Assembly (NCBI RefSeq): GCF_900103485.1 | Contig: NZ_FNHW01000001.1 | Coordinates: forward strand, 1,213,418-1,277,417 | Length of the DNA: 64,000 nucleotides | Direction: 5' to 3' | DNA from: Fictibacillus solisalsi | GTDB taxonomy: Bacteria > Bacillota > Bacilli > Bacillales > Fictibacillaceae | Shown: piece by piece, positions 1 through 64,000 of the stretch | How positions within the stretch are numbered: the first letter of the stretch is position 1 | Layout of the letters: each line of letters begins with the position of its first letter | Notes under the pieces: model-generated | Database searches by the model: none | Seen by the model: the letters and a program-made list of their open reading frames with translations, nothing else | What the model was told of the DNA's origin: nothing | Translations under genes and position numbers: made by a program

Positions 1-48
1 GTTACAGCATTGCTCGTTGGCTTCTGGAAAAAACCAGTACAGCAATAA
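1..48 (+). CDS. C-terminal tail of a gene starting upstream of the window
   Basis: The first 48 bases form an open frame ending in TAA and encode the last 15 residues, VTALLVGFWKKPVQQ. A hydrophobic stretch followed by a short basic tail is typical of the C-terminus of an integral membrane protein such as a transporter, but too little is present to name a family. A terminator follows within about 20 bases, which supports this being the true end of a plus-strand gene. Confidence 0.5.
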   Translation, partial: VTALLVGFWKKPVQQ

Positions 49-68
49 CCTTATCAGATATCCGATCT

Positions 69-113
69 GCCAGTGGAGGGTTTTTCACAAAACTTCACTG
101 GCTTTTTCTTTTT
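69..113 (+). terminator. Rho-independent terminator
   Basis: A 10-base stem (GCCAGTGGAG with CTTCACTGGC, one G-T mismatch) and a 14-base loop are followed by a T-rich run. It ends the transcript of the partial gene at the window start. Confidence 0.8.
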
Positions 114-162
114 GTAAAAGGGATGCTAAAATAGGGGAGAGGAATGAAGGAGTGAAATAAAA

Positions 163-465
163 ATGGATCAAAAAGAGTTGGAACAGCAAATTATTCAAAA
201 TTATAAACAAGATGAAGGCATGATGATCCTTGTGTTTGCCCAATGGTGCATCAATCACGATATCGATCCGAAAGCACTGTACTTCCGTGCCTATCCGGCT
301 CAGCAGGAAAATGAAAGGCTCAACCATATGCTCGAACAAACCGTTTCTAAACAAGAGTCCGAAGAAATAGCGGACGAAACCGTACTCGGAGTGCTTTCGT
401 TATTCGGGAATGAAGATTTGGCCTTTGAAGTGATGAAAGAAATCGAAAGGAGACCAAAACCATGA
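163..465 (+). CDS. Hypothetical 100-residue soluble protein, upstream of kapB
   Basis: A small acidic, apparently all-helical protein with no signal peptide or membrane segment. It starts at ATG 163 behind a GAAGGAG ribosome binding site. The stop codon overlaps the start of kapB by four bases (ATGA), so the two are translationally coupled and probably one operon. I do not recognise the family. It contains a single Cys in an AQWCIN context and no catalytic motif I can name. The tight coupling to kapB suggests a shared role in sporulation signalling or cell-surface physiology, but that is inference from position only. Confidence 0.75.
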   Translation: MDQKELEQQIIQNYKQDEGMMILVFAQWCINHDIDPKALYFRAYPAQQENERLNHMLEQTVSKQESEEIADETVLGVLSLFGNEDLAFEVMKEIERRPKP

Positions 466-842
466 ATATAATCGAACCGGGAATGAAAGTTACTGCGTTA
501 TACAAAACTGGGAAATACATAGGTGAGGCAGAACAGGTGAAAAATGGAAAAGTACTTGTGAGTATTCTGGCTGTTTTGAAGCATCCAAAACAGGGAGACC
601 TGCACAATCCAAACCAGGCAGATGTTCCGTTTTTTCATCAGCGAAAAGCACTGGCTTTTCAGGAAAAAACATGGGCTCCAGAGCATACGGTCAAACCTTA
701 CGAGGAGCAGGTTCCGGACTATCATGAATCATTGAAAACTTCACTGGAGGAGATGCAAAAGGAATTGGAGCAAAGAGCGGATGACTGGTCCGCACGCTCT
801 CTTTCCGAGCTTTCTGAGTTGAAAAAGGAATACCGTTTGTAA
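462..842 (+). CDS. kapB: KapB, kinase-associated protein B
   Basis: The 126-residue protein carries the conserved KapB core QGDLHNPNQADVPFF followed by HQRKALA, which I recognise from B. subtilis KapB (about 128 residues). In B. subtilis KapB is needed for the sporulation kinase KinB to feed the phosphorelay to Spo0A. It has been called a lipoprotein, but no lipobox or signal peptide is present here, so a cytoplasmic location is likely. The N-terminal half (residues 1-60) looks like a small beta-barrel domain and the C-terminal half is helical. No kinB gene lies in the visible neighbourhood; the downstream gene is nadE. The start overlaps the preceding small gene by four bases. Confidence 0.85.
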   Translation: MNIIEPGMKVTALYKTGKYIGEAEQVKNGKVLVSILAVLKHPKQGDLHNPNQADVPFFHQRKALAFQEKTWAPEHTVKPYEEQVPDYHESLKTSLEEMQKELEQRADDWSARSLSELSELKKEYRL

Positions 843-903
843 CAAAAAACAATACAACTGGGTATCATGAATGGTATAATACCATGTGATAAAAGCTAAC
901 ATA

Positions 904-929
904 GTTTTTCGTTTTTAATAACAGGGTAA
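904..929 (+). promoter_or_regulatory. Sigma-B-like promoter of nadE
   Basis: GTTTTT at 904-909 and GGGTAA at 924-929 are separated by 14 bases, which fits the sigma-B consensus GTTTWW-N12-14-GGGWAW. The predicted transcription start lies near 936, just ahead of the nadE ribosome binding site. From memory, nadE of B. subtilis belongs to the sigma-B general stress regulon, which makes the match more credible. Confidence 0.6.
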
Positions 930-965
930 TATAATTGTATTACTTCGACAAAGGTGGATGAAATC

Positions 966-1793
966 ATGACTGAAACACAGCAGAAGATAATTAATGATTT
1001 AGGAGTGAAACCCGAGATAAATCCACAGGAAGAAATCCAAAACAGAGTTGGATTTATGAAGGAATACGTCAAGAAGAATAAGTTGAAAGGCTTTGTCCTC
1101 GGAATCAGCGGCGGCCAGGATTCTTCACTTGCAGGTAAACTGGCCCAGATGGCGGTTAATGAATTAAAGAAGGAAACAGGAGATGACAGCTACCAGTTTA
1201 TCGCTGTCCGTCTTCCTTATGGCGTCCAAATGGATGAAGAAGATGCACAGCGAGCATTGAACTTCATTCAACCGGATCGCACGGTTACCGTGAATATTAA
1301 AAATGCAGTGGATGCATCCGCAGACGCCTTTCATGAAGCGACCGGAGGAAAGATCACGGATTTTCTAAAGGGCAATATCAAAGCCAGAGAAAGAATGAAA
1401 GTTCAATATGATATTGGAGCAGCCAATCAATGCCTTGTAATTGGGACGGATCATGCGGCTGAAGCTATTACCGGATTTTTCACCAAGTATGGAGACGGAG
1501 CATGTGATCTTGTGCCATTGACCGGTCTGAACAAAAGACAGGGGAAGGCATTGCTGAAAGAATTGGGAGCAGAAGAAAGAATCTACATGAAAGTTCCTAC
1601 GGCTGACCTTGAAGAGGACAAACCTGGGGTACCCGATGAAACAGCACTTGGCATTACGTATAATGAACTCGATGATTACCTCGAAGGGAAAGAAGTTTCG
1701 GCGGAAGCCATAGAAAAAATCGAACACCGGTATGCCATTACAGAACATAAACGGCACTTGCCTGCCGCTCCGCAGGATGACTGGTGGAAATAG
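966..1793 (+). CDS. nadE: NH3-dependent NAD synthetase
   Basis: Adenylates nicotinate adenine dinucleotide and amidates it with ammonia to give NAD+, the last step of NAD synthesis in the cytoplasm. The 275-residue protein has the ATP-pyrophosphatase P-loop SGGQDSS near residue 45, the GTDHAAEA motif, [11 protein letters not shown], and the typical C-terminus ending DDWWK. There is no glutaminase domain, so free ammonia is the donor. I chose ATG 966 because the upstream in-frame GTG at 954 lies inside the AAAGGTGG ribosome binding site, and because the protein then aligns with B. subtilis NadE from its N-terminus. A sigma-B-like promoter precedes it and a strong terminator follows. Confidence 0.97.
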
Positions 1794-1803
1794 GACGAAA
1801 AAA

Positions 1804-1827
1804 GCAGACCAAACGTCTGCTTTTTTT
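1804..1827 (+). terminator. Rho-independent terminator after nadE
   Basis: A perfect 6-base stem GCAGAC/GTCTGC with a 5-base loop is followed by seven T residues. Confidence 0.85.
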
Positions 1828-1884
1828 CATGGCAAAGATAAGATATACTTATCTTTGGAATCATATGGAGAAAGGGAGCAGGCC

Positions 1885-2136
1885 GTGAGCAGAAGAGCAA
1901 AGATTATTTTTGTCATCAGCACCGTTGTTTTTGTAATCGTTTTATCGTCTTCCATTCAAAGAGAGAATAATCGCAAAGCAAACTTAAAAGCAATTAACGA
2001 TCATTTTCAGCAGAAATTTGAACTGGATGAAGATTTAAAGAACCAGTACGATGATGAATTCAAAGTAAAAGTGGGGAAAGACAAATACATCGTAACACTG
2101 AAGAACCAAAAAGTAGTTTCCGCTGAAAAAGAATAG
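1885..2136 (+). CDS. Small single-pass membrane protein, unknown function
   Basis: An 83-residue protein starting at GTG 1885 behind an AAAGGGAG site. An upstream in-frame start would lie inside nadE and has no ribosome binding site. It has a basic N-terminus (MSRRAK), one membrane segment at about residues 6-23, and a charged tail of about 60 residues rich in Lys and Asp that probably sits outside the cell. The tail ends with a short beta-like stretch (KYIVTLKNQKVV), somewhat like a PepSY-type fold, but I cannot assign a family. It is a monocistronic unit between the nadE terminator and its own terminator. Confidence 0.7.
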   Translation: MSRRAKIIFVISTVVFVIVLSSSIQRENNRKANLKAINDHFQQKFELDEDLKNQYDDEFKVKVGKDKYIVTLKNQKVVSAEKE

Positions 2137-2150
2137 AATTCATCAAGAAA

Positions 2151-2181
2151 GATTGCCCATATACACTGGCAATCTTTTTTT
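2151..2181 (+). terminator. Rho-independent terminator
   Basis: A perfect 7-base stem GATTGCC/GGCAATC with a 10-base loop is followed by seven T residues. It ends the small membrane protein gene. Confidence 0.85.
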
Positions 2182-2257
2182 AAACTGTCGCATAAAGACA
2201 TTGGAGGTAGCTAAACACGGTAATCCTGTCATATAATCGATTACGAGGTGATATAAA

Positions 2258-3115
2258 ATGGAGAATCAATTTGTTTTATTTGGAAACCAGATTATTGAAC
2301 GGGATCATGTCTCTATTGATATGGAAGACAGAGGCTATAATTTCGGGGATGGCATCTATGAAGTTGTCTATATTTATGGCGGTGAACCCTTTTCCCTGAA
2401 TGAACATTTTCGCCGTTTTGAAGAAAGTGCCAGCAAGCTCGACATGAAACTGCCCTATTCTATAGAGCAAGTAAAGGAGAAGACCGCCGAATTGATTAAG
2501 GCGAACAACATCCATAATGGCATTGTTTACATACAAATGACGAGAGGCGCTTCACCAAGGGCCCATTTGTACGAAAGAGAATCAGCCAGTCTGATTACCG
2601 GATTTGCCCGAAAAATGGATCCTCCGGCAGATGCTCAAGAGAAGGGCATAAAAACATACCTGACACCAGACATTCGCTGGCTCCGCTGTGACATTAAAAG
2701 CCTGAATCTTCTTGGAAATACGATGGCAAAACGAATTGCGGCCGATCATTCCTGCGGTGAAGCTCTTTTGCACCGGGACGGAATCTGTACGGAGGGTTCT
2801 TCCTCCAACCTCTTTATCGTTAAAAATAATGAAGTGCACACACATCCGGCAACAAATCTTATTTTAAACGGAATAACACGGCAGCATATTATTGAAATTA
2901 CCGGGGAAGAGGGAATCACTGTAAACGAAGAGCCGTTCACAACCGAAGAACTTCAAGCAGCAGATGAAGTCTTTATCTCAAGTACAACCATGGAGATTGC
3001 ACCTGTCATCTCCGTTGAAGGAGCTGTGCAGGCAACCTATCCAATAGGCTCTGTAACGCGCCGACTGCAGGAAAAGCTGAAAGACAGAATCAAGCAGCAC
3101 CGTGTGCATCAATAG
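2258..3115 (+). CDS. dat: D-amino acid aminotransferase (D-alanine transaminase)
   Basis: A PLP enzyme of fold type IV that interconverts D-alanine and 2-oxoglutarate with pyruvate and D-glutamate, supplying D-glutamate for peptidoglycan. The 285 residues match the usual length. Visible landmarks are the N-terminal DRGYNFGDGIYEV motif, the PLP lysine in DIKSLNLLGN (about K146), EGSSSNLF (about residue 181), and DEVFISSTT near the C-terminus. These separate it from branched-chain aminotransferases, which share the fold. The start ATG 2258 follows a GAGGTG site. It sits 12 bases ahead of the DUF502 gene and is probably cotranscribed with it. Confidence 0.93.
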   Translation: MENQFVLFGNQIIERDHVSIDMEDRGYNFGDGIYEVVYIYGGEPFSLNEHFRRFEESASKLDMKLPYSIEQVKEKTAELIKANNIHNGIVYIQMTRGASPRAHLYERESASLITGFARKMDPPADAQEKGIKTYLTPDIRWLRCDIKSLNLLGNTMAKRIAADHSCGEALLHRDGICTEGSSSNLFIVKNNEVHTHPATNLILNGITRQHIIEITGEEGITVNEEPFTTEELQAADEVFISSTTMEIAPVISVEGAVQATYPIGSVTRRLQEKLKDRIKQHRVHQ

Positions 3116-3127
3116 GAGAGAAGGATA

Positions 3128-3703
3128 GTGAAAACCGTTGCCAAGTATTTTATGAACGGAATCCTTACCGCTCTTCCGATCATTCTAGTTTTTTATGTTC
3201 TTGTCAAAGTGTTCGATTTTCTGGACGGGATCCTTGGGGATACACTTAGAAGCTATATGAAGGGCGGCTATATACCAGGCATTGGCATTCTGGCAACAAT
3301 TATTCTTTTGACACTTCTCGGCTGGCTTTCGTCACAGGTCATCAGCGGCCGGATCATTTTTCTTATTGATTCTGCTCTGGAACGGATTCCGCTGGTTAAA
3401 ACGCTTTATACCGTTATTAAAGATACCTTTCAGTCGCTGCTCGGTGAAAAGAAGTCGTTTTCAACAGTTGTCCTGGTGGAGATACCTGCTACTGGTTTAA
3501 AAAGCATTGGGTTTGTTACCGCTGAAGACCTGAAGGATCTGGGAGATGATCTTTCGGGGCATGTTGCCGTCTACATTCCACAAACTTTCCAGATCGCCGG
3601 ATTTACCTTTCTGGTACCCAAAAATGAGGTTACGGTTCTTGATATTAAGGCCGAAGACGCCATGAAATTCATTCTGTCAGGCGGCGTTGCCACCAAATCA
3701 TGA
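3128..3703 (+). CDS. DUF502 family membrane protein
   Basis: A 191-residue protein starting at GTG 3128 with a good GGAGAGAAGG site. Two membrane segments are visible at about residues 9-30 and 50-72, followed by a conserved cytoplasmic part with RIPLVKTLYTVIKD and VTAEDLKD, the hallmarks of DUF502. Members occur in many bacteria and plants (the plant LIKE COV proteins), with unclear function, possibly in membrane trafficking or envelope maintenance. The gene follows dat closely and ends at a strong terminator. The family assignment rests on the motif order and topology. Confidence 0.85.
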   Translation: MKTVAKYFMNGILTALPIILVFYVLVKVFDFLDGILGDTLRSYMKGGYIPGIGILATIILLTLLGWLSSQVISGRIIFLIDSALERIPLVKTLYTVIKDTFQSLLGEKKSFSTVVLVEIPATGLKSIGFVTAEDLKDLGDDLSGHVAVYIPQTFQIAGFTFLVPKNEVTVLDIKAEDAMKFILSGGVATKS

Positions 3704-3708
3704 TTCAT

Positions 3709-3750
3709 AAACCATCATCCAGCAATCGGCATGGATGATGGTTTATTTTT
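3709..3750 (+). terminator. Rho-independent terminator
   Basis: A 12-base perfect stem AAACCATCATCC/GGATGATGGTTT with a 12-base loop is followed by A and TTTTT. It ends the dat-DUF502 unit. Confidence 0.85.
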
Positions 3751-3799
3751 GCTTCTCCTTTCATACCTTTTATCAGAACGGTGTTGAAGGAGATGCCTT

Positions 3800-5008
3800 A
3801 TGAAAAATCACCGCATTAACCGGACGCTTTCCAAAGCCTTTCTTATTCCGTCCGCTCTAACAGCCCGCTTTTTTAAACGTCTTAAGCCGGCTGCAGAAAA
3901 AGAATATTTTTGGAAAATGTCCCCAGATGATAAAAACTGGCTGTCTTTCCGGCTGAAAAAGCATGATTTCGATGGGAAAATTCCTGTATATATTGGCGAT
4001 GAAAAGAGGATCATTGAGGACATACTGCAAAAAACGAGGGAAAAAAACCAAAATAATATTACCCGAACAGATGCCTATTACCGATATTTCAAACGGCATC
4101 AAAAACTGCATTGGGCTTTTCTGGCACATATGGTCTCACGTAACGCAGGCTATCATATGACCGACCTTCAGGGAGAATTTTTGAAGAGGCTGCTTACTGA
4201 TGAGCAGCGGCAAAAGATTTACTGGACGCTGGAAACAGCAAACAGTATAATCTTTCAGGACGTTTATCCTCAATTGCTGCTGTATGAAGAAAGCAAAAGG
4301 CTGGGGAGGAGTTTATTTCATCTGCTTAAAGGATTTGATGTTTCTTCATTCATGAGGGGAGTATGGGAGCATTTTTTCTGGAAGAAAGACAGCCGAATTC
4401 TTACGATGGCATTAATCATCAATGAACAGAACGTGATTGAAAAGGAAGTAATTCAAAATGATATCCATAAAGAAGTCTTTCAAAGTCTCCCTTTTCAGCT
4501 GCAAAATCTGTTTCAGCTGACCAAGATCTTTTTTCCGGTGGCAGGTGAGAAGCCTAAATTGGCCGGAATCCCGGTAACAGCGTTCCGTGACCTGTCCAAA
4601 CGGATAAAAATTGGAAAGCGCCTGTACAGCCTGCTCTTTCATGAGAAAATTTTTTCAGGGATTTTGGAATTTGCAGACAAGCAAAAGCATACAGGATCAA
4701 GAGCAGACTATTGGGGACATGTTTTCAGTTCGGATGCCGCCGTTTATTTGCCCTGCTATAAAAAGGAACGAATCCGTTTTTTTTCACTAAAAAGAAAAGC
4801 ATCTCCGTTTTACAGTCCTGAACTCCTGTCATGCTGGACTATCTTTTACAGCAGTGTTTCCCAAAAGGAAGACTGGTTTACCGGGACAGCTCTGCCGCCG
4901 TTTTTTGATGGTATCTCTCACGAAAAACCGCTGTTCATCGACCGTGCGTATTGGATTGATCTTCATCATCTGGAGGGGGCAGTTTTGGCGAAACAGCTAT
5001 TTACATAA
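3800..5008 (+). CDS. DUF2515 family protein (YppC-like)
   Basis: A 402-residue protein of unknown biochemical function. The central region has the features I associate with DUF2515/YppC of Bacillus: NNITRTDAYYRYFKRH, HWAFLAHMVSRNAGYHMTDL near residues 90-125, and QDVYPQLLLYEESK near 150. It has no signal peptide or membrane segment; the N-terminus is basic. The start ATG 3800 follows GAAGGAG. In B. subtilis yppC and yppG lie in the same neighbourhood, and here a YppG-like gene lies convergently just downstream, which supports the call. Its role may be linked to sporulation or germination, but that is not shown by the sequence. Confidence 0.75.
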   Translation: MKNHRINRTLSKAFLIPSALTARFFKRLKPAAEKEYFWKMSPDDKNWLSFRLKKHDFDGKIPVYIGDEKRIIEDILQKTREKNQNNITRTDAYYRYFKRHQKLHWAFLAHMVSRNAGYHMTDLQGEFLKRLLTDEQRQKIYWTLETANSIIFQDVYPQLLLYEESKRLGRSLFHLLKGFDVSSFMRGVWEHFFWKKDSRILTMALIINEQNVIEKEVIQNDIHKEVFQSLPFQLQNLFQLTKIFFPVAGEKPKLAGIPVTAFRDLSKRIKIGKRLYSLLFHEKIFSGILEFADKQKHTGSRADYWGHVFSSDAAVYLPCYKKERIRFFSLKRKASPFYSPELLSCWTIFYSSVSQKEDWFTGTALPPFFDGISHEKPLFIDRAYWIDLHHLEGAVLAKQLFT

Positions 5009-5012
5009 AAAA

Positions 5013-5040
5013 AGACTCAAAAGCTTGAGTCTCTCTTTGT
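5013..5040. terminator. Bidirectional terminator between yppC and yppG
   Basis: An 8-base perfect stem AGACTCAA/TTGAGTCT with a 4-base loop has A residues on one side and a T-rich run on the other. It lies between the convergent stops and can serve both strands. Confidence 0.75.
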
Positions 5041-5041
5041 A

Positions 5042-5545
5042 TTATTTGAAGAGGGAGATAATCGAACCCAATTGCTGCATCATACCCATGGCCGAGTTAA
5101 TGCCGTTAAATGTCTTCCCCCAGCTGAATTGGCCGCCGGGATTTTGGAAAGGCTGCTGCTGATTGAATGGAAACTGCTGACCTCCGGGAAAACCTCCATT
5201 TCCAAAAGGAAATCCATTCGGCAGGGAAGGCAGGTTCGATTGCGCGGCTTTCGTGTTTTGCTGTTTTCCGTACGCACCCTGTGGCATATAGTAGGGATTG
5301 TATGGATATGGGGGACGTGGCGGCAGCATTTGAGAGTTCATATAGGCACCTGGACTTGGAGGCGGCGGAAAGGCGCCCATTGCTGCTTCAGGGAAAAGTC
5401 CCTGCGCTGGTGCTGGAAACGGAGGCCGTGGCGGGGAAGGTTCAATCAGTTCAGGATGGTGGGAAACAGATTCTTTGTGGAATGGGTCATATCCGCCATA
5501 AGGAAAAAAGCGCAGGGATTGGTTGTTTTTTCTGCTTCTGGACAA
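5042..5545 (-). CDS. YppG-like proline/glycine-rich protein
   Basis: A low-complexity protein of about 167 residues rich in Pro, Gly, Gln and Phe, with repeated PPRPP, PFPAPA, NPYY, GGFPGGQQF and QQPFQ blocks. The C-terminal SAMGMMQQLGSIISLFK forms the one amphipathic helix. This composition matches YppG of B. subtilis, suspected to be a spore coat or surface protein. The best start is TTG 5545 (MSRSRKNNQ), because an upstream in-frame GTG at 5554 lies within the GAGGTGA ribosome binding site. Any frame on the opposite strand here is a compositional by-product. Function is not established. Confidence 0.75.
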   Translation of the reverse strand: MSRSRKNNQSLRFFPYGGYDPFHKESVSHHPELIEPSPPRPPFPAPAQGLFPEAAMGAFPPPPSPGAYMNSQMLPPRPPYPYNPYYMPQGAYGKQQNTKAAQSNLPSLPNGFPFGNGGFPGGQQFPFNQQQPFQNPGGQFSWGKTFNGINSAMGMMQQLGSIISLFK

Positions 5546-5640
5546 ATTTTTCACCTCAAATTGGTTTTCTTCCTATGTATATGCTTGTTTAGGGTAGATC
5601 GTATAGACAAGGGTCTCGGTTGGGATCAGAATGAATTTGG

Positions 5641-5676
5641 AAAAAGCCTCAGGTGATTGATTCCCTGAGGCTTTTT
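5641..5676. terminator. Terminator downstream of pit
   Basis: A stem AAAAAGCCTCAGG with CCTGAGGCTTTTT gives a strong symmetrical hairpin with T runs on both strands. It ends the minus-strand DUF47-pit transcript and separates it from yppG. Confidence 0.85.
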
Positions 5677-5686
5677 CCAAGTTCAT

Positions 5687-6694
5687 TTATAGAAATAGAT
5701 TTAATAGTTGATAGACGATGGCAGCAATAACGGCGGAAATAGGGAGGGTAATAATCCATGTCATGACAATGCGTCGCGCCACGCCCCATTTTACACCTTT
5801 CACCCGTTTCGCTGAACCAACCCCCATGATTGCTGAGGAAATAACATGTGTCGTGCTGACCGGCAGCTTTAACGCTGTAAATGTAAAGATGATAATAGCA
5901 GAAGATAAATCAGCTGCTGCACCGTTTACTGGCTGAAGCTTCATGATTTTTCCGCCAACGGTTTTAATGATCTTCCATCCGCCGACCGATGTACCAATAC
6001 CCATAGAAAGCGCCGCAGCCACCCTTACCCACATAGGAATGCCTTCAGTTGCATGATATCCACCGGCAATCAAAGCAAGAGTAATGATCCCCATGGCTTT
6101 TTGCGCGTCGTTCGTACCGTGTGAGAAGGATTGAAGGGCCGCTGTGAAGATCTGAAACGTACGGAATCCTTTGTTGGTTTTCGTCTTGTTGAAATTTTTG
6201 AAAATTGCTGCAAAGATGCTCATGATGATAAAGCCGACAGCCAAAGCCACAAAAGGCGAAATAATTAATGCCTGAATGATTTTAACAAAACCGTCGTAAT
6301 TTAAAACACCGAACCCTGCAGCAGAGATGGCCGCTCCGGCAATGGAACCAATAATGGCATGTGAGGAACTGGAAGGAATACCATAGTACCAGGTAATCAA
6401 GTTCCAAGCAATACCGGCAATCAGAGCCGATAGCACAATCATCAGTCCGATTTTTTCATCGTTGAACTGGAAAGGATCAACGATGTCTTTACTTACGCTT
6501 TTTGCAACTCCTGTAAAGGTAAGGGCACCGACAAAGTTCATCGTTGCCGCCATCGCAATCGCTACCTTTGGTGGAAGAGCTTTTGTTGACACAGAGGTCG
6601 CAATTGCATTGGCGGTATCATGAAATCCGTTAATAAAATCAAACGCCAGTGCAAATATAACGACTAAAATAATCAGAACAAATAACATATCCAT
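5687..6694 (-). CDS. pit: Low-affinity inorganic phosphate transporter (PiT family)
   Basis: A 335-residue polytopic membrane protein that imports phosphate, probably as a metal-phosphate/H+ symporter. The duplicated PiT signature is visible: GFHDTANAIATSVSTKAL near residue 25, and FSHGTNDAQKAMGI near residue 190. A conserved PVSTTHV stretch lies in the C-terminal part. I start it at ATG 6694, because AAGGAGTG is well spaced for it but too close to the in-frame TTG at 6700. It lies just behind the DUF47 gene, the standard partner of PiT transporters. Potential regulation is discussed at the upstream promoter. Confidence 0.95.
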   Translation of the reverse strand: MDMLFVLIILVVIFALAFDFINGFHDTANAIATSVSTKALPPKVAIAMAATMNFVGALTFTGVAKSVSKDIVDPFQFNDEKIGLMIVLSALIAGIAWNLITWYYGIPSSSSHAIIGSIAGAAISAAGFGVLNYDGFVKIIQALIISPFVALAVGFIIMSIFAAIFKNFNKTKTNKGFRTFQIFTAALQSFSHGTNDAQKAMGIITLALIAGGYHATEGIPMWVRVAAALSMGIGTSVGGWKIIKTVGGKIMKLQPVNGAAADLSSAIIIFTFTALKLPVSTTHVISSAIMGVGSAKRVKGVKWGVARRIVMTWIITLPISAVIAAIVYQLLNLFL

Positions 6695-6707
6695 AGCCAA
6701 TCACTCC

Positions 6708-7328
6708 TTAGGCATTTCGCATGATGATAGTTTCGAGAGTATCGGCCACGTCTTCTGTGCTGTCGGAAATCGCTTCAAGAAGCTCGTAAAGCTCTTTATA
6801 CTGAATAATTTTGATAGGGTCTTTTTCCGTGCTGAATAAGTTTTTAATACTTACACGTAGAAGGTCGTCCACTACAGATTCAAGGTCATTCAATTTGATC
6901 GCATGAGGACGGATTTCCATAAGTTTTTTCTTGTGAAGCAACTTGGCAGATTCAGCAACTTCATAGGTTGCTTCGAGAATATGCCCTGCAAATTTTACCA
7001 TGTATTGGTCGGGTTTAACAATGTTATACATTTCGAAGCGGGAAGCACATTGTTCCATGCCGTCCAGGATATCATCCATTTTATTCGCAAGTTCCAAAAT
7101 GTCTTCACGTTCTAGGGGAGTAATAAAGGTTTTATTTAAACCGATAATGAGCTCATGAATAAAATCATCGCCCTTGTTTTCGTATTCTTTCATTTTTCTC
7201 GCAAATTCTTTCAAGTCTGCTTCAGAACCGATTTTAAAATCCACAAAGTACTGAGCGGAGTCGCGTACGTTATCTGCGATGCTTGATAGTAAGTCCAGAA
7301 ACAAATCTTTTTTTGATCCAAAAATCAT
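6708..7328 (-). CDS. DUF47/PhoU-like phosphate transport accessory protein
   Basis: A 206-residue all-helical cytoplasmic protein of the DUF47 (YkaA/PIT accessory) family, distantly related to PhoU. It probably binds metal and modulates the neighbouring Pit transporter. Recognisable features are the N-terminal FLDLLSSIADNVRDSAQYF, ENKGDDFIHELI, TPLEREDILELANKMDDILDGME (each here in part), and the C-terminal SDSTEDVADTLETIIMRNA. It is the first gene of a two-gene operon; only about 13 bases separate its stop from the pit ATG. The ATG follows CGGAGG. B. subtilis has the same pair as ykaA-pit. Confidence 0.92.
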   Translation of the reverse strand: MIFGSKKDLFLDLLSSIADNVRDSAQYFVDFKIGSEADLKEFARKMKEYENKGDDFIHELIIGLNKTFITPLEREDILELANKMDDILDGMEQCASRFEMYNIVKPDQYMVKFAGHILEATYEVAESAKLLHKKKLMEIRPHAIKLNDLESVVDDLLRVSIKNLFSTEKDPIKIIQYKELYELLEAISDSTEDVADTLETIIMRNA

Positions 7329-7399
7329 TGACTAAAACCTCCGTTTGTTAAGAAAAAGTAAATTTACCCTAAATATTTTGTTAACCCAAACCATTCGTA

Positions 7400-7471
7400 A
7401 TTATAACTTTAATGATTGTAAAGATAAACAGCTTTTACAATTTGAAATAAAACATTTACAAATGCTTTACA
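7400..7471 (-). promoter_or_regulatory. Promoter of DUF47-pit with WalR/PhoP-like direct repeats
   Basis: On the minus strand a perfect -10 hexamer TATAAT (7405-7400) is paired with a poor -35 TTTATC (7428-7423, 17-base spacer). Just upstream lie three TGTAAA repeats at 7439-7434, 7460-7455 and 7471-7466. The outer two form TGTAAA-N5-TGTAAA, matching the WalR box TGTWAH-N5-TGTWAH; the third is 21 bases away, that is, about two helical turns. A weak -35 with phased boxes is typical of activation by an OmpR-family regulator. PhoP uses a related 11-base repeat. Confidence 0.5.
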
Positions 7472-7512
7472 ATTTAAAAACATTCACCTATAAAGTATAC
7501 CCCCTAAGACAT

Positions 7513-7540
7513 AAAAACAGCAGCCCCCGCTGCTGTTTTT
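7513..7540. terminator. Isolated bidirectional terminator hairpin
   Basis: AAAAACAGCAGC and GCTGCTGTTTTT form a strong stem with a 4-base loop and T runs on both strands. It does not adjoin any coding gene: the DUF47 gene starts at 7328 and the tRNA is at 7864. The stretch 7541-7754 shows no convincing gene. Confidence 0.65.
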
Positions 7541-7754
7541 TGATTATGTACCCCGGTCGAAAAAAAAGGATTCAAAATCCGCACCCAAATGCCAGTCAAT
7601 ATATGAGAAAGTGCAGATTCCATAAGTCTTTAATACCATTTTCCCCTACCTAATTTCAGTTTAACCACAAGCATAATAGGTAGTCAAGAATTGAAGACAG
7701 GAGTTCCCGAATGTAAACGTTTCAGTGTGGCGCTGGTTTGAAAACCATAATAAA

Positions 7755-7790
7755 AAAGACCACCTAATGATGTGTTCAATAGTGGTCTTT
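7755..7790 (-). terminator. Terminator of tRNA-Pro
   Basis: On the minus strand AAAGACCAC and GTGGTCTTT form a 9-base stem followed by more T residues, about 75 bases past the 3' end of the tRNA gene. Confidence 0.75.
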
Positions 7791-7863
7791 GTATGGAAAT
7801 AGGATCGGGGCAAGTAGCAGGTCATTGCTTCAAATCCCGTAATGCTATTTAAATTTATTGGAC

Positions 7864-7940
7864 TGGTCGGGATGACAGGATTTGAACCTGCGGCCTCATG
7901 CACCCCATGCATGCGCGCTACCAAGCTGCGCCACATCCCG
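7864..7940 (-). tRNA. tRNA-Pro (anticodon GGG)
   Basis: On the minus strand a complete 77-base cloverleaf is visible: acceptor stem CGGGATG/CATCCCG, D-arm GCGC..GCGC, anticodon arm CATGC/GCATG around loop ATGGGGT with anticodon GGG, T-arm GCAGG/CCTGT around TTCAAAT, discriminator A and an encoded CCA end. It decodes CCC and CCU. A single gene with its own terminator. Confidence 0.95.
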
Positions 7941-8063
7941 TAAACTAATTAAAATATATCATCCCATCAAAATAATTGGCAAGATATTTAATTCAGAAAT
8001 TTCGTACCTCTTTCTCTTTTTCTTCATATTTATAAATAATTGAGTGCGAAAGGTGCGAGCACG

Positions 8064-8729
8064 ATGGGCTTATCTTGGAAAGTGCATTCTCACTATACTG
8101 CCTTGGGGGACTCTATTTCCGTAGGAATCGGTTCTTCTGATGAATGGGGAAGCTTTGCTCACAGGTATCATCTGTTGACCGAACATGCGTTGCTTAAGAT
8201 GTACGACCTTCATAACTACTCCAAAAACGGGTATACGACCCAGGATGTGTTGGCATCGATTGAGGAGCCGAAGGTGAGAAAGGCTTTGCAACGGTCGGAG
8301 ATTATCACCATAACCGCCGGAGGAAACGATCTGATCAAAGCTGGAAAAAAATACTTGTTAAACAAACAAGAGGCAGAACTGCACATGACGTTAAAAGAGT
8401 GCCAAAAAAATATGAGCCGAATATTGAAACAGATTATTCAGCTTAAAGAAAAAGGAAGAAGCAGCTATATTATCCGTCTGACGAATATTTATAATCCTTA
8501 CCACCGCTGGGACACCGCCTACAAATGGGTCAGACTTTTAAACCGCCATATCGAGAACTTTCAAACCTTGCCAAATGTAAAAGTGGCCGACATATATTCT
8601 TTATTCGTTGGACGTGAAAAAGAACTTTTGTCCTGGGACAGTATCCATCCAAACAGCGTCGGGCACAGGGTGATCGCACAGGCTGTTTACGACACTGGGT
8701 ACGGGCGGCTCAGCCCGCACCTTGATTGA
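8064..8729 (+). CDS. SGNH/GDSL-type esterase or lipase
   Basis: A 221-residue hydrolase of the SGNH superfamily. Block I is YTALGDSISVGIG near residue 11-22 with the nucleophile Ser, block III is GGNDL near residue 85, and block V is DSIHPNSVGH near residue 192-200 carrying the catalytic Asp and His. There is no signal peptide, so it appears cytoplasmic. The substrate cannot be told from sequence; acyl esters, phospholipids or acetylated sugars are possible. I start at ATG 8064, which has an AAAGGTGCGAG site, and not at the in-frame TTG 8040. The 3' end overlaps the convergent cyclase gene by 20 bases. Confidence 0.85.
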   Translation: MGLSWKVHSHYTALGDSISVGIGSSDEWGSFAHRYHLLTEHALLKMYDLHNYSKNGYTTQDVLASIEEPKVRKALQRSEIITITAGGNDLIKAGKKYLLNKQEAELHMTLKECQKNMSRILKQIIQLKEKGRSSYIIRLTNIYNPYHRWDTAYKWVRLLNRHIENFQTLPNVKVADIYSLFVGREKELLSWDSIHPNSVGHRVIAQAVYDTGYGRLSPHLD

Positions 8730-10575
8730 CGTATTTGGTATGCACATGGCTTAAAGCCAGAAGAGGATAGATATGGCTGTAGCTGTGGTAGATCACATAA
8801 TTGTAGCCTGGGAGGCCGATGCCTGTCGGATAAGACTGAGCTCCTGGCAGATCATGTGAATGAAGCAGATATTGGACGGCTTTTTTAATTTCAGGGGTAG
8901 GCGCAGAATGCAGACAGGTCAGACTGTCTAGTGCCCAAGAAGTTTGGACAAGGGTTCCATAGGGAAGCGGCGTAAAGATTTGATGAATATCGCTTGCACA
9001 CGATTCCCCCCAGCTTCCATTACCATGCTGAACATTGCGGATCCACTTCTCAGCTTTTTTTAAATGATCATTATCTTGAAGTGAATGGCCTGCCGCAGCC
9101 AAACCGGTAACAGCAGCCCATGTTCCATACAGATAGCAAACTCCCCAGCGGCCGAGCCATGAACCATCAGCTTCCTGTTTACGATGTAACCAGTTGACCG
9201 CTTTCTGAATGGCTGTGTCATCTAGGGTGAGGGGACTGTATGTTCCAAGAAATTCGAGGATCCTGCCTGTCATGTCTGGAAACGAAGCATCAATTAAGGC
9301 GTCATACGCATGGTCTATGGGAAGCTCTCCAATCCATGCTTTATTTGTGTTTTTTTCGAAGGATGCCCAGCCCCCGTCATCATTTTGCATGGCTAGCAGC
9401 CAGTTGATCCCCTTTTGCCAGGTATGAAGAACCTGGCCAGAATAATGGGCAAGAACAGAAAGTGGCCGCAATGCTGCCTGGGTGTCATCCGGATCAGGAT
9501 GAATGGTATTGCTTTCCGAAAACCCCCATCCTCCCGGAGCAACTTCTGGACAGTGGTGCTGCCAGTCGCCTTTTTCAGTATGCTGATGTTTCAGTAAAAA
9601 ATGAATCCCTTGTTGGATACGCGGGTCTGCAGGTGACATTCCTGATTCCAGCAAAGCGTATAAGCTTAGGGAAGTATCCCAAATGGTTGAGGGCGAGTTT
9701 TGGACGATGTAATGCTGTCCATTGTAGCAAAGTAGAGAAATGATGCCGTTAATCCCATTCTGAATAACGGGAGAATCCATGGAGTATCCCAAAGAGAGAA
9801 GTCCATACACCATAAAGACAGTCGAAATGGCATAACTGAGAAGGGTTCCGTCCTTTTCGATTCGGTCCAGCATATACTCTTCCAGCTTTGCATCGATGGA
9901 GTTAGAGGGAACGGTATGCTCACTGAAAAAGCGGATAAAGGACTGGTTTTCAAACTCCTCCCAGCAACTTTTGCTGTCACGAGAGAGAGCTAAATCGGCA
10001 AGGTGATCTTTGGAAGGATGGGATATCGAAAATTGGTTTCTCATGGCAGCGATCATGGGAACAAAATGGATGCGGGCGAAACTGCTTAAGTCAAAAAACT
10101 GAAGCGGTGATATAGCCGGCATATCGATTAACAGGCCAGGATCAAAAGGGAGACGGGGCCAGGGAAGTATTCCATTCATGGACAAAAAGGCTTTGGTCAG
10201 TAAAGCTGCTTTTTTTAAGCCTCCTTCTGACAAAATAAAGTTTTTAGCCCGCTGCATGTTTTGGTCATGAATGTTCTGCCCGTAATAGCAAAGCGCACAA
10301 TACGCTTCAATGGTTACAGAAAGATTGCCTTTCTTTTCATCAGGGTAAACTCTCCATGTGCCATCGGAAGATTGTTTGGAGAGGATCCGCCTGGCAAGTA
10401 CGTTCTTCAAATGATGATCCTTCCAGTTAAAAAGAACAAGTAACACCAATAAATAAGCATCCGTGGTTACGGGGTTTTCAAAACAAAATCGAAAAGAACC
10501 ATCCTCCTGCTGCATGGAAATCAGCATATTTCGCCTGGAGTGGATGCCTTCTTTTAATCCGATGAACGTTTGCAT
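8710..10575 (-). CDS. sqhC: Squalene-hopene cyclase family terpenoid cyclase (sporulenol synthase-like)
   Basis: A 621-residue class II terpene cyclase with repeated QW motifs (for example MQQEDGSFRF, MQNDDGGWASF, KQEADGSWLGRWG, QHGNGSWGE) forming two alpha-barrel domains. The proton donor motif DxDD is present as DPDDTQ near residue 365. In B. subtilis the homologue SqhC (632 residues) makes sporulenol from tetraprenyl-beta-curcumene in the spore; elsewhere the family makes hopanoids from squalene. The Bacillus-like length favours the first role. No prenyl synthase gene adjoins it. ATG 10575 follows AGAAGGAG. The 3' end overlaps the SGNH hydrolase gene. Confidence 0.85.
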   Translation of the reverse strand: MQTFIGLKEGIHSRRNMLISMQQEDGSFRFCFENPVTTDAYLLVLLVLFNWKDHHLKNVLARRILSKQSSDGTWRVYPDEKKGNLSVTIEAYCALCYYGQNIHDQNMQRAKNFILSEGGLKKAALLTKAFLSMNGILPWPRLPFDPGLLIDMPAISPLQFFDLSSFARIHFVPMIAAMRNQFSISHPSKDHLADLALSRDSKSCWEEFENQSFIRFFSEHTVPSNSIDAKLEEYMLDRIEKDGTLLSYAISTVFMVYGLLSLGYSMDSPVIQNGINGIISLLCYNGQHYIVQNSPSTIWDTSLSLYALLESGMSPADPRIQQGIHFLLKHQHTEKGDWQHHCPEVAPGGWGFSESNTIHPDPDDTQAALRPLSVLAHYSGQVLHTWQKGINWLLAMQNDDGGWASFEKNTNKAWIGELPIDHAYDALIDASFPDMTGRILEFLGTYSPLTLDDTAIQKAVNWLHRKQEADGSWLGRWGVCYLYGTWAAVTGLAAAGHSLQDNDHLKKAEKWIRNVQHGNGSWGESCASDIHQIFTPLPYGTLVQTSWALDSLTCLHSAPTPEIKKAVQYLLHSHDLPGAQSYPTGIGLPGYNYVIYHSYSHIYPLLALSHVHTKYVNQGAG

Positions 10576-10647
10576 CTATCTGCTCCTTCTGCTCCATTCA
10601 TTTTAATTTCATGATCTTCAAACTATATGATACAGGTGGTGGTGTTT

Positions 10648-11538
10648 ATGATTAAAAACAAGTTGATTCAGCGCATTTCACCCTATTTAAAAGAATGGGG
10701 AGATACAGGAGAGGACATTTCCTTGATGAATTTGACCGGAGGAAGTATCAATAAGTCATACAGAGTCAAAACAAAACAGAACACTTATTTTATGAAGGTT
10801 CAGGAACAAACCCGCCATCATTTTTTCACTTCTGAAACAAAAGGACTTAAAGCTCTCCGCGAAACCGAAGCCATAAAAGTGCCAGACGTTTATTTCTGCC
10901 ACGATACTGAAAAAGAAGGGACACCAAGTATCTTGATCACCGAATGGATCAAGGAAGTGAAAGGAAAGGACTCAGAACGGCGTTTGGGGGAAAACCTGGC
11001 AAAGCTACACAGTTGCTCTTTGCAGGAATCATACGGTCTTGATTATGATAACTATATCGGCACCCTGAACCAGGAAAACGGGTGGCATAATTCGTGGAGT
11101 GACTATTACATCAACAAAAGAATCAAGCCCCAATTGCAATTGGGGGTGAAGCTTAAAACCATCCATGGCAGACGGCATGAGAATCTTCTGAAACTAATGG
11201 ATGACATGAAACAATGGATTCCTTCACAGCCGGAAGTTTCATTGCTCCATGGCGACTTGTGGGGAGGTAACTGGATGAGTGATTCAAAGGGAGAACCAGT
11301 GTTAATTGACCCGGCCATTCTTTTCGGCCACAGTGAAATGGATCTGGCGTTTACCGAACTGTTTGGAGGGTACTCTCCTTCTTTTTATAAGGCTTATACA
11401 TACTATCGTCCGCTAGGACAAGACTATGAGGATCGCAAAGAACTTTATCAGCTCTTTTATCTTCTCGTCCATTTAAATATATTTGGGGAAGGATACGGCT
11501 CTTCAGTTGACCGGATTTTACTTCGGTTTCAATCCTGA
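10648..11538 (+). CDS. Fructosamine kinase family protein
   Basis: A 296-residue small-molecule kinase of the fructosamine/ketosamine-3-kinase family, related to aminoglycoside phosphotransferases. Landmarks are the nucleotide loop LTGGSINKSYRV near residue 33, the invariant Lys in YFMKVQ, the catalytic LLHGDLWGGNWMSD near residue 200, and the metal-binding LIDPAILFGHSEMDLA near 220. Such enzymes phosphorylate ketoamines so that glycated amines or proteins break down. ATG 10648 has AGGTGGTG upstream; an earlier in-frame ATG at 10627 has no site. It diverges from the cyclase gene and its end overlaps the convergent DUF2238 gene by 21 bases. Confidence 0.88.
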   Translation: MIKNKLIQRISPYLKEWGDTGEDISLMNLTGGSINKSYRVKTKQNTYFMKVQEQTRHHFFTSETKGLKALRETEAIKVPDVYFCHDTEKEGTPSILITEWIKEVKGKDSERRLGENLAKLHSCSLQESYGLDYDNYIGTLNQENGWHNSWSDYYINKRIKPQLQLGVKLKTIHGRRHENLLKLMDDMKQWIPSQPEVSLLHGDLWGGNWMSDSKGEPVLIDPAILFGHSEMDLAFTELFGGYSPSFYKAYTYYRPLGQDYEDRKELYQLFYLLVHLNIFGEGYGSSVDRILLRFQS

Positions 11539-12138
11539 ATCAGCCATTTTTCTGTCGTGTAAACGAGTGAACAGAATTAGACAGAGAATGGATCCCATGA
11601 AGGCCAGGCTCATGTCCCATTGGGAGTCCCATATATCCCCCTGTGTGCCCAAAAAGTCCTTTGCCGGTGTACCGGCAATTTTTGCTGTCAGCCATTCAAG
11701 GATTTCATACAGGGCAGCGATGGACATGACAAAACTCAAGCTGATAGTGCTTGTCCAAAATTTGCTCGTTATACCAGTTAAACGGAGGATCATTTCCCGA
11801 ATGGGGAGTATTGCAAACCCTTTTATAAAATGGCCAAACCGGTCATAATCATTCCGCTTGAAGTGGCCGGCCTTTTGGATGCTTTCAAACAAAGGAACAT
11901 CATCATAGGTATAATGTCCTCCAATAAACATCAAGAGAACCAAAACAGTGAGGACCGTATAGGAGAGAGTGGTTAGCGAAAAACGATGATATGTGAGAAT
12001 GAGAACGATCAGCAATACCACAGCGGGTGAAACCTCAAGAACCCAGGTGAAATAATCTCGCGGTTGAATCGCTGACCATATAAAAACTGCGGCTATGGTT
12101 GCCAAAAGAATCATATCAATGATCTTAAAACGAGGCAT
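11518..12138 (-). CDS. DUF2238 family integral membrane protein (YjdF-like)
   Basis: A 206-residue protein with about five or six membrane segments. The conserved DUF2238 core is visible: GGHYTYDDVPLF at about residue 72, RNDYDRFGHFIKGFA at about 95, and ALYEILEWL near 142, with FLGTQGDIWDSQWDM near 165. The conserved Asp, His and Glu residues inside membrane helices suggest an enzyme or ion-dependent function, but none is established. The ATG follows GGAAGGAG. Its 3' end overlaps the fructosamine kinase gene by 21 bases. Confidence 0.85.
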   Translation of the reverse strand: MPRFKIIDMILLATIAAVFIWSAIQPRDYFTWVLEVSPAVVLLIVLILTYHRFSLTTLSYTVLTVLVLLMFIGGHYTYDDVPLFESIQKAGHFKRNDYDRFGHFIKGFAILPIREMILRLTGITSKFWTSTISLSFVMSIAALYEILEWLTAKIAGTPAKDFLGTQGDIWDSQWDMSLAFMGSILCLILFTRLHDRKMADSGLKPK

Positions 12139-12211
12139 ATTGTGACAGCTCCTTCCGTTTCTCTTTAACAGTATGAAGAAGAGCAGGAAAGGCTATACCT
12201 TTTATTACTCC

Positions 12212-12251
12212 AAACAAAAAACCATCACCCCGAAATAAAAGGGGTAATGGT
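12212..12251 (-). terminator. Terminator of proC
   Basis: On the minus strand ACCATTACCCC pairs with GGGGTGATGGT (one G-T pair) around an AT-rich loop, followed by TTTTTTG. Confidence 0.8.
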
Positions 12252-12260
12252 CTTGCTGGT

Positions 12261-13097
12261 TTAAACTGAAACTTTTTCAAATTCCTCCCGGATCTGAGCC
12301 GACCTTTTCTTGGCGCTCAGAATGGCTTCGGAAAATGCCTGTCCGGCATGGTTTTCACGAAGGGCATCAAGCCCGGCGGCGGTTGTCCCGTTAGGGGAAG
12401 TTACCTTTTTTCTTAAGGTTTCCGGATCAAGATTTGTATCAAGCACCATTTTGCTGGCGCCAAATATGGTTTGGGCGGCAATTTCTCTTGCCATGTCTTC
12501 ATCCAGTCCCTCTGCCACCGCTGTTTTTTCAATATACTCAAGAATGTAATAAATATAGGCTGGTCCGCTTCCCGCAATCCCTGTGAAAACGTCCATTTGC
12601 TCTTCTTCAATTACTTTCACTCTTCCAATCGCAGTGAATAACGCTTTGGCCAATTCAATATGCTCCATTGATACTGAATTTCCACCTGTAATGGCGGTGA
12701 TTGATTCTCCGATCGTACTTGATGTGTTCGGCATCACCCGGATCACCGGCTGTCCTTCTGGTAGCAATTCTTCGATATAAGAAGTGGATATCCCCGCTAA
12801 TACCGACATGATGATTTGGTTTGAATTCACATGAGGAGCAAGCTCCAACAGTGCATTTTCTGCATCTTTTGGCTTCATGGCTAAAATAATGACGTCTGAT
12901 TCATCAATTTTAGCTTCATGGTAGGGCAATGCCCCTATCTTGTATTTTTTCATAAGTTCAATTCTTCGTTCTTCATTTTGTTTGTTTGTCATTATTATGT
13001 TGCTGGCAGGCAGCTTATCCTGTGCGACCATTCCGGCAGCAATTGCTTCTGCCATTGAACCTGCTCCAATAAAAAGCACTTTCTTTGTTTCTAACAT
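12261..13097 (-). CDS. proC: Pyrroline-5-carboxylate reductase
   Basis: Reduces 1-pyrroline-5-carboxylate with NAD(P)H to proline, the last step of proline synthesis in the cytoplasm. The 278 residues begin with a Rossmann motif FIGAGSMAEAI near residue 10. Further signs are AMKPKD, VIRVMPNTS near residue 119, and the family signature in the C-terminal half (TSPNGTTAAGLDAL). ATG 13097 follows AAGGAGAGG. It is monocistronic with its own terminator. B. subtilis has several paralogues (proG, proH, proI), so this may be one of a set. Confidence 0.95.
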   Translation of the reverse strand: MLETKKVLFIGAGSMAEAIAAGMVAQDKLPASNIIMTNKQNEERRIELMKKYKIGALPYHEAKIDESDVIILAMKPKDAENALLELAPHVNSNQIIMSVLAGISTSYIEELLPEGQPVIRVMPNTSSTIGESITAITGGNSVSMEHIELAKALFTAIGRVKVIEEEQMDVFTGIAGSGPAYIYYILEYIEKTAVAEGLDEDMAREIAAQTIFGASKMVLDTNLDPETLRKKVTSPNGTTAAGLDALRENHAGQAFSEAILSAKKRSAQIREEFEKVSV

Positions 13098-13288
13098 GCA
13101 ACCTCTCCTTATTGCCGTTTAGTCATTTTCGTCATATAAGTTCTTATCTTAACACGATGAGGGAGAGTTTCAACCCTTAACGGTGGACATGGAGAGGTAA
13201 GGGTAAAAAAGGAATAAAACGCTAGGAAAACGTAACTGTTTTGTGCACAAGACCATAAATCACTTGAAATCATGTGATATGAAAAGAT

Positions 13289-13864
13289 TTAAGGTTCAAT
13301 TTCAAATGGGCTTTTCAGCCGAAGCGTTTTAAGCTGCTGTTTTTGTTCCTCTGGCCACCAGGCACCGCAATCCTCTGAAACAATACAGGCTGCACATTTA
13401 TTTAAATCATAAACCTTCATCCCACTGATTGGTGGTGAATAAACATGCAGGGTGATCAAAGACTCCTCTCCTCGGGATCCCATTTTATGAATCATTCCTT
13501 TCCCCACATTCAAATAGGAACCGCTTTTTTCCTTCCGTTTTAATTTCTCCCATGGAAGGCTGTCGTGAGAAATCTCATAAATCCAATGATCGGAGCAGCC
13601 GGCAATAATCTGAACCCAACCATAGGACTGGCCGTGGTCATGAGGAGCACAGTCGAGATAAGAAGACCATTGCATCACAAGAATTTCAATGTGATCATTC
13701 TGATAAATTATCTGTCTTCCGTAAGGTTTATTGCCTGGTTTTTTTAAGTAGGGAATCACATCCCCAAGGCGGGCTCCCAGTTGTTTCAAGGCTCTTAAAA
13801 GTTGTCTGGAAGAGGGATTTTGCATGGAACCAAACAGCATTTCAATGCGTTCTTGAAGGATCAC
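13289..13864 (-). CDS. Cysteine dioxygenase type I
   Basis: A non-haem iron enzyme of the cupin fold that oxidises cysteine to cysteine sulfinate. The metal-binding His residues are visible in CAPHDHGQSYGW (two His) and in LHVYSPPISGMKVYD (the third). The position of the Cys that crosslinks to Tyr in animal enzymes is Gly here, as usual in bacteria. The length is about 191 residues, with a Cys-containing tail (KCAACIVSEDCGAWW) beyond the minimal domain. GTG 13864 is better spaced from GAGAGG than ATG 13873, which abuts it; either is possible. It sits alone between proC and a cell-wall hydrolase gene. Confidence 0.88.
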   Translation of the reverse strand: MILQERIEMLFGSMQNPSSRQLLRALKQLGARLGDVIPYLKKPGNKPYGRQIIYQNDHIEILVMQWSSYLDCAPHDHGQSYGWVQIIAGCSDHWIYEISHDSLPWEKLKRKEKSGSYLNVGKGMIHKMGSRGEESLITLHVYSPPISGMKVYDLNKCAACIVSEDCGAWWPEEQKQQLKTLRLKSPFEIEP

Positions 13865-14076
13865 GCTCTTCATCCTCTCTGATTACTTTTTAATCAGTTT
13901 ATGAGGGGGACATTATGTTCATGTAAACAGACAATTTGTGAGGCAATGGTCACAAAATAACATGAATACCCGAAATTTACCTCCTAGGGACTGCGTTAGG
14001 TTAAAACGTCCGCGTTTTGTTTAGAATCGTCTTTTTCACCGCAGACGAAATTTTACGATTCAGGGAGGAACGAATC

Positions 14077-14691
14077 ATGATAAAAAAGATGAGTATCATC
14101 ACAGGAATCACAGCCATTGGGCTTTCTATAGCTGGAGGAACAGGAGCAAGTGCACATACCGTTAAAGAAGGGGATACGCTTTGGAAGCTGGGGCAATCCT
14201 ATAACGTGCCGTTTCAGGAGATCAAAAAGGAAAATGGACTTACCGGCAATTTGATTTATCCGGGACAAAATTTAAAGGTGCAGCCGGTGAAGGGAATAAG
14301 CGATGAAAAAACAAACGCTGCGACAGAACAAATAAAAGCAACGCCGGAAGATAAAAAATTGCTTGCTTCTCTTGTTGAAGCCGAAGCGATGGGAGAAAGC
14401 TTTGAAGGAAAAGTAGCAGTGGCTGCAGTTGTGCTGAACCGCGTTAATGATGACGGTTTTCCTGATTCCATTCATGACGTAGTCTACGATAAAGGCCAAT
14501 TTCAGCCGGTTATGGAGAACAATTTAAAGAAACCTTCTCCGGCGGCGGAAAAGGCCGTGGACAAGGCGTTATCTGGTTTTGATAACACGAATGGTTCCCT
14601 ATTCTTTTACAATAAAAGGACAGCTGTGAGCAGGTGGCTCGATACGAAACCTGCTAGTACGGTTATCGGAAACCACACATTCAGCAAGTAA
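14077..14691 (+). CDS. Secreted LysM cell-wall hydrolase (SleB/CwlJ-type)
   Basis: A 204-residue exported protein with three parts: a signal peptide ending near GASA (residue 26), one LysM peptidoglycan-binding domain (HTVKEGDTLWKLGQSY to YPGQNLKV, about residues 27-70), and a Hydrolase_2 domain. The hydrolase core is LVEAEAMGESFEGKVAVAA with the catalytic Glu, plus GQFQPV and NGSLFFYN. Relatives include the spore-cortex lytic enzymes SleB and CwlJ and YkvT, acting as lytic transglycosylases or amidases. ATG 14077 has a clear AGGGAGG site, and the signal peptide starts there. Whether it acts in germination or vegetative growth cannot be told. Confidence 0.88.
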   Translation: MIKKMSIITGITAIGLSIAGGTGASAHTVKEGDTLWKLGQSYNVPFQEIKKENGLTGNLIYPGQNLKVQPVKGISDEKTNAATEQIKATPEDKKLLASLVEAEAMGESFEGKVAVAAVVLNRVNDDGFPDSIHDVVYDKGQFQPVMENNLKKPSPAAEKAVDKALSGFDNTNGSLFFYNKRTAVSRWLDTKPASTVIGNHTFSK

Positions 14692-14697
14692 TTCATG

Positions 14698-14725
14698 CCC
14701 CCGCCATTCACAGACGGGGGGTATT
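14698..14725. terminator. Terminator between the hydrolase and uspA genes
   Basis: CCCCCGCC pairs with GACGGGGG (one mismatch) with a short loop and a T-rich 3' flank. It lies in the 34-base gap between convergent genes. Confidence 0.6.
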
Positions 14726-15214
14726 TTATCGCTGGCTCGTACTTTTAATGCTTAATCCTGAAGATTCAATTTTTTGGCTGTTTCTTGCGATCAGCACATC
14801 GCAATTGGCATGACGGGTTATATACTGTGAGACGCTTCCGATAAAGATGCGTTCCACTGTATTTAAACCTGTGGCTCCACAAACGATCAGGTCGGATTCA
14901 TGCATGGAAGCAAATGAAAGAATTTCCATTTTGGGCGATCCTGAATTTGATAAAGTGGTTACATGCGTTAAACCATGGTTTCTGGCCAATTGTTCATAGT
15001 CGTCCAAAAGTGTTCCGGCTGCAATCCGATCTCTGTCCATTTCAATATTGATGGCTCCGGCATCCAATGGAGCAGCGGGAAGGCGGTCTTCGGTGATGTG
15101 GACGATGTATAACTTGGCATGATATTCTTTTGCCACTTCAATCGCTCTGTAAAACGCCACTTCCGCTGAACGGGAACCGTCAACCCCCACCAGGATTCTT
15201 TGGTAAGAAGGCAT
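14726..15214 (-). CDS. Universal stress protein (UspA family)
   Basis: A 162-residue cytoplasmic protein with the UspA fold. The N-terminal strand ILVGVDGSRSAEVAF and the C-terminal ATP-binding pattern G-2x-G-9x-GS (GATGLNTVERIFIGS, about residues 113-127) are both present, so this is an ATP-binding type. Such proteins dimerise and help survival under stress and starvation; partners are unknown. ATG 15214 follows AGAGGTGAAGG. It diverges from the SAM-riboswitch metX unit. Confidence 0.92.
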   Translation of the reverse strand: MPSYQRILVGVDGSRSAEVAFYRAIEVAKEYHAKLYIVHITEDRLPAAPLDAGAINIEMDRDRIAAGTLLDDYEQLARNHGLTHVTTLSNSGSPKMEILSFASMHESDLIVCGATGLNTVERIFIGSVSQYITRHANCDVLIARNSQKIESSGLSIKSTSQR

Positions 15215-15311
15215 ACCTTCACCTCTTTTGGAATATTGTTTAATTAAGTTTTACCCGCTGGAGGAGAAAGGCAAACACGAAGACAAACAATAAGAAACTT
15301 TCGAAATTTAA

Positions 15312-15340
15312 TTGACAAATTCGTAAGACTGCTGTATTTT
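15312..15340 (+). promoter_or_regulatory. Sigma-A promoter of metX
   Basis: A perfect -35 TTGACA (15312-15317) and -10 TATTTT (15335-15340) with a 17-base spacer. Transcription would start about 30 bases ahead of the SAM aptamer. Confidence 0.7.
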
Positions 15341-15378
15341 TGAACGTATTAAAGTTGTTCATAAAAACGAATAGTAAA

Positions 15379-15549
15379 CTCTTATCAAGAGTGGTGGAGG
15401 GACTGGCCCGATGATACCCGGCAACCTGCAGAAGAGATTCTGTACTGGTGCCAAATCCTGCAAAGGCAAAGAACTTTGACAGATAAGAGACGGTACAACC
15501 CGAAATGGATGATTGCACCTCTCTGAATCTAAAAGAGAGGTGTTTTTTG
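15379..15549 (+). promoter_or_regulatory. SAM-I (S-box) riboswitch with terminator
   Basis: The aptamer is closed by P1 CTCTTATC (15379-15386) and GATAAGAG (15482-15489). It contains the conserved S-box stretches AGAGTGGTGGAGGGACTGGC, CCGGCAACC and GGTGCCAAATCC. The expression platform ends in a strong hairpin CACCTCTC/GAGAGGTG (15516-15542) followed by TTTTTT. High SAM should stabilise P1 and let the terminator form, stopping metX transcription; low SAM allows an antiterminator. Confidence 0.95.
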
Positions 15550-15574
15550 TTTGATAAAATCGGAGGGATATCTG

Positions 15575-16657
15575 ATGGCAAATGCACAAGCAGCAATTGA
15601 AAATGAAGTGGCAGAAATAGGGGATCTTGTTCTGGAGTCCGGAAAAACATTATCTGATGTTCATATTGCGTATCAGCGCATAGGAGCCGCTGATGCTCCG
15701 GCTATTCTTGTGTGCCATGCACTTACAGGAAATCAATATACATTGACAACAGAAAACGGACCTGGGTGGTGGGAAGGACTCATTGGACCGGGCCAATATA
15801 TCGATTCAGAAAAGTACCAGGTTATTACGACGAACGTTCTTGGGGGCTGTGAAGGGACGACGGGACCGCTTTCCATTAATCCTTTGACAGGGGAGAAATA
15901 TGGCGGAGAATTTCCGCTTATTACCATCCGTGATATGGTCAATGCTCAAAAACGATTGCTTGAAGTTCTTCACGTTCATTCTCTTGACACGGTTATCGGA
16001 GGCTCGCTTGGCGGAATGCAAGTTCTCGAGTGGGGATTGCTCTATCCAGATTTTATGGACCGTTTGATTCCCATTGCAGTCACCCCCGCACTTAGTGATT
16101 ATGCCATTGGTTTTAATGCTATTGGGAGAACGGCGATTGTGAGTGATCCGGAATGGAATAATGGGAACTATTCTTCAGAATTGTCGCCTGCCAAAGGGCT
16201 GGGCATTGCCAGAATGATTGGAATGCTCACCTACCGTTCGGGTACGTTATTTAATCAACGGTTTCAACGAGAACAAACGGAAGAATGGTATTCCATATCA
16301 GATGAAGCTTCTTTTTCTGTCGAAACTTACCTGCATTATCAGGCACAGAAGCTGTCCCAGCGGTTTGATGCCAACAGCTACCTGACGTTACTGAAAGCGA
16401 TGGACAGCCATGACATTGGCAGAGGAAGAGGAGGCACCCATCAAGCAAGCAAAGGATACAGGGCAAAAATGCTTTGTCTTGGATTTACAGAAGACCTGTT
16501 GTATCCACCAGCGATGATGAAGACTTTTACAGAAAGTGTGAATGAAGAAAGCCAAAAGGCCCTGTTTCATGAGGTCAACACCATTTTCGGTCATGATGGA
16601 TTTTTAACAGAATTCGAAAAGTGGGGCCCGTTCCTGGAAGGATTTTTCTCCGAATAA
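15575..16657 (+). CDS. metX: Homoserine O-acetyltransferase (MetX family)
   Basis: An alpha/beta-hydrolase-fold acyltransferase that activates homoserine for methionine synthesis, with acetyl-CoA as the expected donor. In the 360 residues the nucleophile elbow is GGSLGGMQ (S144), and LGGCEGTTGP is the oxyanion-loop region. The catalytic His lies in the C-terminal FGHDGFLTE. The conserved GRGRGG near residue 290 is also typical. A few MetX enzymes use succinyl-CoA, which I cannot exclude. ATG 15575 has CGGAGGG upstream; the in-frame TTG 15551 has no site and abuts the riboswitch terminator. Confidence 0.93.
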   Translation: MANAQAAIENEVAEIGDLVLESGKTLSDVHIAYQRIGAADAPAILVCHALTGNQYTLTTENGPGWWEGLIGPGQYIDSEKYQVITTNVLGGCEGTTGPLSINPLTGEKYGGEFPLITIRDMVNAQKRLLEVLHVHSLDTVIGGSLGGMQVLEWGLLYPDFMDRLIPIAVTPALSDYAIGFNAIGRTAIVSDPEWNNGNYSSELSPAKGLGIARMIGMLTYRSGTLFNQRFQREQTEEWYSISDEASFSVETYLHYQAQKLSQRFDANSYLTLLKAMDSHDIGRGRGGTHQASKGYRAKMLCLGFTEDLLYPPAMMKTFTESVNEESQKALFHEVNTIFGHDGFLTEFEKWGPFLEGFFSE

Positions 16658-16660
16658 AAA

Positions 16661-16696
16661 AGACATGAAGCGATAAATAGCTTCATGTCTTTTTGT
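16661..16696. terminator. Bidirectional terminator between metX and the exporter
   Basis: An 11-base perfect stem AGACATGAAGC/GCTTCATGTCT with an 8-base loop, A-rich on one side and TTTTTG on the other, separates convergent genes. Confidence 0.85.
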
Positions 16697-16697
16697 T

Positions 16698-18296
16698 TTA
16701 CAGTTCTCCTGCAGCTTGATCCGCCAAAGGAACCGTTGTTTCCTGTTGTGTTGATTCATTTTTAATACGTCCGCTGCCTACAGAAAGGGCAACAACTATA
16801 CCTGCTCCGATAAAGATAAGTCCGGTCATGAATACGGTCGTAAACGAACTGCTCCATGCCGTCTGAATGGAATGGATCACCGTATCTTTAATTGAACCCG
16901 GGAGTTTAAGCATGTCTGGATGAATAAGAAGACTGAACAAGGCATCTGTTTTATCCGCCAGTTTCTGGAAAACACCTTGAAGCATCGGGTTGCTCTGTTC
17001 TTTTACTACATCTTTCATGTTAGTTTCCAAAGAGTGGTTCATAACAACATTCAGGACTGTAATGCCGATCGTACCACCAATAGAACGGAAGAAGGTGGAA
17101 GCCGATGTAACAGCCCCCAGTTTCGTTTTCGGAAATTCATTTTGTATGGCAATCATAAGGGTAGGCATAACAAGACCCATACCAAATCCCATGATAACCA
17201 TATAAGCATAAGCTGTAATTTCTTTAGATTCCACACCCATAGTGCTCATCAAGTAAAATCCAAGTGCCGTAATCAGCATACCTGCTGTTAATACAGTCCT
17301 GTATGGGAGTTTCAATAATAGCCTTCCCCCAACGATACTTGCAAGGATGAGTGAGATCATCATTGGCGTCATGGTTGATCCGGCCTGTGTAGGAGTTACA
17401 CCCAAAATGCCCTGCATGAACATTGGAACGAACATAATAGCACCAAACATTCCTAGACCCAGCAAAAAGCCTAATGCATTCGTTGTAGCAAACACACGGT
17501 TTTTAAACAAAGTCAAATCAAGTACAGGTTCTTTTGCTTTTCTTTCTACAAACCCGAAAATAATCATGAGAAGGATCGATGAACCAAAGATTAAAACACT
17601 TTCGAGCGATCTCCATTCAAATTTATCCCCGCCAAAGGTGAGGCCGAGCAACAACAGGACGATAGCCGGAATTAGGGTGATAATACCCCAATAGTCAATA
17701 TGGACCTCATTTTTTGGCCGAACCATTTCGTGTTTCATTCCAATAAAGATCAAAATAGCGGATAACAAACCAAATGGCACGTTAATCAGGAAAATCCAGT
17801 GCCAGCTGATGGTATCCACAAGGAATCCACCAATGAATGGACCAATTACAGAGCTTAAACCAAAAATGGCCCCGAAGACACCCTGCCATTTTGCACGCTG
17901 CTCGGCAGTGAAAATATCACCAATGATGGTTTGGGAAAGCGGCATGATCATACCTCCGCCAAGACCTTGAAGACCACGGTAAATAATTAATTCTTCCATG
18001 GAGCTGGCGGTCGCACAAAGGGCAGACCCAATGACGAAAATGACCGTACCGATTAAATAAAGCAACCGGCGCCCATAGAGGTCCGAAAGCTTACCAACAA
18101 TAGGAATAATGGTGGTGGATGTAATAAGGTAAGCGGTAGTGACCCAGGCGAAAATGGAAAAACCGTTCAGTTCACCAATGATGGTCGGCATAGCTGTACC
18201 GACCACAGTTTGTTCCATGGCACTAAAAAACATACCAATAATGAGGCCCAAGAGTACCATATTACGGTTGATAGAGGGGGTTAAATCATTGTTCAT
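16698..18296 (-). CDS. DHA2-family multidrug exporter (14-TM MFS)
   Basis: A 532-residue major facilitator protein with about 14 membrane segments. The DHA2 signatures are present: GMFFSAMEQTVVGTAMPTII in the first helix (motif D1), GKLSDLYGRRLLYL (motif A), YRGLQGLGGGMIMPL (motif B), and the helix-5 motif C FGLSSVIGPFIGGFL. It is expected to export drugs or toxic metabolites by proton antiport. A large extracytoplasmic loop between the last helices holds KDVVKEQSNPML. LmrB, Bmr3 and Mdr of B. subtilis are in the same family. Operator-like palindromes overlap its promoter, but no tetR-type gene is adjacent. Confidence 0.93.
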   Translation of the reverse strand: MNNDLTPSINRNMVLLGLIIGMFFSAMEQTVVGTAMPTIIGELNGFSIFAWVTTAYLITSTTIIPIVGKLSDLYGRRLLYLIGTVIFVIGSALCATASSMEELIIYRGLQGLGGGMIMPLSQTIIGDIFTAEQRAKWQGVFGAIFGLSSVIGPFIGGFLVDTISWHWIFLINVPFGLLSAILIFIGMKHEMVRPKNEVHIDYWGIITLIPAIVLLLLGLTFGGDKFEWRSLESVLIFGSSILLMIIFGFVERKAKEPVLDLTLFKNRVFATTNALGFLLGLGMFGAIMFVPMFMQGILGVTPTQAGSTMTPMMISLILASIVGGRLLLKLPYRTVLTAGMLITALGFYLMSTMGVESKEITAYAYMVIMGFGMGLVMPTLMIAIQNEFPKTKLGAVTSASTFFRSIGGTIGITVLNVVMNHSLETNMKDVVKEQSNPMLQGVFQKLADKTDALFSLLIHPDMLKLPGSIKDTVIHSIQTAWSSSFTTVFMTGLIFIGAGIVVALSVGSGRIKNESTQQETTVPLADQAAGEL

Positions 18297-18338
18297 ATAT
18301 TGTCTCCTATCTTTTATAAAATGAATGCATCACAAAAA

Positions 18339-18420
18339 TGACCCACTGGTCAGTGGGCGAATGCATTACTTATTTTATTAACACTTCCCCATTATATTCC
18401 GGAAATGACCGGTCAGTCAA
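18339..18420 (-). promoter_or_regulatory. Promoter and two operator-like palindromes of the DHA2 exporter
   Basis: Read on the minus strand: -35 TTGACT (18420-18415), an 18-base spacer and -10 TATAAT (18396-18391). The perfect 10-base palindrome TGACCGGTCA at 18406-18415 overlaps the -35 edge and spacer. A second site at 18339-18352, TGACC-CACT-GGTCA, lies about 40 bases downstream of the -10; it is nested with the 16-base inverted repeat CCCACTG-GT-CAGTGGG (18342-18357). This is the layout of a repressor-controlled promoter, most simply of the TetR type. Confidence 0.65.
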
Positions 18421-18433
18421 CCTTTTTTAAAAG

Positions 18434-18462
18434 AAAAACGCTCCAAAAAAAGGAGCGTTTTT
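18434..18462 (-). terminator. Terminator of fabL
   Basis: AAAAACGCTCC/GGAGCGTTTTT forms an 11-base perfect stem with a 7-base loop; the T run on the minus strand follows fabL. Confidence 0.85.
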
Positions 18463-18470
18463 CATGCGAT

Positions 18471-19241
<771 letters not shown>

Positions 19242-19389
19242 TCATTTAGCACTTGGTACTAATTCTAAATTCTAAAGAGATTCAAGAGCAATGTCAATGC
19301 AAGGGAAAACCAAGTATTTGAAAGGACATGTGAAGAAAGATACTATATAATAGGTGTTTACAGTTTATATGGATGAAAGGAATTTTCCC

Positions 19390-20280
19390 ATGAGTATAGA
19401 TGATTTGAATTTGCCCAATGGATTATTGGAAAAGCTGAACAATTTCAGAAACAACCTTGGAAACCGCTTGAGTGATTATCAGCATTTGATCGGGACCAAA
19501 GGGTATACCTCAGAAAACCAGGAGATCGTAAATGACGCCGTCATCGCACTCCTGATGGGTAAAAATGTCTTGTTAAAAGGGCCAACTGGTTCAGGAAAAA
19601 CGAAGCTCGCAGAATATTTATCATTTCTTTTTCAGCAGCCACTACATTCGATCAACTGTTCAGTGGATCTTGATGCGGAAGCATTGCTTGGCCACAAGAC
19701 GATCAGCTATGAAAATGGCCATTCTGAAATTGAATTTATACCGGGCCCCGTGACAAAAGCCGCTGTAAATGGCCACTTTTTATATATTGATGAAATTAAC
19801 GTTTCCAAGCCAGAAACCTTGCCCATCCTCAATGGAATGCTGGATTACCGGAGAACGGTGACCAACCCGTTTACCGGCGAACTGCTCAAAGCCTCTGAAG
19901 GCTTCAACGTCATTGCAGCCATTAATGAAGGTTATATCGGCACGGTCCCATTAAATGAAGCATTAAAAAACCGGTTTGTAGTGATTGAAGTGCCATATAT
20001 ACAGGGAGATACACTGTATGAGATGCTTCTCAGCCAGTCCGAGCAGAAGGATGAAGAATTGTTAAAATCATTTGTTCAATTTTCTGCCGATTTGGTTCAG
20101 CAAACCAGCACCGGCCAGCTCTCGGAGGATGCAGCATCCATCCGTGCGTTGCTTGATGCGGCAGATCTCTCTGCATATATGCCTCCAAAACGCGCCATAC
20201 AAAGAGCAGTGATCGATAAATTGGAGGATGAACGGGAACGGACACTGATCCACAATATAGCTGACACTCTTTTTCTTTAA
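19390..20280 (+). CDS. MoxR-type AAA+ ATPase (YojN-like)
   Basis: A 296-residue AAA+ ATPase. Walker A is GPTGSGKT near residue 63, Walker B is FLYIDEIN near residue 130, sensor 1 is AAINEG near residue 178, and an Arg finger is likely in NRFVVIEVP. MoxR ATPases act as chaperones that insert cofactors or remodel protein complexes together with a VWA-domain partner. That partner gene follows directly, as in B. subtilis yojN-yojO. Its relatives NorQ/CbbQ activate nitric oxide reductase or Rubisco; neither target is visible here. ATG 19390 has AAAGGAA upstream, whereas the upstream in-frame GTG and ATG have none. Confidence 0.9.
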   Translation: MSIDDLNLPNGLLEKLNNFRNNLGNRLSDYQHLIGTKGYTSENQEIVNDAVIALLMGKNVLLKGPTGSGKTKLAEYLSFLFQQPLHSINCSVDLDAEALLGHKTISYENGHSEIEFIPGPVTKAAVNGHFLYIDEINVSKPETLPILNGMLDYRRTVTNPFTGELLKASEGFNVIAAINEGYIGTVPLNEALKNRFVVIEVPYIQGDTLYEMLLSQSEQKDEELLKSFVQFSADLVQQTSTGQLSEDAASIRALLDAADLSAYMPPKRAIQRAVIDKLEDERERTLIHNIADTLFL

Positions 20281-20358
20281 GGTTCTTTCTTAGCGGGACG
20301 AGGACGGAAATCAACGACTTCCAGAAAACTGGACAGTGTAAAAAGGAGGTGTAACCAC

Positions 20359-22248
20359 ATGAAGTTTTTATCGTTTGCAGATACCAAGATTGATGCTTTT
20401 CTTCATATGCAACTTATAGATTTGGCGAAAGCCTTATCAAGAGAACCAAAGCTGGAGGTTGAGTTTTCGTATCATTCCTACTTAAATAAACCAGGGCATA
20501 TCATCCATGTCAGCCAGTTTTGGATGACATATCCTGGACCGGTTCAGCTTCAGGGGTTAAAGAGTGAAGTGTATTTGCGAAGCTTTGGTAACTTTTATTA
20601 CAGTGATCTTCAGGTGTTGCAAGAAACGCTTCAGTCGTTCAAACAGGAACCACATCATCAGTTTTTAAAGCACCTTCTGCTTTTTGCTGAAGATTACCGG
20701 CTGGAGAAGGAATGCATTGCCAGACGTCCGGGAATGGCGGTTTCTTTTTCAGAACGAAAAAAGGTTCTTTTTACGTATTATCAACGCCAACTGCGCCAGC
20801 ATCGCCAGCAAAGAAAGTGGCTTGATGCATTTTTCTGCAGTATCTTTATTCTGGCCAATCACCGCCTAGTGCAGCTGAATTCTCCGCTCGGCGGGTTTTA
20901 TGACAAGCTGCGTGCGCCTCTGCTTCAATTGAATAGAGCCGACAGCACCAAGGAAATCGCAGAAATCATGCAGGTGATTCGAAGAAATCTTCGGGAATGG
21001 GATATCAAGGATATGACAACTTCCTATTTATCCTTTTATGAATCCACGGTGCCGGCTTTCAAGGACCTTACGAGAGACAACGAAGTTAAAGCTCCACACA
21101 CCATGGAAACGGAAGAAGAAACGGACGGGCAAGAAACCGAACATGAGGAAATGCCAAGCTGGCATGAGGAAACCTCCACACCGACGGATTCCTTTCTGCA
21201 ATTTGACCTGGATCAGGGTACAACAACTGATCTACTTGGTGAAGGAGGAAGAAGGGCTGAAGAAGGAGACCAGGCATATGGGGCGGTACAGGCGGGAGCA
21301 AAACAGTCGAAAAGTAACGATTTTTCCGGTGAAATAGACGCCGGACTGGATGATAAGGGAAGTGCTCCCGGAAAGGAAGTATTTCCTTATGGAGAGATGA
21401 ACCGATATGCGGTTGAGAAAAAGGTGGAGAATAAATACCCGACACCCCATGAATTGATAAAATACCAGGAAATCAAATCAGCCGTCCAGCCTTCCATCAG
21501 TTTATTGAAGCAAAGTTTCCTGAAAACGATTGAACATAAAAAGAATGTGCCTAATCAGGATTTGCATTTTGGACGACTGAGCAAGAAACTGACGCGGCTG
21601 TTGACGGATAAAAACCCGCGCCTTTTCTATAAAAAAATGGAATCGCCGCAAGAGCTTGATGCCGTGTTTACCTTGCTGGTCGATTGTTCTGCCTCCATGT
21701 TTGACAAGATGGATGAAACTCACCAAGCGATTGTTTTGTTCCATGAAACTTTGAAAGCTGTCCGGATCCCACATTCAATTGTAGGCTTTTGGGAGGATGC
21801 TGCAGATGCTAAAAAAGACAGTCAACCCAATTATTTTCAAGAAGTTATTTCATTCACCCATTCGCTGAAAAATCAATATGGTCCGGAAATTCTGCAGCTG
21901 GAACCTCAGGAAGACAACCGGGATGGCTACTCGATCCGAAAAAAAGCAGAGGATTTGCTAAGGCGGAAAGAAAAACAAAAATTTCTGCTTGTTTTTTCCG
22001 ATGGAGAACCTGCAGCATTTGATTATGAAAACCATGGCATACTTGACACGCATGAAGCGGTTACACATACGCGCAAACTCGGAATCGAGATTCTTGGCAT
22101 GTACATTTCTAACGGAAAAGTGACAGAGGAAGCTCAAAATCTGATGAAAAATATATATGGCAGCCACCAGGTTGTCGTACCAAGCGCCACGGAATTGGTC
22201 AGTTATTTAGTACCTGTGCTGAGGAAGTTGCTGTTTAGATTGTCATAG
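20359..22248 (+). CDS. VWA-domain protein, NorD/CobT-like (YojO-like)
   Basis: A 629-residue cytoplasmic protein, partner of the preceding MoxR ATPase. The N-terminal 230 residues are a helical domain. Residues about 240-370 are acidic and low in complexity, a likely flexible linker. The C-terminal 190 residues are a von Willebrand factor A domain with the MIDAS motif DCSAS near residue 441 and the later metal ligand region FSDGEPAAFD near 550. MIDAS proteins of this group bind the substrate or target complex while the AAA+ ring does the work. It starts at ATG 20359 behind AAGGAGGTG, 78 bases after the ATPase gene, and both are probably one operon. Confidence 0.9.
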   Translation: MKFLSFADTKIDAFLHMQLIDLAKALSREPKLEVEFSYHSYLNKPGHIIHVSQFWMTYPGPVQLQGLKSEVYLRSFGNFYYSDLQVLQETLQSFKQEPHHQFLKHLLLFAEDYRLEKECIARRPGMAVSFSERKKVLFTYYQRQLRQHRQQRKWLDAFFCSIFILANHRLVQLNSPLGGFYDKLRAPLLQLNRADSTKEIAEIMQVIRRNLREWDIKDMTTSYLSFYESTVPAFKDLTRDNEVKAPHTMETEEETDGQETEHEEMPSWHEETSTPTDSFLQFDLDQGTTTDLLGEGGRRAEEGDQAYGAVQAGAKQSKSNDFSGEIDAGLDDKGSAPGKEVFPYGEMNRYAVEKKVENKYPTPHELIKYQEIKSAVQPSISLLKQSFLKTIEHKKNVPNQDLHFGRLSKKLTRLLTDKNPRLFYKKMESPQELDAVFTLLVDCSASMFDKMDETHQAIVLFHETLKAVRIPHSIVGFWEDAADAKKDSQPNYFQEVISFTHSLKNQYGPEILQLEPQEDNRDGYSIRKKAEDLLRRKEKQKFLLVFSDGEPAAFDYENHGILDTHEAVTHTRKLGIEILGMYISNGKVTEEAQNLMKNIYGSHQVVVPSATELVSYLVPVLRKLLFRLS

Positions 22249-22311
22249 ATCTTCAAAGAACGTGTTTGTAAAAAAAGCTGTCCATCCAGAAAAAATGGTC
22301 AGGAGGCAATC

Positions 22312-23223
22312 ATGAAAAGACATAAATACTCCGCGTATGTAACCAGTATTGAGGAACAATGTAAGGATCTAAACGTTGATTCTGTCCAAAAGCTTGGTAA
22401 GGGATGGATGAGTATGGTCTTGAAAATAAATGAAGAATGGGCATTCCGGTTTGCGAAGAACAAAAGAGCCTCCGCTGATTTAGATAAAGAAGCACGCATT
22501 TTGCCTGTTCTCTCTACTTTTGTTTCTGCGGCAATACCACAATTTAAATATTACGGCAAACAAAAAGATGGGCTGGTTTTTGCAGGTTACAGATTACTTC
22601 CCGGAGAAATTTTGAAAGAGGATTCCATTTTTTCTTTTAGCCCGGAAAACAGGAAAGTTTTCATTATAGGCTTGTCACAATTTATCAAGGAATTAAGGGC
22701 TTTTCCAGTGGAACAGGCAAAGGCGCACGGGGTTCCTCAGCTTGATCTTCATTGCTTTTATTTCGGCTTGTGGAAAGAGGTTAGAAAACACGTCTTTCCT
22801 TTGATGGAAGATGGTTTGCAAAAGTATATTTCCTCACGTTTTCATGACTATTTACATCATCCGGTCTATACGGAGTATACTTCTCTCATCCATGGTGACC
22901 TGTCGATGGACCACATTTTAATTGATCCTGAAACACATCGTATTACGGGTATTATTGATTTTGGTGATCTTGCAATCTGTGACCCTGATTTTGAATATCG
23001 ATATATCTTAGAAGATTGCGGTAAACTATTTTTGGAAAGTCTTCTCAATTTCATGGGAGACCAAAATAGTGAGGATCGTATAACTAAAATCTCCTATTTT
23101 GTAACTTTTGATCATTTGCAATATATCCTGGAGGGAATCCGAAGAAAAAACAGCAGCTGGATACAAGAGGGAATGGAAGAAATCCAGCGGGAAATGAATA
23201 AAAATGGGTGGCAGATTCCATAA
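22312..23223 (+). CDS. Aminoglycoside phosphotransferase (APH) family kinase
   Basis: A 303-residue kinase-like protein. Catalytic landmarks are LIHGDLSMDHILID near residue 192 (the HGD motif with Asp as base, and the metal-coordinating HIL region) and ITGIIDFGDLAICDPDFEY near 210, which holds the DFG-like metal Asp. N-terminal ATP-binding elements are KLGKGWMSMVLKI and the Lys-containing AFRFAKN. Members phosphorylate aminoglycosides, macrolides, or metabolites such as choline or homoserine. Nothing here shows resistance activity, and the chromosomal context suggests a housekeeping or intrinsic role. ATG 22312 follows CAGGAGG. Confidence 0.85.
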   Translation: MKRHKYSAYVTSIEEQCKDLNVDSVQKLGKGWMSMVLKINEEWAFRFAKNKRASADLDKEARILPVLSTFVSAAIPQFKYYGKQKDGLVFAGYRLLPGEILKEDSIFSFSPENRKVFIIGLSQFIKELRAFPVEQAKAHGVPQLDLHCFYFGLWKEVRKHVFPLMEDGLQKYISSRFHDYLHHPVYTEYTSLIHGDLSMDHILIDPETHRITGIIDFGDLAICDPDFEYRYILEDCGKLFLESLLNFMGDQNSEDRITKISYFVTFDHLQYILEGIRRKNSSWIQEGMEEIQREMNKNGWQIP

Positions 23224-23250
23224 CGAGCGTTAGGAATCTGCCATTTTTTT
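23209..23250. terminator. Bidirectional terminator overlapping the APH gene end
   Basis: TGGCAGATTCC (23209-23219) and GGAATCTGCCA (23233-23243) pair perfectly, followed by seven T residues. The left arm is part of the last codons of the APH-family gene, and the T run touches the stop codon of the convergent MATE gene. Confidence 0.85.
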
Positions 23251-24610
23251 AATGATTCAAGGTGGCTTTCTCTTGTCTTTTTTGAATATAGGCCATTCGA
23301 AAATAGAGCAAGATGGCGCCCATCGCCAGCCCGGAAATCAAACCGACCCAATAACCAAACGCAGCCAGAGGAGTGGAGGCTGCAAGAATGTATCCCACAG
23401 GCAGTCCGATTACCCAATATGAAATCAAGGATAATATAAGGGTGACATTCACATCTTTATACCCGCGCAGTGCGCCTTGGATGGGAGCTGCAATCGCATC
23501 TGACAATTGAAAAAACACCGCGTACAGCAAGAAGTGTTTCGTCAGGGAGATCACTGAAGGGTCACTTGAATACAGTGCCGCAACCTGATCACGGAAAAGC
23601 AAAAGGCCACCCGCGCAGAGCAGGGCCAAAATCACTGCAGTACCCATCCCGAGGTAACTGTATTGTTTCGCATCGGTATAACGTTTTGCGCCAACCTCAT
23701 AACCAACAGCAATCGTTAGGGCGAATGATATGCTGAGTGGCAGCATGTAAAGAAATGACGCAAAGTTAATGGCCGATTGATGAGCTGCGATTGTCGCTGT
23801 GCTGAAAGAACTCATAAGTAACGTTACCGCGGCGAAGATGCTGGTTTCAAAAAAGATGGCAGAACCGATGGGAATGCCAATTTTCAGTTGTTCCTTCCAG
23901 GCGTGGATTGATACAGCCGGGAAGCGATGAAAAACATGGTAAAGGGAAAATGGCTCCACTTTATGAATGATAATAAATGTGAGAACAGCGATGAACCAAT
24001 AGGTGATGCTTGTGGCATAACCTGCTCCAATTCCCCCAAGCTCCGGAAATCCCCATTTTCCAAAGATAAGGAGATAATTGAACAGCGCATTGACCGGGAG
24101 AGCAGCAACAGTCACTAACATGGACACACGGGTTCTTCCGAGAGCATCAATGAACGACCTGAGAACATTGTATAAAAAGAGAGGAATGATTCCTGTTGAC
24201 AACGCGATTAAATATCCTTTCGCGACATCACTGACTGTTGAATCAAGATTCATCGCTTGAAGAAGGGGATCGAGAACAAAGTATCCCGCCAGTATAACGG
24301 CTACCCCCAAAGCAAGCCCCAAATAAAGACTTTGTTTTACAGCTCCTGGAACGCTGTCCTTTTTTCCAGCACCGTTAAACTGTGAAACAATGGGGGTCAG
24401 AGCCATTAAAATCCCACTTAAACCAGTAAATACGGGTACCCAGATACTTGAACCGATCGCTACCCCGGCCAGTTGTGCCGCTCCTGAATGGCCGGACATT
24501 ACAGTATCCAGAAAATTCATGGCATAGATGCCAAGCTGGGTAATTAAAACAGGGAAAACCAACCGGCAAAATAGTAATGCTTTTTGTTGAAGTGTTTGTG
24601 TTTTTTCCAT
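23249..24610 (-). CDS. MATE family multidrug/cation antiporter
   Basis: A 453-residue protein with about 12 membrane segments in two similar halves, typical of the NorM-like MATE branch. These export cationic drugs or metabolites with Na+ or H+. Signs are FPVLITQLGIYAMNFLDTVM in the first helix, the GxxSxxxP-like IPLFLYNVLRSFIDALGRTR, and the second-half pair TIAAHQSAINFASFLYMLP and AIAAPIQGALRGYKDV. I start at ATG 24610 (MEKTQTLQQ) because AAAGGATC precedes it; in-frame codons further upstream encode no hydrophobic start. It diverges from nothing visible and ends at the shared terminator. Confidence 0.9.
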   Translation of the reverse strand: MEKTQTLQQKALLFCRLVFPVLITQLGIYAMNFLDTVMSGHSGAAQLAGVAIGSSIWVPVFTGLSGILMALTPIVSQFNGAGKKDSVPGAVKQSLYLGLALGVAVILAGYFVLDPLLQAMNLDSTVSDVAKGYLIALSTGIIPLFLYNVLRSFIDALGRTRVSMLVTVAALPVNALFNYLLIFGKWGFPELGGIGAGYATSITYWFIAVLTFIIIHKVEPFSLYHVFHRFPAVSIHAWKEQLKIGIPIGSAIFFETSIFAAVTLLMSSFSTATIAAHQSAINFASFLYMLPLSISFALTIAVGYEVGAKRYTDAKQYSYLGMGTAVILALLCAGGLLLFRDQVAALYSSDPSVISLTKHFLLYAVFFQLSDAIAAPIQGALRGYKDVNVTLILSLISYWVIGLPVGYILAASTPLAAFGYWVGLISGLAMGAILLYFRMAYIQKRQEKATLNH

Positions 24611-24686
24611 AGGCTTGATCCTTTTCTTATTCGTACAATATGGAAAGTATACCACAGCAAAAGGGCAGGGGGTGGTCTCTACATAC

Positions 24687-24719
24687 AAAAAAGACGGCCC
24701 TTGGAGGGACCGTCTTTTT
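24687..24719 (-). terminator. Terminator of the DAHP synthase gene
   Basis: AAAAAAGACGG and CCGTCTTTTT form the base of a stem with CCC/GGG inside; the T run on the minus strand follows the gene. Confidence 0.8.
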
Positions 24720-24722
24720 AGG

Positions 24723-25799
24723 TTAAGATGTGAATACAGCTGCGTGTTTTTTAATTTCGTTCATGAAATCATGGAATTGAGGAATGTTCATCTGCTGTGC
24801 AGAGTCTGACAATGCGACGGCAGGATCAGGGTGAACCTCTGCCATTACGCCATCTGCTCCAATAGCAAGTGCCGCTTTTGCTGCAGGAAGCAGGAGATCC
24901 TTTCTTCCTGTAGAATGTGTTACATCAACCATTACCGGAAGATGAGTTTCTTGTTTTAGGATTGGAACAGCAGAAATATCAAGCGTATTTCGGGTCGCTT
25001 TCTCGTATGTCCGGATACCACGCTCACAAAGGATGATCTGGTCATTACCTTGAGCCAGGATGTACTCAGCAGCGTACATGAACTCTTCAATAGTTGCTGA
25101 AAGTCCGCGCTTTAATAGTACAGGCTTGCGGATGGCACCGGCAGCTTTCAATAGTTCGAAGTTCTGCATGTTGCGGGCACCGATTTGAACCACATCAACA
25201 TAGTCCAGGGCTTCTTCCAAGTCGTTCGGGTTCAGGATTTCGCTGATGACAGCAAGATTTTCCTCATCTGCAACCCTGCGTAAAATCTTCAGGCCTTCCA
25301 TTCCAAGACCCTGGAAATCATATGGAGAGGTACGCGGCTTAAAAGCACCGCCACGCATGAGGGTTAAGCCTTGATCTTTAAGTGCTTTGGCCACTTGCTT
25401 CACTTGTTCGTAGCTTTCAACAGCACAAGGCCCCATCACGAAATGCTGTTCGCCTGTTCCGATTTGCTCTCCTTTAATATTGATAATTGTATCATCCGGT
25501 TTCTTTTTACGGGATACCAAGAGTGCTTTGCGATTGTCATCTTCCTGGAGCTCAAGGCTCGCTTTAAAGATTTGCTTAAAGATATATTGAAGAGTAGAGG
25601 TCTCAAATGGTCCTTCATTTCTGGCTTCGATCAGATCCAGCAATTTGCGTTCCCGAACAGGATCAAAACGTTTTACACCTTGCATTTCTTTTAGTTTTCC
25701 AATTTCTTTCACAATGGAAGCACGGTTGTTCAGTAAACTCAGTATCTGTTCATCGACCGCTTCAATTTCACTTCGTAATTCTTCTAGCTCTTTAGACAT
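24723..25799 (-). CDS. Bifunctional DAHP synthase / chorismate mutase
   Basis: A 358-residue fusion. Residues 1-85 are an AroQ-type chorismate mutase ([28 protein letters not shown]), which in this enzyme class also acts as the regulatory domain that binds chorismate or prephenate. Residues 95-358 are a type I-beta DAHP synthase with [46 protein letters not shown] and [11 protein letters not shown]. It makes DAHP from erythrose 4-phosphate and PEP, the first step of the shikimate pathway. The B. subtilis counterpart is called aroA, a name given to EPSP synthase in other genera. It diverges from the aroC operon and has its own promoter. Confidence 0.95.
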
Positions 25800-25932
25800 T
25801 TAAGCTCCTCCTCTTATTTGAAAATCAATCCATGGCTGTTAATAGGGATGGACCTAGCTATTGTTTCCGATGCCGTTTTGGCCTTCCGAAAAAAAACAGC
25901 TCCGAATAAATTTTATTGAGTATTGTTTGCTA

Positions 25933-25961
25933 CTTTAAAGCATGTCAGTGTATCTTGTCAA
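25933..25961 (-). promoter_or_regulatory. Likely sigma-A promoter of the DAHP synthase gene
   Basis: Read on the minus strand: a perfect -35 TTGACA (25961-25956), 17 bases, then TTAAAG (25938-25933) as a weak -10. The leader to the start codon would be about 130 bases; I see no terminator or known riboswitch in it. Confidence 0.45.
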
Positions 25962-26051
25962 GGTCTTATTTTCAGATTTTTTTTGAGAAACTGTAAAATT
26001 ATAAAAATTCCTCTGACCCTCTTTACAATCCGCGCCAACCATGTTAAAACT

Positions 26052-26060
26052 TGATATAAT
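26052..26060 (+). promoter_or_regulatory. Extended -10 promoter of the aroC operon
   Basis: TGATATAAT (26052-26060) fits the extended -10 form TGnTATAAT. There is no good -35, which extended -10 promoters tolerate. Transcription would start about 20-25 bases ahead of the T-box leader. Confidence 0.6.
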
Positions 26061-26089
26061 ACAATCTTAAAATGCAATGACAGGCAACA

Positions 26090-26322
26090 GTAGTATTCTT
26101 CTCCCTGTTATAAAGAGAGCTGATGGACGGTGTGAATCAGCACAAAGGAGAATGCGAATTACACCCTCGAGCTTCCTTTTTGAACGGTTGGTTGATTCAA
26201 TCAGTAAAAAAGGACGGTTAATTACCGTTATCCTGAATGAAGAGGCGGATGATGTTTGTCCGCAATGAGGGTGGTACCGCGAATAAATTCGTCCCTGCTA
26301 TTTTTTAGCAGGGGCTTTTTTT
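26090..26322 (+). promoter_or_regulatory. T-box leader, probably tyrosine-specific
   Basis: The T-box sequence AGGGTGGTACCGCG is at 26268-26281, with the UGGU bulge able to pair with an ACCA tRNA end. The terminator hairpin CCCTGCTA/TAGCAGGG (26293-26313) is followed by a T run. Stem I carries the AGAGAGC element near 26113. The 3' side of its specifier loop reads GAATTACACC, where the codon before ACC is TAC (26160-26162), tyrosine. This suits an operon containing tyrA. Uncharged tRNA-Tyr would favour the antiterminator and switch the operon on. Confidence 0.92.
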
Positions 26323-26356
26323 ATATTCCATTAAGAGAAACTGGAGGAAATGTAAC

Positions 26357-27526
26357 ATGAGATATCTAACAGCCGGAGAATCACACGGACCACAGCTAAC
26401 TACCATCCTGGAAGGTGTGCCATCGGGACTGCCTTTAACTGCGCAGGCCATCAATGAAGAACTGTCCCGAAGACAAAAAGGGCACGGCCGCGGCCGCAGG
26501 ATGCAGATTGAAAAGGACCAGGCCATCATTAACAGCGGCGTACGCCATGGTTATACACTGGGTTCGCCTATTACACTGGCAGTTGAAAACCGCGATTTCA
26601 AACACTGGACGAAAATCATGGGCGCTGAACCCCTTGAAGATGACAGTGAAGAAGTGAAACGCCAAATTACGCGTCCCCGCCCCGGGCATGCTGATTTAAA
26701 TGGAGCGATTAAATATAATCACCGGGACATGAGAAATGTATTGGAGCGTTCATCCGCAAGGGAAACGACAGTACGGGTAGCAGCAGGGGCAGTTGCGAAA
26801 CAACTATTAAATGAGTTGGGTATCCAGGTTGGCGGCCATGTCATCGAAATTGGCGGGGTAGTGGCAGAAAAAACGGACTATGACACTCTTAAAGATCTTC
26901 AGGAAAGAACAGAAGCCTCACCTGTGCGCTGTTTGGATGAAGAAGCAGGCCTTAAGATGATGAAAGCCATTGATGAGGCAAAGGAAAACGGGGATTCGAT
27001 TGGCGGAATTGTAGAAGTGATTGTGGAAGGCATGCCGATCGGTGTTGGCAGCTATGTCCATTATGATCGTAAATTAGATGCGAAACTTGCTGCCGCTGTA
27101 ATGAGCATTAATGCTTTTAAAGGAGTGGAAATTGGAATCGGGTTTGAAGCTGCCCATAAGCCAGGAAGCCTTGTCCATGACGAAATCACATGGAACAAAG
27201 AAGACGGCTACTCAAGAAAAACAAACAATGCCGGAGGGTTTGAAGGCGGCATGACAACAGGAATGCCTGTTGTTGTGAGAGGTGTTATGAAGCCGATTCC
27301 TACATTATATAAACCATTGCAAAGTGTGGATATTGATTCCAAAGAGGCTTTTCAGGCAAGCATTGAACGTTCGGACAGCTGCGCTGTACCTGCTGCCAGT
27401 GTTGTGGCAGAAGCTGTTGTCGCCTGGGAACTTGCCGCTGCCCTTGTGGAACAATTTGGCTCTGACAACATCGAGCGCATGAAGGAAAACATCGCACGCC
27501 ATAACCAGCAGGCGAGTGATTTTTAA
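26357..27526 (+). CDS. aroC: Chorismate synthase
   Basis: Converts 5-enolpyruvylshikimate 3-phosphate to chorismate using reduced FMN as catalyst, the last shikimate step. The 389 residues begin [20 protein letters not shown], the first family signature. [12 protein letters not shown] lies near residue 37, [17 protein letters not shown] near 112, and the [16 protein letters not shown] signature is near residue 335. Called aroF in B. subtilis. It is the first gene behind the tyrosine T-box, ATG 26357 follows CTGGAGG, and its stop codon shares one base with the start of aroB, so translation is coupled. Confidence 0.97.
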
Positions 27527-28620
27527 TGGAAACCTTGCACGTTGAAACCGAAACGAAGCAATATCCTGTTTTCATTGGAAATGAGATTATAACGGACCTT
27601 TCTCCTTTTATAAAAGAATTAAAGCCGGTTGTAACAAGTGTTCTTATCCTTTCCGACAAAACAGTCAGCGCGCTGTATATGGATAACGTCATTGAAGCCC
27701 TCCAAGGCTTGGACTTGCCCGTACACACCTTTGTTGTACCGAACGGAGATGGAGAAAAATCATTTTCCAACTATTATAATAGTCTCACGTTTGCGCTGGA
27801 AAATGGCTTGGACAGAAATTCGCTCATATTAGCGTTAGGCGGGGGTATGATCGGCGATCTGGCAGGATTTGTGGCTGGAACGTACATGCGGGGCATCCGA
27901 TTCATCCAGATCCCGACGACTCTTCTGGCCCACGACAGTGCGGTAGGGGGGAAAACTGGGATTAATCATCCGCTCGGCAAAAATATGGTAGGTGTGTTCC
28001 ACCAGCCGGAAGCGGTCTTTTATTCCATTAATTTTCTGGATACTTTGCCTCTCACGGAATTGCGTTCCGGTTTCGCAGAAGTGATCAAACATGCATTGAT
28101 TCAGGACGAAGAATTTTATAATTATTTAAAGGAAGAAATCTCAGACTTATCCGATATCCAGCTGGAAAATCTTTCTCATATTTTAAAAAAGGGAATCTCG
28201 ATTAAAGCAGAAGTAGTTTCACAGGATGAAAAAGAAAAAGGACTTCGGGCGATTTTAAATTTTGGTCATACACTTGGCCATGCTATTGAGAGCGAATCTG
28301 GATATGGTACCATCTCTCACGGTGATGCAGTGGCGATTGGAATGAGATTTGCACTGAAACTGAGTGAGGAGCTCGGAAACACAAATCTTCATTATAAAGA
28401 AATCTCCAACTGGCTAAAACAATTCAATTACCCTGGCGTTCCATTCCAACTCGATGCAATGCGGCTGCTGAGCGCCATGAAGAGAGATAAAAAATCAACA
28501 TCCGGCCACGTCAAAATGGTGCTGCTTGAGGCGATCGGGCAGCCGTATGTCAAAGAAGTAAGTGATTCCATCTTGCTGGATGCTTTGCAGAAATTTTTAC
28601 TGACAGACAAGGAGCAATAA
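27526..28620 (+). CDS. aroB: 3-Dehydroquinate synthase
   Basis: Cyclises DAHP to 3-dehydroquinate with NAD+ and a divalent metal, the second shikimate step. The 364 residues show DGEKSFSNYY near residue 76, GGGMIGDLAGFVAGTYMRG near residue 105, PTTLLAHDSAVGGKTGIN near 130, and the metal-binding His residues in LNFGHTLGHAIE near residue 245. The ATG is at 27526, in a TAATG overlap with the aroC stop, and there is no strong ribosome binding site of its own, in keeping with coupling. Confidence 0.97.
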   Translation: METLHVETETKQYPVFIGNEIITDLSPFIKELKPVVTSVLILSDKTVSALYMDNVIEALQGLDLPVHTFVVPNGDGEKSFSNYYNSLTFALENGLDRNSLILALGGGMIGDLAGFVAGTYMRGIRFIQIPTTLLAHDSAVGGKTGINHPLGKNMVGVFHQPEAVFYSINFLDTLPLTELRSGFAEVIKHALIQDEEFYNYLKEEISDLSDIQLENLSHILKKGISIKAEVVSQDEKEKGLRAILNFGHTLGHAIESESGYGTISHGDAVAIGMRFALKLSEELGNTNLHYKEISNWLKQFNYPGVPFQLDAMRLLSAMKRDKKSTSGHVKMVLLEAIGQPYVKEVSDSILLDALQKFLLTDKEQ

Positions 28621-28622
28621 CT

Positions 28623-29723
28623 GTGAAAAAAAGGGTACTGCTGATCGGATTGGGCCTTATCGGCGGATCCATTGCCATGGCAGTTAAAAAAGAACACGAA
28701 TGTATTATTGTTGGACATGACATTTCTAAGGACCATGAAAATTTGGCAAAAAGACTGCAGATTGTGGACGAAATCGGCAGCGATTTGGAGAAAGAAGCAG
28801 GAGCTGCTGACCTTATTGTTCTGGCAACACCAGTGGAGGAAACCGAACGCTTGCTGGATTGGTTTGCTTCTTTTGAAACCCCGCCTAAAGCACTGATCAC
28901 CGATGTAGGGAGTACAAAGAGCAAAATCATGCAGAAAGCCATAAAGCTGCAAGACAAAGGCATCGACTTTATTGGCGGCCATCCAATGGCCGGTTCCCAT
29001 AAATCAGGCCCTGGAAGTGCAAAAGCACACCTGTTTGAGAATGCGTTCTACATGATGACTCCAACTCCTTCAACTCCGGATGACCATATCAATGAACTGA
29101 AGGAATGGCTAAAAGGGACACATGCCAAATTTATTGTCATGGACGCTGAAAAACATGATTTATTAACAGGGGTTGTCAGCCATTTTCCACATGTCGTGGC
29201 GGCCAGTCTGGTACGCCAGGTTGAGCAATATGCCAATTCCCACGCTCAAATCAATGATTTGGCTGCCGGAGGGTTTAAAGATATTACCCGGATTGCATCG
29301 AGCAGCCCGGCCATGTGGAAGGATATCATTAAGCATAATAAAGAGAACATACTGCAGCTGATCGATGAGTGGGCTTACGAAATGGAATACGTGAAAGACT
29401 TGGTTAAAAGTGAGAATGATCAGGGGCTCTACAACTATTTTTCAGGTGCTAAATCCTATCGTGATGCCTTGCCGATCAAAGCAAAAGGAGCGATTACTTC
29501 CTTTTATGACCTTTATGTTGACATCATTGATGATATTGGAGTTATCTCCCGTGTCACCTCAATCCTTGCCGACAACAAGCTCAGCATCACCAATATCCGT
29601 GTCATCGAAGCAAGAGAAGACATTTACGGCGTGCTGCGGGTAAGCTTTCAGTCCGAGGACGATCGTCAGTCGGCAAAAGAAAGCTTGGAAAAATTGCAAT
29701 TTACAACGTATGTTGCCATGTAG
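28623..29723 (+). CDS. tyrA: Prephenate dehydrogenase
   Basis: Oxidatively decarboxylates prephenate to 4-hydroxyphenylpyruvate, committing chorismate to tyrosine. The 366 residues start at GTG 28623 behind AAGGAG. The NAD-binding motif is LLIGLGLIGGSIA at residues 5-17; VTDVGSTKSKI lies near 98, the catalytic-site GGHPMAGSHKSGP near 119, and a C-terminal ACT domain from about residue 295 (DDIGVISRVTSILADNKLS) suggests allosteric control by tyrosine. It lies three bases after aroB. Its presence explains the tyrosine specificity of the operon's T-box. Confidence 0.95.
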   Translation: MKKRVLLIGLGLIGGSIAMAVKKEHECIIVGHDISKDHENLAKRLQIVDEIGSDLEKEAGAADLIVLATPVEETERLLDWFASFETPPKALITDVGSTKSKIMQKAIKLQDKGIDFIGGHPMAGSHKSGPGSAKAHLFENAFYMMTPTPSTPDDHINELKEWLKGTHAKFIVMDAEKHDLLTGVVSHFPHVVAASLVRQVEQYANSHAQINDLAAGGFKDITRIASSSPAMWKDIIKHNKENILQLIDEWAYEMEYVKDLVKSENDQGLYNYFSGAKSYRDALPIKAKGAITSFYDLYVDIIDDIGVISRVTSILADNKLSITNIRVIEAREDIYGVLRVSFQSEDDRQSAKESLEKLQFTTYVAM

Positions 29724-29743
29724 TAAATAAGGAGGTTTAAAAC

Positions 29744-31042
29744 ATGTTGAAAACGTTGCGGCCTGTATCAGGTTTGCGGGGGACCCTAAACGTTCCCGGA
29801 GATAAATCGATTTCTCACCGTGCAGTTATGTTCGGATCCATTGCAGAAGGCACAACAACCGTGAACGGTTTTCTTCCCGGAGATGATTGTTTGAGCACCA
29901 TCGAATGTTTCAGGAAGATGGGGGTATCCATCGAGCAGAAGGACGATACAGTTAAAATAGAAGGAAAAGGTTTGGACGGTCTGAATGAACCTACGGATAT
30001 TCTGGATGTTGGAAACTCAGGCACTACGATCCGTTTAATGCTTGGCATCCTTGCCAACACACCTTTTCATTCATGTCTTACTGGAGATTCTTCAATTGCC
30101 AAGCGGCCAATGAAAAGGGTGACCGGGCCATTGCGGGAAACGGGGGCCGCCATTGATGGAAGAGACGATGGAAATTTTGTTCCGCTCTCCATCCGGGGTG
30201 GTAAAACGAAAGGTTTTCATTATACTTCACCCGTTGCGAGTGCTCAGGTGAAGTCTGCCATGCTGTTGTCCGGTTTAAAGACAGAAGGAACTACTTCTGT
30301 AACCGAACCGCATACCTCAAGGGACCATACTGAGCGCATGTTGAAGGCCTTCGGATGTGAAGTGGAGGTAAGTGGGAAGACCGCAAGCCTGAAGGGTGGC
30401 CAAACCCTAAAAGGAACACATATTGAGGTCCCGGGTGATATTTCATCTGCCGCGTTTTTTTTGGTGGCAGGGGCCATCATTCCTAACAGTGAAATAACTT
30501 TGAAAAAAGTAGGTATGAACCCCACCAGAACAGGTATTATTGATGTTCTCAAACAAATGGGAGCCGATCTGACCATCTCCGGGCTGTCCGGAGAGGAATC
30601 AGAGCCCTATGCCGATATTACCGTTCGTACGTCCAAACTTAATGGAATTGAAATCGGCGGAGAAATTATTCCACGCTTAATCGATGAAATTCCGATAATT
30701 GCACTCGCAGCAACTCAAGCTTCCGGCACAACAGTAATTATGGATGCAGCTGAATTGAAAGTAAAAGAGAGCAACCGTATCGACACGGTAGTTAATGAGC
30801 TTAAAAAGTTCGGAGCAGATATAACTGCTACTGCAGACGGAATGATTATCAAGAAAACTGAACTTCTGCAAGGGGCGGAGACTGACAGTCATGGTGATCA
30901 CAGAATTGGAATGATGCTGGCGATCGCTGCCTGTCTAAGTGCAGGAGAAACGACACTGTTGAACAGCCAGGCTGTTACCGTTTCATATCCCAACTTCTTT
31001 GAACAGCTCGAGCAGCTGCAAAAGGAAAACATCGAAGTATAA
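29744..31042 (+). CDS. aroA: 5-Enolpyruvylshikimate-3-phosphate synthase
   Basis: Transfers the enolpyruvyl group of PEP to shikimate 3-phosphate. The 432 residues show [20 protein letters not shown] near residue 18, the family signature region [17 protein letters not shown] near residue 87, [19 protein letters not shown] near 118, and [19 protein letters not shown] near 340. The NSGTT loop and RPM-x-R motif are typical of the class II enzymes of Gram-positive bacteria. B. subtilis calls this gene aroE. ATG 29744 follows AAGGAGG; it is the last gene before the operon terminator. Confidence 0.95.
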
Positions 31043-31078
31043 TATAATAGTAGAAAAAATTTCAGAACAGCATAAACT

Positions 31079-31110
31079 GCGGAGGAGTGGAATTCTTCTC
31101 CGCTCTTTTT
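31079..31110 (+). terminator. Terminator of the aroC-aroB-tyrA-aroA operon
   Basis: GCGGAGGAG pairs with CTTCTCCGC (one mismatch) followed by TCTTTTT. Confidence 0.75.
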
Positions 31111-31133
31111 CGTGGGAAGAAAAGCAGTTTTAA

Positions 31134-32834
<1,701 letters not shown>

Positions 32835-32840
32835 ACAAAG

Positions 32841-32868
32841 CGGCCCTTCTGGCCGTTTTTGTTTTTTT
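32841..32868 (+). terminator. Terminator of the ABC-F gene
   Basis: CGGCC/GGCCG with a 5-base loop is followed by TTTTTGTTTTTTT. Confidence 0.8.
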
Positions 32869-32992
32869 AACTGGATTGATTATAAAACAAAAAGGGAAAA
32901 ATAGAGAGAAACACCCTTTTAGAAATAATATCAACCGGACGGCGGGGAATAATCGCAGAAGAATTGAATTATTTCCCATTGTCAGAATTCTA

Positions 32993-33021
32993 TTGTTTTT
33001 TATCCGGTTTCTAGGTATAGT
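32993..33021 (+). promoter_or_regulatory. Likely sigma-A promoter of the pxp cluster
   Basis: TTGTTT (32993-32998) and TATAGT (33016-33021) are 17 bases apart, about 30 bases ahead of the pxpB start. Confidence 0.55.
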
Positions 33022-33053
33022 GTGGTTTAACTGGATTGGGAAAGGATGCTGTA

Positions 33054-33773
33054 ATGTTTCAAAATATTAACTACTTAAGCTTTGGAGAAGCAGGAATTCT
33101 CCTGGAGTTTGGCTCTGTCATGGACAAAAAGGTAAATCTTCAAATACATAAAACGGCAAAATGGCTCAATGATCATCCGTTTGACGGCTTTATTGAAACC
33201 GTTCCTGCCTACACCACGCTGACTGTTTTATATAATCCTGTAATATTCATCCATCCTAATAAGTCAGCATTTGAATTGGCGGTAGAACAAATCAAAAAAA
33301 GGATCGAATTGATGCCGGAAGAAAGCCTCACGGTAGGCCGGACGGTTGAAATTCCTGTTTGTTATGGCGGTGACTTTGGCCCTGATCTTGAAAAAGTGGG
33401 AGAGATCAACGGGCTGAGCCCACAGGAAGTCATCTCAATACATACTGAGGAAACATATTACGTGTATATGCTTGGTTTTGCACCAGGTTTCCCGTTTCTG
33501 GGAGGAATGGCAAAAAAGATCGCTGCTCCACGTTTATCATCTCCCCGTCTGTCCATTCCAAAAGGAAGCGTCGGAATTGCAGGGGAACAGACCGGCATTT
33601 ATCCCATTGAAACACCTGGTGGCTGGCAGCTGATTGGCAGAACACCAACACGTCTTTTTACACCTGAACAGGATCCTCCTGTATTGTTACAGGCCGGGGA
33701 TCAGGTGAAATTTTATGAAATCACGCTGGATGAATATCACGCATGGGAGGCTGAACATGAGCATCACGATTAA
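33054..33773 (+). CDS. pxpB: 5-Oxoprolinase subunit B (KipI-like)
   Basis: A 239-residue protein of the carboxyltransferase domain, subdomain C/D family. Landmarks are SFGEAGILLEFG at the N-terminus, IPVCYGGDFGPDLE near residue 103, the TEETYYVYMLGFAPGFPFLG stretch near 140, and RLSIPKGSVGIAGEQTGIYP near 165. With PxpC and PxpA it forms the prokaryotic ATP-dependent 5-oxoprolinase that opens 5-oxoproline to glutamate. The homologue KipI of B. subtilis was first described as an inhibitor of the sporulation kinase KinA. ATG 33054 has AAAGGATG upstream; the in-frame TTG 33036 has none. It overlaps pxpC by 17 bases. Confidence 0.92.
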   Translation: MFQNINYLSFGEAGILLEFGSVMDKKVNLQIHKTAKWLNDHPFDGFIETVPAYTTLTVLYNPVIFIHPNKSAFELAVEQIKKRIELMPEESLTVGRTVEIPVCYGGDFGPDLEKVGEINGLSPQEVISIHTEETYYVYMLGFAPGFPFLGGMAKKIAAPRLSSPRLSIPKGSVGIAGEQTGIYPIETPGGWQLIGRTPTRLFTPEQDPPVLLQAGDQVKFYEITLDEYHAWEAEHEHHD

Positions 33774-34725
33774 TAAACCAGGAATGCTGACAAGCCTTCA
33801 GGATTTGGGGAGGTATTCCTATCAGCAATTCGGCGTAATTGCCAGTGGTGCCATGGACCCCTTCGCTCATACCGTGGCCAATCTGCTTGTCGGTAACCCG
33901 GAAAATGAAGCGACCATTGAAGCAACCCTTCTGGGACCGCGGATTACGTTTGAGATCGATACCTATATTGCCGTATGCGGAGCTGATCTTACTCCTTCTC
34001 TAAATGGGAAACGCATTCAAAATTGGCGCCCTTATAAGGTAAATAAGGATGATGTCCTCGAATTCGGCAAATGCAAATGGGGTTGCAGGGTATATATTGC
34101 CGTTGCTGGTGGATTCGATACGGAGCCGGTTATGGGAAGCAGGAGTACATACCTTCGTGCTGGTATCGGGGGTCATCAGGGAAGAGCATTAAAAGAGGGA
34201 GACAGGCTGAAAACGGGGTCATTCAATCCAACATTTCAGCCTGTTTCGTTAAATTGGAAGATGAGTCGGGGCATGCGCTCTGTCTATGAGAAGATGGGAT
34301 CTATTCGCGCGGTAAAAGGCAGGCATTTTAATTACTTTACATTGGACAGCCAAAAAGTATTTTTTGAAAAAGAATTTATGATCACGACCAAATCCGACAG
34401 AATGGGTTATCGTGCAGAAGGGACATCCCTTCAGTTGGAGCGGAAAGAAGAAATCTTGTCAGAACCCGTATTGTTTGGCACTGTTCAGGTGCCGGCTGAA
34501 GGAAACCCTATTATATTGATGGCTGACCGGCAAACGACCGGTGGCTACCCCAAAATCGCACAAACGGCTTTTGTAGACTTGCCCAAGCTGGCACAGGCCA
34601 AGCCGGGGGACAAGATCGTATTTCAGGAAATTTCTGAAGAGGAAGCGCAAATCAATTACATCATTCAAAAAATACAGCTCAAATACTTGCAGACGGGAAT
34701 TCGTCTCAAAAACAGAGAAGGGTGA
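33757..34725 (+). CDS. pxpC: 5-Oxoprolinase subunit C (KipA-like, biotin-dependent carboxyltransferase domain)
   Basis: A 322-residue protein of the carboxyltransferase domain, subdomain A/B family. Typical stretches are [20 protein letters not shown] at the N-terminus, [32 protein letters not shown] near residue 73, [20 protein letters not shown] near 115, and [16 protein letters not shown] near 255. It forms the catalytic core with PxpB. ATG 33757 follows GGGAGG inside the end of pxpB, so translation of the two is coupled; B. subtilis kipI and kipA are similarly arranged. A biotin attachment domain is absent, as usual for this short form. Confidence 0.92.
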
Positions 34726-34729
34726 GAAC

Positions 34730-35488
34730 ATGCAATTGTTGGTGGATATAAACTGTGACATGGGAGAAAGTTTCGGCCGCTATAAAATTGGTCATGATAA
34801 AGAAATGATGGAGCATATTTCTTCCGCGAATATTGCCTGCGGGTTCCATGCAGGGGATCCTTCCATTATGAAGGAAACGGTCAGGCTGGCACTTAAAAAT
34901 AACGTGGCGGTTGGTGCCCATCCCGGACTTCCTGATCTGATTGGTTTTGGGCGCAGAAATTTTTCCCTCACACCTCAGGAAGCCTATGATTATGTACTTT
35001 ACCAAACAGGAGCATTGCATGCGTTTGTACAGGCAGAAGGCGGGAGAATCCGCCATGTTAAGCCGCATGGAGCGCTTTATAACATGGCGGCTGTGAATAA
35101 AGAACTGGCCAAAGGGATCGCTGAAGCTGTCTATAACCTGAACCCAGACATTATTCTTTTCGGACTTGCGGGAAGTGAGTTGATCAATGCAGGTAACGAA
35201 ACAGGCCTTCAGACTTGCAGTGAAGTGTTCGCGGACAGAACCTATCAGCCGGACGGCACCCTCACCCCGAGAAGTCAGCCCGACTGTATGCTGACGAACG
35301 ATGATGATGCTGTGAACCAGGTCATTAAGATGGTCAAGCAGGGCAAGGTGACCACTCACGCTGGTGATATTTCCATTAAAGCGGAAACCATTTGTATTCA
35401 TGGAGACGGTGAACACGCCCTTTCGTTTGCTGAGAAAATCAATTCAGCTTTTGAAAAAGAAGGCATTCAACGCATAAACTACGGATGA
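34730..35488 (+). CDS. pxpA: 5-Oxoprolinase subunit A (LamB/YcsF family)
   Basis: A 252-residue cytoplasmic protein of the LamB/YcsF family. It has the family's opening [17 protein letters not shown], then [16 protein letters not shown] near residue 40, [16 protein letters not shown] near 62, VKPHGALYN near 110, and [17 protein letters not shown] near 165. In the Pxp complex it is thought to phosphorylate the 5-oxoproline amide oxygen with ATP. It begins five bases after pxpC. 5-Oxoproline arises from spontaneous glutamine cyclisation, so the complex removes a damage product or uses it as food. Confidence 0.95.
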
Positions 35489-35502
35489 AACGAGGAAAAT
35501 AG

Positions 35503-36678
35503 ATGAAACAAAAAAGCAGTTGGCAGCTCCTGCTGGGAGCGGCATTCCTGATGGCAACCTCTGCCATCGGACCCGGATTTCTAGTACAAACAACGGTTTT
35601 TACTCAATCATTGCTTGCAAGTTTTGGGTTTGTTATTTTAATATCCATTCTTCTTGATATTGGCGCTCAGCTCAATGTTTGGAGAATCATAGCTGTATCC
35701 GAACGAAAGGCCCAGGATATTGCCAATACACTTTTACCTGGCCTGGGTTATTTTATCGCCCTGCTTGTCATGATTGGCGGTTTTGCCTTTAATATCGGTA
35801 ACGTTGGTGGAGCAGGTCTAGGGCTGAACGTTATCTTTGGCGGACTGTCCCCGCAAGCTGGAGCAGCGATCAGCGGAGCAATTGCCATCTCCATCTTTTT
35901 GGTGAAGGAAGCGGGTAAAGCGATGGACCGTTTTGCCCTGATTGCAGGCTTTGTCATGGTCGCTCTTACTGTGTATGTAGCCATTGTTTCGTCACCGCCG
36001 GTCGGTGAAGCGGTGGTTAAAACATTTGTTCCCGATAAGATTGATTTTGCCGCCATTGTTACACTTGTAGGTGGAACAGTCGGAGGCTACATCACGTTTG
36101 CTGGAGGACACAGGCTGTTGGACGCTGGTGTCAAGGGAGAAGAAGCTATTGGGGAAGTGAATAAGAGTGCGGTCTCAGCCATCGGTATTGCTTCCATCAT
36201 GCGTATTTTCCTTTTCCTTGCGGCGCTCGGTGTGATTGCAAGTGGTGTAACCCTGGATCCAGGGAATCCTCCTGCATCGGTCTTTAAGCATGCAGCGGGA
36301 AATATCGGCTATAAGATATTCGGTATTGTCATGTGGTCGGCGGCTGTTACCTCTATTGTTGGTGCTGCGTACACGTCAGTATCTTTTATCCGCTCATTTC
36401 ATCCGAGGCTTGAAAAGTACGGTAACCTGCTCATTGTAGTTTTTATTCTTTTATCTACGATTATCTTTATCCAAGTCGGGAATCCAGTAAGATTACTTGT
36501 GTTCGTTGGCGCGTTAAACGGCTTAATTCTGCCGATTACACTTGGAGTGATGCTGGTTGCCGCTTATAATAAAAATATCGTCGGTTCTTACAGACACCCC
36601 CTGTGGATGACGCTTGTCGGAGCTGTTATATCCATTGGGATGGCAGTGATGGGCGTCCTGGCATTTTTGAAACTGTAG
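35503..36678 (+). CDS. NRAMP-superfamily transporter (YcsG-like), probable 5-oxoproline permease
   Basis: A 391-residue protein with about 11 membrane segments in the LeuT-like NRAMP fold. In true NRAMP metal importers helix 1 carries DPGN and helix 6 MPH. Here helix 1 reads TSAIGPGFLVQTT and helix 6 reads ITFAGGHRLLDAG, so the metal ligands are missing. Length and context match B. subtilis YcsG, which lies beside ycsF (pxpA) and kipI/kipA. It starts 14 bases after pxpA. The simplest reading is an uptake system for 5-oxoproline or a related organic acid; this is inference from context. Confidence 0.8.
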   Translation: MKQKSSWQLLLGAAFLMATSAIGPGFLVQTTVFTQSLLASFGFVILISILLDIGAQLNVWRIIAVSERKAQDIANTLLPGLGYFIALLVMIGGFAFNIGNVGGAGLGLNVIFGGLSPQAGAAISGAIAISIFLVKEAGKAMDRFALIAGFVMVALTVYVAIVSSPPVGEAVVKTFVPDKIDFAAIVTLVGGTVGGYITFAGGHRLLDAGVKGEEAIGEVNKSAVSAIGIASIMRIFLFLAALGVIASGVTLDPGNPPASVFKHAAGNIGYKIFGIVMWSAAVTSIVGAAYTSVSFIRSFHPRLEKYGNLLIVVFILLSTIIFIQVGNPVRLLVFVGALNGLILPITLGVMLVAAYNKNIVGSYRHPLWMTLVGAVISIGMAVMGVLAFLKL

Positions 36679-36706
36679 CCTGTATTAATATAAAATAGAG
36701 GTGATT

Positions 36707-37276
36707 ATGGTGAAAAGCTTAAACGAGTGGTTTCATGAAGGTTTAACGAACAAAGAATATGTGGACAGTATGACCGTCAACAAGAAGGAACTGCAGTCCA
36801 TCTATGACCGCTTTACACTTCCTGAAAAAGACAAGGACTTTTACCAGACACTACCGAAGAAACAGCTCAAGGCTGTTGTTCTTACGGCGGACTGGTGCGG
36901 AGATGCCATGCTCTGTGTACCCATCATTGAACGGATTGCCGAGTATGCCGGAATTGAATTGAAATATTTAATTAGAGATGAAAACTTGGAGCTGATGGAC
37001 CAGTATTTGACCAATGGGACCTCGCGCGCCATTCCAAAGTTCATCTTTATGGATCAGGATGGGAACGAAAAAGCGGTATGGGGACCAAGATCCCCAGAGG
37101 TGCAAAGCCTGATCGAGCAAGAGAGGGGCAAGCTTCCTTCCAAAAACGATCCGGCATTTGAACAAAAACAGCAGGAGATGTATAGACTCTTTAAAGAAAA
37201 ACTGACGAGTGATGAAGACCTTTGGCAATCGGTCAATCATAGCCTTAAAAATGAGTTGCAAAAACTTACAGTTTAA
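36707..37276 (+). CDS. Thioredoxin-fold protein
   Basis: A 189-residue cytoplasmic protein. The central part (about residues 60-130) is a thioredoxin fold: VVLTADWCGDAMLCVPIIERI gives the position of the active site, but the spacing is WCGDAMLC, not the CxxC of classical thioredoxins, and a cis-Pro follows in AIPKFIFMD. The C-terminal 60 residues are a charged helical extension. Similar Bacillus proteins are annotated only as thioredoxin family. ATG 36707 has AGAGGTG upstream; the in-frame GTG 36701 lies in that site. It closes the pxp-transporter cluster before a terminator, but a functional link is not shown. Confidence 0.82.
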   Translation: MVKSLNEWFHEGLTNKEYVDSMTVNKKELQSIYDRFTLPEKDKDFYQTLPKKQLKAVVLTADWCGDAMLCVPIIERIAEYAGIELKYLIRDENLELMDQYLTNGTSRAIPKFIFMDQDGNEKAVWGPRSPEVQSLIEQERGKLPSKNDPAFEQKQQEMYRLFKEKLTSDEDLWQSVNHSLKNELQKLTV

Positions 37277-37288
37277 TGTAATAGACGG

Positions 37289-37318
37289 AGCCGCTTAACA
37301 ATTAGAGCGGCTTTTTTG
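37289..37318 (+). terminator. Terminator of the pxp cluster
   Basis: AGCCGCT/AGCGGCT with a short loop is followed by TTTTTT. Confidence 0.8.
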
Positions 37319-37400
37319 TTTGGGCAAAGTATTTTGCCTTTCGATCCGGCAGCACTATAATTGAGTAAGAAAAATCTGTTAGAGAATAGGGGTTACTGCC

Positions 37401-38333
37401 ATGAGAAGTCAAAATGAACAAACCACCGGCATCTGGTACGCTGCACTTTCTTATTTGATGTGGGGATTTTTGCCGCTATACTGGAAACCGCTGCAATCCG
37501 CCGGATCAGGTGATGTTTTGGCCCACCGCATCATCTGGTCTTTTGTATTTATGCTCCTGATCATTGTGATCATGAAAAGAACCTCGGCGTTTGTAGGGAA
37601 TTTGCGTAGCTTGTTTCTTGATAAAAAAAATTTTTTTGCGGTCCTCGCCTCTTCACTGCTGATCAGTGCCAACTGGCTGATTTACATCTGGGCCGTCAAT
37701 TCAAACCATGTCGTTGAAGCGAGCCTTGGTTATTATATTAATCCGTTGATTAGTGTTCTTTTGGGAATCATCGTTTTAAAAGAAAAACTCAATGCTTGGC
37801 AGGTGGCCTCTTTTGTTGTTGCACTGGCAGGCGTTTGCCTATTGACGGTTCAGTATGGCCGATTCCCATGGGTTGCATTATCGCTCGCATTAAGCTTTGG
37901 CTTGTACGGACTGGCCAAAAAGGTGGGAAGCTTCGATTCTATTATCGGTCTGACATATGAAACGATGTTTGTGACGCCCCTGGCGCTCGTCTATATCATT
38001 TTCGCGCAGCAAAGGGGTACAGAAGCCTTTGCCGCCCAAAACAGCACAGTGACCCTGTTATTAATGGGAGCAGGGATAGTGACGGCGATTCCATTGCTTT
38101 GCTTTGCCCAGGGAGCGAAACGTATCTCCCTTTCCATGATCGGGTTTCTCCAATACATTGCTCCGACGATCATGCTTATTTTGGGCGTTTTCCTGTATCA
38201 TGAGGATTTTTCTAAGACACGTTTATTTTCTTTTATCCTGATTTGGCTGGCACTTATTATCTTTTCATTTTCCAAAACAAGGTGGCTGGCACGCTTACAG
38301 CCTAGAAATAAGCAGAAAACATACGGAATGTGA
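37401..38333 (+). CDS. rarD: RarD-type EamA/DMT superfamily transporter
   Basis: A 310-residue protein with ten membrane segments in two EamA repeats. The RarD branch is indicated by the opening GIWYAALSYLMWGFLPLYWK, LAHRIIWSFVF near residue 48, NWLIYIWAVNSNHVVEASLGYYINPL near 95-120 (here in two parts), and MIGFLQYIAPTIMLILG near 250. RarD proteins are named after chloramphenicol sensitivity, but the natural substrate is unknown; amino acids or small metabolites are likely for this superfamily. ATG 37401 follows AGGGG. It is monocistronic between terminators. Confidence 0.9.
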   Translation: MRSQNEQTTGIWYAALSYLMWGFLPLYWKPLQSAGSGDVLAHRIIWSFVFMLLIIVIMKRTSAFVGNLRSLFLDKKNFFAVLASSLLISANWLIYIWAVNSNHVVEASLGYYINPLISVLLGIIVLKEKLNAWQVASFVVALAGVCLLTVQYGRFPWVALSLALSFGLYGLAKKVGSFDSIIGLTYETMFVTPLALVYIIFAQQRGTEAFAAQNSTVTLLLMGAGIVTAIPLLCFAQGAKRISLSMIGFLQYIAPTIMLILGVFLYHEDFSKTRLFSFILIWLALIIFSFSKTRWLARLQPRNKQKTYGM

Positions 38334-38341
38334 CAATTTTC

Positions 38342-38372
38342 GGCCGGAATTCGTAACTTCCGGTCATTTTTC
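38342..38372 (+). terminator. Terminator of rarD
   Basis: GGCCGGAA/TTCCGGTC (one mismatch) with an 8-base loop is followed by ATTTTTCTT. Confidence 0.65.
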
Positions 38373-38386
38373 TTGTAACTTTACTT

Positions 38387-38414
38387 TTGACCTATGCCCA
38401 GACTGTGCTAAAAT
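38387..38414 (+). promoter_or_regulatory. Sigma-A promoter of odhAB
   Basis: TTGACC (38387-38392) and TAAAAT (38409-38414) are 16 bases apart. The resulting leader to odhA is about 225 bases, unusually long, and contains a possible short reading frame. Confidence 0.6.
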
Positions 38415-38535
38415 AACCATGAAAACGTTTAATACAGAAGTTCGACATATACCTTCGCTTTAATGCAAAAGAGGGAATTTTACCGAGATTTGTAAAAAAT
38501 CGTTTTGTTGTTGAGCATTCAGGGGATGTAATTCA

Positions 38536-38604
38536 ATGAAGTTAGGTTTGCTTTTGCGATTAAAAACAGGCATTTTGAGAACTTCTAGTCGTTCTCCTAG
38601 TTAA
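38536..38604 (+). CDS. Possible 22-residue leader peptide ahead of odhA
   Basis: ATG 38536 lies 10 bases after AGGGGATG, a good ribosome binding site, and opens a frame of 22 codons ending in TAA at 38604. The peptide is basic and hydrophobic (MKLGLLLRLKTGILRTSS, then RSPS). The frame ends about 45 bases ahead of odhA. A small hairpin GAGAAC/GTTCTC lies inside the 3' part of the frame. It may be a regulatory upstream frame or chance; nothing but the site and position supports translation. Confidence 0.3.
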   Translation: MKLGLLLRLKTGILRTSSRSPS

Positions 38605-38648
38605 GATGTTAAAATTTGCAATTAAAATGCAGCAGGGGGTATCAACCG

Positions 38649-41528
38649 ATGAGTACAAACCGTCCAAGCCAGGATTCTCCTTGGCAGGGATTCTACGGAC
38701 CGAACCTTGGTTATGTCATTGAGCTGTTTGAGCAGTATACTGCCGATCCCAGTTCAGTTGATGAGGAACTAAGAAAACAGTTTGAAGAGTGGGGTCCGCC
38801 ACCATCTTCTGATGAAGCAAATCAAGAATCTGCCAACTATCAACAAGCACCAAGCGGAACGTCCATCAGCAAAATCGTGGCAGCTTCGAAACTCGCTGAA
38901 AATATCCGTGTATACGGACATTTGGCAGCTGAAATTCATCCCCTTGAAGAAGTGTCTAAAGACATTAAACTGCTTGATCCATCTCATTATGGACTAAGTG
39001 AGGCGGACTTGAAAACGATTCCAGCCTCTTTGATTTGGGCAGAAGCACCAAGAGACGTTCAAAATGGCCTGGAAGCCATCCAGCGTTTGAAGGATATCTA
39101 CACAAAATCTATGGCATACGAATTCAGCCATGTGCATGTGGAGGAAGAACAAACCTGGTTAAATAATATGGTGGAATCAGGATATATTTATCCCGAAATG
39201 ACAAATGAGGAAAAGATCGAACTATTACAGCGCCTGACTGAAGTGGAAGGCTTTGAAAAGTTTTTGCACAAAACATTTGTAGGACAAAAACGTTTCTCCA
39301 TTGAAGGATTGGATATTCTTGTGCCAATGCTTGATGATATGATTCATCAAAGCGTGAAAGGCGGTACACAAAACATCATGATCGGTATGGCGCACCGCGG
39401 CCGGCTGAATGTGCTTGCCCATACATTAGGCAAGCCGTACGAGAAGATTTTTGCAGAATTCCACCATTCGCCAAATAAGGAGCTCATACCTTCTGAAGGT
39501 TCAAGAGGCATTAACTTTGGCTGGACCGGGGACGTGAAATATCACCTTGGTGCTGATCGTTCCATCGAGGAATCCAGCACAGCAAGGGCAACACTTACAT
39601 TGGCCAATAACCCTTCCCACCTTGAATTTGTTAATCCGGTGGTTTGCGGATATACTCGAGCTGCCCAAGAGGTTCGTACAGAGCCAGGCTATCCAAAGCA
39701 GGATGTAAATAAATCATTTGCCATTTCCATTCATGGGGATGCGGCTTTTCCTGGTGAGGGAATCGTTGCTGAAACCCTGAACCTTAGCAGGCTCAGAGGA
39801 TATCAGACAGGCGGTTCGGTTCATATCATCGCCAACAACATGATTGGTTTTACAACGGAGAGTGCGGATTCACGTTCTACGAAATATTCAAGTGACCTGG
39901 CAAAAGGATTCGAAATTCCTATTGTTCACGTGAACGCTGATGATCCGATTGCGTGTATCGCGGCCGTAACGCTCGCTTATCAATACCGTATGCGGTTCCA
40001 AAAAGACTTCCTGATTGATCTGATCGGATACAGACGTTTTGGTCACAATGAAATGGATGATCCAGCTGTTACACAGCCGGAAAAATACGAAAAAGTAAAC
40101 AGCCATCCTACCGTCCGCGCCCTGTTCGCCAAGCAATTGGAAGCAGAAGGCGTTATTCCTGAAGGAAAAGGCGACCAGATGGATCAAGAAGTACAGCAAA
40201 AACTTCAGGCAGAATACGAAAAAGTAAAAGGCGTTTCAAAAGACGGAGAAGTAAAAGATGTGGAGGTTCCTGAGTCTATTGTAAAAGGAATCCCGGCAGT
40301 GGATACTTCTGTGGCTTTGGATCAATTGAAAGAGATCAATAAGGCGCTCCTTGAACGGCCGGAAGGATTCACCGTTTATCCTAAGCTCGAGAGAATTTTG
40401 GCGAGACGGGGAAATGCGTTGGATGAAGGCAACAAAGTCGATTGGGCACTGGCTGAAACCCTTGCGTTTGCATCCATCCTCAGCGACGGAACACCTATCC
40501 GGATTACCGGCCAGGATTCTGAACGCGGAACGTTTGCCCAGCGTCATCTTGTCTTGCATGACAGCAAAAACGGCAAGCTGTTTTCACCGCTTCATCATAT
40601 CCCGCAGGTGAAAGCATCGTTCGGCATCCATAACAGCCCGCTTTCTGAAGCATCTGTTGTTGGATTTGAGTACGGGTACAACGTGTTTGCTCCGGAAACG
40701 CTAGTTCTTTGGGAAGCTCAATATGGTGACTTCGCAAATGCAGCACAAGTTTTATTCGACCAATTTGTCTCTGCAGGACGAGCTAAATGGGGGCAAAAGT
40801 CAGGACTCGTTCTTCTTCTGCCACATGGTTACGAAGGTCAAGGGCCAGAACACTCCAGCGGCCGTATTGAACGTTTCCTTCAATTGGCTGCAGAAAACAA
40901 CTGGACTGTAGCGAATCTTTCAAGCGCTGCACAGTATTTCCACATCCTGCGTCGCCAGGCTGCCATTCTTGGAAAGGATGAGGTTCGACCACTCGTTATT
41001 ATGACGCCGAAGAGCCTGCTTAGAAATCCAAGAACATCTTCTCCTGGAGAGTTCCTTGGCAATGGACAATTCAATCCTGTTCTTGAACAAGAAGGACTTG
41101 GGAAGAACACGGATAAGGTAAAACGCATCGTGCTTTCAACGGGGAAAGTGGCAATAGACCTTGCTACAGAAGCAGAAGGAAAAACGGAAGAGCTGGATCA
41201 TCTGCATGTTTTACGTGTTGAGCAGCTGTATCCGTTCCCTAAAAATGATATCAAGGCCATTTTTGATCGCTACCCTCATCTTGAGGAAGTCGCTTGGGTA
41301 CAGGAAGAGCCGAAAAACATGGGGTCCTGGGCTTACATTGAGTCCAAATTGCGTGCCCTTGCACCTGCTGGCGCTACTGTTAAGTACATTGGACGCCCTG
41401 ACCGGTCGAGTCCTTCAGGCGGAGATCCTGATATCCATAAAAAAGAACAAGAACGTATCATAACAGTTGCATTACGAGCTGAGCAAGTAAAACCGATAAC
41501 TCAAGAGGGAGGCAATGAACGTGATTGA
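38649..41528 (+). CDS. odhA: 2-Oxoglutarate dehydrogenase E1 component
   Basis: The thiamine-diphosphate-dependent decarboxylase subunit of the 2-oxoglutarate dehydrogenase complex in the TCA cycle. It is 959 residues long, near the B. subtilis length. Family stretches are the N-terminal [32 protein letters not shown] near 210, [18 protein letters not shown] near 245, the TPP-binding [18 protein letters not shown] near 365, [21 protein letters not shown], and the C-terminal [20 protein letters not shown] 38649 follows CAGGGGG; the in-frame ATG-like codon 33 bases upstream has no site. It overlaps odhB by eight bases if the GTG start of odhB is used. Confidence 0.97.
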
Positions 41529-42801
41529 AATTAAGGTACCAGAATTAGCAGAATCCATCTCAGAAGGAACAATCGCACAATGGCTGAAAAATGTTGGTGA
41601 CAATGTAAAGAAGGGCGATAACATCGTCGAGCTTGAAACGGACAAAGTCAACATTGAAATCAGCGCTGACTATGATGGTATTATCCAGGAAGTTCTTCGT
41701 GAAGAAGGCGATACCGTTGAAGTGGGAGACGTTATTGCTGTATTGAAAGAAAATGGAGAAGCTGGCGGTGAAGCAGCACAAGCTACTGAAAGCAAAGAGG
41801 AAGCAAAACAGCCTGCAGTTGAACCTATTGGAACCGCACAGGAAAAGCAACCGCAAGAAACCCAGCCAACCGAAGAGCGTAAGGAAACAGATCGTCCTTT
41901 GGCATCTCCGGCAGCACGCAAGCTTGCTCGTGAGCTTGGCATTGATCTTTCTAAGGTTGAAGCCCGTGATCCGCTTGGACGTGTCCGTCCTGAAGATGTA
42001 AAAGCGGCATCCGAAAAAGCTTCCCAGCCAGAACAAAAAGCACCTAAGGCACCTGAGAAGAAACCTACAAGTGCTCCTAAAACTGCGGATGTACCAGGAA
42101 AACCAGTGGAACGTGTGAAGCTTTCCCGCCGTCGTCAAACCATTGCAAAGCGTTTGGTTGAAGTTCAGCAAACTGCTGCCATGCTGACCACGTTTAACGA
42201 AGTAGACATGACTGCAATCAACGACATCCGTAAGCGCAGAAAAGATGCTTTCCTTCAGCAGAACGATGTAAAGCTAGGCTATATGTCTTTCTTTACAAAA
42301 GCGGTTGTCGGCGCATTGAAGCAGTTCCCGCTTCTTAACGCTGAAATCCAGGGAGATGAAGTCCTTCTTAAGAAGTTCTATGACATCGGAATTGCAGTTG
42401 GTGCTGAAGAGGGTCTTGTAGTACCTGTCGTACGTGATGCTGACAAGCTTTCATTTGCCGGTATTGAAAAAGAAATCCTTTCACTTGGTAAAAAAGCAAG
42501 AGACAATAAATTAACGCTTTCCGAGCTTCAAGGCGGAACGTTTACAATCACCAACGGCGGAATCTTTGGTTCCCTGATGTCCACTCCGATTTTGAATGCC
42601 CCTCAAGTTGGTATTCTAGGAATGCACGGCATTAAATTACGTCCTGTAGCCATTGACGCAGAACGTATGGAAAACCGTCCGATGATGTATATTGCTCTTT
42701 CTTATGATCACCGAATCGTTGATGGGCGTGAAGCAGTAAGCTTCCTTGCAAAAGTAAAAGAAATGCTTGAAGATCCTGAATCACTATTGCTACAAGGCTG
42801 A
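41521..42801 (+). CDS. odhB: 2-Oxoglutarate dehydrogenase E2 (dihydrolipoyl succinyltransferase)
   Basis: The lipoylated core of the complex, which transfers the succinyl group to CoA. Residues 1-75 are a lipoyl domain with the modified Lys in [12 protein letters not shown]. Residues 85-125 are a Pro/Glu-rich linker, 130-165 a peripheral-subunit-binding domain ([19 protein letters not shown]), and 195-426 the catalytic domain ending in [16 protein letters not shown] with the active-site His. I prefer GTG 41521, eight bases after GGGAGG, giving the N-terminus [12 protein letters not shown]; the ATG at 41515 is only two bases from that site. It overlaps the end of odhA, so translation is coupled. 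Confidence 0.96.
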
Positions 42802-42807
42802 TTGATG

Positions 42808-42838
42808 ACGCTGGGGAAATGTTTCCCCGGCGTTTTTT
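42808..42838 (+). terminator. Terminator of odhAB
   Basis: ACGCTGGGGAAA pairs with TTTCCCCGGCGT around a two-base tip (one T-G pair) and is followed by TTTTTC. Confidence 0.85.
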
Positions 42839-42918
42839 CTTTGCTAAAATGTAGGCAAAAGAAGGCTTCCGCATTACAATAAGGGTAGAGAAAATAAAAA
42901 ACAAAGGGGTTGTATCCT

Positions 42919-43164
42919 ATGGGCATGCCGATGGAATTGAATACAATGATCGTGACAAAGAATAAAGAAATCCGATTGAAATCATCAAACCTATACACAC
43001 TGACAAAAGAAGGCTACCGACTGTACCCGCTGGATATTCCGCTGGAAATTCGTAAAACAAAAGAAACCAAGCCAGTAGCGATTGCAAAAATCAACGAAAT
43101 GACCTGGAAGGACGGCCAAACGGAGCTCACTTATGAACTGCTTGACTTGAATACTGTAAATTAA
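42919..43164 (+). CDS. Small DUF2584-like protein
   Basis: An 81-residue soluble protein that looks like an all-beta domain. The N-terminus MGMPMELNTMIVTK and the stretch EGYRLYPLDIPLEIRKTKE are the features that recall DUF2584 of Bacillus. ATG 42919 is nine bases after AAAGGGG; an in-frame TTG at 42910 falls between them. The function is unknown. It stands between odhAB and the MurE-like gene, on the same strand as both, without an obvious terminator behind it. Confidence 0.7.
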   Translation: MGMPMELNTMIVTKNKEIRLKSSNLYTLTKEGYRLYPLDIPLEIRKTKETKPVAIAKINEMTWKDGQTELTYELLDLNTVN

Positions 43165-43269
43165 TAAATCAAAAATCGAAATATGTCGAACGGAAGTACG
43201 ATAAAATCCCCCTTTTAGCGAAATGATATGTATAGAGCTCAATCTACAGTAAAAGGGGAGCACGCATGC

Positions 43270-44736
43270 ATGAAATTGGACGAACTGCTAAAAGAAATAA
43301 CGATCACTGACCGTGTGAATCACCTTCCTTCCGTATCAATCAACGCTATTCAATTTAATTCAAAAAAAATCCGTCCAGGAGACCTGTTTGTAGCGATTAA
43401 GGGGTTTGCCGCAGACGGCCATCAGTACATCCAGCAAGCGATCGATAAAGGGGCTGTTGCCATTGTCGGTGAACAGCCTCCCACTCAGTTGGATGTTCCG
43501 TACTACCAGACACCGGATTCAAGAAAAGCCCTGGCTCACCTTGCAAGTCAGTACTATGGCCATCCCTATCAAAATCATGTAATGATTGGAATCACGGGGA
43601 CGAACGGTAAAACAACCACTGCTTATTTGTTAAAGCATATGCTTGAAAAAGCAGGGAAAACTTGCTCTTTGATCGGAACGGTTCATAACATCGTAAATAA
43701 TGAAAAGATTCAATCAAAGAATACAACACCTGATCCTCTCGAATTGCAAGCCCTCCTTGCCGAGAGCCGTGACGAAGTTGTGATTATGGAAGTATCTTCA
43801 CATGGCATTGAACAGCAGCGTGTGGAAGGGATACAGTTTGATTATGCGCTTTTTACCAATCTTGGGCATGACCATTTGGATTACCATGATAGTATTGAGG
43901 AATATTTCAATGTGAAATCTAAACTATTTAAACAACTAAAGAAAAATGGTGTTGCGGTTATTGCTTCCCATAACGAATGGGGAAGAAAGCTCATACATCG
44001 AATTAAAGCAACGGAACATGACGTCTATACATTCGGCCTTGATGATCGTGACGACATGAAACTCGTCCATGTTTGTACAGAATACTTTCCATTAATTAAA
44101 TTAAAACAAGAATCACTTGAATATACCTTTCAATTACCGCTTCCGGGCCTTCATAATGCCTGGAATACAATCGGCGCATTGCTGACCGTTTCAAAAATGA
44201 ACCTTTCGCTTGAAAAGGTGATTGCTACATTGGATATGTTCCCCGGTGTACCAGGCCGGTTTGAAACATACAGCCACACTTCAGGTGCTACATTTATCGT
44301 TGATTATGCCCACACGAAGGACGCTATAGAGTATTGCTATCAAACCGCCAAACGAGAAAATGCAGAGCGGATCGTCCATGTATTAGGTTTCAGGGGTAAC
44401 CGCGATGTGACAAAGCGAAGTGAAATTGTCTCCCTTTGTTCCTCTGTCTGCGGCCAGCTTATTCTTACCTTCGATGACTTGAATGGGGTTCCCGAGGAAA
44501 AAATGATCAGTGAACTGGAACATTTGAAAGAAAACGGTGCGAAAAACAATGCCATCGTTATCCCGGACCGCACCAAAGCCATAGAATACGCCTGGAAAGA
44601 AGCCAGAGCAGGAGATTGGGTTTTTGTTACAGGAAAGGGCCAGGAATCCTACAAACAAAAATTCCAACTTCCTGCTTCCAACGATAAAGAAACCATTCAG
44701 TTTTTGCAGCAGGAACGGTTTGCGCTTCCAAAATAA
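43270..44736 (+). CDS. MurE-like Mur ligase with a non-canonical substrate motif
   Basis: A 488-residue ATP-dependent amide ligase resembling UDP-MurNAc-tripeptide synthetase. Domain 1 (1-95) has FNSKKIRPGDLFVAIKG; domain 2 has the P-loop GITGTNGKTTT near residue 107, TTPDPLELQ, MEVSSHGIEQQRV and TNLGHDHLDYH; domain 3 has PGRFE, VDYAHTKDAI and GFRGNRDVTKR. Where MurE enzymes specific for meso-diaminopimelate have DNPR, this protein reads LTFDDLNGVPEEKM, so the amino acid is probably different. It is a solitary copy outside any cell-division cluster. ATG 43270 follows AAAGGGGAG. It may modify peptidoglycan precursors or build another peptide. Confidence 0.82.
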   Translation: MKLDELLKEITITDRVNHLPSVSINAIQFNSKKIRPGDLFVAIKGFAADGHQYIQQAIDKGAVAIVGEQPPTQLDVPYYQTPDSRKALAHLASQYYGHPYQNHVMIGITGTNGKTTTAYLLKHMLEKAGKTCSLIGTVHNIVNNEKIQSKNTTPDPLELQALLAESRDEVVIMEVSSHGIEQQRVEGIQFDYALFTNLGHDHLDYHDSIEEYFNVKSKLFKQLKKNGVAVIASHNEWGRKLIHRIKATEHDVYTFGLDDRDDMKLVHVCTEYFPLIKLKQESLEYTFQLPLPGLHNAWNTIGALLTVSKMNLSLEKVIATLDMFPGVPGRFETYSHTSGATFIVDYAHTKDAIEYCYQTAKRENAERIVHVLGFRGNRDVTKRSEIVSLCSSVCGQLILTFDDLNGVPEEKMISELEHLKENGAKNNAIVIPDRTKAIEYAWKEARAGDWVFVTGKGQESYKQKFQLPASNDKETIQFLQQERFALPK

Positions 44737-44762
44737 AACGCCTCTTTGAGAGGCGTTTTTTT
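44735..44762. terminator. Bidirectional terminator between the MurE-like gene and dctB
   Basis: AAAACGCCTCT and AGAGGCGTTTT pair around a 3-base loop, followed by further T residues; it lies between convergent genes. Confidence 0.85.
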
Positions 44763-45817
44763 TACTGGTATTTATGCTGAAGATGCTCAATTTCATTGAT
44801 TAGTTTTTTTCCTGCCGCAGGTTCATACAGCTGGTATAGGGGATGCAGTTTTTTTATCCACTTCTTTTTCTCTTCTGCATTCAGTGTATGAATCTGAATA
44901 TCGGATTCTTTTTTGATCGATTTCAACTGTTTTTTATTCATGGAAATGTAATGTTTCTGGTTCCAGGTTACCGTTTCTTTAATTGCGTCGTGAATAATGG
45001 TTTGCACATTTCTTGGCAGTGAATTCCAGTAATCGTTGTTGATCAGAATTGCATAACCAAGGAAACCGTGATTACTGATCGTCATGTGATTTTGCACTTT
45101 ATAATATTTTTTGGAATAAATATTGGAAATTGTATTTTCTTCTCCATCCACTTCTCCGGATTCCAAACTTCTGTATGTCTCATTAAAATCCATCGGAACG
45201 CTTTGACTGCCAAGAAGATCGAACTGCTTCTTCAGGACCGAGCTCGACATAATCCTGAAATTACGCCCCTTAAAATCATCAGTCGATATGATGGCATGGT
45301 CTTTGTTGGTGATCTGCTTTAATCCGTTCACCCAGAACCCCAGCCCTTTAATGTTATGGCTGTTCAGCGAAGATAGCAGAGTCCTTCCGATTGTTCCGTC
45401 CAATCCTTCATTAATCGCCGCTTCAGTAGGGAATGCAAACGGAAGATCAAGAGCCTGCCATTTGGGCGAGATGCTACCCAGCTTTGAAGTGGCAGGAGCA
45501 ATCATCTGTACGTCTCCTTCCCAAAGAGCATGAAGTTCTTCCTTGTCTGAATAAAGGCTTCCATTTGGAAAGACCTCTACTTTAACTTTATGGTTTGATT
45601 TTTGGTCCACCAGATCAGCGAATTTTCGGGCTGCCAGTCCCTTCGGTGTATTTTCTGCGACCACATGACTAAATTTTATTACTATCTGCTCTTTAATTCC
45701 TTCCTGGTCATCATCAGATACCAGCTTTCGTTCTGAAAAATCAAAATGAAAACCTATATAAAATGAAAGCAGCAGGCCAGTGATAAGAAATAAGGCAATT
45801 CCTAAAAATGTTTTCAT
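44762..45817 (-). CDS. dctB: DctB-like TRAP-type C4-dicarboxylate-binding protein
   Basis: A 351-residue extracytoplasmic solute-binding protein of the DctP/TRAP family. It has an N-terminal hydrophobic anchor (FLGIALFLITGLLLSFYIG) without a lipobox Cys. Family motifs are IKFSHVVAENTPKGLAARKF near residue 47, VEVFPNGSLYSDKEEL, PFAFPTEAAI, FKGRNFRIMSS near residue 185, and VDGEENTISNI near 222. No TRAP membrane subunits (DctQ/DctM) are nearby. As in B. subtilis, where DctB helps the kinase DctS sense dicarboxylates, the gene adjoins dctS and is divergent from it here. It is probably a sensor component more than a transporter part. Confidence 0.9.
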   Translation of the reverse strand: MKTFLGIALFLITGLLLSFYIGFHFDFSERKLVSDDDQEGIKEQIVIKFSHVVAENTPKGLAARKFADLVDQKSNHKVKVEVFPNGSLYSDKEELHALWEGDVQMIAPATSKLGSISPKWQALDLPFAFPTEAAINEGLDGTIGRTLLSSLNSHNIKGLGFWVNGLKQITNKDHAIISTDDFKGRNFRIMSSSVLKKQFDLLGSQSVPMDFNETYRSLESGEVDGEENTISNIYSKKYYKVQNHMTISNHGFLGYAILINNDYWNSLPRNVQTIIHDAIKETVTWNQKHYISMNKKQLKSIKKESDIQIHTLNAEEKKKWIKKLHPLYQLYEPAAGKKLINEIEHLQHKYQ

Positions 45818-45937
45818 TTTATTCTTTTCTCCACGTTCTTTAATTTTCCATCAAGGCTTCTATTTTCTCTTTACAGTCTAGCATATCTTAAAAACCATGA
45901 TACAATGTTCTGTAGAATTTACGGAAGGAAGACGGTC

Positions 45938-47521
45938 ATGAATGTTCTAAAATTGCCCATCCGGTGGAAGATTATTTTTCTCTCTTTTGGAATCGTTCTC
46001 TTTTCCCTTTTGATTGGTGGAATTATTATCACTGGCAAAATCGTTGATATGAGGGAGGATGAGCTTGGAAAGAGGGGAATGATTACCGCCAGGACGGTGG
46101 CACAGCTGCCAGAAGTACAAAAACAAATCCAAAAAAAGAATGGTATGGCAGTCATTAACCCCATTGTGGAAAATATCCGCGTAATCAATAACACTGATTA
46201 TATTGTAGTTTTAAACATGGATGGCATCCGCTACTCCCATCCGGTTCAAAGCCTGGTCGGCACAACGTCTTCCGGTGAGGATGAGGGCCCTGCTTTCGCG
46301 GATCATACCTATCTTTCCAAAGCGAAAGGAGAACTTGGAATTGCTGTCCGGGCTTTTATGCCGATAAAAAATGAAAAGTTAGAACAGGTTGGTGTCGTGA
46401 TCGTCGGCAACATCCTTCCCGGTTACCTTGAAATTTTACAGGGATTGAAAGCACAAATTGCATTGATCATGTTCCTGACCCTTCTGTTTGGGCTTTTGGG
46501 TTCCTGGATGCTTGCACGGCATATTAAACAGCAGATGTTTCAACTCGAGCCCCATCAGATCGTGCGTATGTATGAAGAAAGCACTGCTGCGTTTCATGCC
46601 ATGCATGAAGGAGTAATAGCCATTGATATGAATGAGAAGATCACTATATTTAATGAAAGGGCGAAAGAGATCTTTAATGTGAGCGGCCATCTTCTGGGAA
46701 AACCGATACGGAGTGTTATTCGGGATACCCGTTTACCCGAGATTATAGAATATGGGAAAGCGGTGTTCAATCAAGAAATCAATGTGAGCGGAAACATCAT
46801 CATGAGCAACCGGATCCCCATTAAAGTGGACAAATCGGTAATAGGTGCAGTAGCGATTTTCCAAGATCGGACAGAAGTTGCAAAAATGGCAGAAGAGCTG
46901 ACTGGTGTAAAAGCATTTGTTGAAGCCCTTCGCATCCAAAATCATGAACATTTGAACAAATTGCATACGATTGCCGGGCTCATTCAGCTGGATAAAAAAA
47001 ATCAGGCACTGCAGTATGTGTTTGACATTACGGAACAACAGGAAAGCTTGACGCGGCTGGTTACAAAAAAAATCCGGAATGACAGTATTGCCGGGTTGCT
47101 GTTAAGCAAAGTGAGCAGAGGAAAAGAACTGAAAATCGAGGTCAATATTGACAGTCAAAGCCATCTCCAAAATCTTCCTCCTCACCTGAATGAGCATGAT
47201 TTTGTCATCATCCTCGGAAACCTGATTGAAAACTCATTTTATGCCTTGAATGAAATCGATACTTCACCGAAAAAAATTGACGTTAGTATCGAACAGGATA
47301 ATGACGTATGCGCGTTGCTTGTTGAAGACAACGGACCGGGTATTCCAGAGGAACTCCTTCCCTATATCTTTGAAAAAGGAATCACGACTAAAGGAGAAGA
47401 TGGACTCGGGATTGGGCTTTACCTTGTAAAGGATATCGTGAGCAAGGGAAAAGGGGAGATTTCTCTTTCAACTTTCCCGTACGGCGGTACCAGCTTTTAT
47501 ATCACATTTCCTATGAAATAA
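45938..47521 (+). CDS. dctS: Sensor histidine kinase of the CitA/DcuS family
   Basis: A 527-residue membrane kinase. Helix 1 is at about residues 9-30, the extracellular PAS-like sensor (residues 32-165) contains NTDYIVVLNMDGIRYSHP and the GTTSSGEDEGPAF loop, and helix 2 is at about 170-190. A cytoplasmic PAS follows (ITIFNERAKEIFNVSGHLLG), then the phosphoacceptor stretch LRIQNHEHLNKLHTIAGLIQL near residue 335, and a HATPase domain with NLIENSFYALNE, EDNGPGI and GLGIGLYLV. It should phosphorylate DctR in response to C4-dicarboxylates. ATG 45938 follows GGAAGGAAG. It is divergent from dctB and 12 bases ahead of dctR. Confidence 0.93.
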   Translation: MNVLKLPIRWKIIFLSFGIVLFSLLIGGIIITGKIVDMREDELGKRGMITARTVAQLPEVQKQIQKKNGMAVINPIVENIRVINNTDYIVVLNMDGIRYSHPVQSLVGTTSSGEDEGPAFADHTYLSKAKGELGIAVRAFMPIKNEKLEQVGVVIVGNILPGYLEILQGLKAQIALIMFLTLLFGLLGSWMLARHIKQQMFQLEPHQIVRMYEESTAAFHAMHEGVIAIDMNEKITIFNERAKEIFNVSGHLLGKPIRSVIRDTRLPEIIEYGKAVFNQEINVSGNIIMSNRIPIKVDKSVIGAVAIFQDRTEVAKMAEELTGVKAFVEALRIQNHEHLNKLHTIAGLIQLDKKNQALQYVFDITEQQESLTRLVTKKIRNDSIAGLLLSKVSRGKELKIEVNIDSQSHLQNLPPHLNEHDFVIILGNLIENSFYALNEIDTSPKKIDVSIEQDNDVCALLVEDNGPGIPEELLPYIFEKGITTKGEDGLGIGLYLVKDIVSKGKGEISLSTFPYGGTSFYITFPMK

Positions 47522-47533
47522 AGGAGAATTGCG

Positions 47534-48232
47534 ATGATTGAAAATAGCATTGACGTGTTGTTAATAGAGGATGATCCCATGGTTTTAGAAATTAACCGGG
47601 CATTTATTGAAAAGGTTTCCGGGTTCAAGGTGACGGGAATGGCCACAAATGGGGCGGAAGGGTTAAAACAGATCAAGAAACTGCAGCCAGATCTCGTCGT
47701 TCTTGATATCTATATGCCGAAGCGGGACGGAATTCATACCATCCACGAGATTCGAAAACACAAGTCCAAGGTGGATATTATCGTGATTTCTGCGGCAAAT
47801 GACCGGCAGACCATACAAACCATGCTGCAGCAGGGAGCGATAGATTATATCATTAAGCCTTTTAAATTTGAGAGAATCCAGCAAGCGCTTGAACGGTACA
47901 AGGAATTCAGATTGCAGCTAAATACGCAAGGAGAAATGTCACAAAAAGAGGTGGATGCTCTGCTGTCGGTAGCGACAGTTTCCGAACGGAAACAAGAAGA
48001 AATACCAAAAGGGCTGAGCCAAAATACACTCATGCAGATCATCGGTTTTTTGAAAGACCAATCCGGAGGAAAATCATCAGAAGAAGTAGCCGAAGGAGTC
48101 GGCATTGCACGGGTAACCGCCCGAAGGTATCTTGAATACCTGGAGAAAACGGGGGAAATTAAGCTGGATGTCCAATATGGAGGTGTGGGCAGGCCAATCA
48201 ACCGGTATTTAATGAAATACAAGGAGATTTAA
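47534..48232 (+). CDS. dctR: Response regulator of the CitB/DcuR family
   Basis: A 232-residue transcription activator. The receiver domain (1-125) has the acidic pocket IEDDPMV, the phosphorylated Asp in VLDIYMP (about D58), the switch residue in VISAAND and Lys in IIKPFKF. The C-terminal part (about 165-225) has a helix-turn-helix with SEEVAEGVGIARVTARRYLEYLE. It follows dctS after 12 bases behind AAAGGAGAATTG. The expected target is the promoter of dctP next door, where 9-base direct repeats are present. Confidence 0.93.
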   Translation: MIENSIDVLLIEDDPMVLEINRAFIEKVSGFKVTGMATNGAEGLKQIKKLQPDLVVLDIYMPKRDGIHTIHEIRKHKSKVDIIVISAANDRQTIQTMLQQGAIDYIIKPFKFERIQQALERYKEFRLQLNTQGEMSQKEVDALLSVATVSERKQEEIPKGLSQNTLMQIIGFLKDQSGGKSSEEVAEGVGIARVTARRYLEYLEKTGEIKLDVQYGGVGRPINRYLMKYKEI

Positions 48233-48237
48233 ACAGA

Positions 48238-48265
48238 GAAAGACCAAAAAGACCAAAAAGGACAA
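48238..48265 (+). promoter_or_regulatory. Tandem 9-base repeats upstream of dctP, possible DctR site
   Basis: Three near-identical units in a row, AAAGACCAA, AAAGACCAA and AAAGGACAA, begin right after the dctR stop codon. They lie about 25-55 bases ahead of a probable promoter for dctP, a suitable place for the DctR activator. Confidence 0.45.
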
Positions 48266-48292
48266 TATCACCTAAATATTCACTAAATTTTC

Positions 48293-48332
48293 AGAAAGCG
48301 TTATCATCGTTTTATCGGTGATAACGCTTTCA
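48293..48332 (+). promoter_or_regulatory. Paired cre-like sites forming a hairpin upstream of dctP
   Basis: TGATAACGCTTTCA (48319-48332) fits the CcpA cre consensus TGWNANCGNTNWCA at every position. AGAAAGCGTTATCA (48293-48306) fits with one mismatch. The two are inverted copies forming a 13-base perfect stem with a 12-base loop, followed by AGTTTTT, so the element may also end dctSR transcription. In B. subtilis dctP is under carbon catabolite repression. Confidence 0.7.
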
Positions 48333-48355
48333 GTTTTTCATAAGGAGGAAAAACC

Positions 48356-49627
48356 ATGAAACCATTATTCAAAAACCTGACCTTCCAAGTCATAATTGCC
48401 ATTATTCTTGGTATTACAGTAGGGCTTATTTGGCCGGATGCCGGTAAGCATATGAAACCGCTCGGTGATACATTTATCAATGCCGTAAAAATGGTGATCG
48501 CTCCGATTATCTTTCTTACCATTGTCTTAGGGATTGCGAAAATGGGAGACATGAAAAAAGTAGGAAAAGTCGGAGGAAAGGCTTTTATCTATTTTGAAGT
48601 GGTAACGACGTTTGCCCTGGTGATTGGCCTTATTGTTGTTAACATTATTAAGCCTGGGGCAGGACTGGACTTTGATAAGCTGCAAAAGGGGGATGTTTCC
48701 CAGTTCACTTCCGAAGGTGGAGAAGGGGGCATTAACTGGCTCGACTTTTTCACCCATATCGTTCCTAGCAACATGGTCGATGCGTTTGCAAAAGGTGATA
48801 TCCTGCAGGTCCTCTTCTTTTCCATTTTGTTTGGAGTGGGGTTAACCGCCTTAAGAGACAAAGGAAAGCCTGTTATTGAGTTCTTCGATAAACTGCTTAC
48901 GATTTTCTTTAATGTAGTTGGCTACATTATGAAAGCGGCACCTATTGGTGCTTTTGGCGCGATGGCGTTTACGATCGGTAATTTCGGACTTGCTTCTCTT
49001 CTCCCGCTTGGGAAATTAATGATTTCGGTGTACACCACCATGTTCCTGTTCGTTGTTGTGGTATTAAATATCATTTGTAAAATGTACGGCTTTAGCTTAT
49101 GGAAATACCTGAGGTACATTAAAGATGAAATCCTGATCGTTCTTGGAACAAGTTCATCAGAATCAGTGCTTCCGCGCATGATGAATAAAATGGAAAAATT
49201 CGGCTGTTCAAAATCCGTCGTGGGTCTTGTCATTCCAACAGGTTATTCGTTTAACCTGGATGGAACCTCCATCTATCTATCCATGGCTGTTGTTTTTCTG
49301 GCTCAAGTGTTTAATGTGGATTTAAGCCTGACCCAGCAATTAACCATCATTGCCGTTCTGATGCTTACTTCCAAAGGTGCTGCCGCTGTGACAGGAGGAG
49401 GATTTATTGTCCTTGCTTCCACACTTTCCGCCATGCAGGTCATTCCTGTTGAAGGGCTGGCATTGCTGCTTGGTGTTGACCGCTTTATGAGTGAAGCCCG
49501 TGCAATCGTGAACTTGATCGGAAATGGGATTGCTACGATTGTAGTTTCTAAAAGTGAGAAAGAGTTCGATGAGAAACAAAGCGAACGGGCGGTACTTGAC
49601 CTTGAAGCGGCAAGTAAACCCGCATAA
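48356..49627 (+). CDS. dctP: C4-dicarboxylate/proton or sodium symporter (DctA family)
   Basis: A 423-residue secondary transporter of the dicarboxylate/amino acid:cation symporter family, importing succinate, fumarate and malate. It has about eight membrane segments and two re-entrant loops. Signatures are [20 protein letters not shown] near residue 40, the serine-rich loop [14 protein letters not shown] near residue 263, the [13 protein letters not shown] motif near 298, and [19 protein letters not shown] near 340. ATG 48356 follows AAGGAGG. The B. subtilis name is dctP; other species call the family dctA. Expected control is activation by DctR and repression by CcpA. Confidence 0.95.
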
Positions 49628-49634
49628 CAAAAAA

Positions 49635-49658
49635 AGCGCCCTGCTGGCGCTTTTTTTG
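49635..49658. terminator. Terminator after dctP
   Basis: AGCGCC/GGCGCT with a 5-base loop, flanked by A and T runs, serves dctP and possibly the convergent small gene. Confidence 0.85.
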
Positions 49659-49661
49659 TTT

Positions 49662-49811
49662 CTATCTTCGTTGATTTTCTTCATCTTTTAAGCGGTTTTG
49701 TTCGTCCGCCAGACGATTTTTGTTTGCTGAATCGTCTGTAGGCTTCTGGTTGCCCTGTACATTCTTTTCAAATTCAAGAAGACCTTCTTTGTTATTATTT
49801 GAATCAGCCAT
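49662..49811 (-). CDS. Small charged protein of 49 residues
   Basis: ATG 49811 follows AAAGGGAG on the minus strand and opens a 49-codon frame ending at TAG. The protein is hydrophilic, rich in Asn, Glu, Lys and Gln (MADSNNNKEGLLEFEKN at the start, RLADEQNRLKDEENQRR at the end), and has no Cys or membrane segment. It is probably disordered or coiled. A sigma-B-like promoter reads into it. The combination of a clean ribosome binding site, a promoter and a terminator makes it a real gene despite its size. No family recognised. Confidence 0.7.
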   Translation of the reverse strand: MADSNNNKEGLLEFEKNVQGNQKPTDDSANKNRLADEQNRLKDEENQRR

Positions 49812-49847
49812 GATGAATCAGCTCCCTTTTTTTGATGTATAGTTTGT

Positions 49848-49898
49848 TTTCCCTGCAGCAGACGATTAAAACCGTTTAAATCATGATAAAAAGGGTAC
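49848..49898. promoter_or_regulatory. Divergent pair of sigma-B-like promoters
   Basis: Plus strand: GTTTAA (49874-49879), 13 bases, GGGTAC (49893-49898). Minus strand: GTTTTA (49872-49867), 13 bases, GGGAAA (49853-49848). Both fit GTTTWW-N12-14-GGGWAW closely. The two -35 elements are one base apart, and each promoter lies a suitable distance from the ribosome binding site of a tiny gene. Confidence 0.6.
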
Positions 49899-49927
49899 AG
49901 TATTTTTATCAACAGGGAGGGATGGAC

Positions 49928-50071
49928 ATGACTGAAAACAAGAACCAATCAAATAATGAGTCTGTAGAACAAAAAGAGAAGGAAACGAGACATCAGGATA
50001 TTGATCCTCAGCGCGATCCTGATAAATCCGAAAAAAGGGAAGAAGACAAAAATCCTGATGATTTCGAATAG
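49928..50071 (+). CDS. Small highly charged protein of 47 residues
   Basis: ATG 49928 is seven bases after AGGGAGG; an in-frame ATG at 49922 is too close. The protein is extremely hydrophilic with many Glu, Asp, Lys and Asn (MTENKNQSNNESVEQKEKE at the start, DPDKSEKREEDKNPDDFE at the end) and no hydrophobic core, so it is probably intrinsically disordered. A sigma-B-like promoter and a terminator bracket it. Similar composition is seen in stress and desiccation-related small proteins of Bacillus, but I recognise no family. Confidence 0.7.
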   Translation: MTENKNQSNNESVEQKEKETRHQDIDPQRDPDKSEKREEDKNPDDFE

Positions 50072-50075
50072 GAAG

Positions 50076-50101
50076 GCCTGAAATAATCAGGCTTTTCTTT
50101 T
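50076..50101 (+). terminator. Terminator of the 47-residue protein gene
   Basis: GCCTGA/TCAGGC with a 5-base loop is followed by TTTTCTTTTTG. Confidence 0.75.
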
Positions 50102-50175
50102 TGTTTGCCTTCTTCACTTTAAAAACAAAGGATATTGCATTAAAATAATAGGTGACCAGATAAGGAGGAACCAAA

Positions 50176-50382
50176 ATGATTCATCAAACATGGAATAACA
50201 AAGAAACCGTTAAAAAAGTAATATGTGTACATACGAACGCTGCAAAGTATATGGTAAACCGTGTGCTCACAGAAGGAAAAACGTATGAAGTGAAAAACGA
50301 GACTGACGAATTTTATTTTGTGTTGGATAATTCCGGCAAGATTGGCGGTTTTTATAAAGATTATTTTCAAGTGGTGCAATGA
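50176..50382 (+). CDS. Small conserved Bacillus-type protein (possibly DUF6501)
   Basis: A 68-residue soluble protein with MIHQTWNNKETVKKVICVHT at the start, a central Asn/Lys-rich strand pattern (GKTYEVKNETDEFYFVLDN) and GGFYKDYFQ at the end, which together look like a small SH3-like beta-barrel. I associate this pattern with a small uncharacterised Bacillus family, perhaps DUF6501, but cannot confirm it. ATG 50176 follows AAGGAGG. The last codons form the left arm of its terminator. Confidence 0.75.
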   Translation: MIHQTWNNKETVKKVICVHTNAAKYMVNRVLTEGKTYEVKNETDEFYFVLDNSGKIGGFYKDYFQVVQ

Positions 50383-50406
50383 GCAGAGTGCTCATTGCTT
50401 TTTTTT
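50376..50406 (+). terminator. Terminator overlapping the end of the small gene
   Basis: GCAATGAGCA/TGCTCATTGC, a perfect 10-base stem with a 3-base loop, is followed by eight T residues; its left arm includes the stop codon of the preceding gene. Confidence 0.9.
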
Positions 50407-50442
50407 GTTTGTGATTAAAACTTTCCGGAGAAGGAGAAAAAA

Positions 50443-51111
50443 ATGGATTCGTGGATTTATGCCTTCTTTACGATAGGTTATGTGGTTTTGCTCTTGATGG
50501 GGTTTTACCGGGCCAACCAAACCGGATTATTTACACTCGGCAATCTGCTGATTTTTGTGACGATGGGGCTGGTGTATGACAATGGTGTAATCGCTATTGG
50601 AAGATGGATCGGCAGCGGTTCTTTTCTGGAGAAACTAAGCTTTTACCGCTTTGTTTTTCATGCGCTTTTTACACCTATGCTTGTGTTGTTTTCGTACTAT
50701 GTTATAAGGGAATCTGGGGTGGGGTGGGCTAAAAGCAAAAGTGCAAAACGCTTATTTATTGCATTCACTGTACTGCTGATTGTCCTGGAAATTGTGACGG
50801 AAACCATGGACGTAAAATTGAAAGTGGAAGAAAAATTTGGTGCACTTCGCTACGTGGATGCTGAATCTGGCGGCCCTCCGCTCATGGTGCTCCTTACTAT
50901 TATCCCATTGCTGTCAGCGGGTTTCTATATTTTAAAGCGGCAGCTCTGGATCTGGATGCTCGGAGGGGCGGTCATCATGACGGCAGGAAGAGCCATCCCC
51001 CTGGAATTGGACAGTACGGCAGTTACCAATGCGTTCGAGCTTATTCTGCTCATTTGTCTTTGGGCAACCAAATTTTATCTTGATCAAAAACAAAGAGGTG
51101 TTGAAGTATAA
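50443..51111 (+). CDS. Integral membrane protein of unknown function
   Basis: A 222-residue protein with about seven hydrophobic segments (near residues 3-22, 29-46, 62-84, 98-115, 143-160, 168-187 and 195-215). Between them is a polar loop ETMDVKLKVEEKFGALRY near 125-140. Conserved-looking membrane-embedded polar residues include YDNGVIAIGRW and FHALFTP. I do not recognise the family; an enzyme acting in the membrane or a carotenoid/lipid-related protein are both possible. ATG 50443 follows GAAGGAG. It is monocistronic, converging on recQ. Confidence 0.8.
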   Translation: MDSWIYAFFTIGYVVLLLMGFYRANQTGLFTLGNLLIFVTMGLVYDNGVIAIGRWIGSGSFLEKLSFYRFVFHALFTPMLVLFSYYVIRESGVGWAKSKSAKRLFIAFTVLLIVLEIVTETMDVKLKVEEKFGALRYVDAESGGPPLMVLLTIIPLLSAGFYILKRQLWIWMLGGAVIMTAGRAIPLELDSTAVTNAFELILLICLWATKFYLDQKQRGVEV

Positions 51112-51140
51112 AAAAGGAAGCCCATGATGGCTTCCTTTTT
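51111..51140. terminator. Bidirectional terminator between the membrane protein and recQ
   Basis: AAAAAGGAAGCC/GGCTTCCTTTTT with a 6-base loop and T runs on both strands separates convergent genes. Confidence 0.85.
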
Positions 51141-53247
51141 AATGGATCGGCTGTGTACGATATTTGATAATTACAGCTTTGATGGCGAAATAGGAAATTT
51201 CATCACCAAGCTCATCTTTTAATGGCTTTAATTTTTCAGAACCCAGTGTTTCAATTGCATTCAGAATTTTTTCTTCCTGTCCTTGAGGAATGATCCTGTT
51301 CCAGTTGAAGCTCATATCTTCTTCCGCACATCGAAGGAGATGGTTTTCAATAGTTTGTACAGAAAGATCTCTGATATTTGCGATGTGTTCAATGGTGTGA
51401 TTTTCATTAAATAGAGCATAGGAGTCGAGATAACTGTTTTTTTGATGGTTGTCAGCCTTTCTCTCGGAAACCGTCGCCTCTGGCCCTGCTGTCTTTCCTT
51501 TTAACGCGTCAAGAAAGAGGGAACCATAGCGTTCAAACTTGACCTGGCCGACCCCTTTGATCTTCAGCATATCCTCTTCCGTTTGCGGGATCTTCTCACT
51601 CATTTCCTTCAGTGCACTGTCAGCAAACACAACATAAGGAGGAACATTTTCCTGATCAGCCAGTTCCTTCCGCAAGACTCTGAGGAGTTCAAACAGTTCG
51701 TTATTTTGAGCAACCCTGACAACCATCTGCCGTTTTTCCTTCCGATATACTTTTTCTTCCCCTTTGAGTACATGAACGGCCCGCTGGGTGAGCATTAACA
51801 CCGGATATTGGCTGTCGGATAATTGTAGCAGTCCTTCCGCGGTTAAATAGTCAATCAGCTGCATGATCTCTTTTTGAGAAAGATCTTTCATGAGTCCATA
51901 GGTCGATAGGGAAGTCAGCCCAAGCTCCTGAAGCCGTTTGGTCCGGGAACCATTAAGCACTTGGGCGACAGCTGTTTTTCCAAAACGTTCATTCATGCGC
52001 TTGACGCAGGAAAAAACCATTTGTGCCTGTGTGGTGATCTCTTTTTGGTCACGCTCATCTGTACAATTTCCGCATTTGCCGCAGTCAGAGGCGGGTTCAT
52101 CTCCGAAGTATTCCACGATAAACCGCTGGAGGCATTGTTCGGTGTGGCAGTAGTCTGTCATCAACTGAAGTTTTTTGTATTCGCTGCCTTTTCTTGTTTC
52201 ATCCTGTGTTCCTTGTTCAATCAGAAACTTTTGAAGCTGTACATCCCGTGCAGAAAAGAAAAGCAGACATTCGCTTGGTTCTCCATCCCTTCCGGCACGT
52301 CCTGCTTCCTGATAATAGGCTTCAAGATTGCGTGGCAGATTGTAATGGATCACATATCGGACATTCGTTTTGTTGATTCCCATTCCAAATGCATTGGTTG
52401 CGACCATGATGGAAGTATCATCATAGATAAATCGGTTTTGTGATTCAGATCGTTCCTCTTCGGACAGTCCTGCATGATATTTTGACGTGCGGTAGCCCTG
52501 TTTAACGAGCAACCCGTGAAGCTGGTCCACCTCATTTCTTGTGGAGGCGTAAATGATACCCGGACTGGATTGGTTTTTTTCAATATATTTTAATAGAAAT
52601 TCCCGTTTCACTTCATCCTTAATGATAGAAAAGGTAAGATTGTCCCGTTCAAAGCCGGTCACTACCGTTTCGCCGATATTCAATTGGGAGCATATATCCT
52701 CTGTTACTTCCTTTGTTGCCGTTGCTGTCAGGGCAACGATAACAGGACGGGGATATAAGTTATTGAGCATATCCTTGATTCTAAGATAGCTTGGACGGAA
52801 GTCGTGTCCCCATTGCGAAATACAGTGGGCTTCATCAATGGCAATCATCGAAACATTGATCTGCCCAACCAGTCTTCTGAAGCTTGCAGATTCAAGCCGC
52901 TCAGGGGCAATATAAATCAGCTGATACGTACCTTTTTCAGCTTGCTGTAACCGCTCCTGAATTTCCATATCCGATAATGAACTATTAATATATGTAGAAG
53001 GGATTCCTGCATTTTCAAGAGAATCGACCTGGTCCTTCATAAGGGAAATCAGGGGTGAAATGACGAGTGTCACACCTTCCAAAAGCACTGCCGGAACTTG
53101 GTAGCAGAGAGATTTTCCGCCGCCTGTAGGCATGATGCCAAGCGTGTTCTTCCGTTGAAAAATGCTTTTGATCACTGCTTCCTGTCCAGGACGGAAGGAC
53201 GGGTAGCCGAAATGACGTTCTAATATTTGCTGTGCCAGATTAAGCAT
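51139..53247 (-). CDS. recQ: ATP-dependent DNA helicase RecQ
   Basis: A 702-residue 3'-5' helicase for recombination and fork repair. Domain order is: superfamily 2 helicase core (Walker A PTGGGKS near residue 41, DEAH in IDEAHCISQWGHDFRP near 138, motif VI EAGRAGRDGE near 325), zinc-binding and winged-helix RQC region (Cys residues in CLQRFIVEYFG and CGKCGNC near 370-390), an HRDC domain (about 515-590), and a C-terminal helix-turn-helix of the HTH_40 type (ENHTIEHIANIRDLSVQTIENH in two parts, near 620-690). The extra C-terminal domain makes it longer than minimal RecQ. ATG 53247 follows AAAGGAG. Confidence 0.96.
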   Translation of the reverse strand: MLNLAQQILERHFGYPSFRPGQEAVIKSIFQRKNTLGIMPTGGGKSLCYQVPAVLLEGVTLVISPLISLMKDQVDSLENAGIPSTYINSSLSDMEIQERLQQAEKGTYQLIYIAPERLESASFRRLVGQINVSMIAIDEAHCISQWGHDFRPSYLRIKDMLNNLYPRPVIVALTATATKEVTEDICSQLNIGETVVTGFERDNLTFSIIKDEVKREFLLKYIEKNQSSPGIIYASTRNEVDQLHGLLVKQGYRTSKYHAGLSEEERSESQNRFIYDDTSIMVATNAFGMGINKTNVRYVIHYNLPRNLEAYYQEAGRAGRDGEPSECLLFFSARDVQLQKFLIEQGTQDETRKGSEYKKLQLMTDYCHTEQCLQRFIVEYFGDEPASDCGKCGNCTDERDQKEITTQAQMVFSCVKRMNERFGKTAVAQVLNGSRTKRLQELGLTSLSTYGLMKDLSQKEIMQLIDYLTAEGLLQLSDSQYPVLMLTQRAVHVLKGEEKVYRKEKRQMVVRVAQNNELFELLRVLRKELADQENVPPYVVFADSALKEMSEKIPQTEEDMLKIKGVGQVKFERYGSLFLDALKGKTAGPEATVSERKADNHQKNSYLDSYALFNENHTIEHIANIRDLSVQTIENHLLRCAEEDMSFNWNRIIPQGQEEKILNAIETLGSEKLKPLKDELGDEISYFAIKAVIIKYRTQPIH

Positions 53248-53417
53248 AAAATCTCCTTTCCAAAAAAGAGAGAGTAAAACTGCGGTTTAAAAAACATAGG
53301 ACAACGATTAATTATACAACAATCAGCAAAAACCTGCAGAAATTATAAAAGGTGGTTCTGCATTTTTCGGGTGGATTTGAAGTTAAATGATGGAAACTGG
53401 GGAAACATGTAGAAATT

Positions 53418-53434
53418 TGTAACACAATTGTAAC
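53418..53434 (+). promoter_or_regulatory. WalR-box-like direct repeat upstream of the NlpC/P60 gene
   Basis: TGTAAC-ACAAT-TGTAAC matches the WalR (YycF) box TGTWAH-N5-TGTWAH exactly. A possible promoter lies downstream with -10 TATGAT at 53467-53472; alternatively TTGTAA (53417-53422) and TAAAAT (53440-53445), 17 bases apart, overlap the box. WalR is known to control NlpC/P60-type autolysins in Bacillus. Confidence 0.55.
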
Positions 53435-53516
53435 CTTACTAAAATAGTTTTGTTAAGAAATTTTTATATGATAGATTTATTGGTAATGCAAGAAAATTTT
53501 AGGGGGAAAGCACGAC

Positions 53517-54170
53517 TTGAAAAAATTACTTATGGGGTTAGGGATTGCCGGCGTATTGGCCGCAAATCCAATTGTTGGACAAGCTGCACTTGGAGACCAT
53601 ACATTAAGATATGGAATGACACATACTGAAGTAAAGGATTTACAACAAACGTTAAAAACAAAAGGCTATTTTACGTATAGCGGAACACCAACTACGTATT
53701 TTGGGACCTATACGCAAAGCGCGGTAAAGAGCTTTCAAAAAGCTAAAGGGCTTACGGCTGATGGAATTGCCGGGCCGGCAACATTCAAGGCATTGGGCGT
53801 CACGAAATCGTACAGTGCCACAAATATTGTTTCAACAGCTAAACAATACATAGGTGTGCCGTATGTATGGGGCGGTACATCACCATCCGGCTTTGACTGC
53901 AGCGGTTATGTTTATTATGTTTTTAAAAAATCGGCAGGTATTACTCTACCAAGAACAACAGCAGAAATGTACAAGCAGGGAACAAAAGTAACGACCCTGA
54001 AGACAGGAGATCTTGTTTTCTTTACTACCTATACAACAGGTGCTTCACATGTAGGCATCTATATTGGGAACAACCAATTTATTTCTGCGACTTCTTCCAG
54101 TGGCGTATCGATTGTTTCCATGGACAACAGTTATTGGAAGGCGCGTTACTTGGGAGCAAAACGAATCTAA
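53517..54170 (+). CDS. Secreted NlpC/P60 peptidoglycan endopeptidase with binding domain
   Basis: A 217-residue exported D,L-endopeptidase-type protein. It starts at TTG 53517 with AGGGGGAAAG upstream. The signal peptide is KKLLMGLGIAGVLAANPIVG, cleaved after about residue 24. Residues 30-90 are one PG_binding_1 domain (MTHTEVKDLQQTLKTKGYF, SFQKAKGLTADGIAGPATF). Residues 100-217 are the NlpC/P60 cysteine peptidase: Cys in GFDCSGYVYYV (C128), His in SHVGIYIGNN (about H178). It should cut stem peptides in the wall during growth or division. LytE, CwlO and LytF of B. subtilis share the catalytic domain. Confidence 0.92.
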   Translation: MKKLLMGLGIAGVLAANPIVGQAALGDHTLRYGMTHTEVKDLQQTLKTKGYFTYSGTPTTYFGTYTQSAVKSFQKAKGLTADGIAGPATFKALGVTKSYSATNIVSTAKQYIGVPYVWGGTSPSGFDCSGYVYYVFKKSAGITLPRTTAEMYKQGTKVTTLKTGDLVFFTTYTTGASHVGIYIGNNQFISATSSSGVSIVSMDNSYWKARYLGAKRI

Positions 54171-54174
54171 TTGG

Positions 54175-54217
54175 AAAACCGGGGAACTTATGCAAATTAA
54201 GTTCTCCGGTTTTTTTA
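54175..54217 (+). terminator. Terminator of the NlpC/P60 gene
   Basis: AAAACCGGGGAACTTA pairs with TAAGTTCTCCGGTTTT (one G-T pair) around a short loop and is followed by more T residues. Confidence 0.85.
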
Positions 54218-54315
54218 TTTTCTTGATAATTGGGTATAAGAGTAAAAGTATGGGAATCAGAACATAAAAAAAGAATTACAGGGAAAAATAGGAAGAGACA
54301 GGAGGGAATAAACAA

Positions 54316-55842
54316 ATGACAAACAGTAAACTGCCGCAGTTTTCCGAATCCTATTGGAGAGATTCCTGCACAGTGAAAGGATATGAACCTTTGAATGCTG
54401 ACGATGAAGCGGATGTCGTTGTCATTGGAGGCGGAATTTCAGGAATTACAACTGCCTACCTTTTAAGTAAAGAGGGTCAAAGAGTTATCCTGCTCGAAGG
54501 AGGAAAGCTGTTAAATGGTACGACAGGCCATACAACAGCAAAAGTGACGAGCCAGCATGGTGTCATTTACGATGAATTAATCCAGCACTTTGGAGAAGAA
54601 GTTACAAGGCAATATTATGAAGCCAATAATTCAGCACTGAATTTTGTAAAGTCCACCATTCAGGAACATAGCATTGACTGTGATTTTTCCGAACAGGATG
54701 CGATTATTTATGCAGAATCCGAGCAGTACCTGGAGCAGGTAAAAAAAGAATACGATGCCTATCAGAAGCTTGGAATTGATAGTGAATATCTGGACTCCAT
54801 TCCTTTAGATATACCGGTTCTTGGAGCCGTTTCCATGAAAAAGCAGGGCCAATTTCATCCACTTAAATATTTGGCATCCCTGGTTGATGAATTTGTAAAA
54901 AACGGGGGGAGAATATTCGAAGGGACCACTGCTTCTGACATTCAAACCGGACCGCAGCCAGTTGTCGTCACAAGGGAAGGGCATAAGGTTCGTTGCCGTC
55001 ATGCAGTTGTTGCTTCCCACTTCCCATTTTATGACGGAGCAGGATTTTACTTTGCGAGGATGCATCCTGAACGCTCCTACTCCATAGGAGTGAAAACAAC
55101 GATGGATTATCCAGGGGGCATGTATATCAGCGCAGACAGTCCGACCCGGTCAATCCGATACACCGAAAATAACGGAGAAAAGTTGCTCATTGTCGGTGGT
55201 GAAAGCCATAAAACAGGGCAGGATGATAATACCGAAAAGCATTATGAAGCACTTTGTAAATTTAGCGAAGACGTGCTGGCAGCAACCGAAATTCCTTACC
55301 GCTGGTCTGCTCAGGATCTTGTAACTTTGGATAAAATCCCGTACATCGGACCCATTACCTCTGTTCACAGCAATATATTGGTTGCCACTGGCTACAGAAA
55401 ATGGGGGATGACCAGCGGAATTTTTGCTGGCATGCTGGTCAGAGATTTGATTCTAGACCGGGAAAATCCGTACCGGGAAGTCTTTACCCCTTCAAGGTTT
55501 AAAGCCGATCCCAGCTTAAAAACATTAGTTGTGGAAAATGCCGATGTCGCCAAACACTTAGTTGAAGGAAAATTGGAGATGCCTGACCGGACGCCCGCGG
55601 ATCTTGGACCGGATGAAGGCGCTCCTGTTACCTATAATGGGAAAAGAGCCGGTGCCTATAAGGATGAACGGGGACAGCTTTACGTTCTCGATACAACCTG
55701 CACCCATCTTGGCTGTGAAGTGGCCTGGAACAACGCGGAAAGGACGTGGGATTGTCCATGCCATGGCTCAAGGTTTTCCTATGAAGGAGAAGTCGTGGAA
55801 GGACCGGCTACCGATTCGCTGACGAAATTGAATGACGAATAA
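54316..55842 (+). CDS. FAD-dependent oxidoreductase fused to a Rieske [2Fe-2S] domain (YhfW-like)
   Basis: A 508-residue cytoplasmic fusion. Residues 30-420 are a DAO-type FAD-binding domain with VVVIGGGISGITTAYLLSKE near residue 37, NGTTGHTTAKVTSQHG and the C-terminal dinucleotide-binding stretch NILVATGYRKWGMTSG. Residues 430-508 are a Rieske ferredoxin with ligands in CTHLGC (about 461-466) and CPCHGSRF (about 480-487). The same domain order and length are seen in B. subtilis YhfW (about 509 residues). The substrate is unknown; amines or amino acids are likely for the DAO fold, with electrons passing through the cluster. ATG 54316 follows AGGAGGG. Confidence 0.9.
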   Translation: MTNSKLPQFSESYWRDSCTVKGYEPLNADDEADVVVIGGGISGITTAYLLSKEGQRVILLEGGKLLNGTTGHTTAKVTSQHGVIYDELIQHFGEEVTRQYYEANNSALNFVKSTIQEHSIDCDFSEQDAIIYAESEQYLEQVKKEYDAYQKLGIDSEYLDSIPLDIPVLGAVSMKKQGQFHPLKYLASLVDEFVKNGGRIFEGTTASDIQTGPQPVVVTREGHKVRCRHAVVASHFPFYDGAGFYFARMHPERSYSIGVKTTMDYPGGMYISADSPTRSIRYTENNGEKLLIVGGESHKTGQDDNTEKHYEALCKFSEDVLAATEIPYRWSAQDLVTLDKIPYIGPITSVHSNILVATGYRKWGMTSGIFAGMLVRDLILDRENPYREVFTPSRFKADPSLKTLVVENADVAKHLVEGKLEMPDRTPADLGPDEGAPVTYNGKRAGAYKDERGQLYVLDTTCTHLGCEVAWNNAERTWDCPCHGSRFSYEGEVVEGPATDSLTKLNDE

Positions 55843-55852
55843 TGCGTATAAT

Positions 55853-55893
55853 AAAAAGGCTTTCAGTAATTGTTTACTGAAGCCTTTTTTTGT
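55853..55893. terminator. Bidirectional terminator
   Basis: AAAAAGGCTTTCAGTAA pairs with TTACTGAAGCCTTTTT (one unpaired T) around a short loop with a T run on each strand, between the Rieske oxidoreductase gene and the convergent hydrolase gene. Confidence 0.85.
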
Positions 55894-56611
55894 TGGCATG
55901 ACAGGCTCTAATGAACCCCTCAAGCAAGGTTGCCCGTGACGGGGTATCATTCAATTCCTCGGGATGCCACTGAACGCCTAAGATAAATTGTTTCGGGTTC
56001 ACTGATTCTACTGCTTCAATCACGCCATCGGGAGCAAAGGCGACCGGGCGGAGAGCAGAGGGGATCGATTTAACTGCTTGATGGTGAAAACTGTTGACCC
56101 GCAAATTCGTTTTCCTCCCTGTAATGTCATGCAGCAGGGAATTTTCCACAACAGCAATCGAATGAGTGGGCACACTGCGCGGGGCCTCCTGATGATGTTT
56201 AATATAATTTTTCAGTTCGGAGCCCACATCCTGAAACAAGGTGCCGCCGAGAGCGACATTTAAAATGCCCGTCCCCCTGCATATGCCTAAAACAGGCTTG
56301 TTCTGCTCTAGTGCTTCGTTTAGCACTCCGATTTCATAATCGTCTTGCTGCGGGTTTACTTTTCCAAGGCTTTGTACTGGTTCTTCTCCAAAAAAGAATG
56401 GATCGATATCATCGCCACCTGGAAGCAGGAGACCGTCACAAAGTGCCAGACTTTTGTATGCTGCCTCACGATCCACAGACGGTAAAAGAATAGGTAACCC
56501 TCCAGCTTTAATAATGGCTTTACTGTAGGCCAGGTTTAAAATGGAACTGAGGTTTCCATTGTGCATGGAAGAGGAAACTGTTATCCCGACCACGGGAAGA
56601 ATTCCATTCAT
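55874..56611 (-). CDS. Class I glutamine amidotransferase-like gamma-glutamyl hydrolase (PuuD-like)
   Basis: A 245-residue cytoplasmic hydrolase of peptidase family C26. The nucleophile Cys is in PVLGICRGTGILNVALGG near residue 110, and the His-Glu pair is in QFILGVQWHPEELND near residue 222. LPGGDDIDPFFFGEEP near residue 65 is also typical. PuuD removes the gamma-glutamyl group from gamma-glutamyl-gamma-aminobutyrate in putrescine breakdown; related enzymes act on other gamma-glutamyl amides. No other puu gene is nearby, but ggt is its divergent neighbour, so both may handle gamma-glutamyl compounds. ATG 56611 has AAAGGATGG upstream. Confidence 0.88.
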   Translation of the reverse strand: MNGILPVVGITVSSSMHNGNLSSILNLAYSKAIIKAGGLPILLPSVDREAAYKSLALCDGLLLPGGDDIDPFFFGEEPVQSLGKVNPQQDDYEIGVLNEALEQNKPVLGICRGTGILNVALGGTLFQDVGSELKNYIKHHQEAPRSVPTHSIAVVENSLLHDITGRKTNLRVNSFHHQAVKSIPSALRPVAFAPDGVIEAVESVNPKQFILGVQWHPEELNDTPSRATLLEGFIRACHANKKRLQ

Positions 56612-56669
56612 GAATAACCATCCTTTCCTCTCATTCGGTTTCTACAAGTATGCCCAAATATAAATGAAC

Positions 56670-56694
56670 GTTTGCAAACGAAGTAAAAGGGTAT
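56670..56694 (+). promoter_or_regulatory. Sigma-B-like promoter of ggt
   Basis: GTTTGC (56670-56675), 13 bases, GGGTAT (56689-56694). The -10 is a perfect sigma-B match; the -35 deviates at the last two positions. It lies 50 bases ahead of the ggt start. The -35 is inside the 12-base palindrome CGTTTGCAAACG (56669-56680). Confidence 0.5.
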
Positions 56695-56743
56695 ACATAA
56701 ACCGGTTAATTATCTAAAAATTCAAAATTCAGGGAGGTTAAGC

Positions 56744-58510
56744 ATGAAGCAAAAATTCTCAGTTTTTTTGATCATGGTTCTCAGTTTTTTGATTGTATTC
56801 CAGCCCAGTGGAGGACTGGCAAAGGCGTCACAGAAGCCTGAGAAAAATCATTCGTATTCACAAGTTGCCTATGGCCAGGACGGAATGGTAGCCAGCGCCA
56901 CCCCTTTCGCTTCCAAAATTGGAGCGGAGGTACTCAAAAGTGGCGGCAATGCGGTAGATGCAGCTGTTGCCATACAGTTTGCGCTCAATGTCACGGAGCC
57001 AATGATGTCGGGGATCGGCGGAGGGGGTTTTATGATGGTGTATGATGCCAGCACCAACAAAACTTCCATTGTGGACAGCCGGGAACGTGCCCCGGCGGGA
57101 GCTGAACCCGATATGTTTCTTGGCGGGGATGGAAAACCGATTCCCTTTGAAGAAAGGGTCACTCAAGGAACAGCAGTAGGTGTTCCAGGAACGTTGGCCG
57201 GCCTTCAAAAAGCACTGGATAAATGGGGAACCAAGCCAATGAGCGTGCTTATCAATCCGGCCATTGGCCTGGCTCAGCATGGCTTCAGGATTGATTCAGT
57301 TCTTGCAAAATCAATTGAAGAGAGCAAAGATAAGCTCTCAATGTCAGCGGCTAGAGATGTTTTTCTGCCGCATGGAAAACCATTAAAAGAAGGAGACAAG
57401 CTCGTTCAAAAGGATTTGGCCAGAACCTTCCGCCTGATTCGCAAGGACGGACCTGATGTGTTATACAAGGGTGAAATTGGACGTGCACTTGCGCGGACGG
57501 TGCAAAAAAAAGGAGGAACGATTAAGCCCTCCGATCTCAGAAAATATCAAGTGACTGTTGATCAGCCGGTATGGGGTGATTATAAAGAATACCAGGTCGC
57601 CAGCATGCCGCCGCCAAGCTCAGGAGGGGTTTTCCTCTTGCAGATGCTGAAGTTGCTTGATAGCTACCATTTATCTCAATACGACGTGGAATCGTGGCAA
57701 AAGTATCACCTCCTTGCTGAAGCCATGCATCTTTCCTATGCCGATCGGGCAGCTTATGCCGGTGACCCGGAATTTGTAAAGGTGCCAGTCAAGGGGCTTC
57801 TGCATCCGGATTATATTAAAGAGCGCCAGGCTCTTATGGGTCTTGACCATATGAATAAGACGGTAAAGGCAGGGAACCCTTGGAAATATGAAAATGACAC
57901 CCCGAATTACAAAGTCGTTCCCCAAAATGACGACAAAAAAATCGGACAGACGACACATTTTACAGTAGCCGACCGATGGGGGAATGTGGTTTCCTACACA
58001 ACGACCATTGAGCAAGTGTTTGGAACGGGAATCATGGTTCCGGGTTATGGATTCATGCTCAATAACGAGCTCACGGATTTTGATGCGGTTCCTGGTGGAG
58101 CGAACGAGGTGCAGCCCAATAAACGGCCGTTAAGCAGCATGACACCGACCATCATCTTCAAAAATAATAAACCATATTTAACCGTTGGTTCACCAGGCGG
58201 CCCAACGATTATCACTTCGGTATTACAGACCATTCTCCACTCTATCGAATATGAAATGGAATTAAAAGCGGCGGTGGAAGAACCAAGAATATATACGAAT
58301 AATGTGAACAACTATCAGTACGAAAAAGGAATTCCAGCCGATATTCTTTCAGCATTGAATAAAAAAGGTCATGCTTTTGGCCAGCCCGGCGATGAAATCG
58401 GCAACGTCCAAAGCATCTTTATCGACAGCAAAGAGGGCTATTTTAAAGGTGTGGCCGACTCCAGCCGAAAGGGTGCCGCCATTGGTGTCACACTAAACAA
58501 CAGAAAATAA
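56744..58510 (+). CDS. ggt: Gamma-glutamyltransferase (secreted)
   Basis: A 588-residue exported enzyme that hydrolyses or transfers gamma-glutamyl groups from glutathione-like compounds, glutamine or poly-gamma-glutamate. A signal peptide covers about residues 1-27. The large subunit has GGNAVDAAVAIQFALNVTEP, SGIGGGGFMMVYD and VDSRERAPAG; the small subunit should begin at the catalytic Thr of QTTHFTVADRWGNVVS (about residue 402), formed by self-cleavage. The later PLSSMTPTIIF and VGSPGGPTIITSV complete the signature. ATG 56744 follows AGGGAGG. It ends at a strong terminator. Confidence 0.96.
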   Translation: MKQKFSVFLIMVLSFLIVFQPSGGLAKASQKPEKNHSYSQVAYGQDGMVASATPFASKIGAEVLKSGGNAVDAAVAIQFALNVTEPMMSGIGGGGFMMVYDASTNKTSIVDSRERAPAGAEPDMFLGGDGKPIPFEERVTQGTAVGVPGTLAGLQKALDKWGTKPMSVLINPAIGLAQHGFRIDSVLAKSIEESKDKLSMSAARDVFLPHGKPLKEGDKLVQKDLARTFRLIRKDGPDVLYKGEIGRALARTVQKKGGTIKPSDLRKYQVTVDQPVWGDYKEYQVASMPPPSSGGVFLLQMLKLLDSYHLSQYDVESWQKYHLLAEAMHLSYADRAAYAGDPEFVKVPVKGLLHPDYIKERQALMGLDHMNKTVKAGNPWKYENDTPNYKVVPQNDDKKIGQTTHFTVADRWGNVVSYTTTIEQVFGTGIMVPGYGFMLNNELTDFDAVPGGANEVQPNKRPLSSMTPTIIFKNNKPYLTVGSPGGPTIITSVLQTILHSIEYEMELKAAVEEPRIYTNNVNNYQYEKGIPADILSALNKKGHAFGQPGDEIGNVQSIFIDSKEGYFKGVADSSRKGAAIGVTLNNRK

Positions 58511-58511
58511 T

Positions 58512-58548
58512 GAAAGAAGACACATGGACAGTCCATGTGTCTTCTTTC
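58512..58548. terminator. Bidirectional terminator between ggt and the CBS-ACT gene
   Basis: GAAAGAAGACACATGGA pairs perfectly over 17 bases with TCCATGTGTCTTCTTTC around CAG. Unusually long and symmetrical, directly after the ggt stop. Confidence 0.8.
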
Positions 58549-58551
58549 AAT

Positions 58552-59208
58552 TTAAAATGCCGATTCATACTCCCGCAAATCTTCCACTTCCGCTACCTTA
58601 AACCCGCTGTGTTCAAGTTTGTGGACAAGCTGGTTTACTTGATCTTCCGTAACGGTCCGGTTGAGGGTGATGATGATTCTGCGCACGAACTGTTTTCCAG
58701 CATCCTGTGTAAACACACCTTCTATGTTGTATTCTTCTCCGATGGAGGAAAATAATTTTTTTAGTGAGCCTTTACCTTCGGTTGTAGAAACGGTCAGCGA
58801 ATATCCGCCCTTTTTTATGCCATATGAATCTTCAAGAATATCCATCACTTTTGAGTGGGTGACAATTCCCTGAAAATGGCCGTTTTGGTCAAGAACCGCA
58901 AGAAAAGGGAGACGTCTGATGGTAAAAAGAACTTTAAAGAAGGGAGTATCCTCATACACAAAGGCGCTTTTCTCTTTCAGCAGATGACTTACAGGATCAG
59001 AGAGTGGTCCATTTCCCTCAATTAAATAATCGGAAGTGGCTTCTTTGTAGATTAACCCCATGAAAGTCTGTTGGGTTTCATCAAGAACGGGTATGCACCT
59101 GAACCCCGATTCAACCAGCTTTTTTCGGCTGTCTGCAATAGAAGTATCTGCGGTGACATAGGTAACTTTGGCTTTTGGTACATAGTTCGACTTAATTTTT
59201 ATCTCCAT
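58552..59208 (-). CDS. CBS-domain plus ACT-like protein (CbpA-type)
   Basis: A 218-residue cytoplasmic protein. Two CBS motifs cover about residues 1-130 (TADTSIADSRKKLVESGFRC, then LPFLAVLDQNGHFQGIVTHS). An ACT-like domain covers about 137-210 (YSLTVSTTEGKGSLKKLFSS). CBS pairs bind adenine nucleotides, and this CBS-ACT layout recalls the c-di-AMP-binding protein CbpA of Listeria, so c-di-AMP or AMP/ATP sensing is a reasonable guess. ATG 59208 lies only about two bases from AAGGGGGAG, a tight spacing, but no better in-frame start is visible. Confidence 0.78.
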   Translation of the reverse strand: MEIKIKSNYVPKAKVTYVTADTSIADSRKKLVESGFRCIPVLDETQQTFMGLIYKEATSDYLIEGNGPLSDPVSHLLKEKSAFVYEDTPFFKVLFTIRRLPFLAVLDQNGHFQGIVTHSKVMDILEDSYGIKKGGYSLTVSTTEGKGSLKKLFSSIGEEYNIEGVFTQDAGKQFVRRIIITLNRTVTEDQVNQLVHKLEHSGFKVAEVEDLREYESAF

Positions 59209-59452
59209 CTCCCCCTTGAAATCATAAGGGCTTTACTACTACTTTCGTCATGAGTCTCCCGATTCCCTTTTCTGCAGAAGGTATAGTACAAATTTAGACG
59301 TGTTTCTTCTCCTTTGGTCAAAAGTCCTGTGTAAATTCTCCCCTTTTTTATCTTCATTTGTCGGATATTTCCTCCTATTGACGCAAGGAGTCAAAAAAAC
59401 TAACCAGAAATAGGTAAAGGTAATTAAATGCTCATTTTAAGGAGGATAATTA

Positions 59453-60958
59453 ATGAAAAAAAATGCGAACAAAGCCGTTAAAGCAACAACAGCAGCGCTG
59501 CTTGCGGCCGGCTTATTTACTGGATCTGCTGCTGCCGCTGCAGCGGAGAGCCATCATTCTTCTCCATCCAAGATACCAGGGGCGTACCAATCTTCAAGCA
59601 AAGTGTTTAATGTACCTAAAGTGCCTTTTAAAGGACTGGCTAAAAAAGGAAGTGGCCAGGATGAAATAGGACCTTCTAAACCGAGCTACAAAATGAATGT
59701 TTTTTACGATAGTAAAAAGCACCAGATCTCAGGAACGTTAACAGTCAAGTTGAAAAACAACCTGAAGAAAAATCTGAATGAACTATATTTTAATGTTTGG
59801 GGCAACGCCGAAGATTTTGCTGAAAATGGTGGCGGCACGGATGTGAGCAATGTGAAGGTCAACGGTAAACAGGCCGTTTACAATGTAGATGGAACAGCGT
59901 TACATATCCCTACGGTTAACATTAAAAAGGGGGCTACGGCCTCTGTCAGCATGAATTTTACCGTATCTGTTCCTCATCAGCAGGATCGGTTTGGCTGGTT
60001 TAAAAATACCGTTTCCCTTGGTAACTGGTTTCCGATTCTTGCAGTCTATGATAAAGAAGGATGGAATGTAGATCCGTATTTCAATGCAGGGGAATCGTTC
60101 TATTCCTTAACCGGCGATTACGACGTAACCCTGACCACGGATAAAAAACAGGTAATTGCGGCGACCGGAGAGGAAATCGGTAAACCCCGAACCGCAGGAA
60201 ATCTCGCCATCCACAGGTACAAAGCCCATAATGTAAGGGATTTTGCATTAGAGATGGATCCTACGTATAAAGTAAAAAAAGGAATGGTCAACAATGTTAA
60301 GATCAATGTTTACTATACGGCAGAACAAGCTGCCTATGCGGATTCAATGCTTGCATCCGGCCTGAAAAGCATTGATCTCTTCAGTGACCATTTTGGAACC
60401 TATCCTTGGCCAGAGCTTGATATTGTCGGTATGGAAGGTTGGTTCGGAGGGATGGAATATCCTCAGCTGGTCATGATCAGCATTGCGGGTACCCGCTCAC
60501 AGGAATGGGTGAAATCCGTTACTGCGCATGAAATCGGCCATCAGTGGTTTTATGGTATTATCGGGGACAATGAATATGATGAGCCGTGGCTTGACGAGTC
60601 CTTTGCAACGTTCGCCGCAGCATTGCATGATAATGAGCTGAACCAATTGACAACTCCTCCTGTAGCTAACAAGGAGTTCCACCTTTCTTCACCAGTTTCC
60701 ACCTTTACCGCATACGGAGATGAGGGTGTCAATGCTTACTACCAGATGATCTATGGTTACGGTTCCCGCACCTTAAATGATCTGCGTGTGAAGTTGGGTG
60801 ACAAAGTGTTCTATTCAGCTATGAAAGCTTATTTCAAAGAAAAGAAGTTTGGCGTAACCACAACCAAAGATTTTATACGTATTATGGAAAGAGAAAGCGG
60901 CAAGGATCTCGGTGACTTCTTCAAGGATCACCGCGTCTATGTATCCGATCAGGAATAA
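59453..60958 (+). CDS. Secreted M1 family metallopeptidase
   Basis: A 501-residue exported zinc peptidase. A signal peptide of about 30 residues ends in an Ala-rich stretch (SAAAAAAES). The M1 N-terminal beta domain covers about 80-260. The catalytic domain has the substrate-binding GGMEYPQLV near residue 336, where GAMEN is usual, the zinc motif HEIGHQW near residue 359, and the third ligand Glu in WLDESFATF near 381. A conserved Tyr is in YYQMIYGYGS. It lacks the large C-terminal domain of classical aminopeptidase N, so it is a short form. ATG 59453 follows AAGGAGG. It is likely to digest peptides outside the cell or at the wall. Confidence 0.92.
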   Translation: MKKNANKAVKATTAALLAAGLFTGSAAAAAAESHHSSPSKIPGAYQSSSKVFNVPKVPFKGLAKKGSGQDEIGPSKPSYKMNVFYDSKKHQISGTLTVKLKNNLKKNLNELYFNVWGNAEDFAENGGGTDVSNVKVNGKQAVYNVDGTALHIPTVNIKKGATASVSMNFTVSVPHQQDRFGWFKNTVSLGNWFPILAVYDKEGWNVDPYFNAGESFYSLTGDYDVTLTTDKKQVIAATGEEIGKPRTAGNLAIHRYKAHNVRDFALEMDPTYKVKKGMVNNVKINVYYTAEQAAYADSMLASGLKSIDLFSDHFGTYPWPELDIVGMEGWFGGMEYPQLVMISIAGTRSQEWVKSVTAHEIGHQWFYGIIGDNEYDEPWLDESFATFAAALHDNELNQLTTPPVANKEFHLSSPVSTFTAYGDEGVNAYYQMIYGYGSRTLNDLRVKLGDKVFYSAMKAYFKEKKFGVTTTKDFIRIMERESGKDLGDFFKDHRVYVSDQE

Positions 60959-60974
60959 TTCAAACGTGTTTAAA

Positions 60975-61007
60975 AGCTGGCTCTATTTTAAAAGGGCCGG
61001 CTTTTTT
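60975..61007 (+). terminator. Terminator of the M1 peptidase gene
   Basis: AGCTGGCTCT pairs with AGGGCCGGCT (two G-T pairs) around an AT-rich loop, followed by TTTTTT. Confidence 0.7.
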
Positions 61008-61099
61008 AATGAACAGATCGTGTGAAAAAGGCAAGCAGAGTAAAAAAGGCAGGAGCAGGGAAGTATGGAAGAAAACGAGACATAAGAAAGGGAGAAACT

Positions 61100-61391
61100 A
61101 TGCTTAAAACGTTATTGTTCTGTTCATCTTGTTCCTGCCGGTTATCATGTACGTGTTAAAAGAGAGGTTTGAACCAGCGGCAACTGTGTTCTCATGTCTG
61201 GCCTATCTCAGCTTTTTAGCTTTTTCATTATTGCTTCTCTAACGGTCTACGACATGATTGTAACTTATCGTGTGTTTATGACCACGGTGCATCGAATCTT
61301 TTTAAACCCGGTTTTCCTTATTTCTTCATCCTATCTGGGATTGCACCTTCTTTATCTGTTATTTTCCGTCATCTTTAAACAGAAAAGCTGA
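61100..61391 (+). pseudogene. Small membrane protein gene broken by two single-base frameshifts
   Basis: ATG 61100 has a strong AAAGGGAG site but its frame stops after 19 codons. Adding one A to the run AAAA near 61106-61109 moves it into a frame reading VIVLFILFLPVIMYVLKERF, and adding one T to the run of five near 61214 moves it into FFIIASLTVYDMIVTYRVF, ending LLYLLFSVIFKQKS at TGA 61391. The restored protein would be about 97 residues with three membrane segments. Both lesions sit in homopolymer runs, so either a decayed gene or sequencing errors could explain it. No family recognised. Confidence 0.55.
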
Positions 61392-61454
61392 TCTTTTTGA
61401 AGAATAAGGTAAATACAGGCTATTCAACCGGTGTGTAATCCATTAAGATTAGGA

Positions 61455-61468
61455 TAAAAACGCTTACA
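61455..61468 (+). promoter_or_regulatory. cre-like site upstream of the sugar-sensing genes
   Basis: TAAAAACGCTTACA fits the CcpA consensus TGWNANCGNTNWCA except at position 2. It lies 14 bases ahead of the GTG start, between a possible -10 (TAAGAT, 61444-61449) and the ribosome binding site, where CcpA would repress. Confidence 0.45.
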
Positions 61469-61481
61469 AGGGGTATGAATT

Positions 61482-62444
61482 GTGTTAAAAAAAGTGGGAG
61501 TTACCGGATTTTTCGCCCTTTTTATGCTCAATGCCGGCTTAATGCTTTATTTTGGAAGGGAAACATTCCAGGTTACTTCAAACGCACAGCAGCCTTCCCG
61601 CTATTCCTATCATTTTGTTTTAATTTCCGAAGAAGTGGACAATGAGTATTGGAGACTGGTAGAAAAGGGAGCGGAAGCTGCATCAGGAAAACATAACATT
61701 CATCTGGATTATTGGGGGCCAAAACAGGCGAATAACGAAGATCAGCTTACGTTTATTGACAAAGCGATCGCAAGTAAAGTGGATGGCATCATGACCCAGG
61801 GGGTTTCCAGCGACACCTTCAACTATCTTGTCAACAAATCGGTCCAAAAGGGAATCCCGGTTATTACCGTGGATACCGATGCTCCAGACAGTGTCCGTCT
61901 GGCTTATGTCGGCTCCGACAATTATCTCGCAGGAAAACTGGCCGGAGAGACAGTGATCAAGCAGACCTCAGGGCAACAAAAAGTAGGGATCGTCACAGGC
62001 CGGTTCGAAGCCTCCAACCAGCAGCTTCGCGTAAAAGGGTTTAAAGACGCCGTCTCAAGTGTCTCCCGCATTCAAATTGCCGGAATAGGAGAATCCAACA
62101 TTACAAAAAGCGGTGCCATACAGGCAACATATGAACTGCTAAAAAACCATCGGGACATTACCGCGTTTTATGGTACCAGTGCTCTTGACGGACTGGGTAT
62201 TAGTCAGGTGGCCTCTCTGTATCAGCAAAAGAAAAGGCCGTTTATTATCGCTTTTGACACCCTCCCTGAGACATTAACCCTTCTAAACAAGCATAAAATT
62301 GATGCAACTGTTGCGCAATACCCTTTTATCATGGGAGAGCGGGCGGTCGAAACACTGTTTGCCATCAAAAAAGGAGCATACCCGGGTTCTCTTCAATATA
62401 CCAAAACCGATATTATGACAAATTTGAAGGGGAGCCATCCATGA
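61482..62444 (+). CDS. Membrane-anchored sugar-binding protein (RbsB/XylF-like)
   Basis: A 320-residue extracytoplasmic protein of the Peripla_BP_4 type. A hydrophobic N-terminus (TGFFALFMLNAGLMLYFG) lacks a lipobox Cys, so it is probably a signal anchor. Binding-protein motifs are LISEEVDNEYWRLVEKGAEA near 46, IASKVDGIMTQGVSS near 94, IPVITVDTDAP near 122 and FYGTSALDGLGISQ near 228. No ABC permease or ATPase follows; it overlaps a YesM-type kinase gene by four bases. This matches sensory binding proteins such as XylFII of clostridia, which pass the ligand signal to LytS. It starts at GTG 61482 behind CAAGGGG. Confidence 0.88.
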   Translation: MLKKVGVTGFFALFMLNAGLMLYFGRETFQVTSNAQQPSRYSYHFVLISEEVDNEYWRLVEKGAEAASGKHNIHLDYWGPKQANNEDQLTFIDKAIASKVDGIMTQGVSSDTFNYLVNKSVQKGIPVITVDTDAPDSVRLAYVGSDNYLAGKLAGETVIKQTSGQQKVGIVTGRFEASNQQLRVKGFKDAVSSVSRIQIAGIGESNITKSGAIQATYELLKNHRDITAFYGTSALDGLGISQVASLYQQKKRPFIIAFDTLPETLTLLNKHKIDATVAQYPFIMGERAVETLFAIKKGAYPGSLQYTKTDIMTNLKGSHP

Positions 62445-63886
62445 AAACAATACGAAGCAAGCTTATCCTCTATTTTTTTGTCTTTGTTGTGCTTTTTAAT
62501 GTGGTTTCCATTTCTATTTTTTTCAGCAGCCGTTCCTTTCTCCAGGAATATGATTCCAGCTTTCGGCAATTTCTGCTGCTTAATCAAATCTCTCAAACGT
62601 CCAACCAGCTTTATGAAAAAGCAAACCAATTTGTGCTCGGCAGGAATCAGCGTGTGCTGAATGATTTTCAGAAGCTCAGGGTGACATTAAACGAAAAAAC
62701 AAAGCAGCTTCAAAACCAGAAAGGATTTGGGGAAATTCAGGTGAAATCCTATATCCACATGATTGAAACCTTAATCCAGGAGTGCGAAATGTCGATCGGC
62801 TTTGCGATTCGGGATGATATCGACCAGTATTCCCTGCATATTAAGGAAGCCCGTAATACTTCTTCCTATCTTCAGGATACGACTATGTCATTGATCGATC
62901 ATAAACTAACAGACTATCAAACGTTTTATGATGATTTGGAACGAAGAAAACGCTCTTTCATATGGTTTGCCTTATTTTTGTTCAATACTACCGTATTACT
63001 GGCTGTTTTTTTCGCATTATGGTTTTCAAGAGGAATCAACAAGCCGGTTCAAATTTTGTCAAAAGCCGCATCGGAAGTGTCTGCCGGAAAGCTGGATGGG
63101 CCTATCATACATATTGATTCAAACGATGAACTTAAGCTTCTGGGTGAGACGTTTAATTTAATGAGAAAAAACATCCGCCAGTATATCGCAGAAATAGAAG
63201 AAAAGTCAGAGCTTGATTCCTTATTGAAAGAGTTGGAGCTCAAACATTTGCAAAATCAGATCAACCCGCATTTTCTCTTCAATACACTGAATACAATCTC
63301 AAGGACGGCCTATTTTGAGAATGCGGAGGAGACATCCAGGCTTATTCATGCTGTTTCCACACTTCTCCGGTACAGTCTGGGCAATATTAATCAATCGGTT
63401 CGATTGCGTGAAGAAATAAAAGTCGTGACAGAGTACTTTTACATTCAAAAAACCCGCTTTTCCGACCGCATCACTTTTTCTGTAAACGTCGCTGAAGAGT
63501 GTAAGAAAATTCAGGTGCCCCGGCTTATTCTGCAGCCAATCGTGGAAAATGCATTTATCCATGGCGTCGAGGGGATGGAAGAAGGCGGAAACATCTTATT
63601 GAACATTTTTTCAGAGAATGGAAGGACGATTGCCGAGATTCATGATAACGGAGCAGGTATGACTGAAGAACTTGTGACACTGATTACCAATCATCAGGAA
63701 AAAAACAGCCAGCATGTAGGCCATTCAACAGGAATTGGCCTGCAGAACGTTATGAGAAGGATGGAGCTTTTTTATCAAGCTGAAAATCTCGTATCCATTT
63801 CTTCCGCAAAGGGTCGAGGCACAAGTGTTAAACTAATCTTTCCCATGGAGGAGGGTGATTCACTTGAAGGCAATAATTGTGGATGA
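62441..63886 (+). CDS. YesM/LytS-type sensor histidine kinase
   Basis: A 481-residue kinase with helix 1 at about residues 8-25, an extracellular all-helical region (about 28-170), helix 2 at about 172-192, then a HAMP domain (RGINKPVQILSKAASEVSAG) and a coiled-coil linker. The His_kinase motif is LQNQINPHFLFNTLNTIS near residue 272, and the HATPase domain has QPIVENAFIHG, HDNGAGM and GIGLQNVMRRM. The extracellular part lacks an obvious Cache fold, which fits sensing through the neighbouring binding protein. ATG 62441 overlaps the binding-protein stop and its own end overlaps the regulator gene, so the three are one coupled operon. Confidence 0.93.
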   Translation: MKTIRSKLILYFFVFVVLFNVVSISIFFSSRSFLQEYDSSFRQFLLLNQISQTSNQLYEKANQFVLGRNQRVLNDFQKLRVTLNEKTKQLQNQKGFGEIQVKSYIHMIETLIQECEMSIGFAIRDDIDQYSLHIKEARNTSSYLQDTTMSLIDHKLTDYQTFYDDLERRKRSFIWFALFLFNTTVLLAVFFALWFSRGINKPVQILSKAASEVSAGKLDGPIIHIDSNDELKLLGETFNLMRKNIRQYIAEIEEKSELDSLLKELELKHLQNQINPHFLFNTLNTISRTAYFENAEETSRLIHAVSTLLRYSLGNINQSVRLREEIKVVTEYFYIQKTRFSDRITFSVNVAEECKKIQVPRLILQPIVENAFIHGVEGMEEGGNILLNIFSENGRTIAEIHDNGAGMTEELVTLITNHQEKNSQHVGHSTGIGLQNVMRRMELFYQAENLVSISSAKGRGTSVKLIFPMEEGDSLEGNNCG

Positions 63887-64000
63887 TGAATCAATTGAAA
63901 GGAAAGCACTAAGGAAAATCATTGAAAACCGTTTTCCTGATCTTGAGATTGCTGCTGAAGCGGCAAATGGCAAAATGGCAGTGGAGCTGGCAGAAAAGCA
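63864..64000 (+). CDS. Response regulator, N-terminal part (cut by window end)
   Basis: TTG 63864 follows GGAGGAGGGTG and opens a frame beginning MKAIIVDDESIERKALRKII, the receiver-domain start with the acidic DDE cluster. It overlaps the end of the kinase gene by 23 bases and runs off the window after 45 codons. By context it should be a YesN-type regulator with a C-terminal AraC DNA-binding domain, but that part is not visible. Confidence 0.88.
   Translation, partial: MKAIIVDDESIERKALRKIIENRFPDLEIAAEAANGKMAVELAEK

Follow-up and report, generated by a model that had tools for sequence, protein, structure and literature searches.

We analyzed a 64,000-nucleotide stretch of DNA, referred to here as the window, from a Fictibacillus-related genome of 4.8 Mb in 14 contigs that contains a sigB cluster. 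Two short open reading frames diverge in this window between dctA, encoding a C4-dicarboxylate transporter (48356-49627, plus strand; Pfam and NCBIfam match), and a gene of the DUF6501 family (PF20111; 50176-50382, plus strand; Pfam match) that was used as an anchor of the locus. The minus-strand frame, P1 (49662-49811), encodes 49 amino acids from an ATG start codon and is preceded by a moderate ribosome-binding site, AGGGAGC, read from the sequence at about 49821-49827 on the same strand. The plus-strand frame, P2 (49928-50071), encodes 47 amino acids, also from ATG, and has a strong ribosome-binding site, GGGAGGG (49915-49921, plus strand), identified in the same way. A terminator scan found an intrinsic-terminator-like hairpin directly 3' of P2 (50070-50098, plus strand) and another terminator-like hairpin in the interval between dctA and the P1 stop codon (49626-49660), called on the plus strand only; in the sequence the latter has an A-run on one side and a T-run on the other and thus could serve the convergent transcripts of both dctA and P1. 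The dctA gene is a flank outside the stress unit and falls in a C4-dicarboxylate cluster (44762-49627) with genes for a DctP-type binding protein (minus strand), a DcuS/MalK-type kinase, and a response regulator.

Between the two frames lies a core of 51 bases (49848-49898) with one sigma-B-type promoter on each strand. The P1 promoter, GTTTTA-N13-GGGAAA (49848-49872, minus strand), was obtained by strict pattern matching and scoring, and 36 nt separate its -10 element from the start codon. The P2 promoter, GTTTAA-N13-GGGTAC (49874-49898, plus strand), was read from the sequence and scored, with the -10 element ending 29 nt before the start codon. Both spacers are 13 bases long, and a single base (49873) separates the -35 hexamers; the original prediction of a 51-base segment with paired sigma-B-like promoters, 13-base spacers, and nearly touching -35 elements is therefore exact in the sequence. 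The sigma-B consensus is given as KTTTW-N12-17-GGGWAW for the Bacillales and as GTTTAA-N15(+/-2)-GGGTAT for B. subtilis (PMC9847131). The minus-strand site agrees with the Bacillales form at every position. In the plus-strand site, the -35 element is identical to that of the B. subtilis form, the spacer is 13, and five of six bases of the -10 element agree; it falls outside the strict pattern because its last -10 base departs, as it does from both consensus forms. A sigma-A-like match, TTGATA-N18-TATCAT (49912-49883, minus strand), faces P1, overlaps the plus-strand sigma-B promoter, and may provide an additional housekeeping promoter for P1.

A consensus match alone is weak evidence for a promoter. 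The strict pattern GTTTWW-N12-14-GGGWAW has two matches in the window, compared to 0.81 expected, and 18 of 100 shuffled sequences reach this number; genome-wide it has 103 matches, compared to 75 for the backward control. The only other strict match in the window is GTTTTTCGTTTTTAATAACAGGGTAA at 904-929 on the plus strand. Moreover, good-looking sites can be inactive, as described for the B. subtilis promoters PygaO (GTTTAT-N14-GGGAAT) and PykaA, which lacked a clear sigma-B dependence (PMC9847131). A search of the whole genome with the divergent pattern AAAC-N0-25-GTTT-N14-16-GGGWA gave 75 matches versus 63 for its control, and inspection of these 75 by eye revealed mutual matches on both strands at only two loci, the P1/P2 core and one other. 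The second mutual pair (C6:334631-334695, about 1232-1296 of locus L164) separates a Transgly_assoc gene (PF04226) from a YtxH-like gene, the latter assigned at 34.7 bits, below the Pfam cut-off of 37.5. Both of these kinds of gene are sigma-B targets in B. subtilis, and this second pair serves as an unplanned positive control. The ywzA gene belongs to the Transgly_assoc family. In B. subtilis, the expression of ywzA is sigma-B-dependent (PMC9847131).

Profile searches of 397 genomes of the order, representing 135 genera, identified P2 homologues in 53 genomes and 19 genera, and a single-sequence search found P2 in 10 of 120 genomes, the source genome included. The 20 loci that were named include members of Peribacillus, Domibacillus, Metabacillus, Neobacillus, Mesobacillus, and Jeotgalibacillus. 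The family shares the core motif S-x-EQ-x-x-K...D[IV][DE]PQR; in an alignment of 22 chosen members, S12, E14, Q15, K18, D24, P27, and R29 are invariant (S-x-EQ-x-x-K...DIEPQR), and some members of the wider family, such as those of genomes G135 and G042, depart at motif residues. Within the genus, P2 is present in F. enclensis (G004), F. fluitans (G003), and F. terranigra (G005), and the single-sequence search did not find it in three of the six other genus genomes (G001, G002, and G006). The gene and its promoter are intact in all four same-genus genomes that have P2, counting the source genome, and P2 is under purifying selection. Its codons show 10 synonymous and five non-synonymous differences from F. 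fluitans (dN 0.044, dS 0.76), one synonymous and two non-synonymous differences from F. enclensis, and 15 synonymous and 12 non-synonymous differences from F. terranigra in the last 43 codons. No common P2 neighbour stood out across genera in the neighbourhoods of the fetched loci; a PNPOx-type gene lies near three P2 homologues (L123, L125, and L131).

The P1 family was detected by profile search in 28 of the 397 genomes and 12 of the 135 genera, and by single-sequence search in five of 120 genomes, again including the source genome. Its C-terminal motif, RxPDQQNRLKDQENxR[KR] in an alignment of 20 chosen members, probably forms a C-terminal helix. In this alignment D36, K42, and E45 are invariant, and R33, P35, Q38, N39, and R40 are nearly so. 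The copy of the motif in the window is RLADEQNRLKDEENQRR, where A replaces the nearly invariant P; in terms of the core motif PDQQNRLKDQEN, the P1 of the window has ADEQNRLKDEEN at this place. Homologues, for which a search had been proposed along with the original prediction, were thus recovered for both frames.

The SigB protein of the source genome was identified with high scores (TIGR02941, 422 bits versus a cut-off of 315), and its gene belongs to an rsbU-V-W-sigB-X type cluster, in which V, W, and X were named by position and Pfam class. A GTTTAG-N14-GGGTAA site is located 41 nt before rsbV; a strict-pattern site at C5:54201-54226 was rejected as the rsbV promoter, since it overlaps the rsbV ribosome-binding site. 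By comparison of the lists by eye, SigB was matched with an E-value of 1e-60 or better in every one of the 53 genomes with P2 (in G136 at only 3e-63), compared to 348 of the 397 genomes overall. A SigB match was also present in 26 of the 28 P1 genomes. The two exceptions are G100 and G202, the weak P1 profile matches of which look spurious.

To score upstream regions we used a scheme of our own, uncalibrated, that takes the best GTTTWW, N12-15, GGGWAW site within 150 nt upstream of the start codon (maximum 20, threshold 17.5). Sites that reach the threshold precede 40 of the 58 P2 loci (39 of 57 without the duplicate contig) and 20 of the 29 P1 loci, and the distance from the end of the -10 element to the start codon is 22-41 nt for 36 of the 40 P2 sites and for all 20 P1 sites. 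At least one site was found in 13 of the 18 genera examined for P2 and in nine of the 11 examined for P1. Random windows in the same loci reached the threshold at a rate of ~5% (57 of 1160 for P2 loci and 29 of 580 for P1 loci); the controls upstream of open reading frames of at least 150 amino acids and upstream of the neighbouring DUF6501 family gave 10 of 114 and one of 30, respectively. No site at the threshold was found for 18 of the 58 P2 loci and nine of the 29 P1 loci, including five of the six P2 loci of genus g43 (Jeotgalibacillus) and three of the four of genus g44. Several loci of genera g91, g130, and g133 have a near-miss, GTTTA.-N13-14-GGAAAT, at the usual distance. The P2 count leaves out three of the 53 profile genomes (G043, G203, and G334) and adds four loci from the single-sequence search and four of the 20 named loci, with L119 being the same contig as L077; the P1 count leaves out the G100 match, which lies inside a 718-aa frame, and adds F. 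enclensis. Start codons were chosen by script, and those of G309, G172, G111, and perhaps G398 look wrong and were counted as misses. The recurrence of sigma-B-type sites upstream of both families raises the core above chance. The sigma-B-like promoters of the original prediction therefore hold up as a type that recurs across genera before both families in genomes with SigB, and the predicted sigma-B control of both families is well supported by the genome comparisons.

The annotation of both frames as 49- and 47-residue proteins of no recognizable family was borne out. Neither P1 and P2 taken singly nor the 20 P1 and 22 P2 family members gave a Pfam or NCBIfam match above the cut-off, the output being weak noise only, and neither protein had a PDB match at an E-value of 0.1. 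A comparison of the two profiles showed P1 and P2 to be unrelated. A text search of the literature for the motif strings DIEPQRD and PDQQNRLKD returned no papers, and neither family was the subject of a paper among the matches listed in article-text searches on hydrophilins, on the sigma factors of Fictibacillus, and on small or disordered proteins under sigma-B. We concluded that P1 and P2 represent two scattered, undescribed families of small proteins that, judging by their predicted promoters, are very probably members of the general stress regulon.

Both proteins are strongly hydrophilic, as had been claimed, with hydrophilicity indices of 1.97 for P1 and 2.61 for P2. They have no cysteine and a single aromatic residue apiece, and a charge-hydropathy plot places both well within the disordered region. 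The AlphaFold models consist of isolated helices and are of modest confidence (pLDDT 64.7 and pTM 0.23 for P1; pLDDT 70.6 and pTM 0.22 for P2), and such models prove neither disorder nor fold. By their composition, P1 and P2 are probably disordered.

The reading that we favor, with somewhat better than even confidence in it as a whole, is that P1 and P2 are two unrelated SigB-induced small disordered proteins that are expressed from their own promoters and act by motif docking. General stress would free SigB, which would then read both promoters outward and give two monocistronic messages, each from its own sigma-B promoter, and the two proteins would be made mainly upon SigB activation. Each protein would dock its conserved short motif, S-x-EQ...DIEPQR in P2 and PDQQNRLKDQEN (here ADEQNRLKDEEN) in P1, on a partner protein. 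The two genes would have come to stand back to back in one Fictibacillus lineage, where the short intergenic core would fire both ways under stress. Stress induction, disorder in vivo, and motif docking are what we infer for P1 and P2 from these data. Docking on a partner appears the most likely mode of action and is favored over generic filling because short conserved motifs stand in a variable background.

The main rival explanation, which we regard as unlikely, is that P1 and P2 are generic hydrophilin-like protectants, that is, charged disordered filler that would shield membranes or enzymes when cells are dry, salty, or cold, controlled by sigma-B like GsiB and acting without a specific partner. 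The high hydrophilicity, the lack of cysteine, the single aromatic residue, and the position on the charge-hydropathy plot would all suit such a role, as would the KGG-repeat (GsiB-type) gene found ~1.6 kb downstream of the P2 homologue L121. Hydrophilins are defined by a hydrophilicity index above 1 and a glycine content above 6%. P1 and P2 lie well above the first value; however, their glycine contents of 4.1% and 0%, respectively, are under the second. No LEA or KGG match was obtained among the 20 P1 and 22 P2 family members, and strongly conserved motifs are unexpected in a filler. Minor small acid-soluble spore proteins (SASPs, Tlp) are small, charged, and numerous in the Bacillales, and resemble P1 and P2 in size and charge. 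Unlike them, the 20 and 22 family members match no such Pfam or NCBIfam model, and the predicted promoters of P1 and P2 are of the sigma-B type, in contrast to the forespore type of SASPs. GsiB and other KGG-repeat stress proteins (PF10685) are unstructured and share with P1 and P2 the hydrophilic character and the sigma-B control that is predicted for P1 and P2, whereas P1 and P2 have no KGG repeats, little or no glycine, and no Pfam match. The gsiB gene is listed with a sigma-B promoter (PMC9847131).

A closer parallel for docking by a tiny stress protein, compared here by description, is provided by SR7P of B. subtilis, which has 39 amino acids, is expressed from a sigma-B-dependent promoter, and binds enolase, thereby raising the activity of RNase Y (PMC8152036). 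Cells produce SR7P in response to ethanol, salt, manganese, heat, and acid, and a short conserved stretch is taken as its contact surface (PMC8152036). It is thus similar to P1 and P2 in its tiny size, in its sigma-B promoter, where those of P1 and P2 are of the sigma-B type, and in having a short conserved stretch. In contrast to P1 and P2, SR7P is encoded on an antisense RNA, has an additional constitutive sigma-A transcript, and is described with 10 homologues, all in Bacillus (PMC8152036). A bolder extension of the docking reading, which we offer as speculation with a low chance of being right, is that P1 and P2 are families of SigB-induced micro-regulators that each use their conserved motif to dock on a conserved machine, for example, the stressosome or the network of RNA degradation, whose activity they would adjust during stress, with the Fictibacillus pair being a natural bidirectional stress cassette.

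Comparison with the sister species bears on whether P1 is still a working gene in this lineage. In F. enclensis, the P1 frame is only 40 codons long; the F. fluitans copy has a deleted start and a promoter spacing reduced from 13 to 6; and in F. terranigra, P1 was not found by sequence or profile searches. Over the 40 codons shared with F. enclensis, the P1 of the window shows no synonymous and six non-synonymous differences. Because of this pattern and of the motif departure at the nearly invariant P, P1 may be under relaxed selection. These same observations, together with its truncation, start deletion, and absence in the relatives, would favor an explanation by which P2 is the working sigma-B stress gene and P1 is here an outgoing relic, leaving a single active product. 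We consider this improbable, since the P1 frame of the window is open over all 49 codons, keeps the larger part of the C-terminal motif, and is still preceded by its promoter and by a ribosome-binding site of moderate strength.

The original prediction further described the divergent pair as a small stress module of disordered proteins and asked whether the arrangement is conserved. The two families occur together in 21 of the 397 genomes, and eight of the 135 genera hold both, with 12 holding P1 and 19 holding P2, a co-occurrence at the genus level with a Fisher p of 1.2e-5, phylogeny not being corrected for. In each of the 20 other genomes with both families, however, P1 and P2 either fall on separate contigs or are separated by about 548 kb or more. 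In profile searches of the fetched loci, three of the 58 P2 loci had P1 as a neighbour (those of the source genome and F. enclensis, and that of F. fluitans with its P1 remnant), and two of the 29 P1 loci had P2 as a neighbour (the source genome and F. enclensis), all within one genus. Co-occurrence without linkage fits two independent members of one regulon, and by these comparisons the back-to-back pairing appears to be a local arrangement of one Fictibacillus lineage; a conserved module is not supported. Of the proposed stress module, the probable disorder of the proteins, the existence of homologues for both frames, and the recurring sigma-B-type promoters stand, and the two-gene module does not. 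That P1 and P2 nevertheless form one functional two-gene stress module with a shared bidirectional promoter could be argued from their divergent adjacency in the source genome and F. enclensis and from the co-occurrence of the families; given their lack of linkage elsewhere, the rarity of adjacency, and the decay of P1 in F. fluitans and F. enclensis, where P2 persists, we find this very unlikely. Least probable is that the sigma-B-like sites arose by chance, with both genes being constitutive or transcribed from some other promoter. Although the genome shows no more than a slight enrichment of the bare pattern and a sigma-A-like match faces P1, sites recur at similar distances before both families in many genera, compared to the low rates before DUF6501 genes and in random windows.

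The two families are relevant to a regulon that is still incompletely characterized: ~18% of the known and predicted members of the B. subtilis SigB regulon are of unknown function (PMC9847131). Proteins of less than 50 amino acids are easily overlooked in annotation, and the P1 and P2 families, which lack a Pfam or NCBIfam model but have sigma-B-type promoters in many genera, are concrete candidates for this regulon. Their conserved motifs offer an immediate handle for pull-downs, and the 51-base core is predicted to be a compact natural bidirectional stress promoter.

Two minor observations concern the surroundings of the homologues in other genera. In genus g65, an rsbT-type gene lies near the P1 homologue in eight of nine loci (L089-L093 and L095-L097), often with a VOC-type gene; the rsbT-type assignment is based on Pfam STAS and HATPase matches for L093 only and on sequence likeness for the other loci. 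As a lead only, this neighbour possibly links P1 to the stressosome pathway. In genus g43, the regions upstream of P2 in five loci (L066, L068, L070, L071, and L072) share, by eye, the plus-strand sequence TTCCC[TC]AA...TAAC; on the opposite strand, this could be a divergent site of the sigma-B type. In L070 and L071, this putative opposite-strand site faces a 59-aa open reading frame with a CxxC pair.
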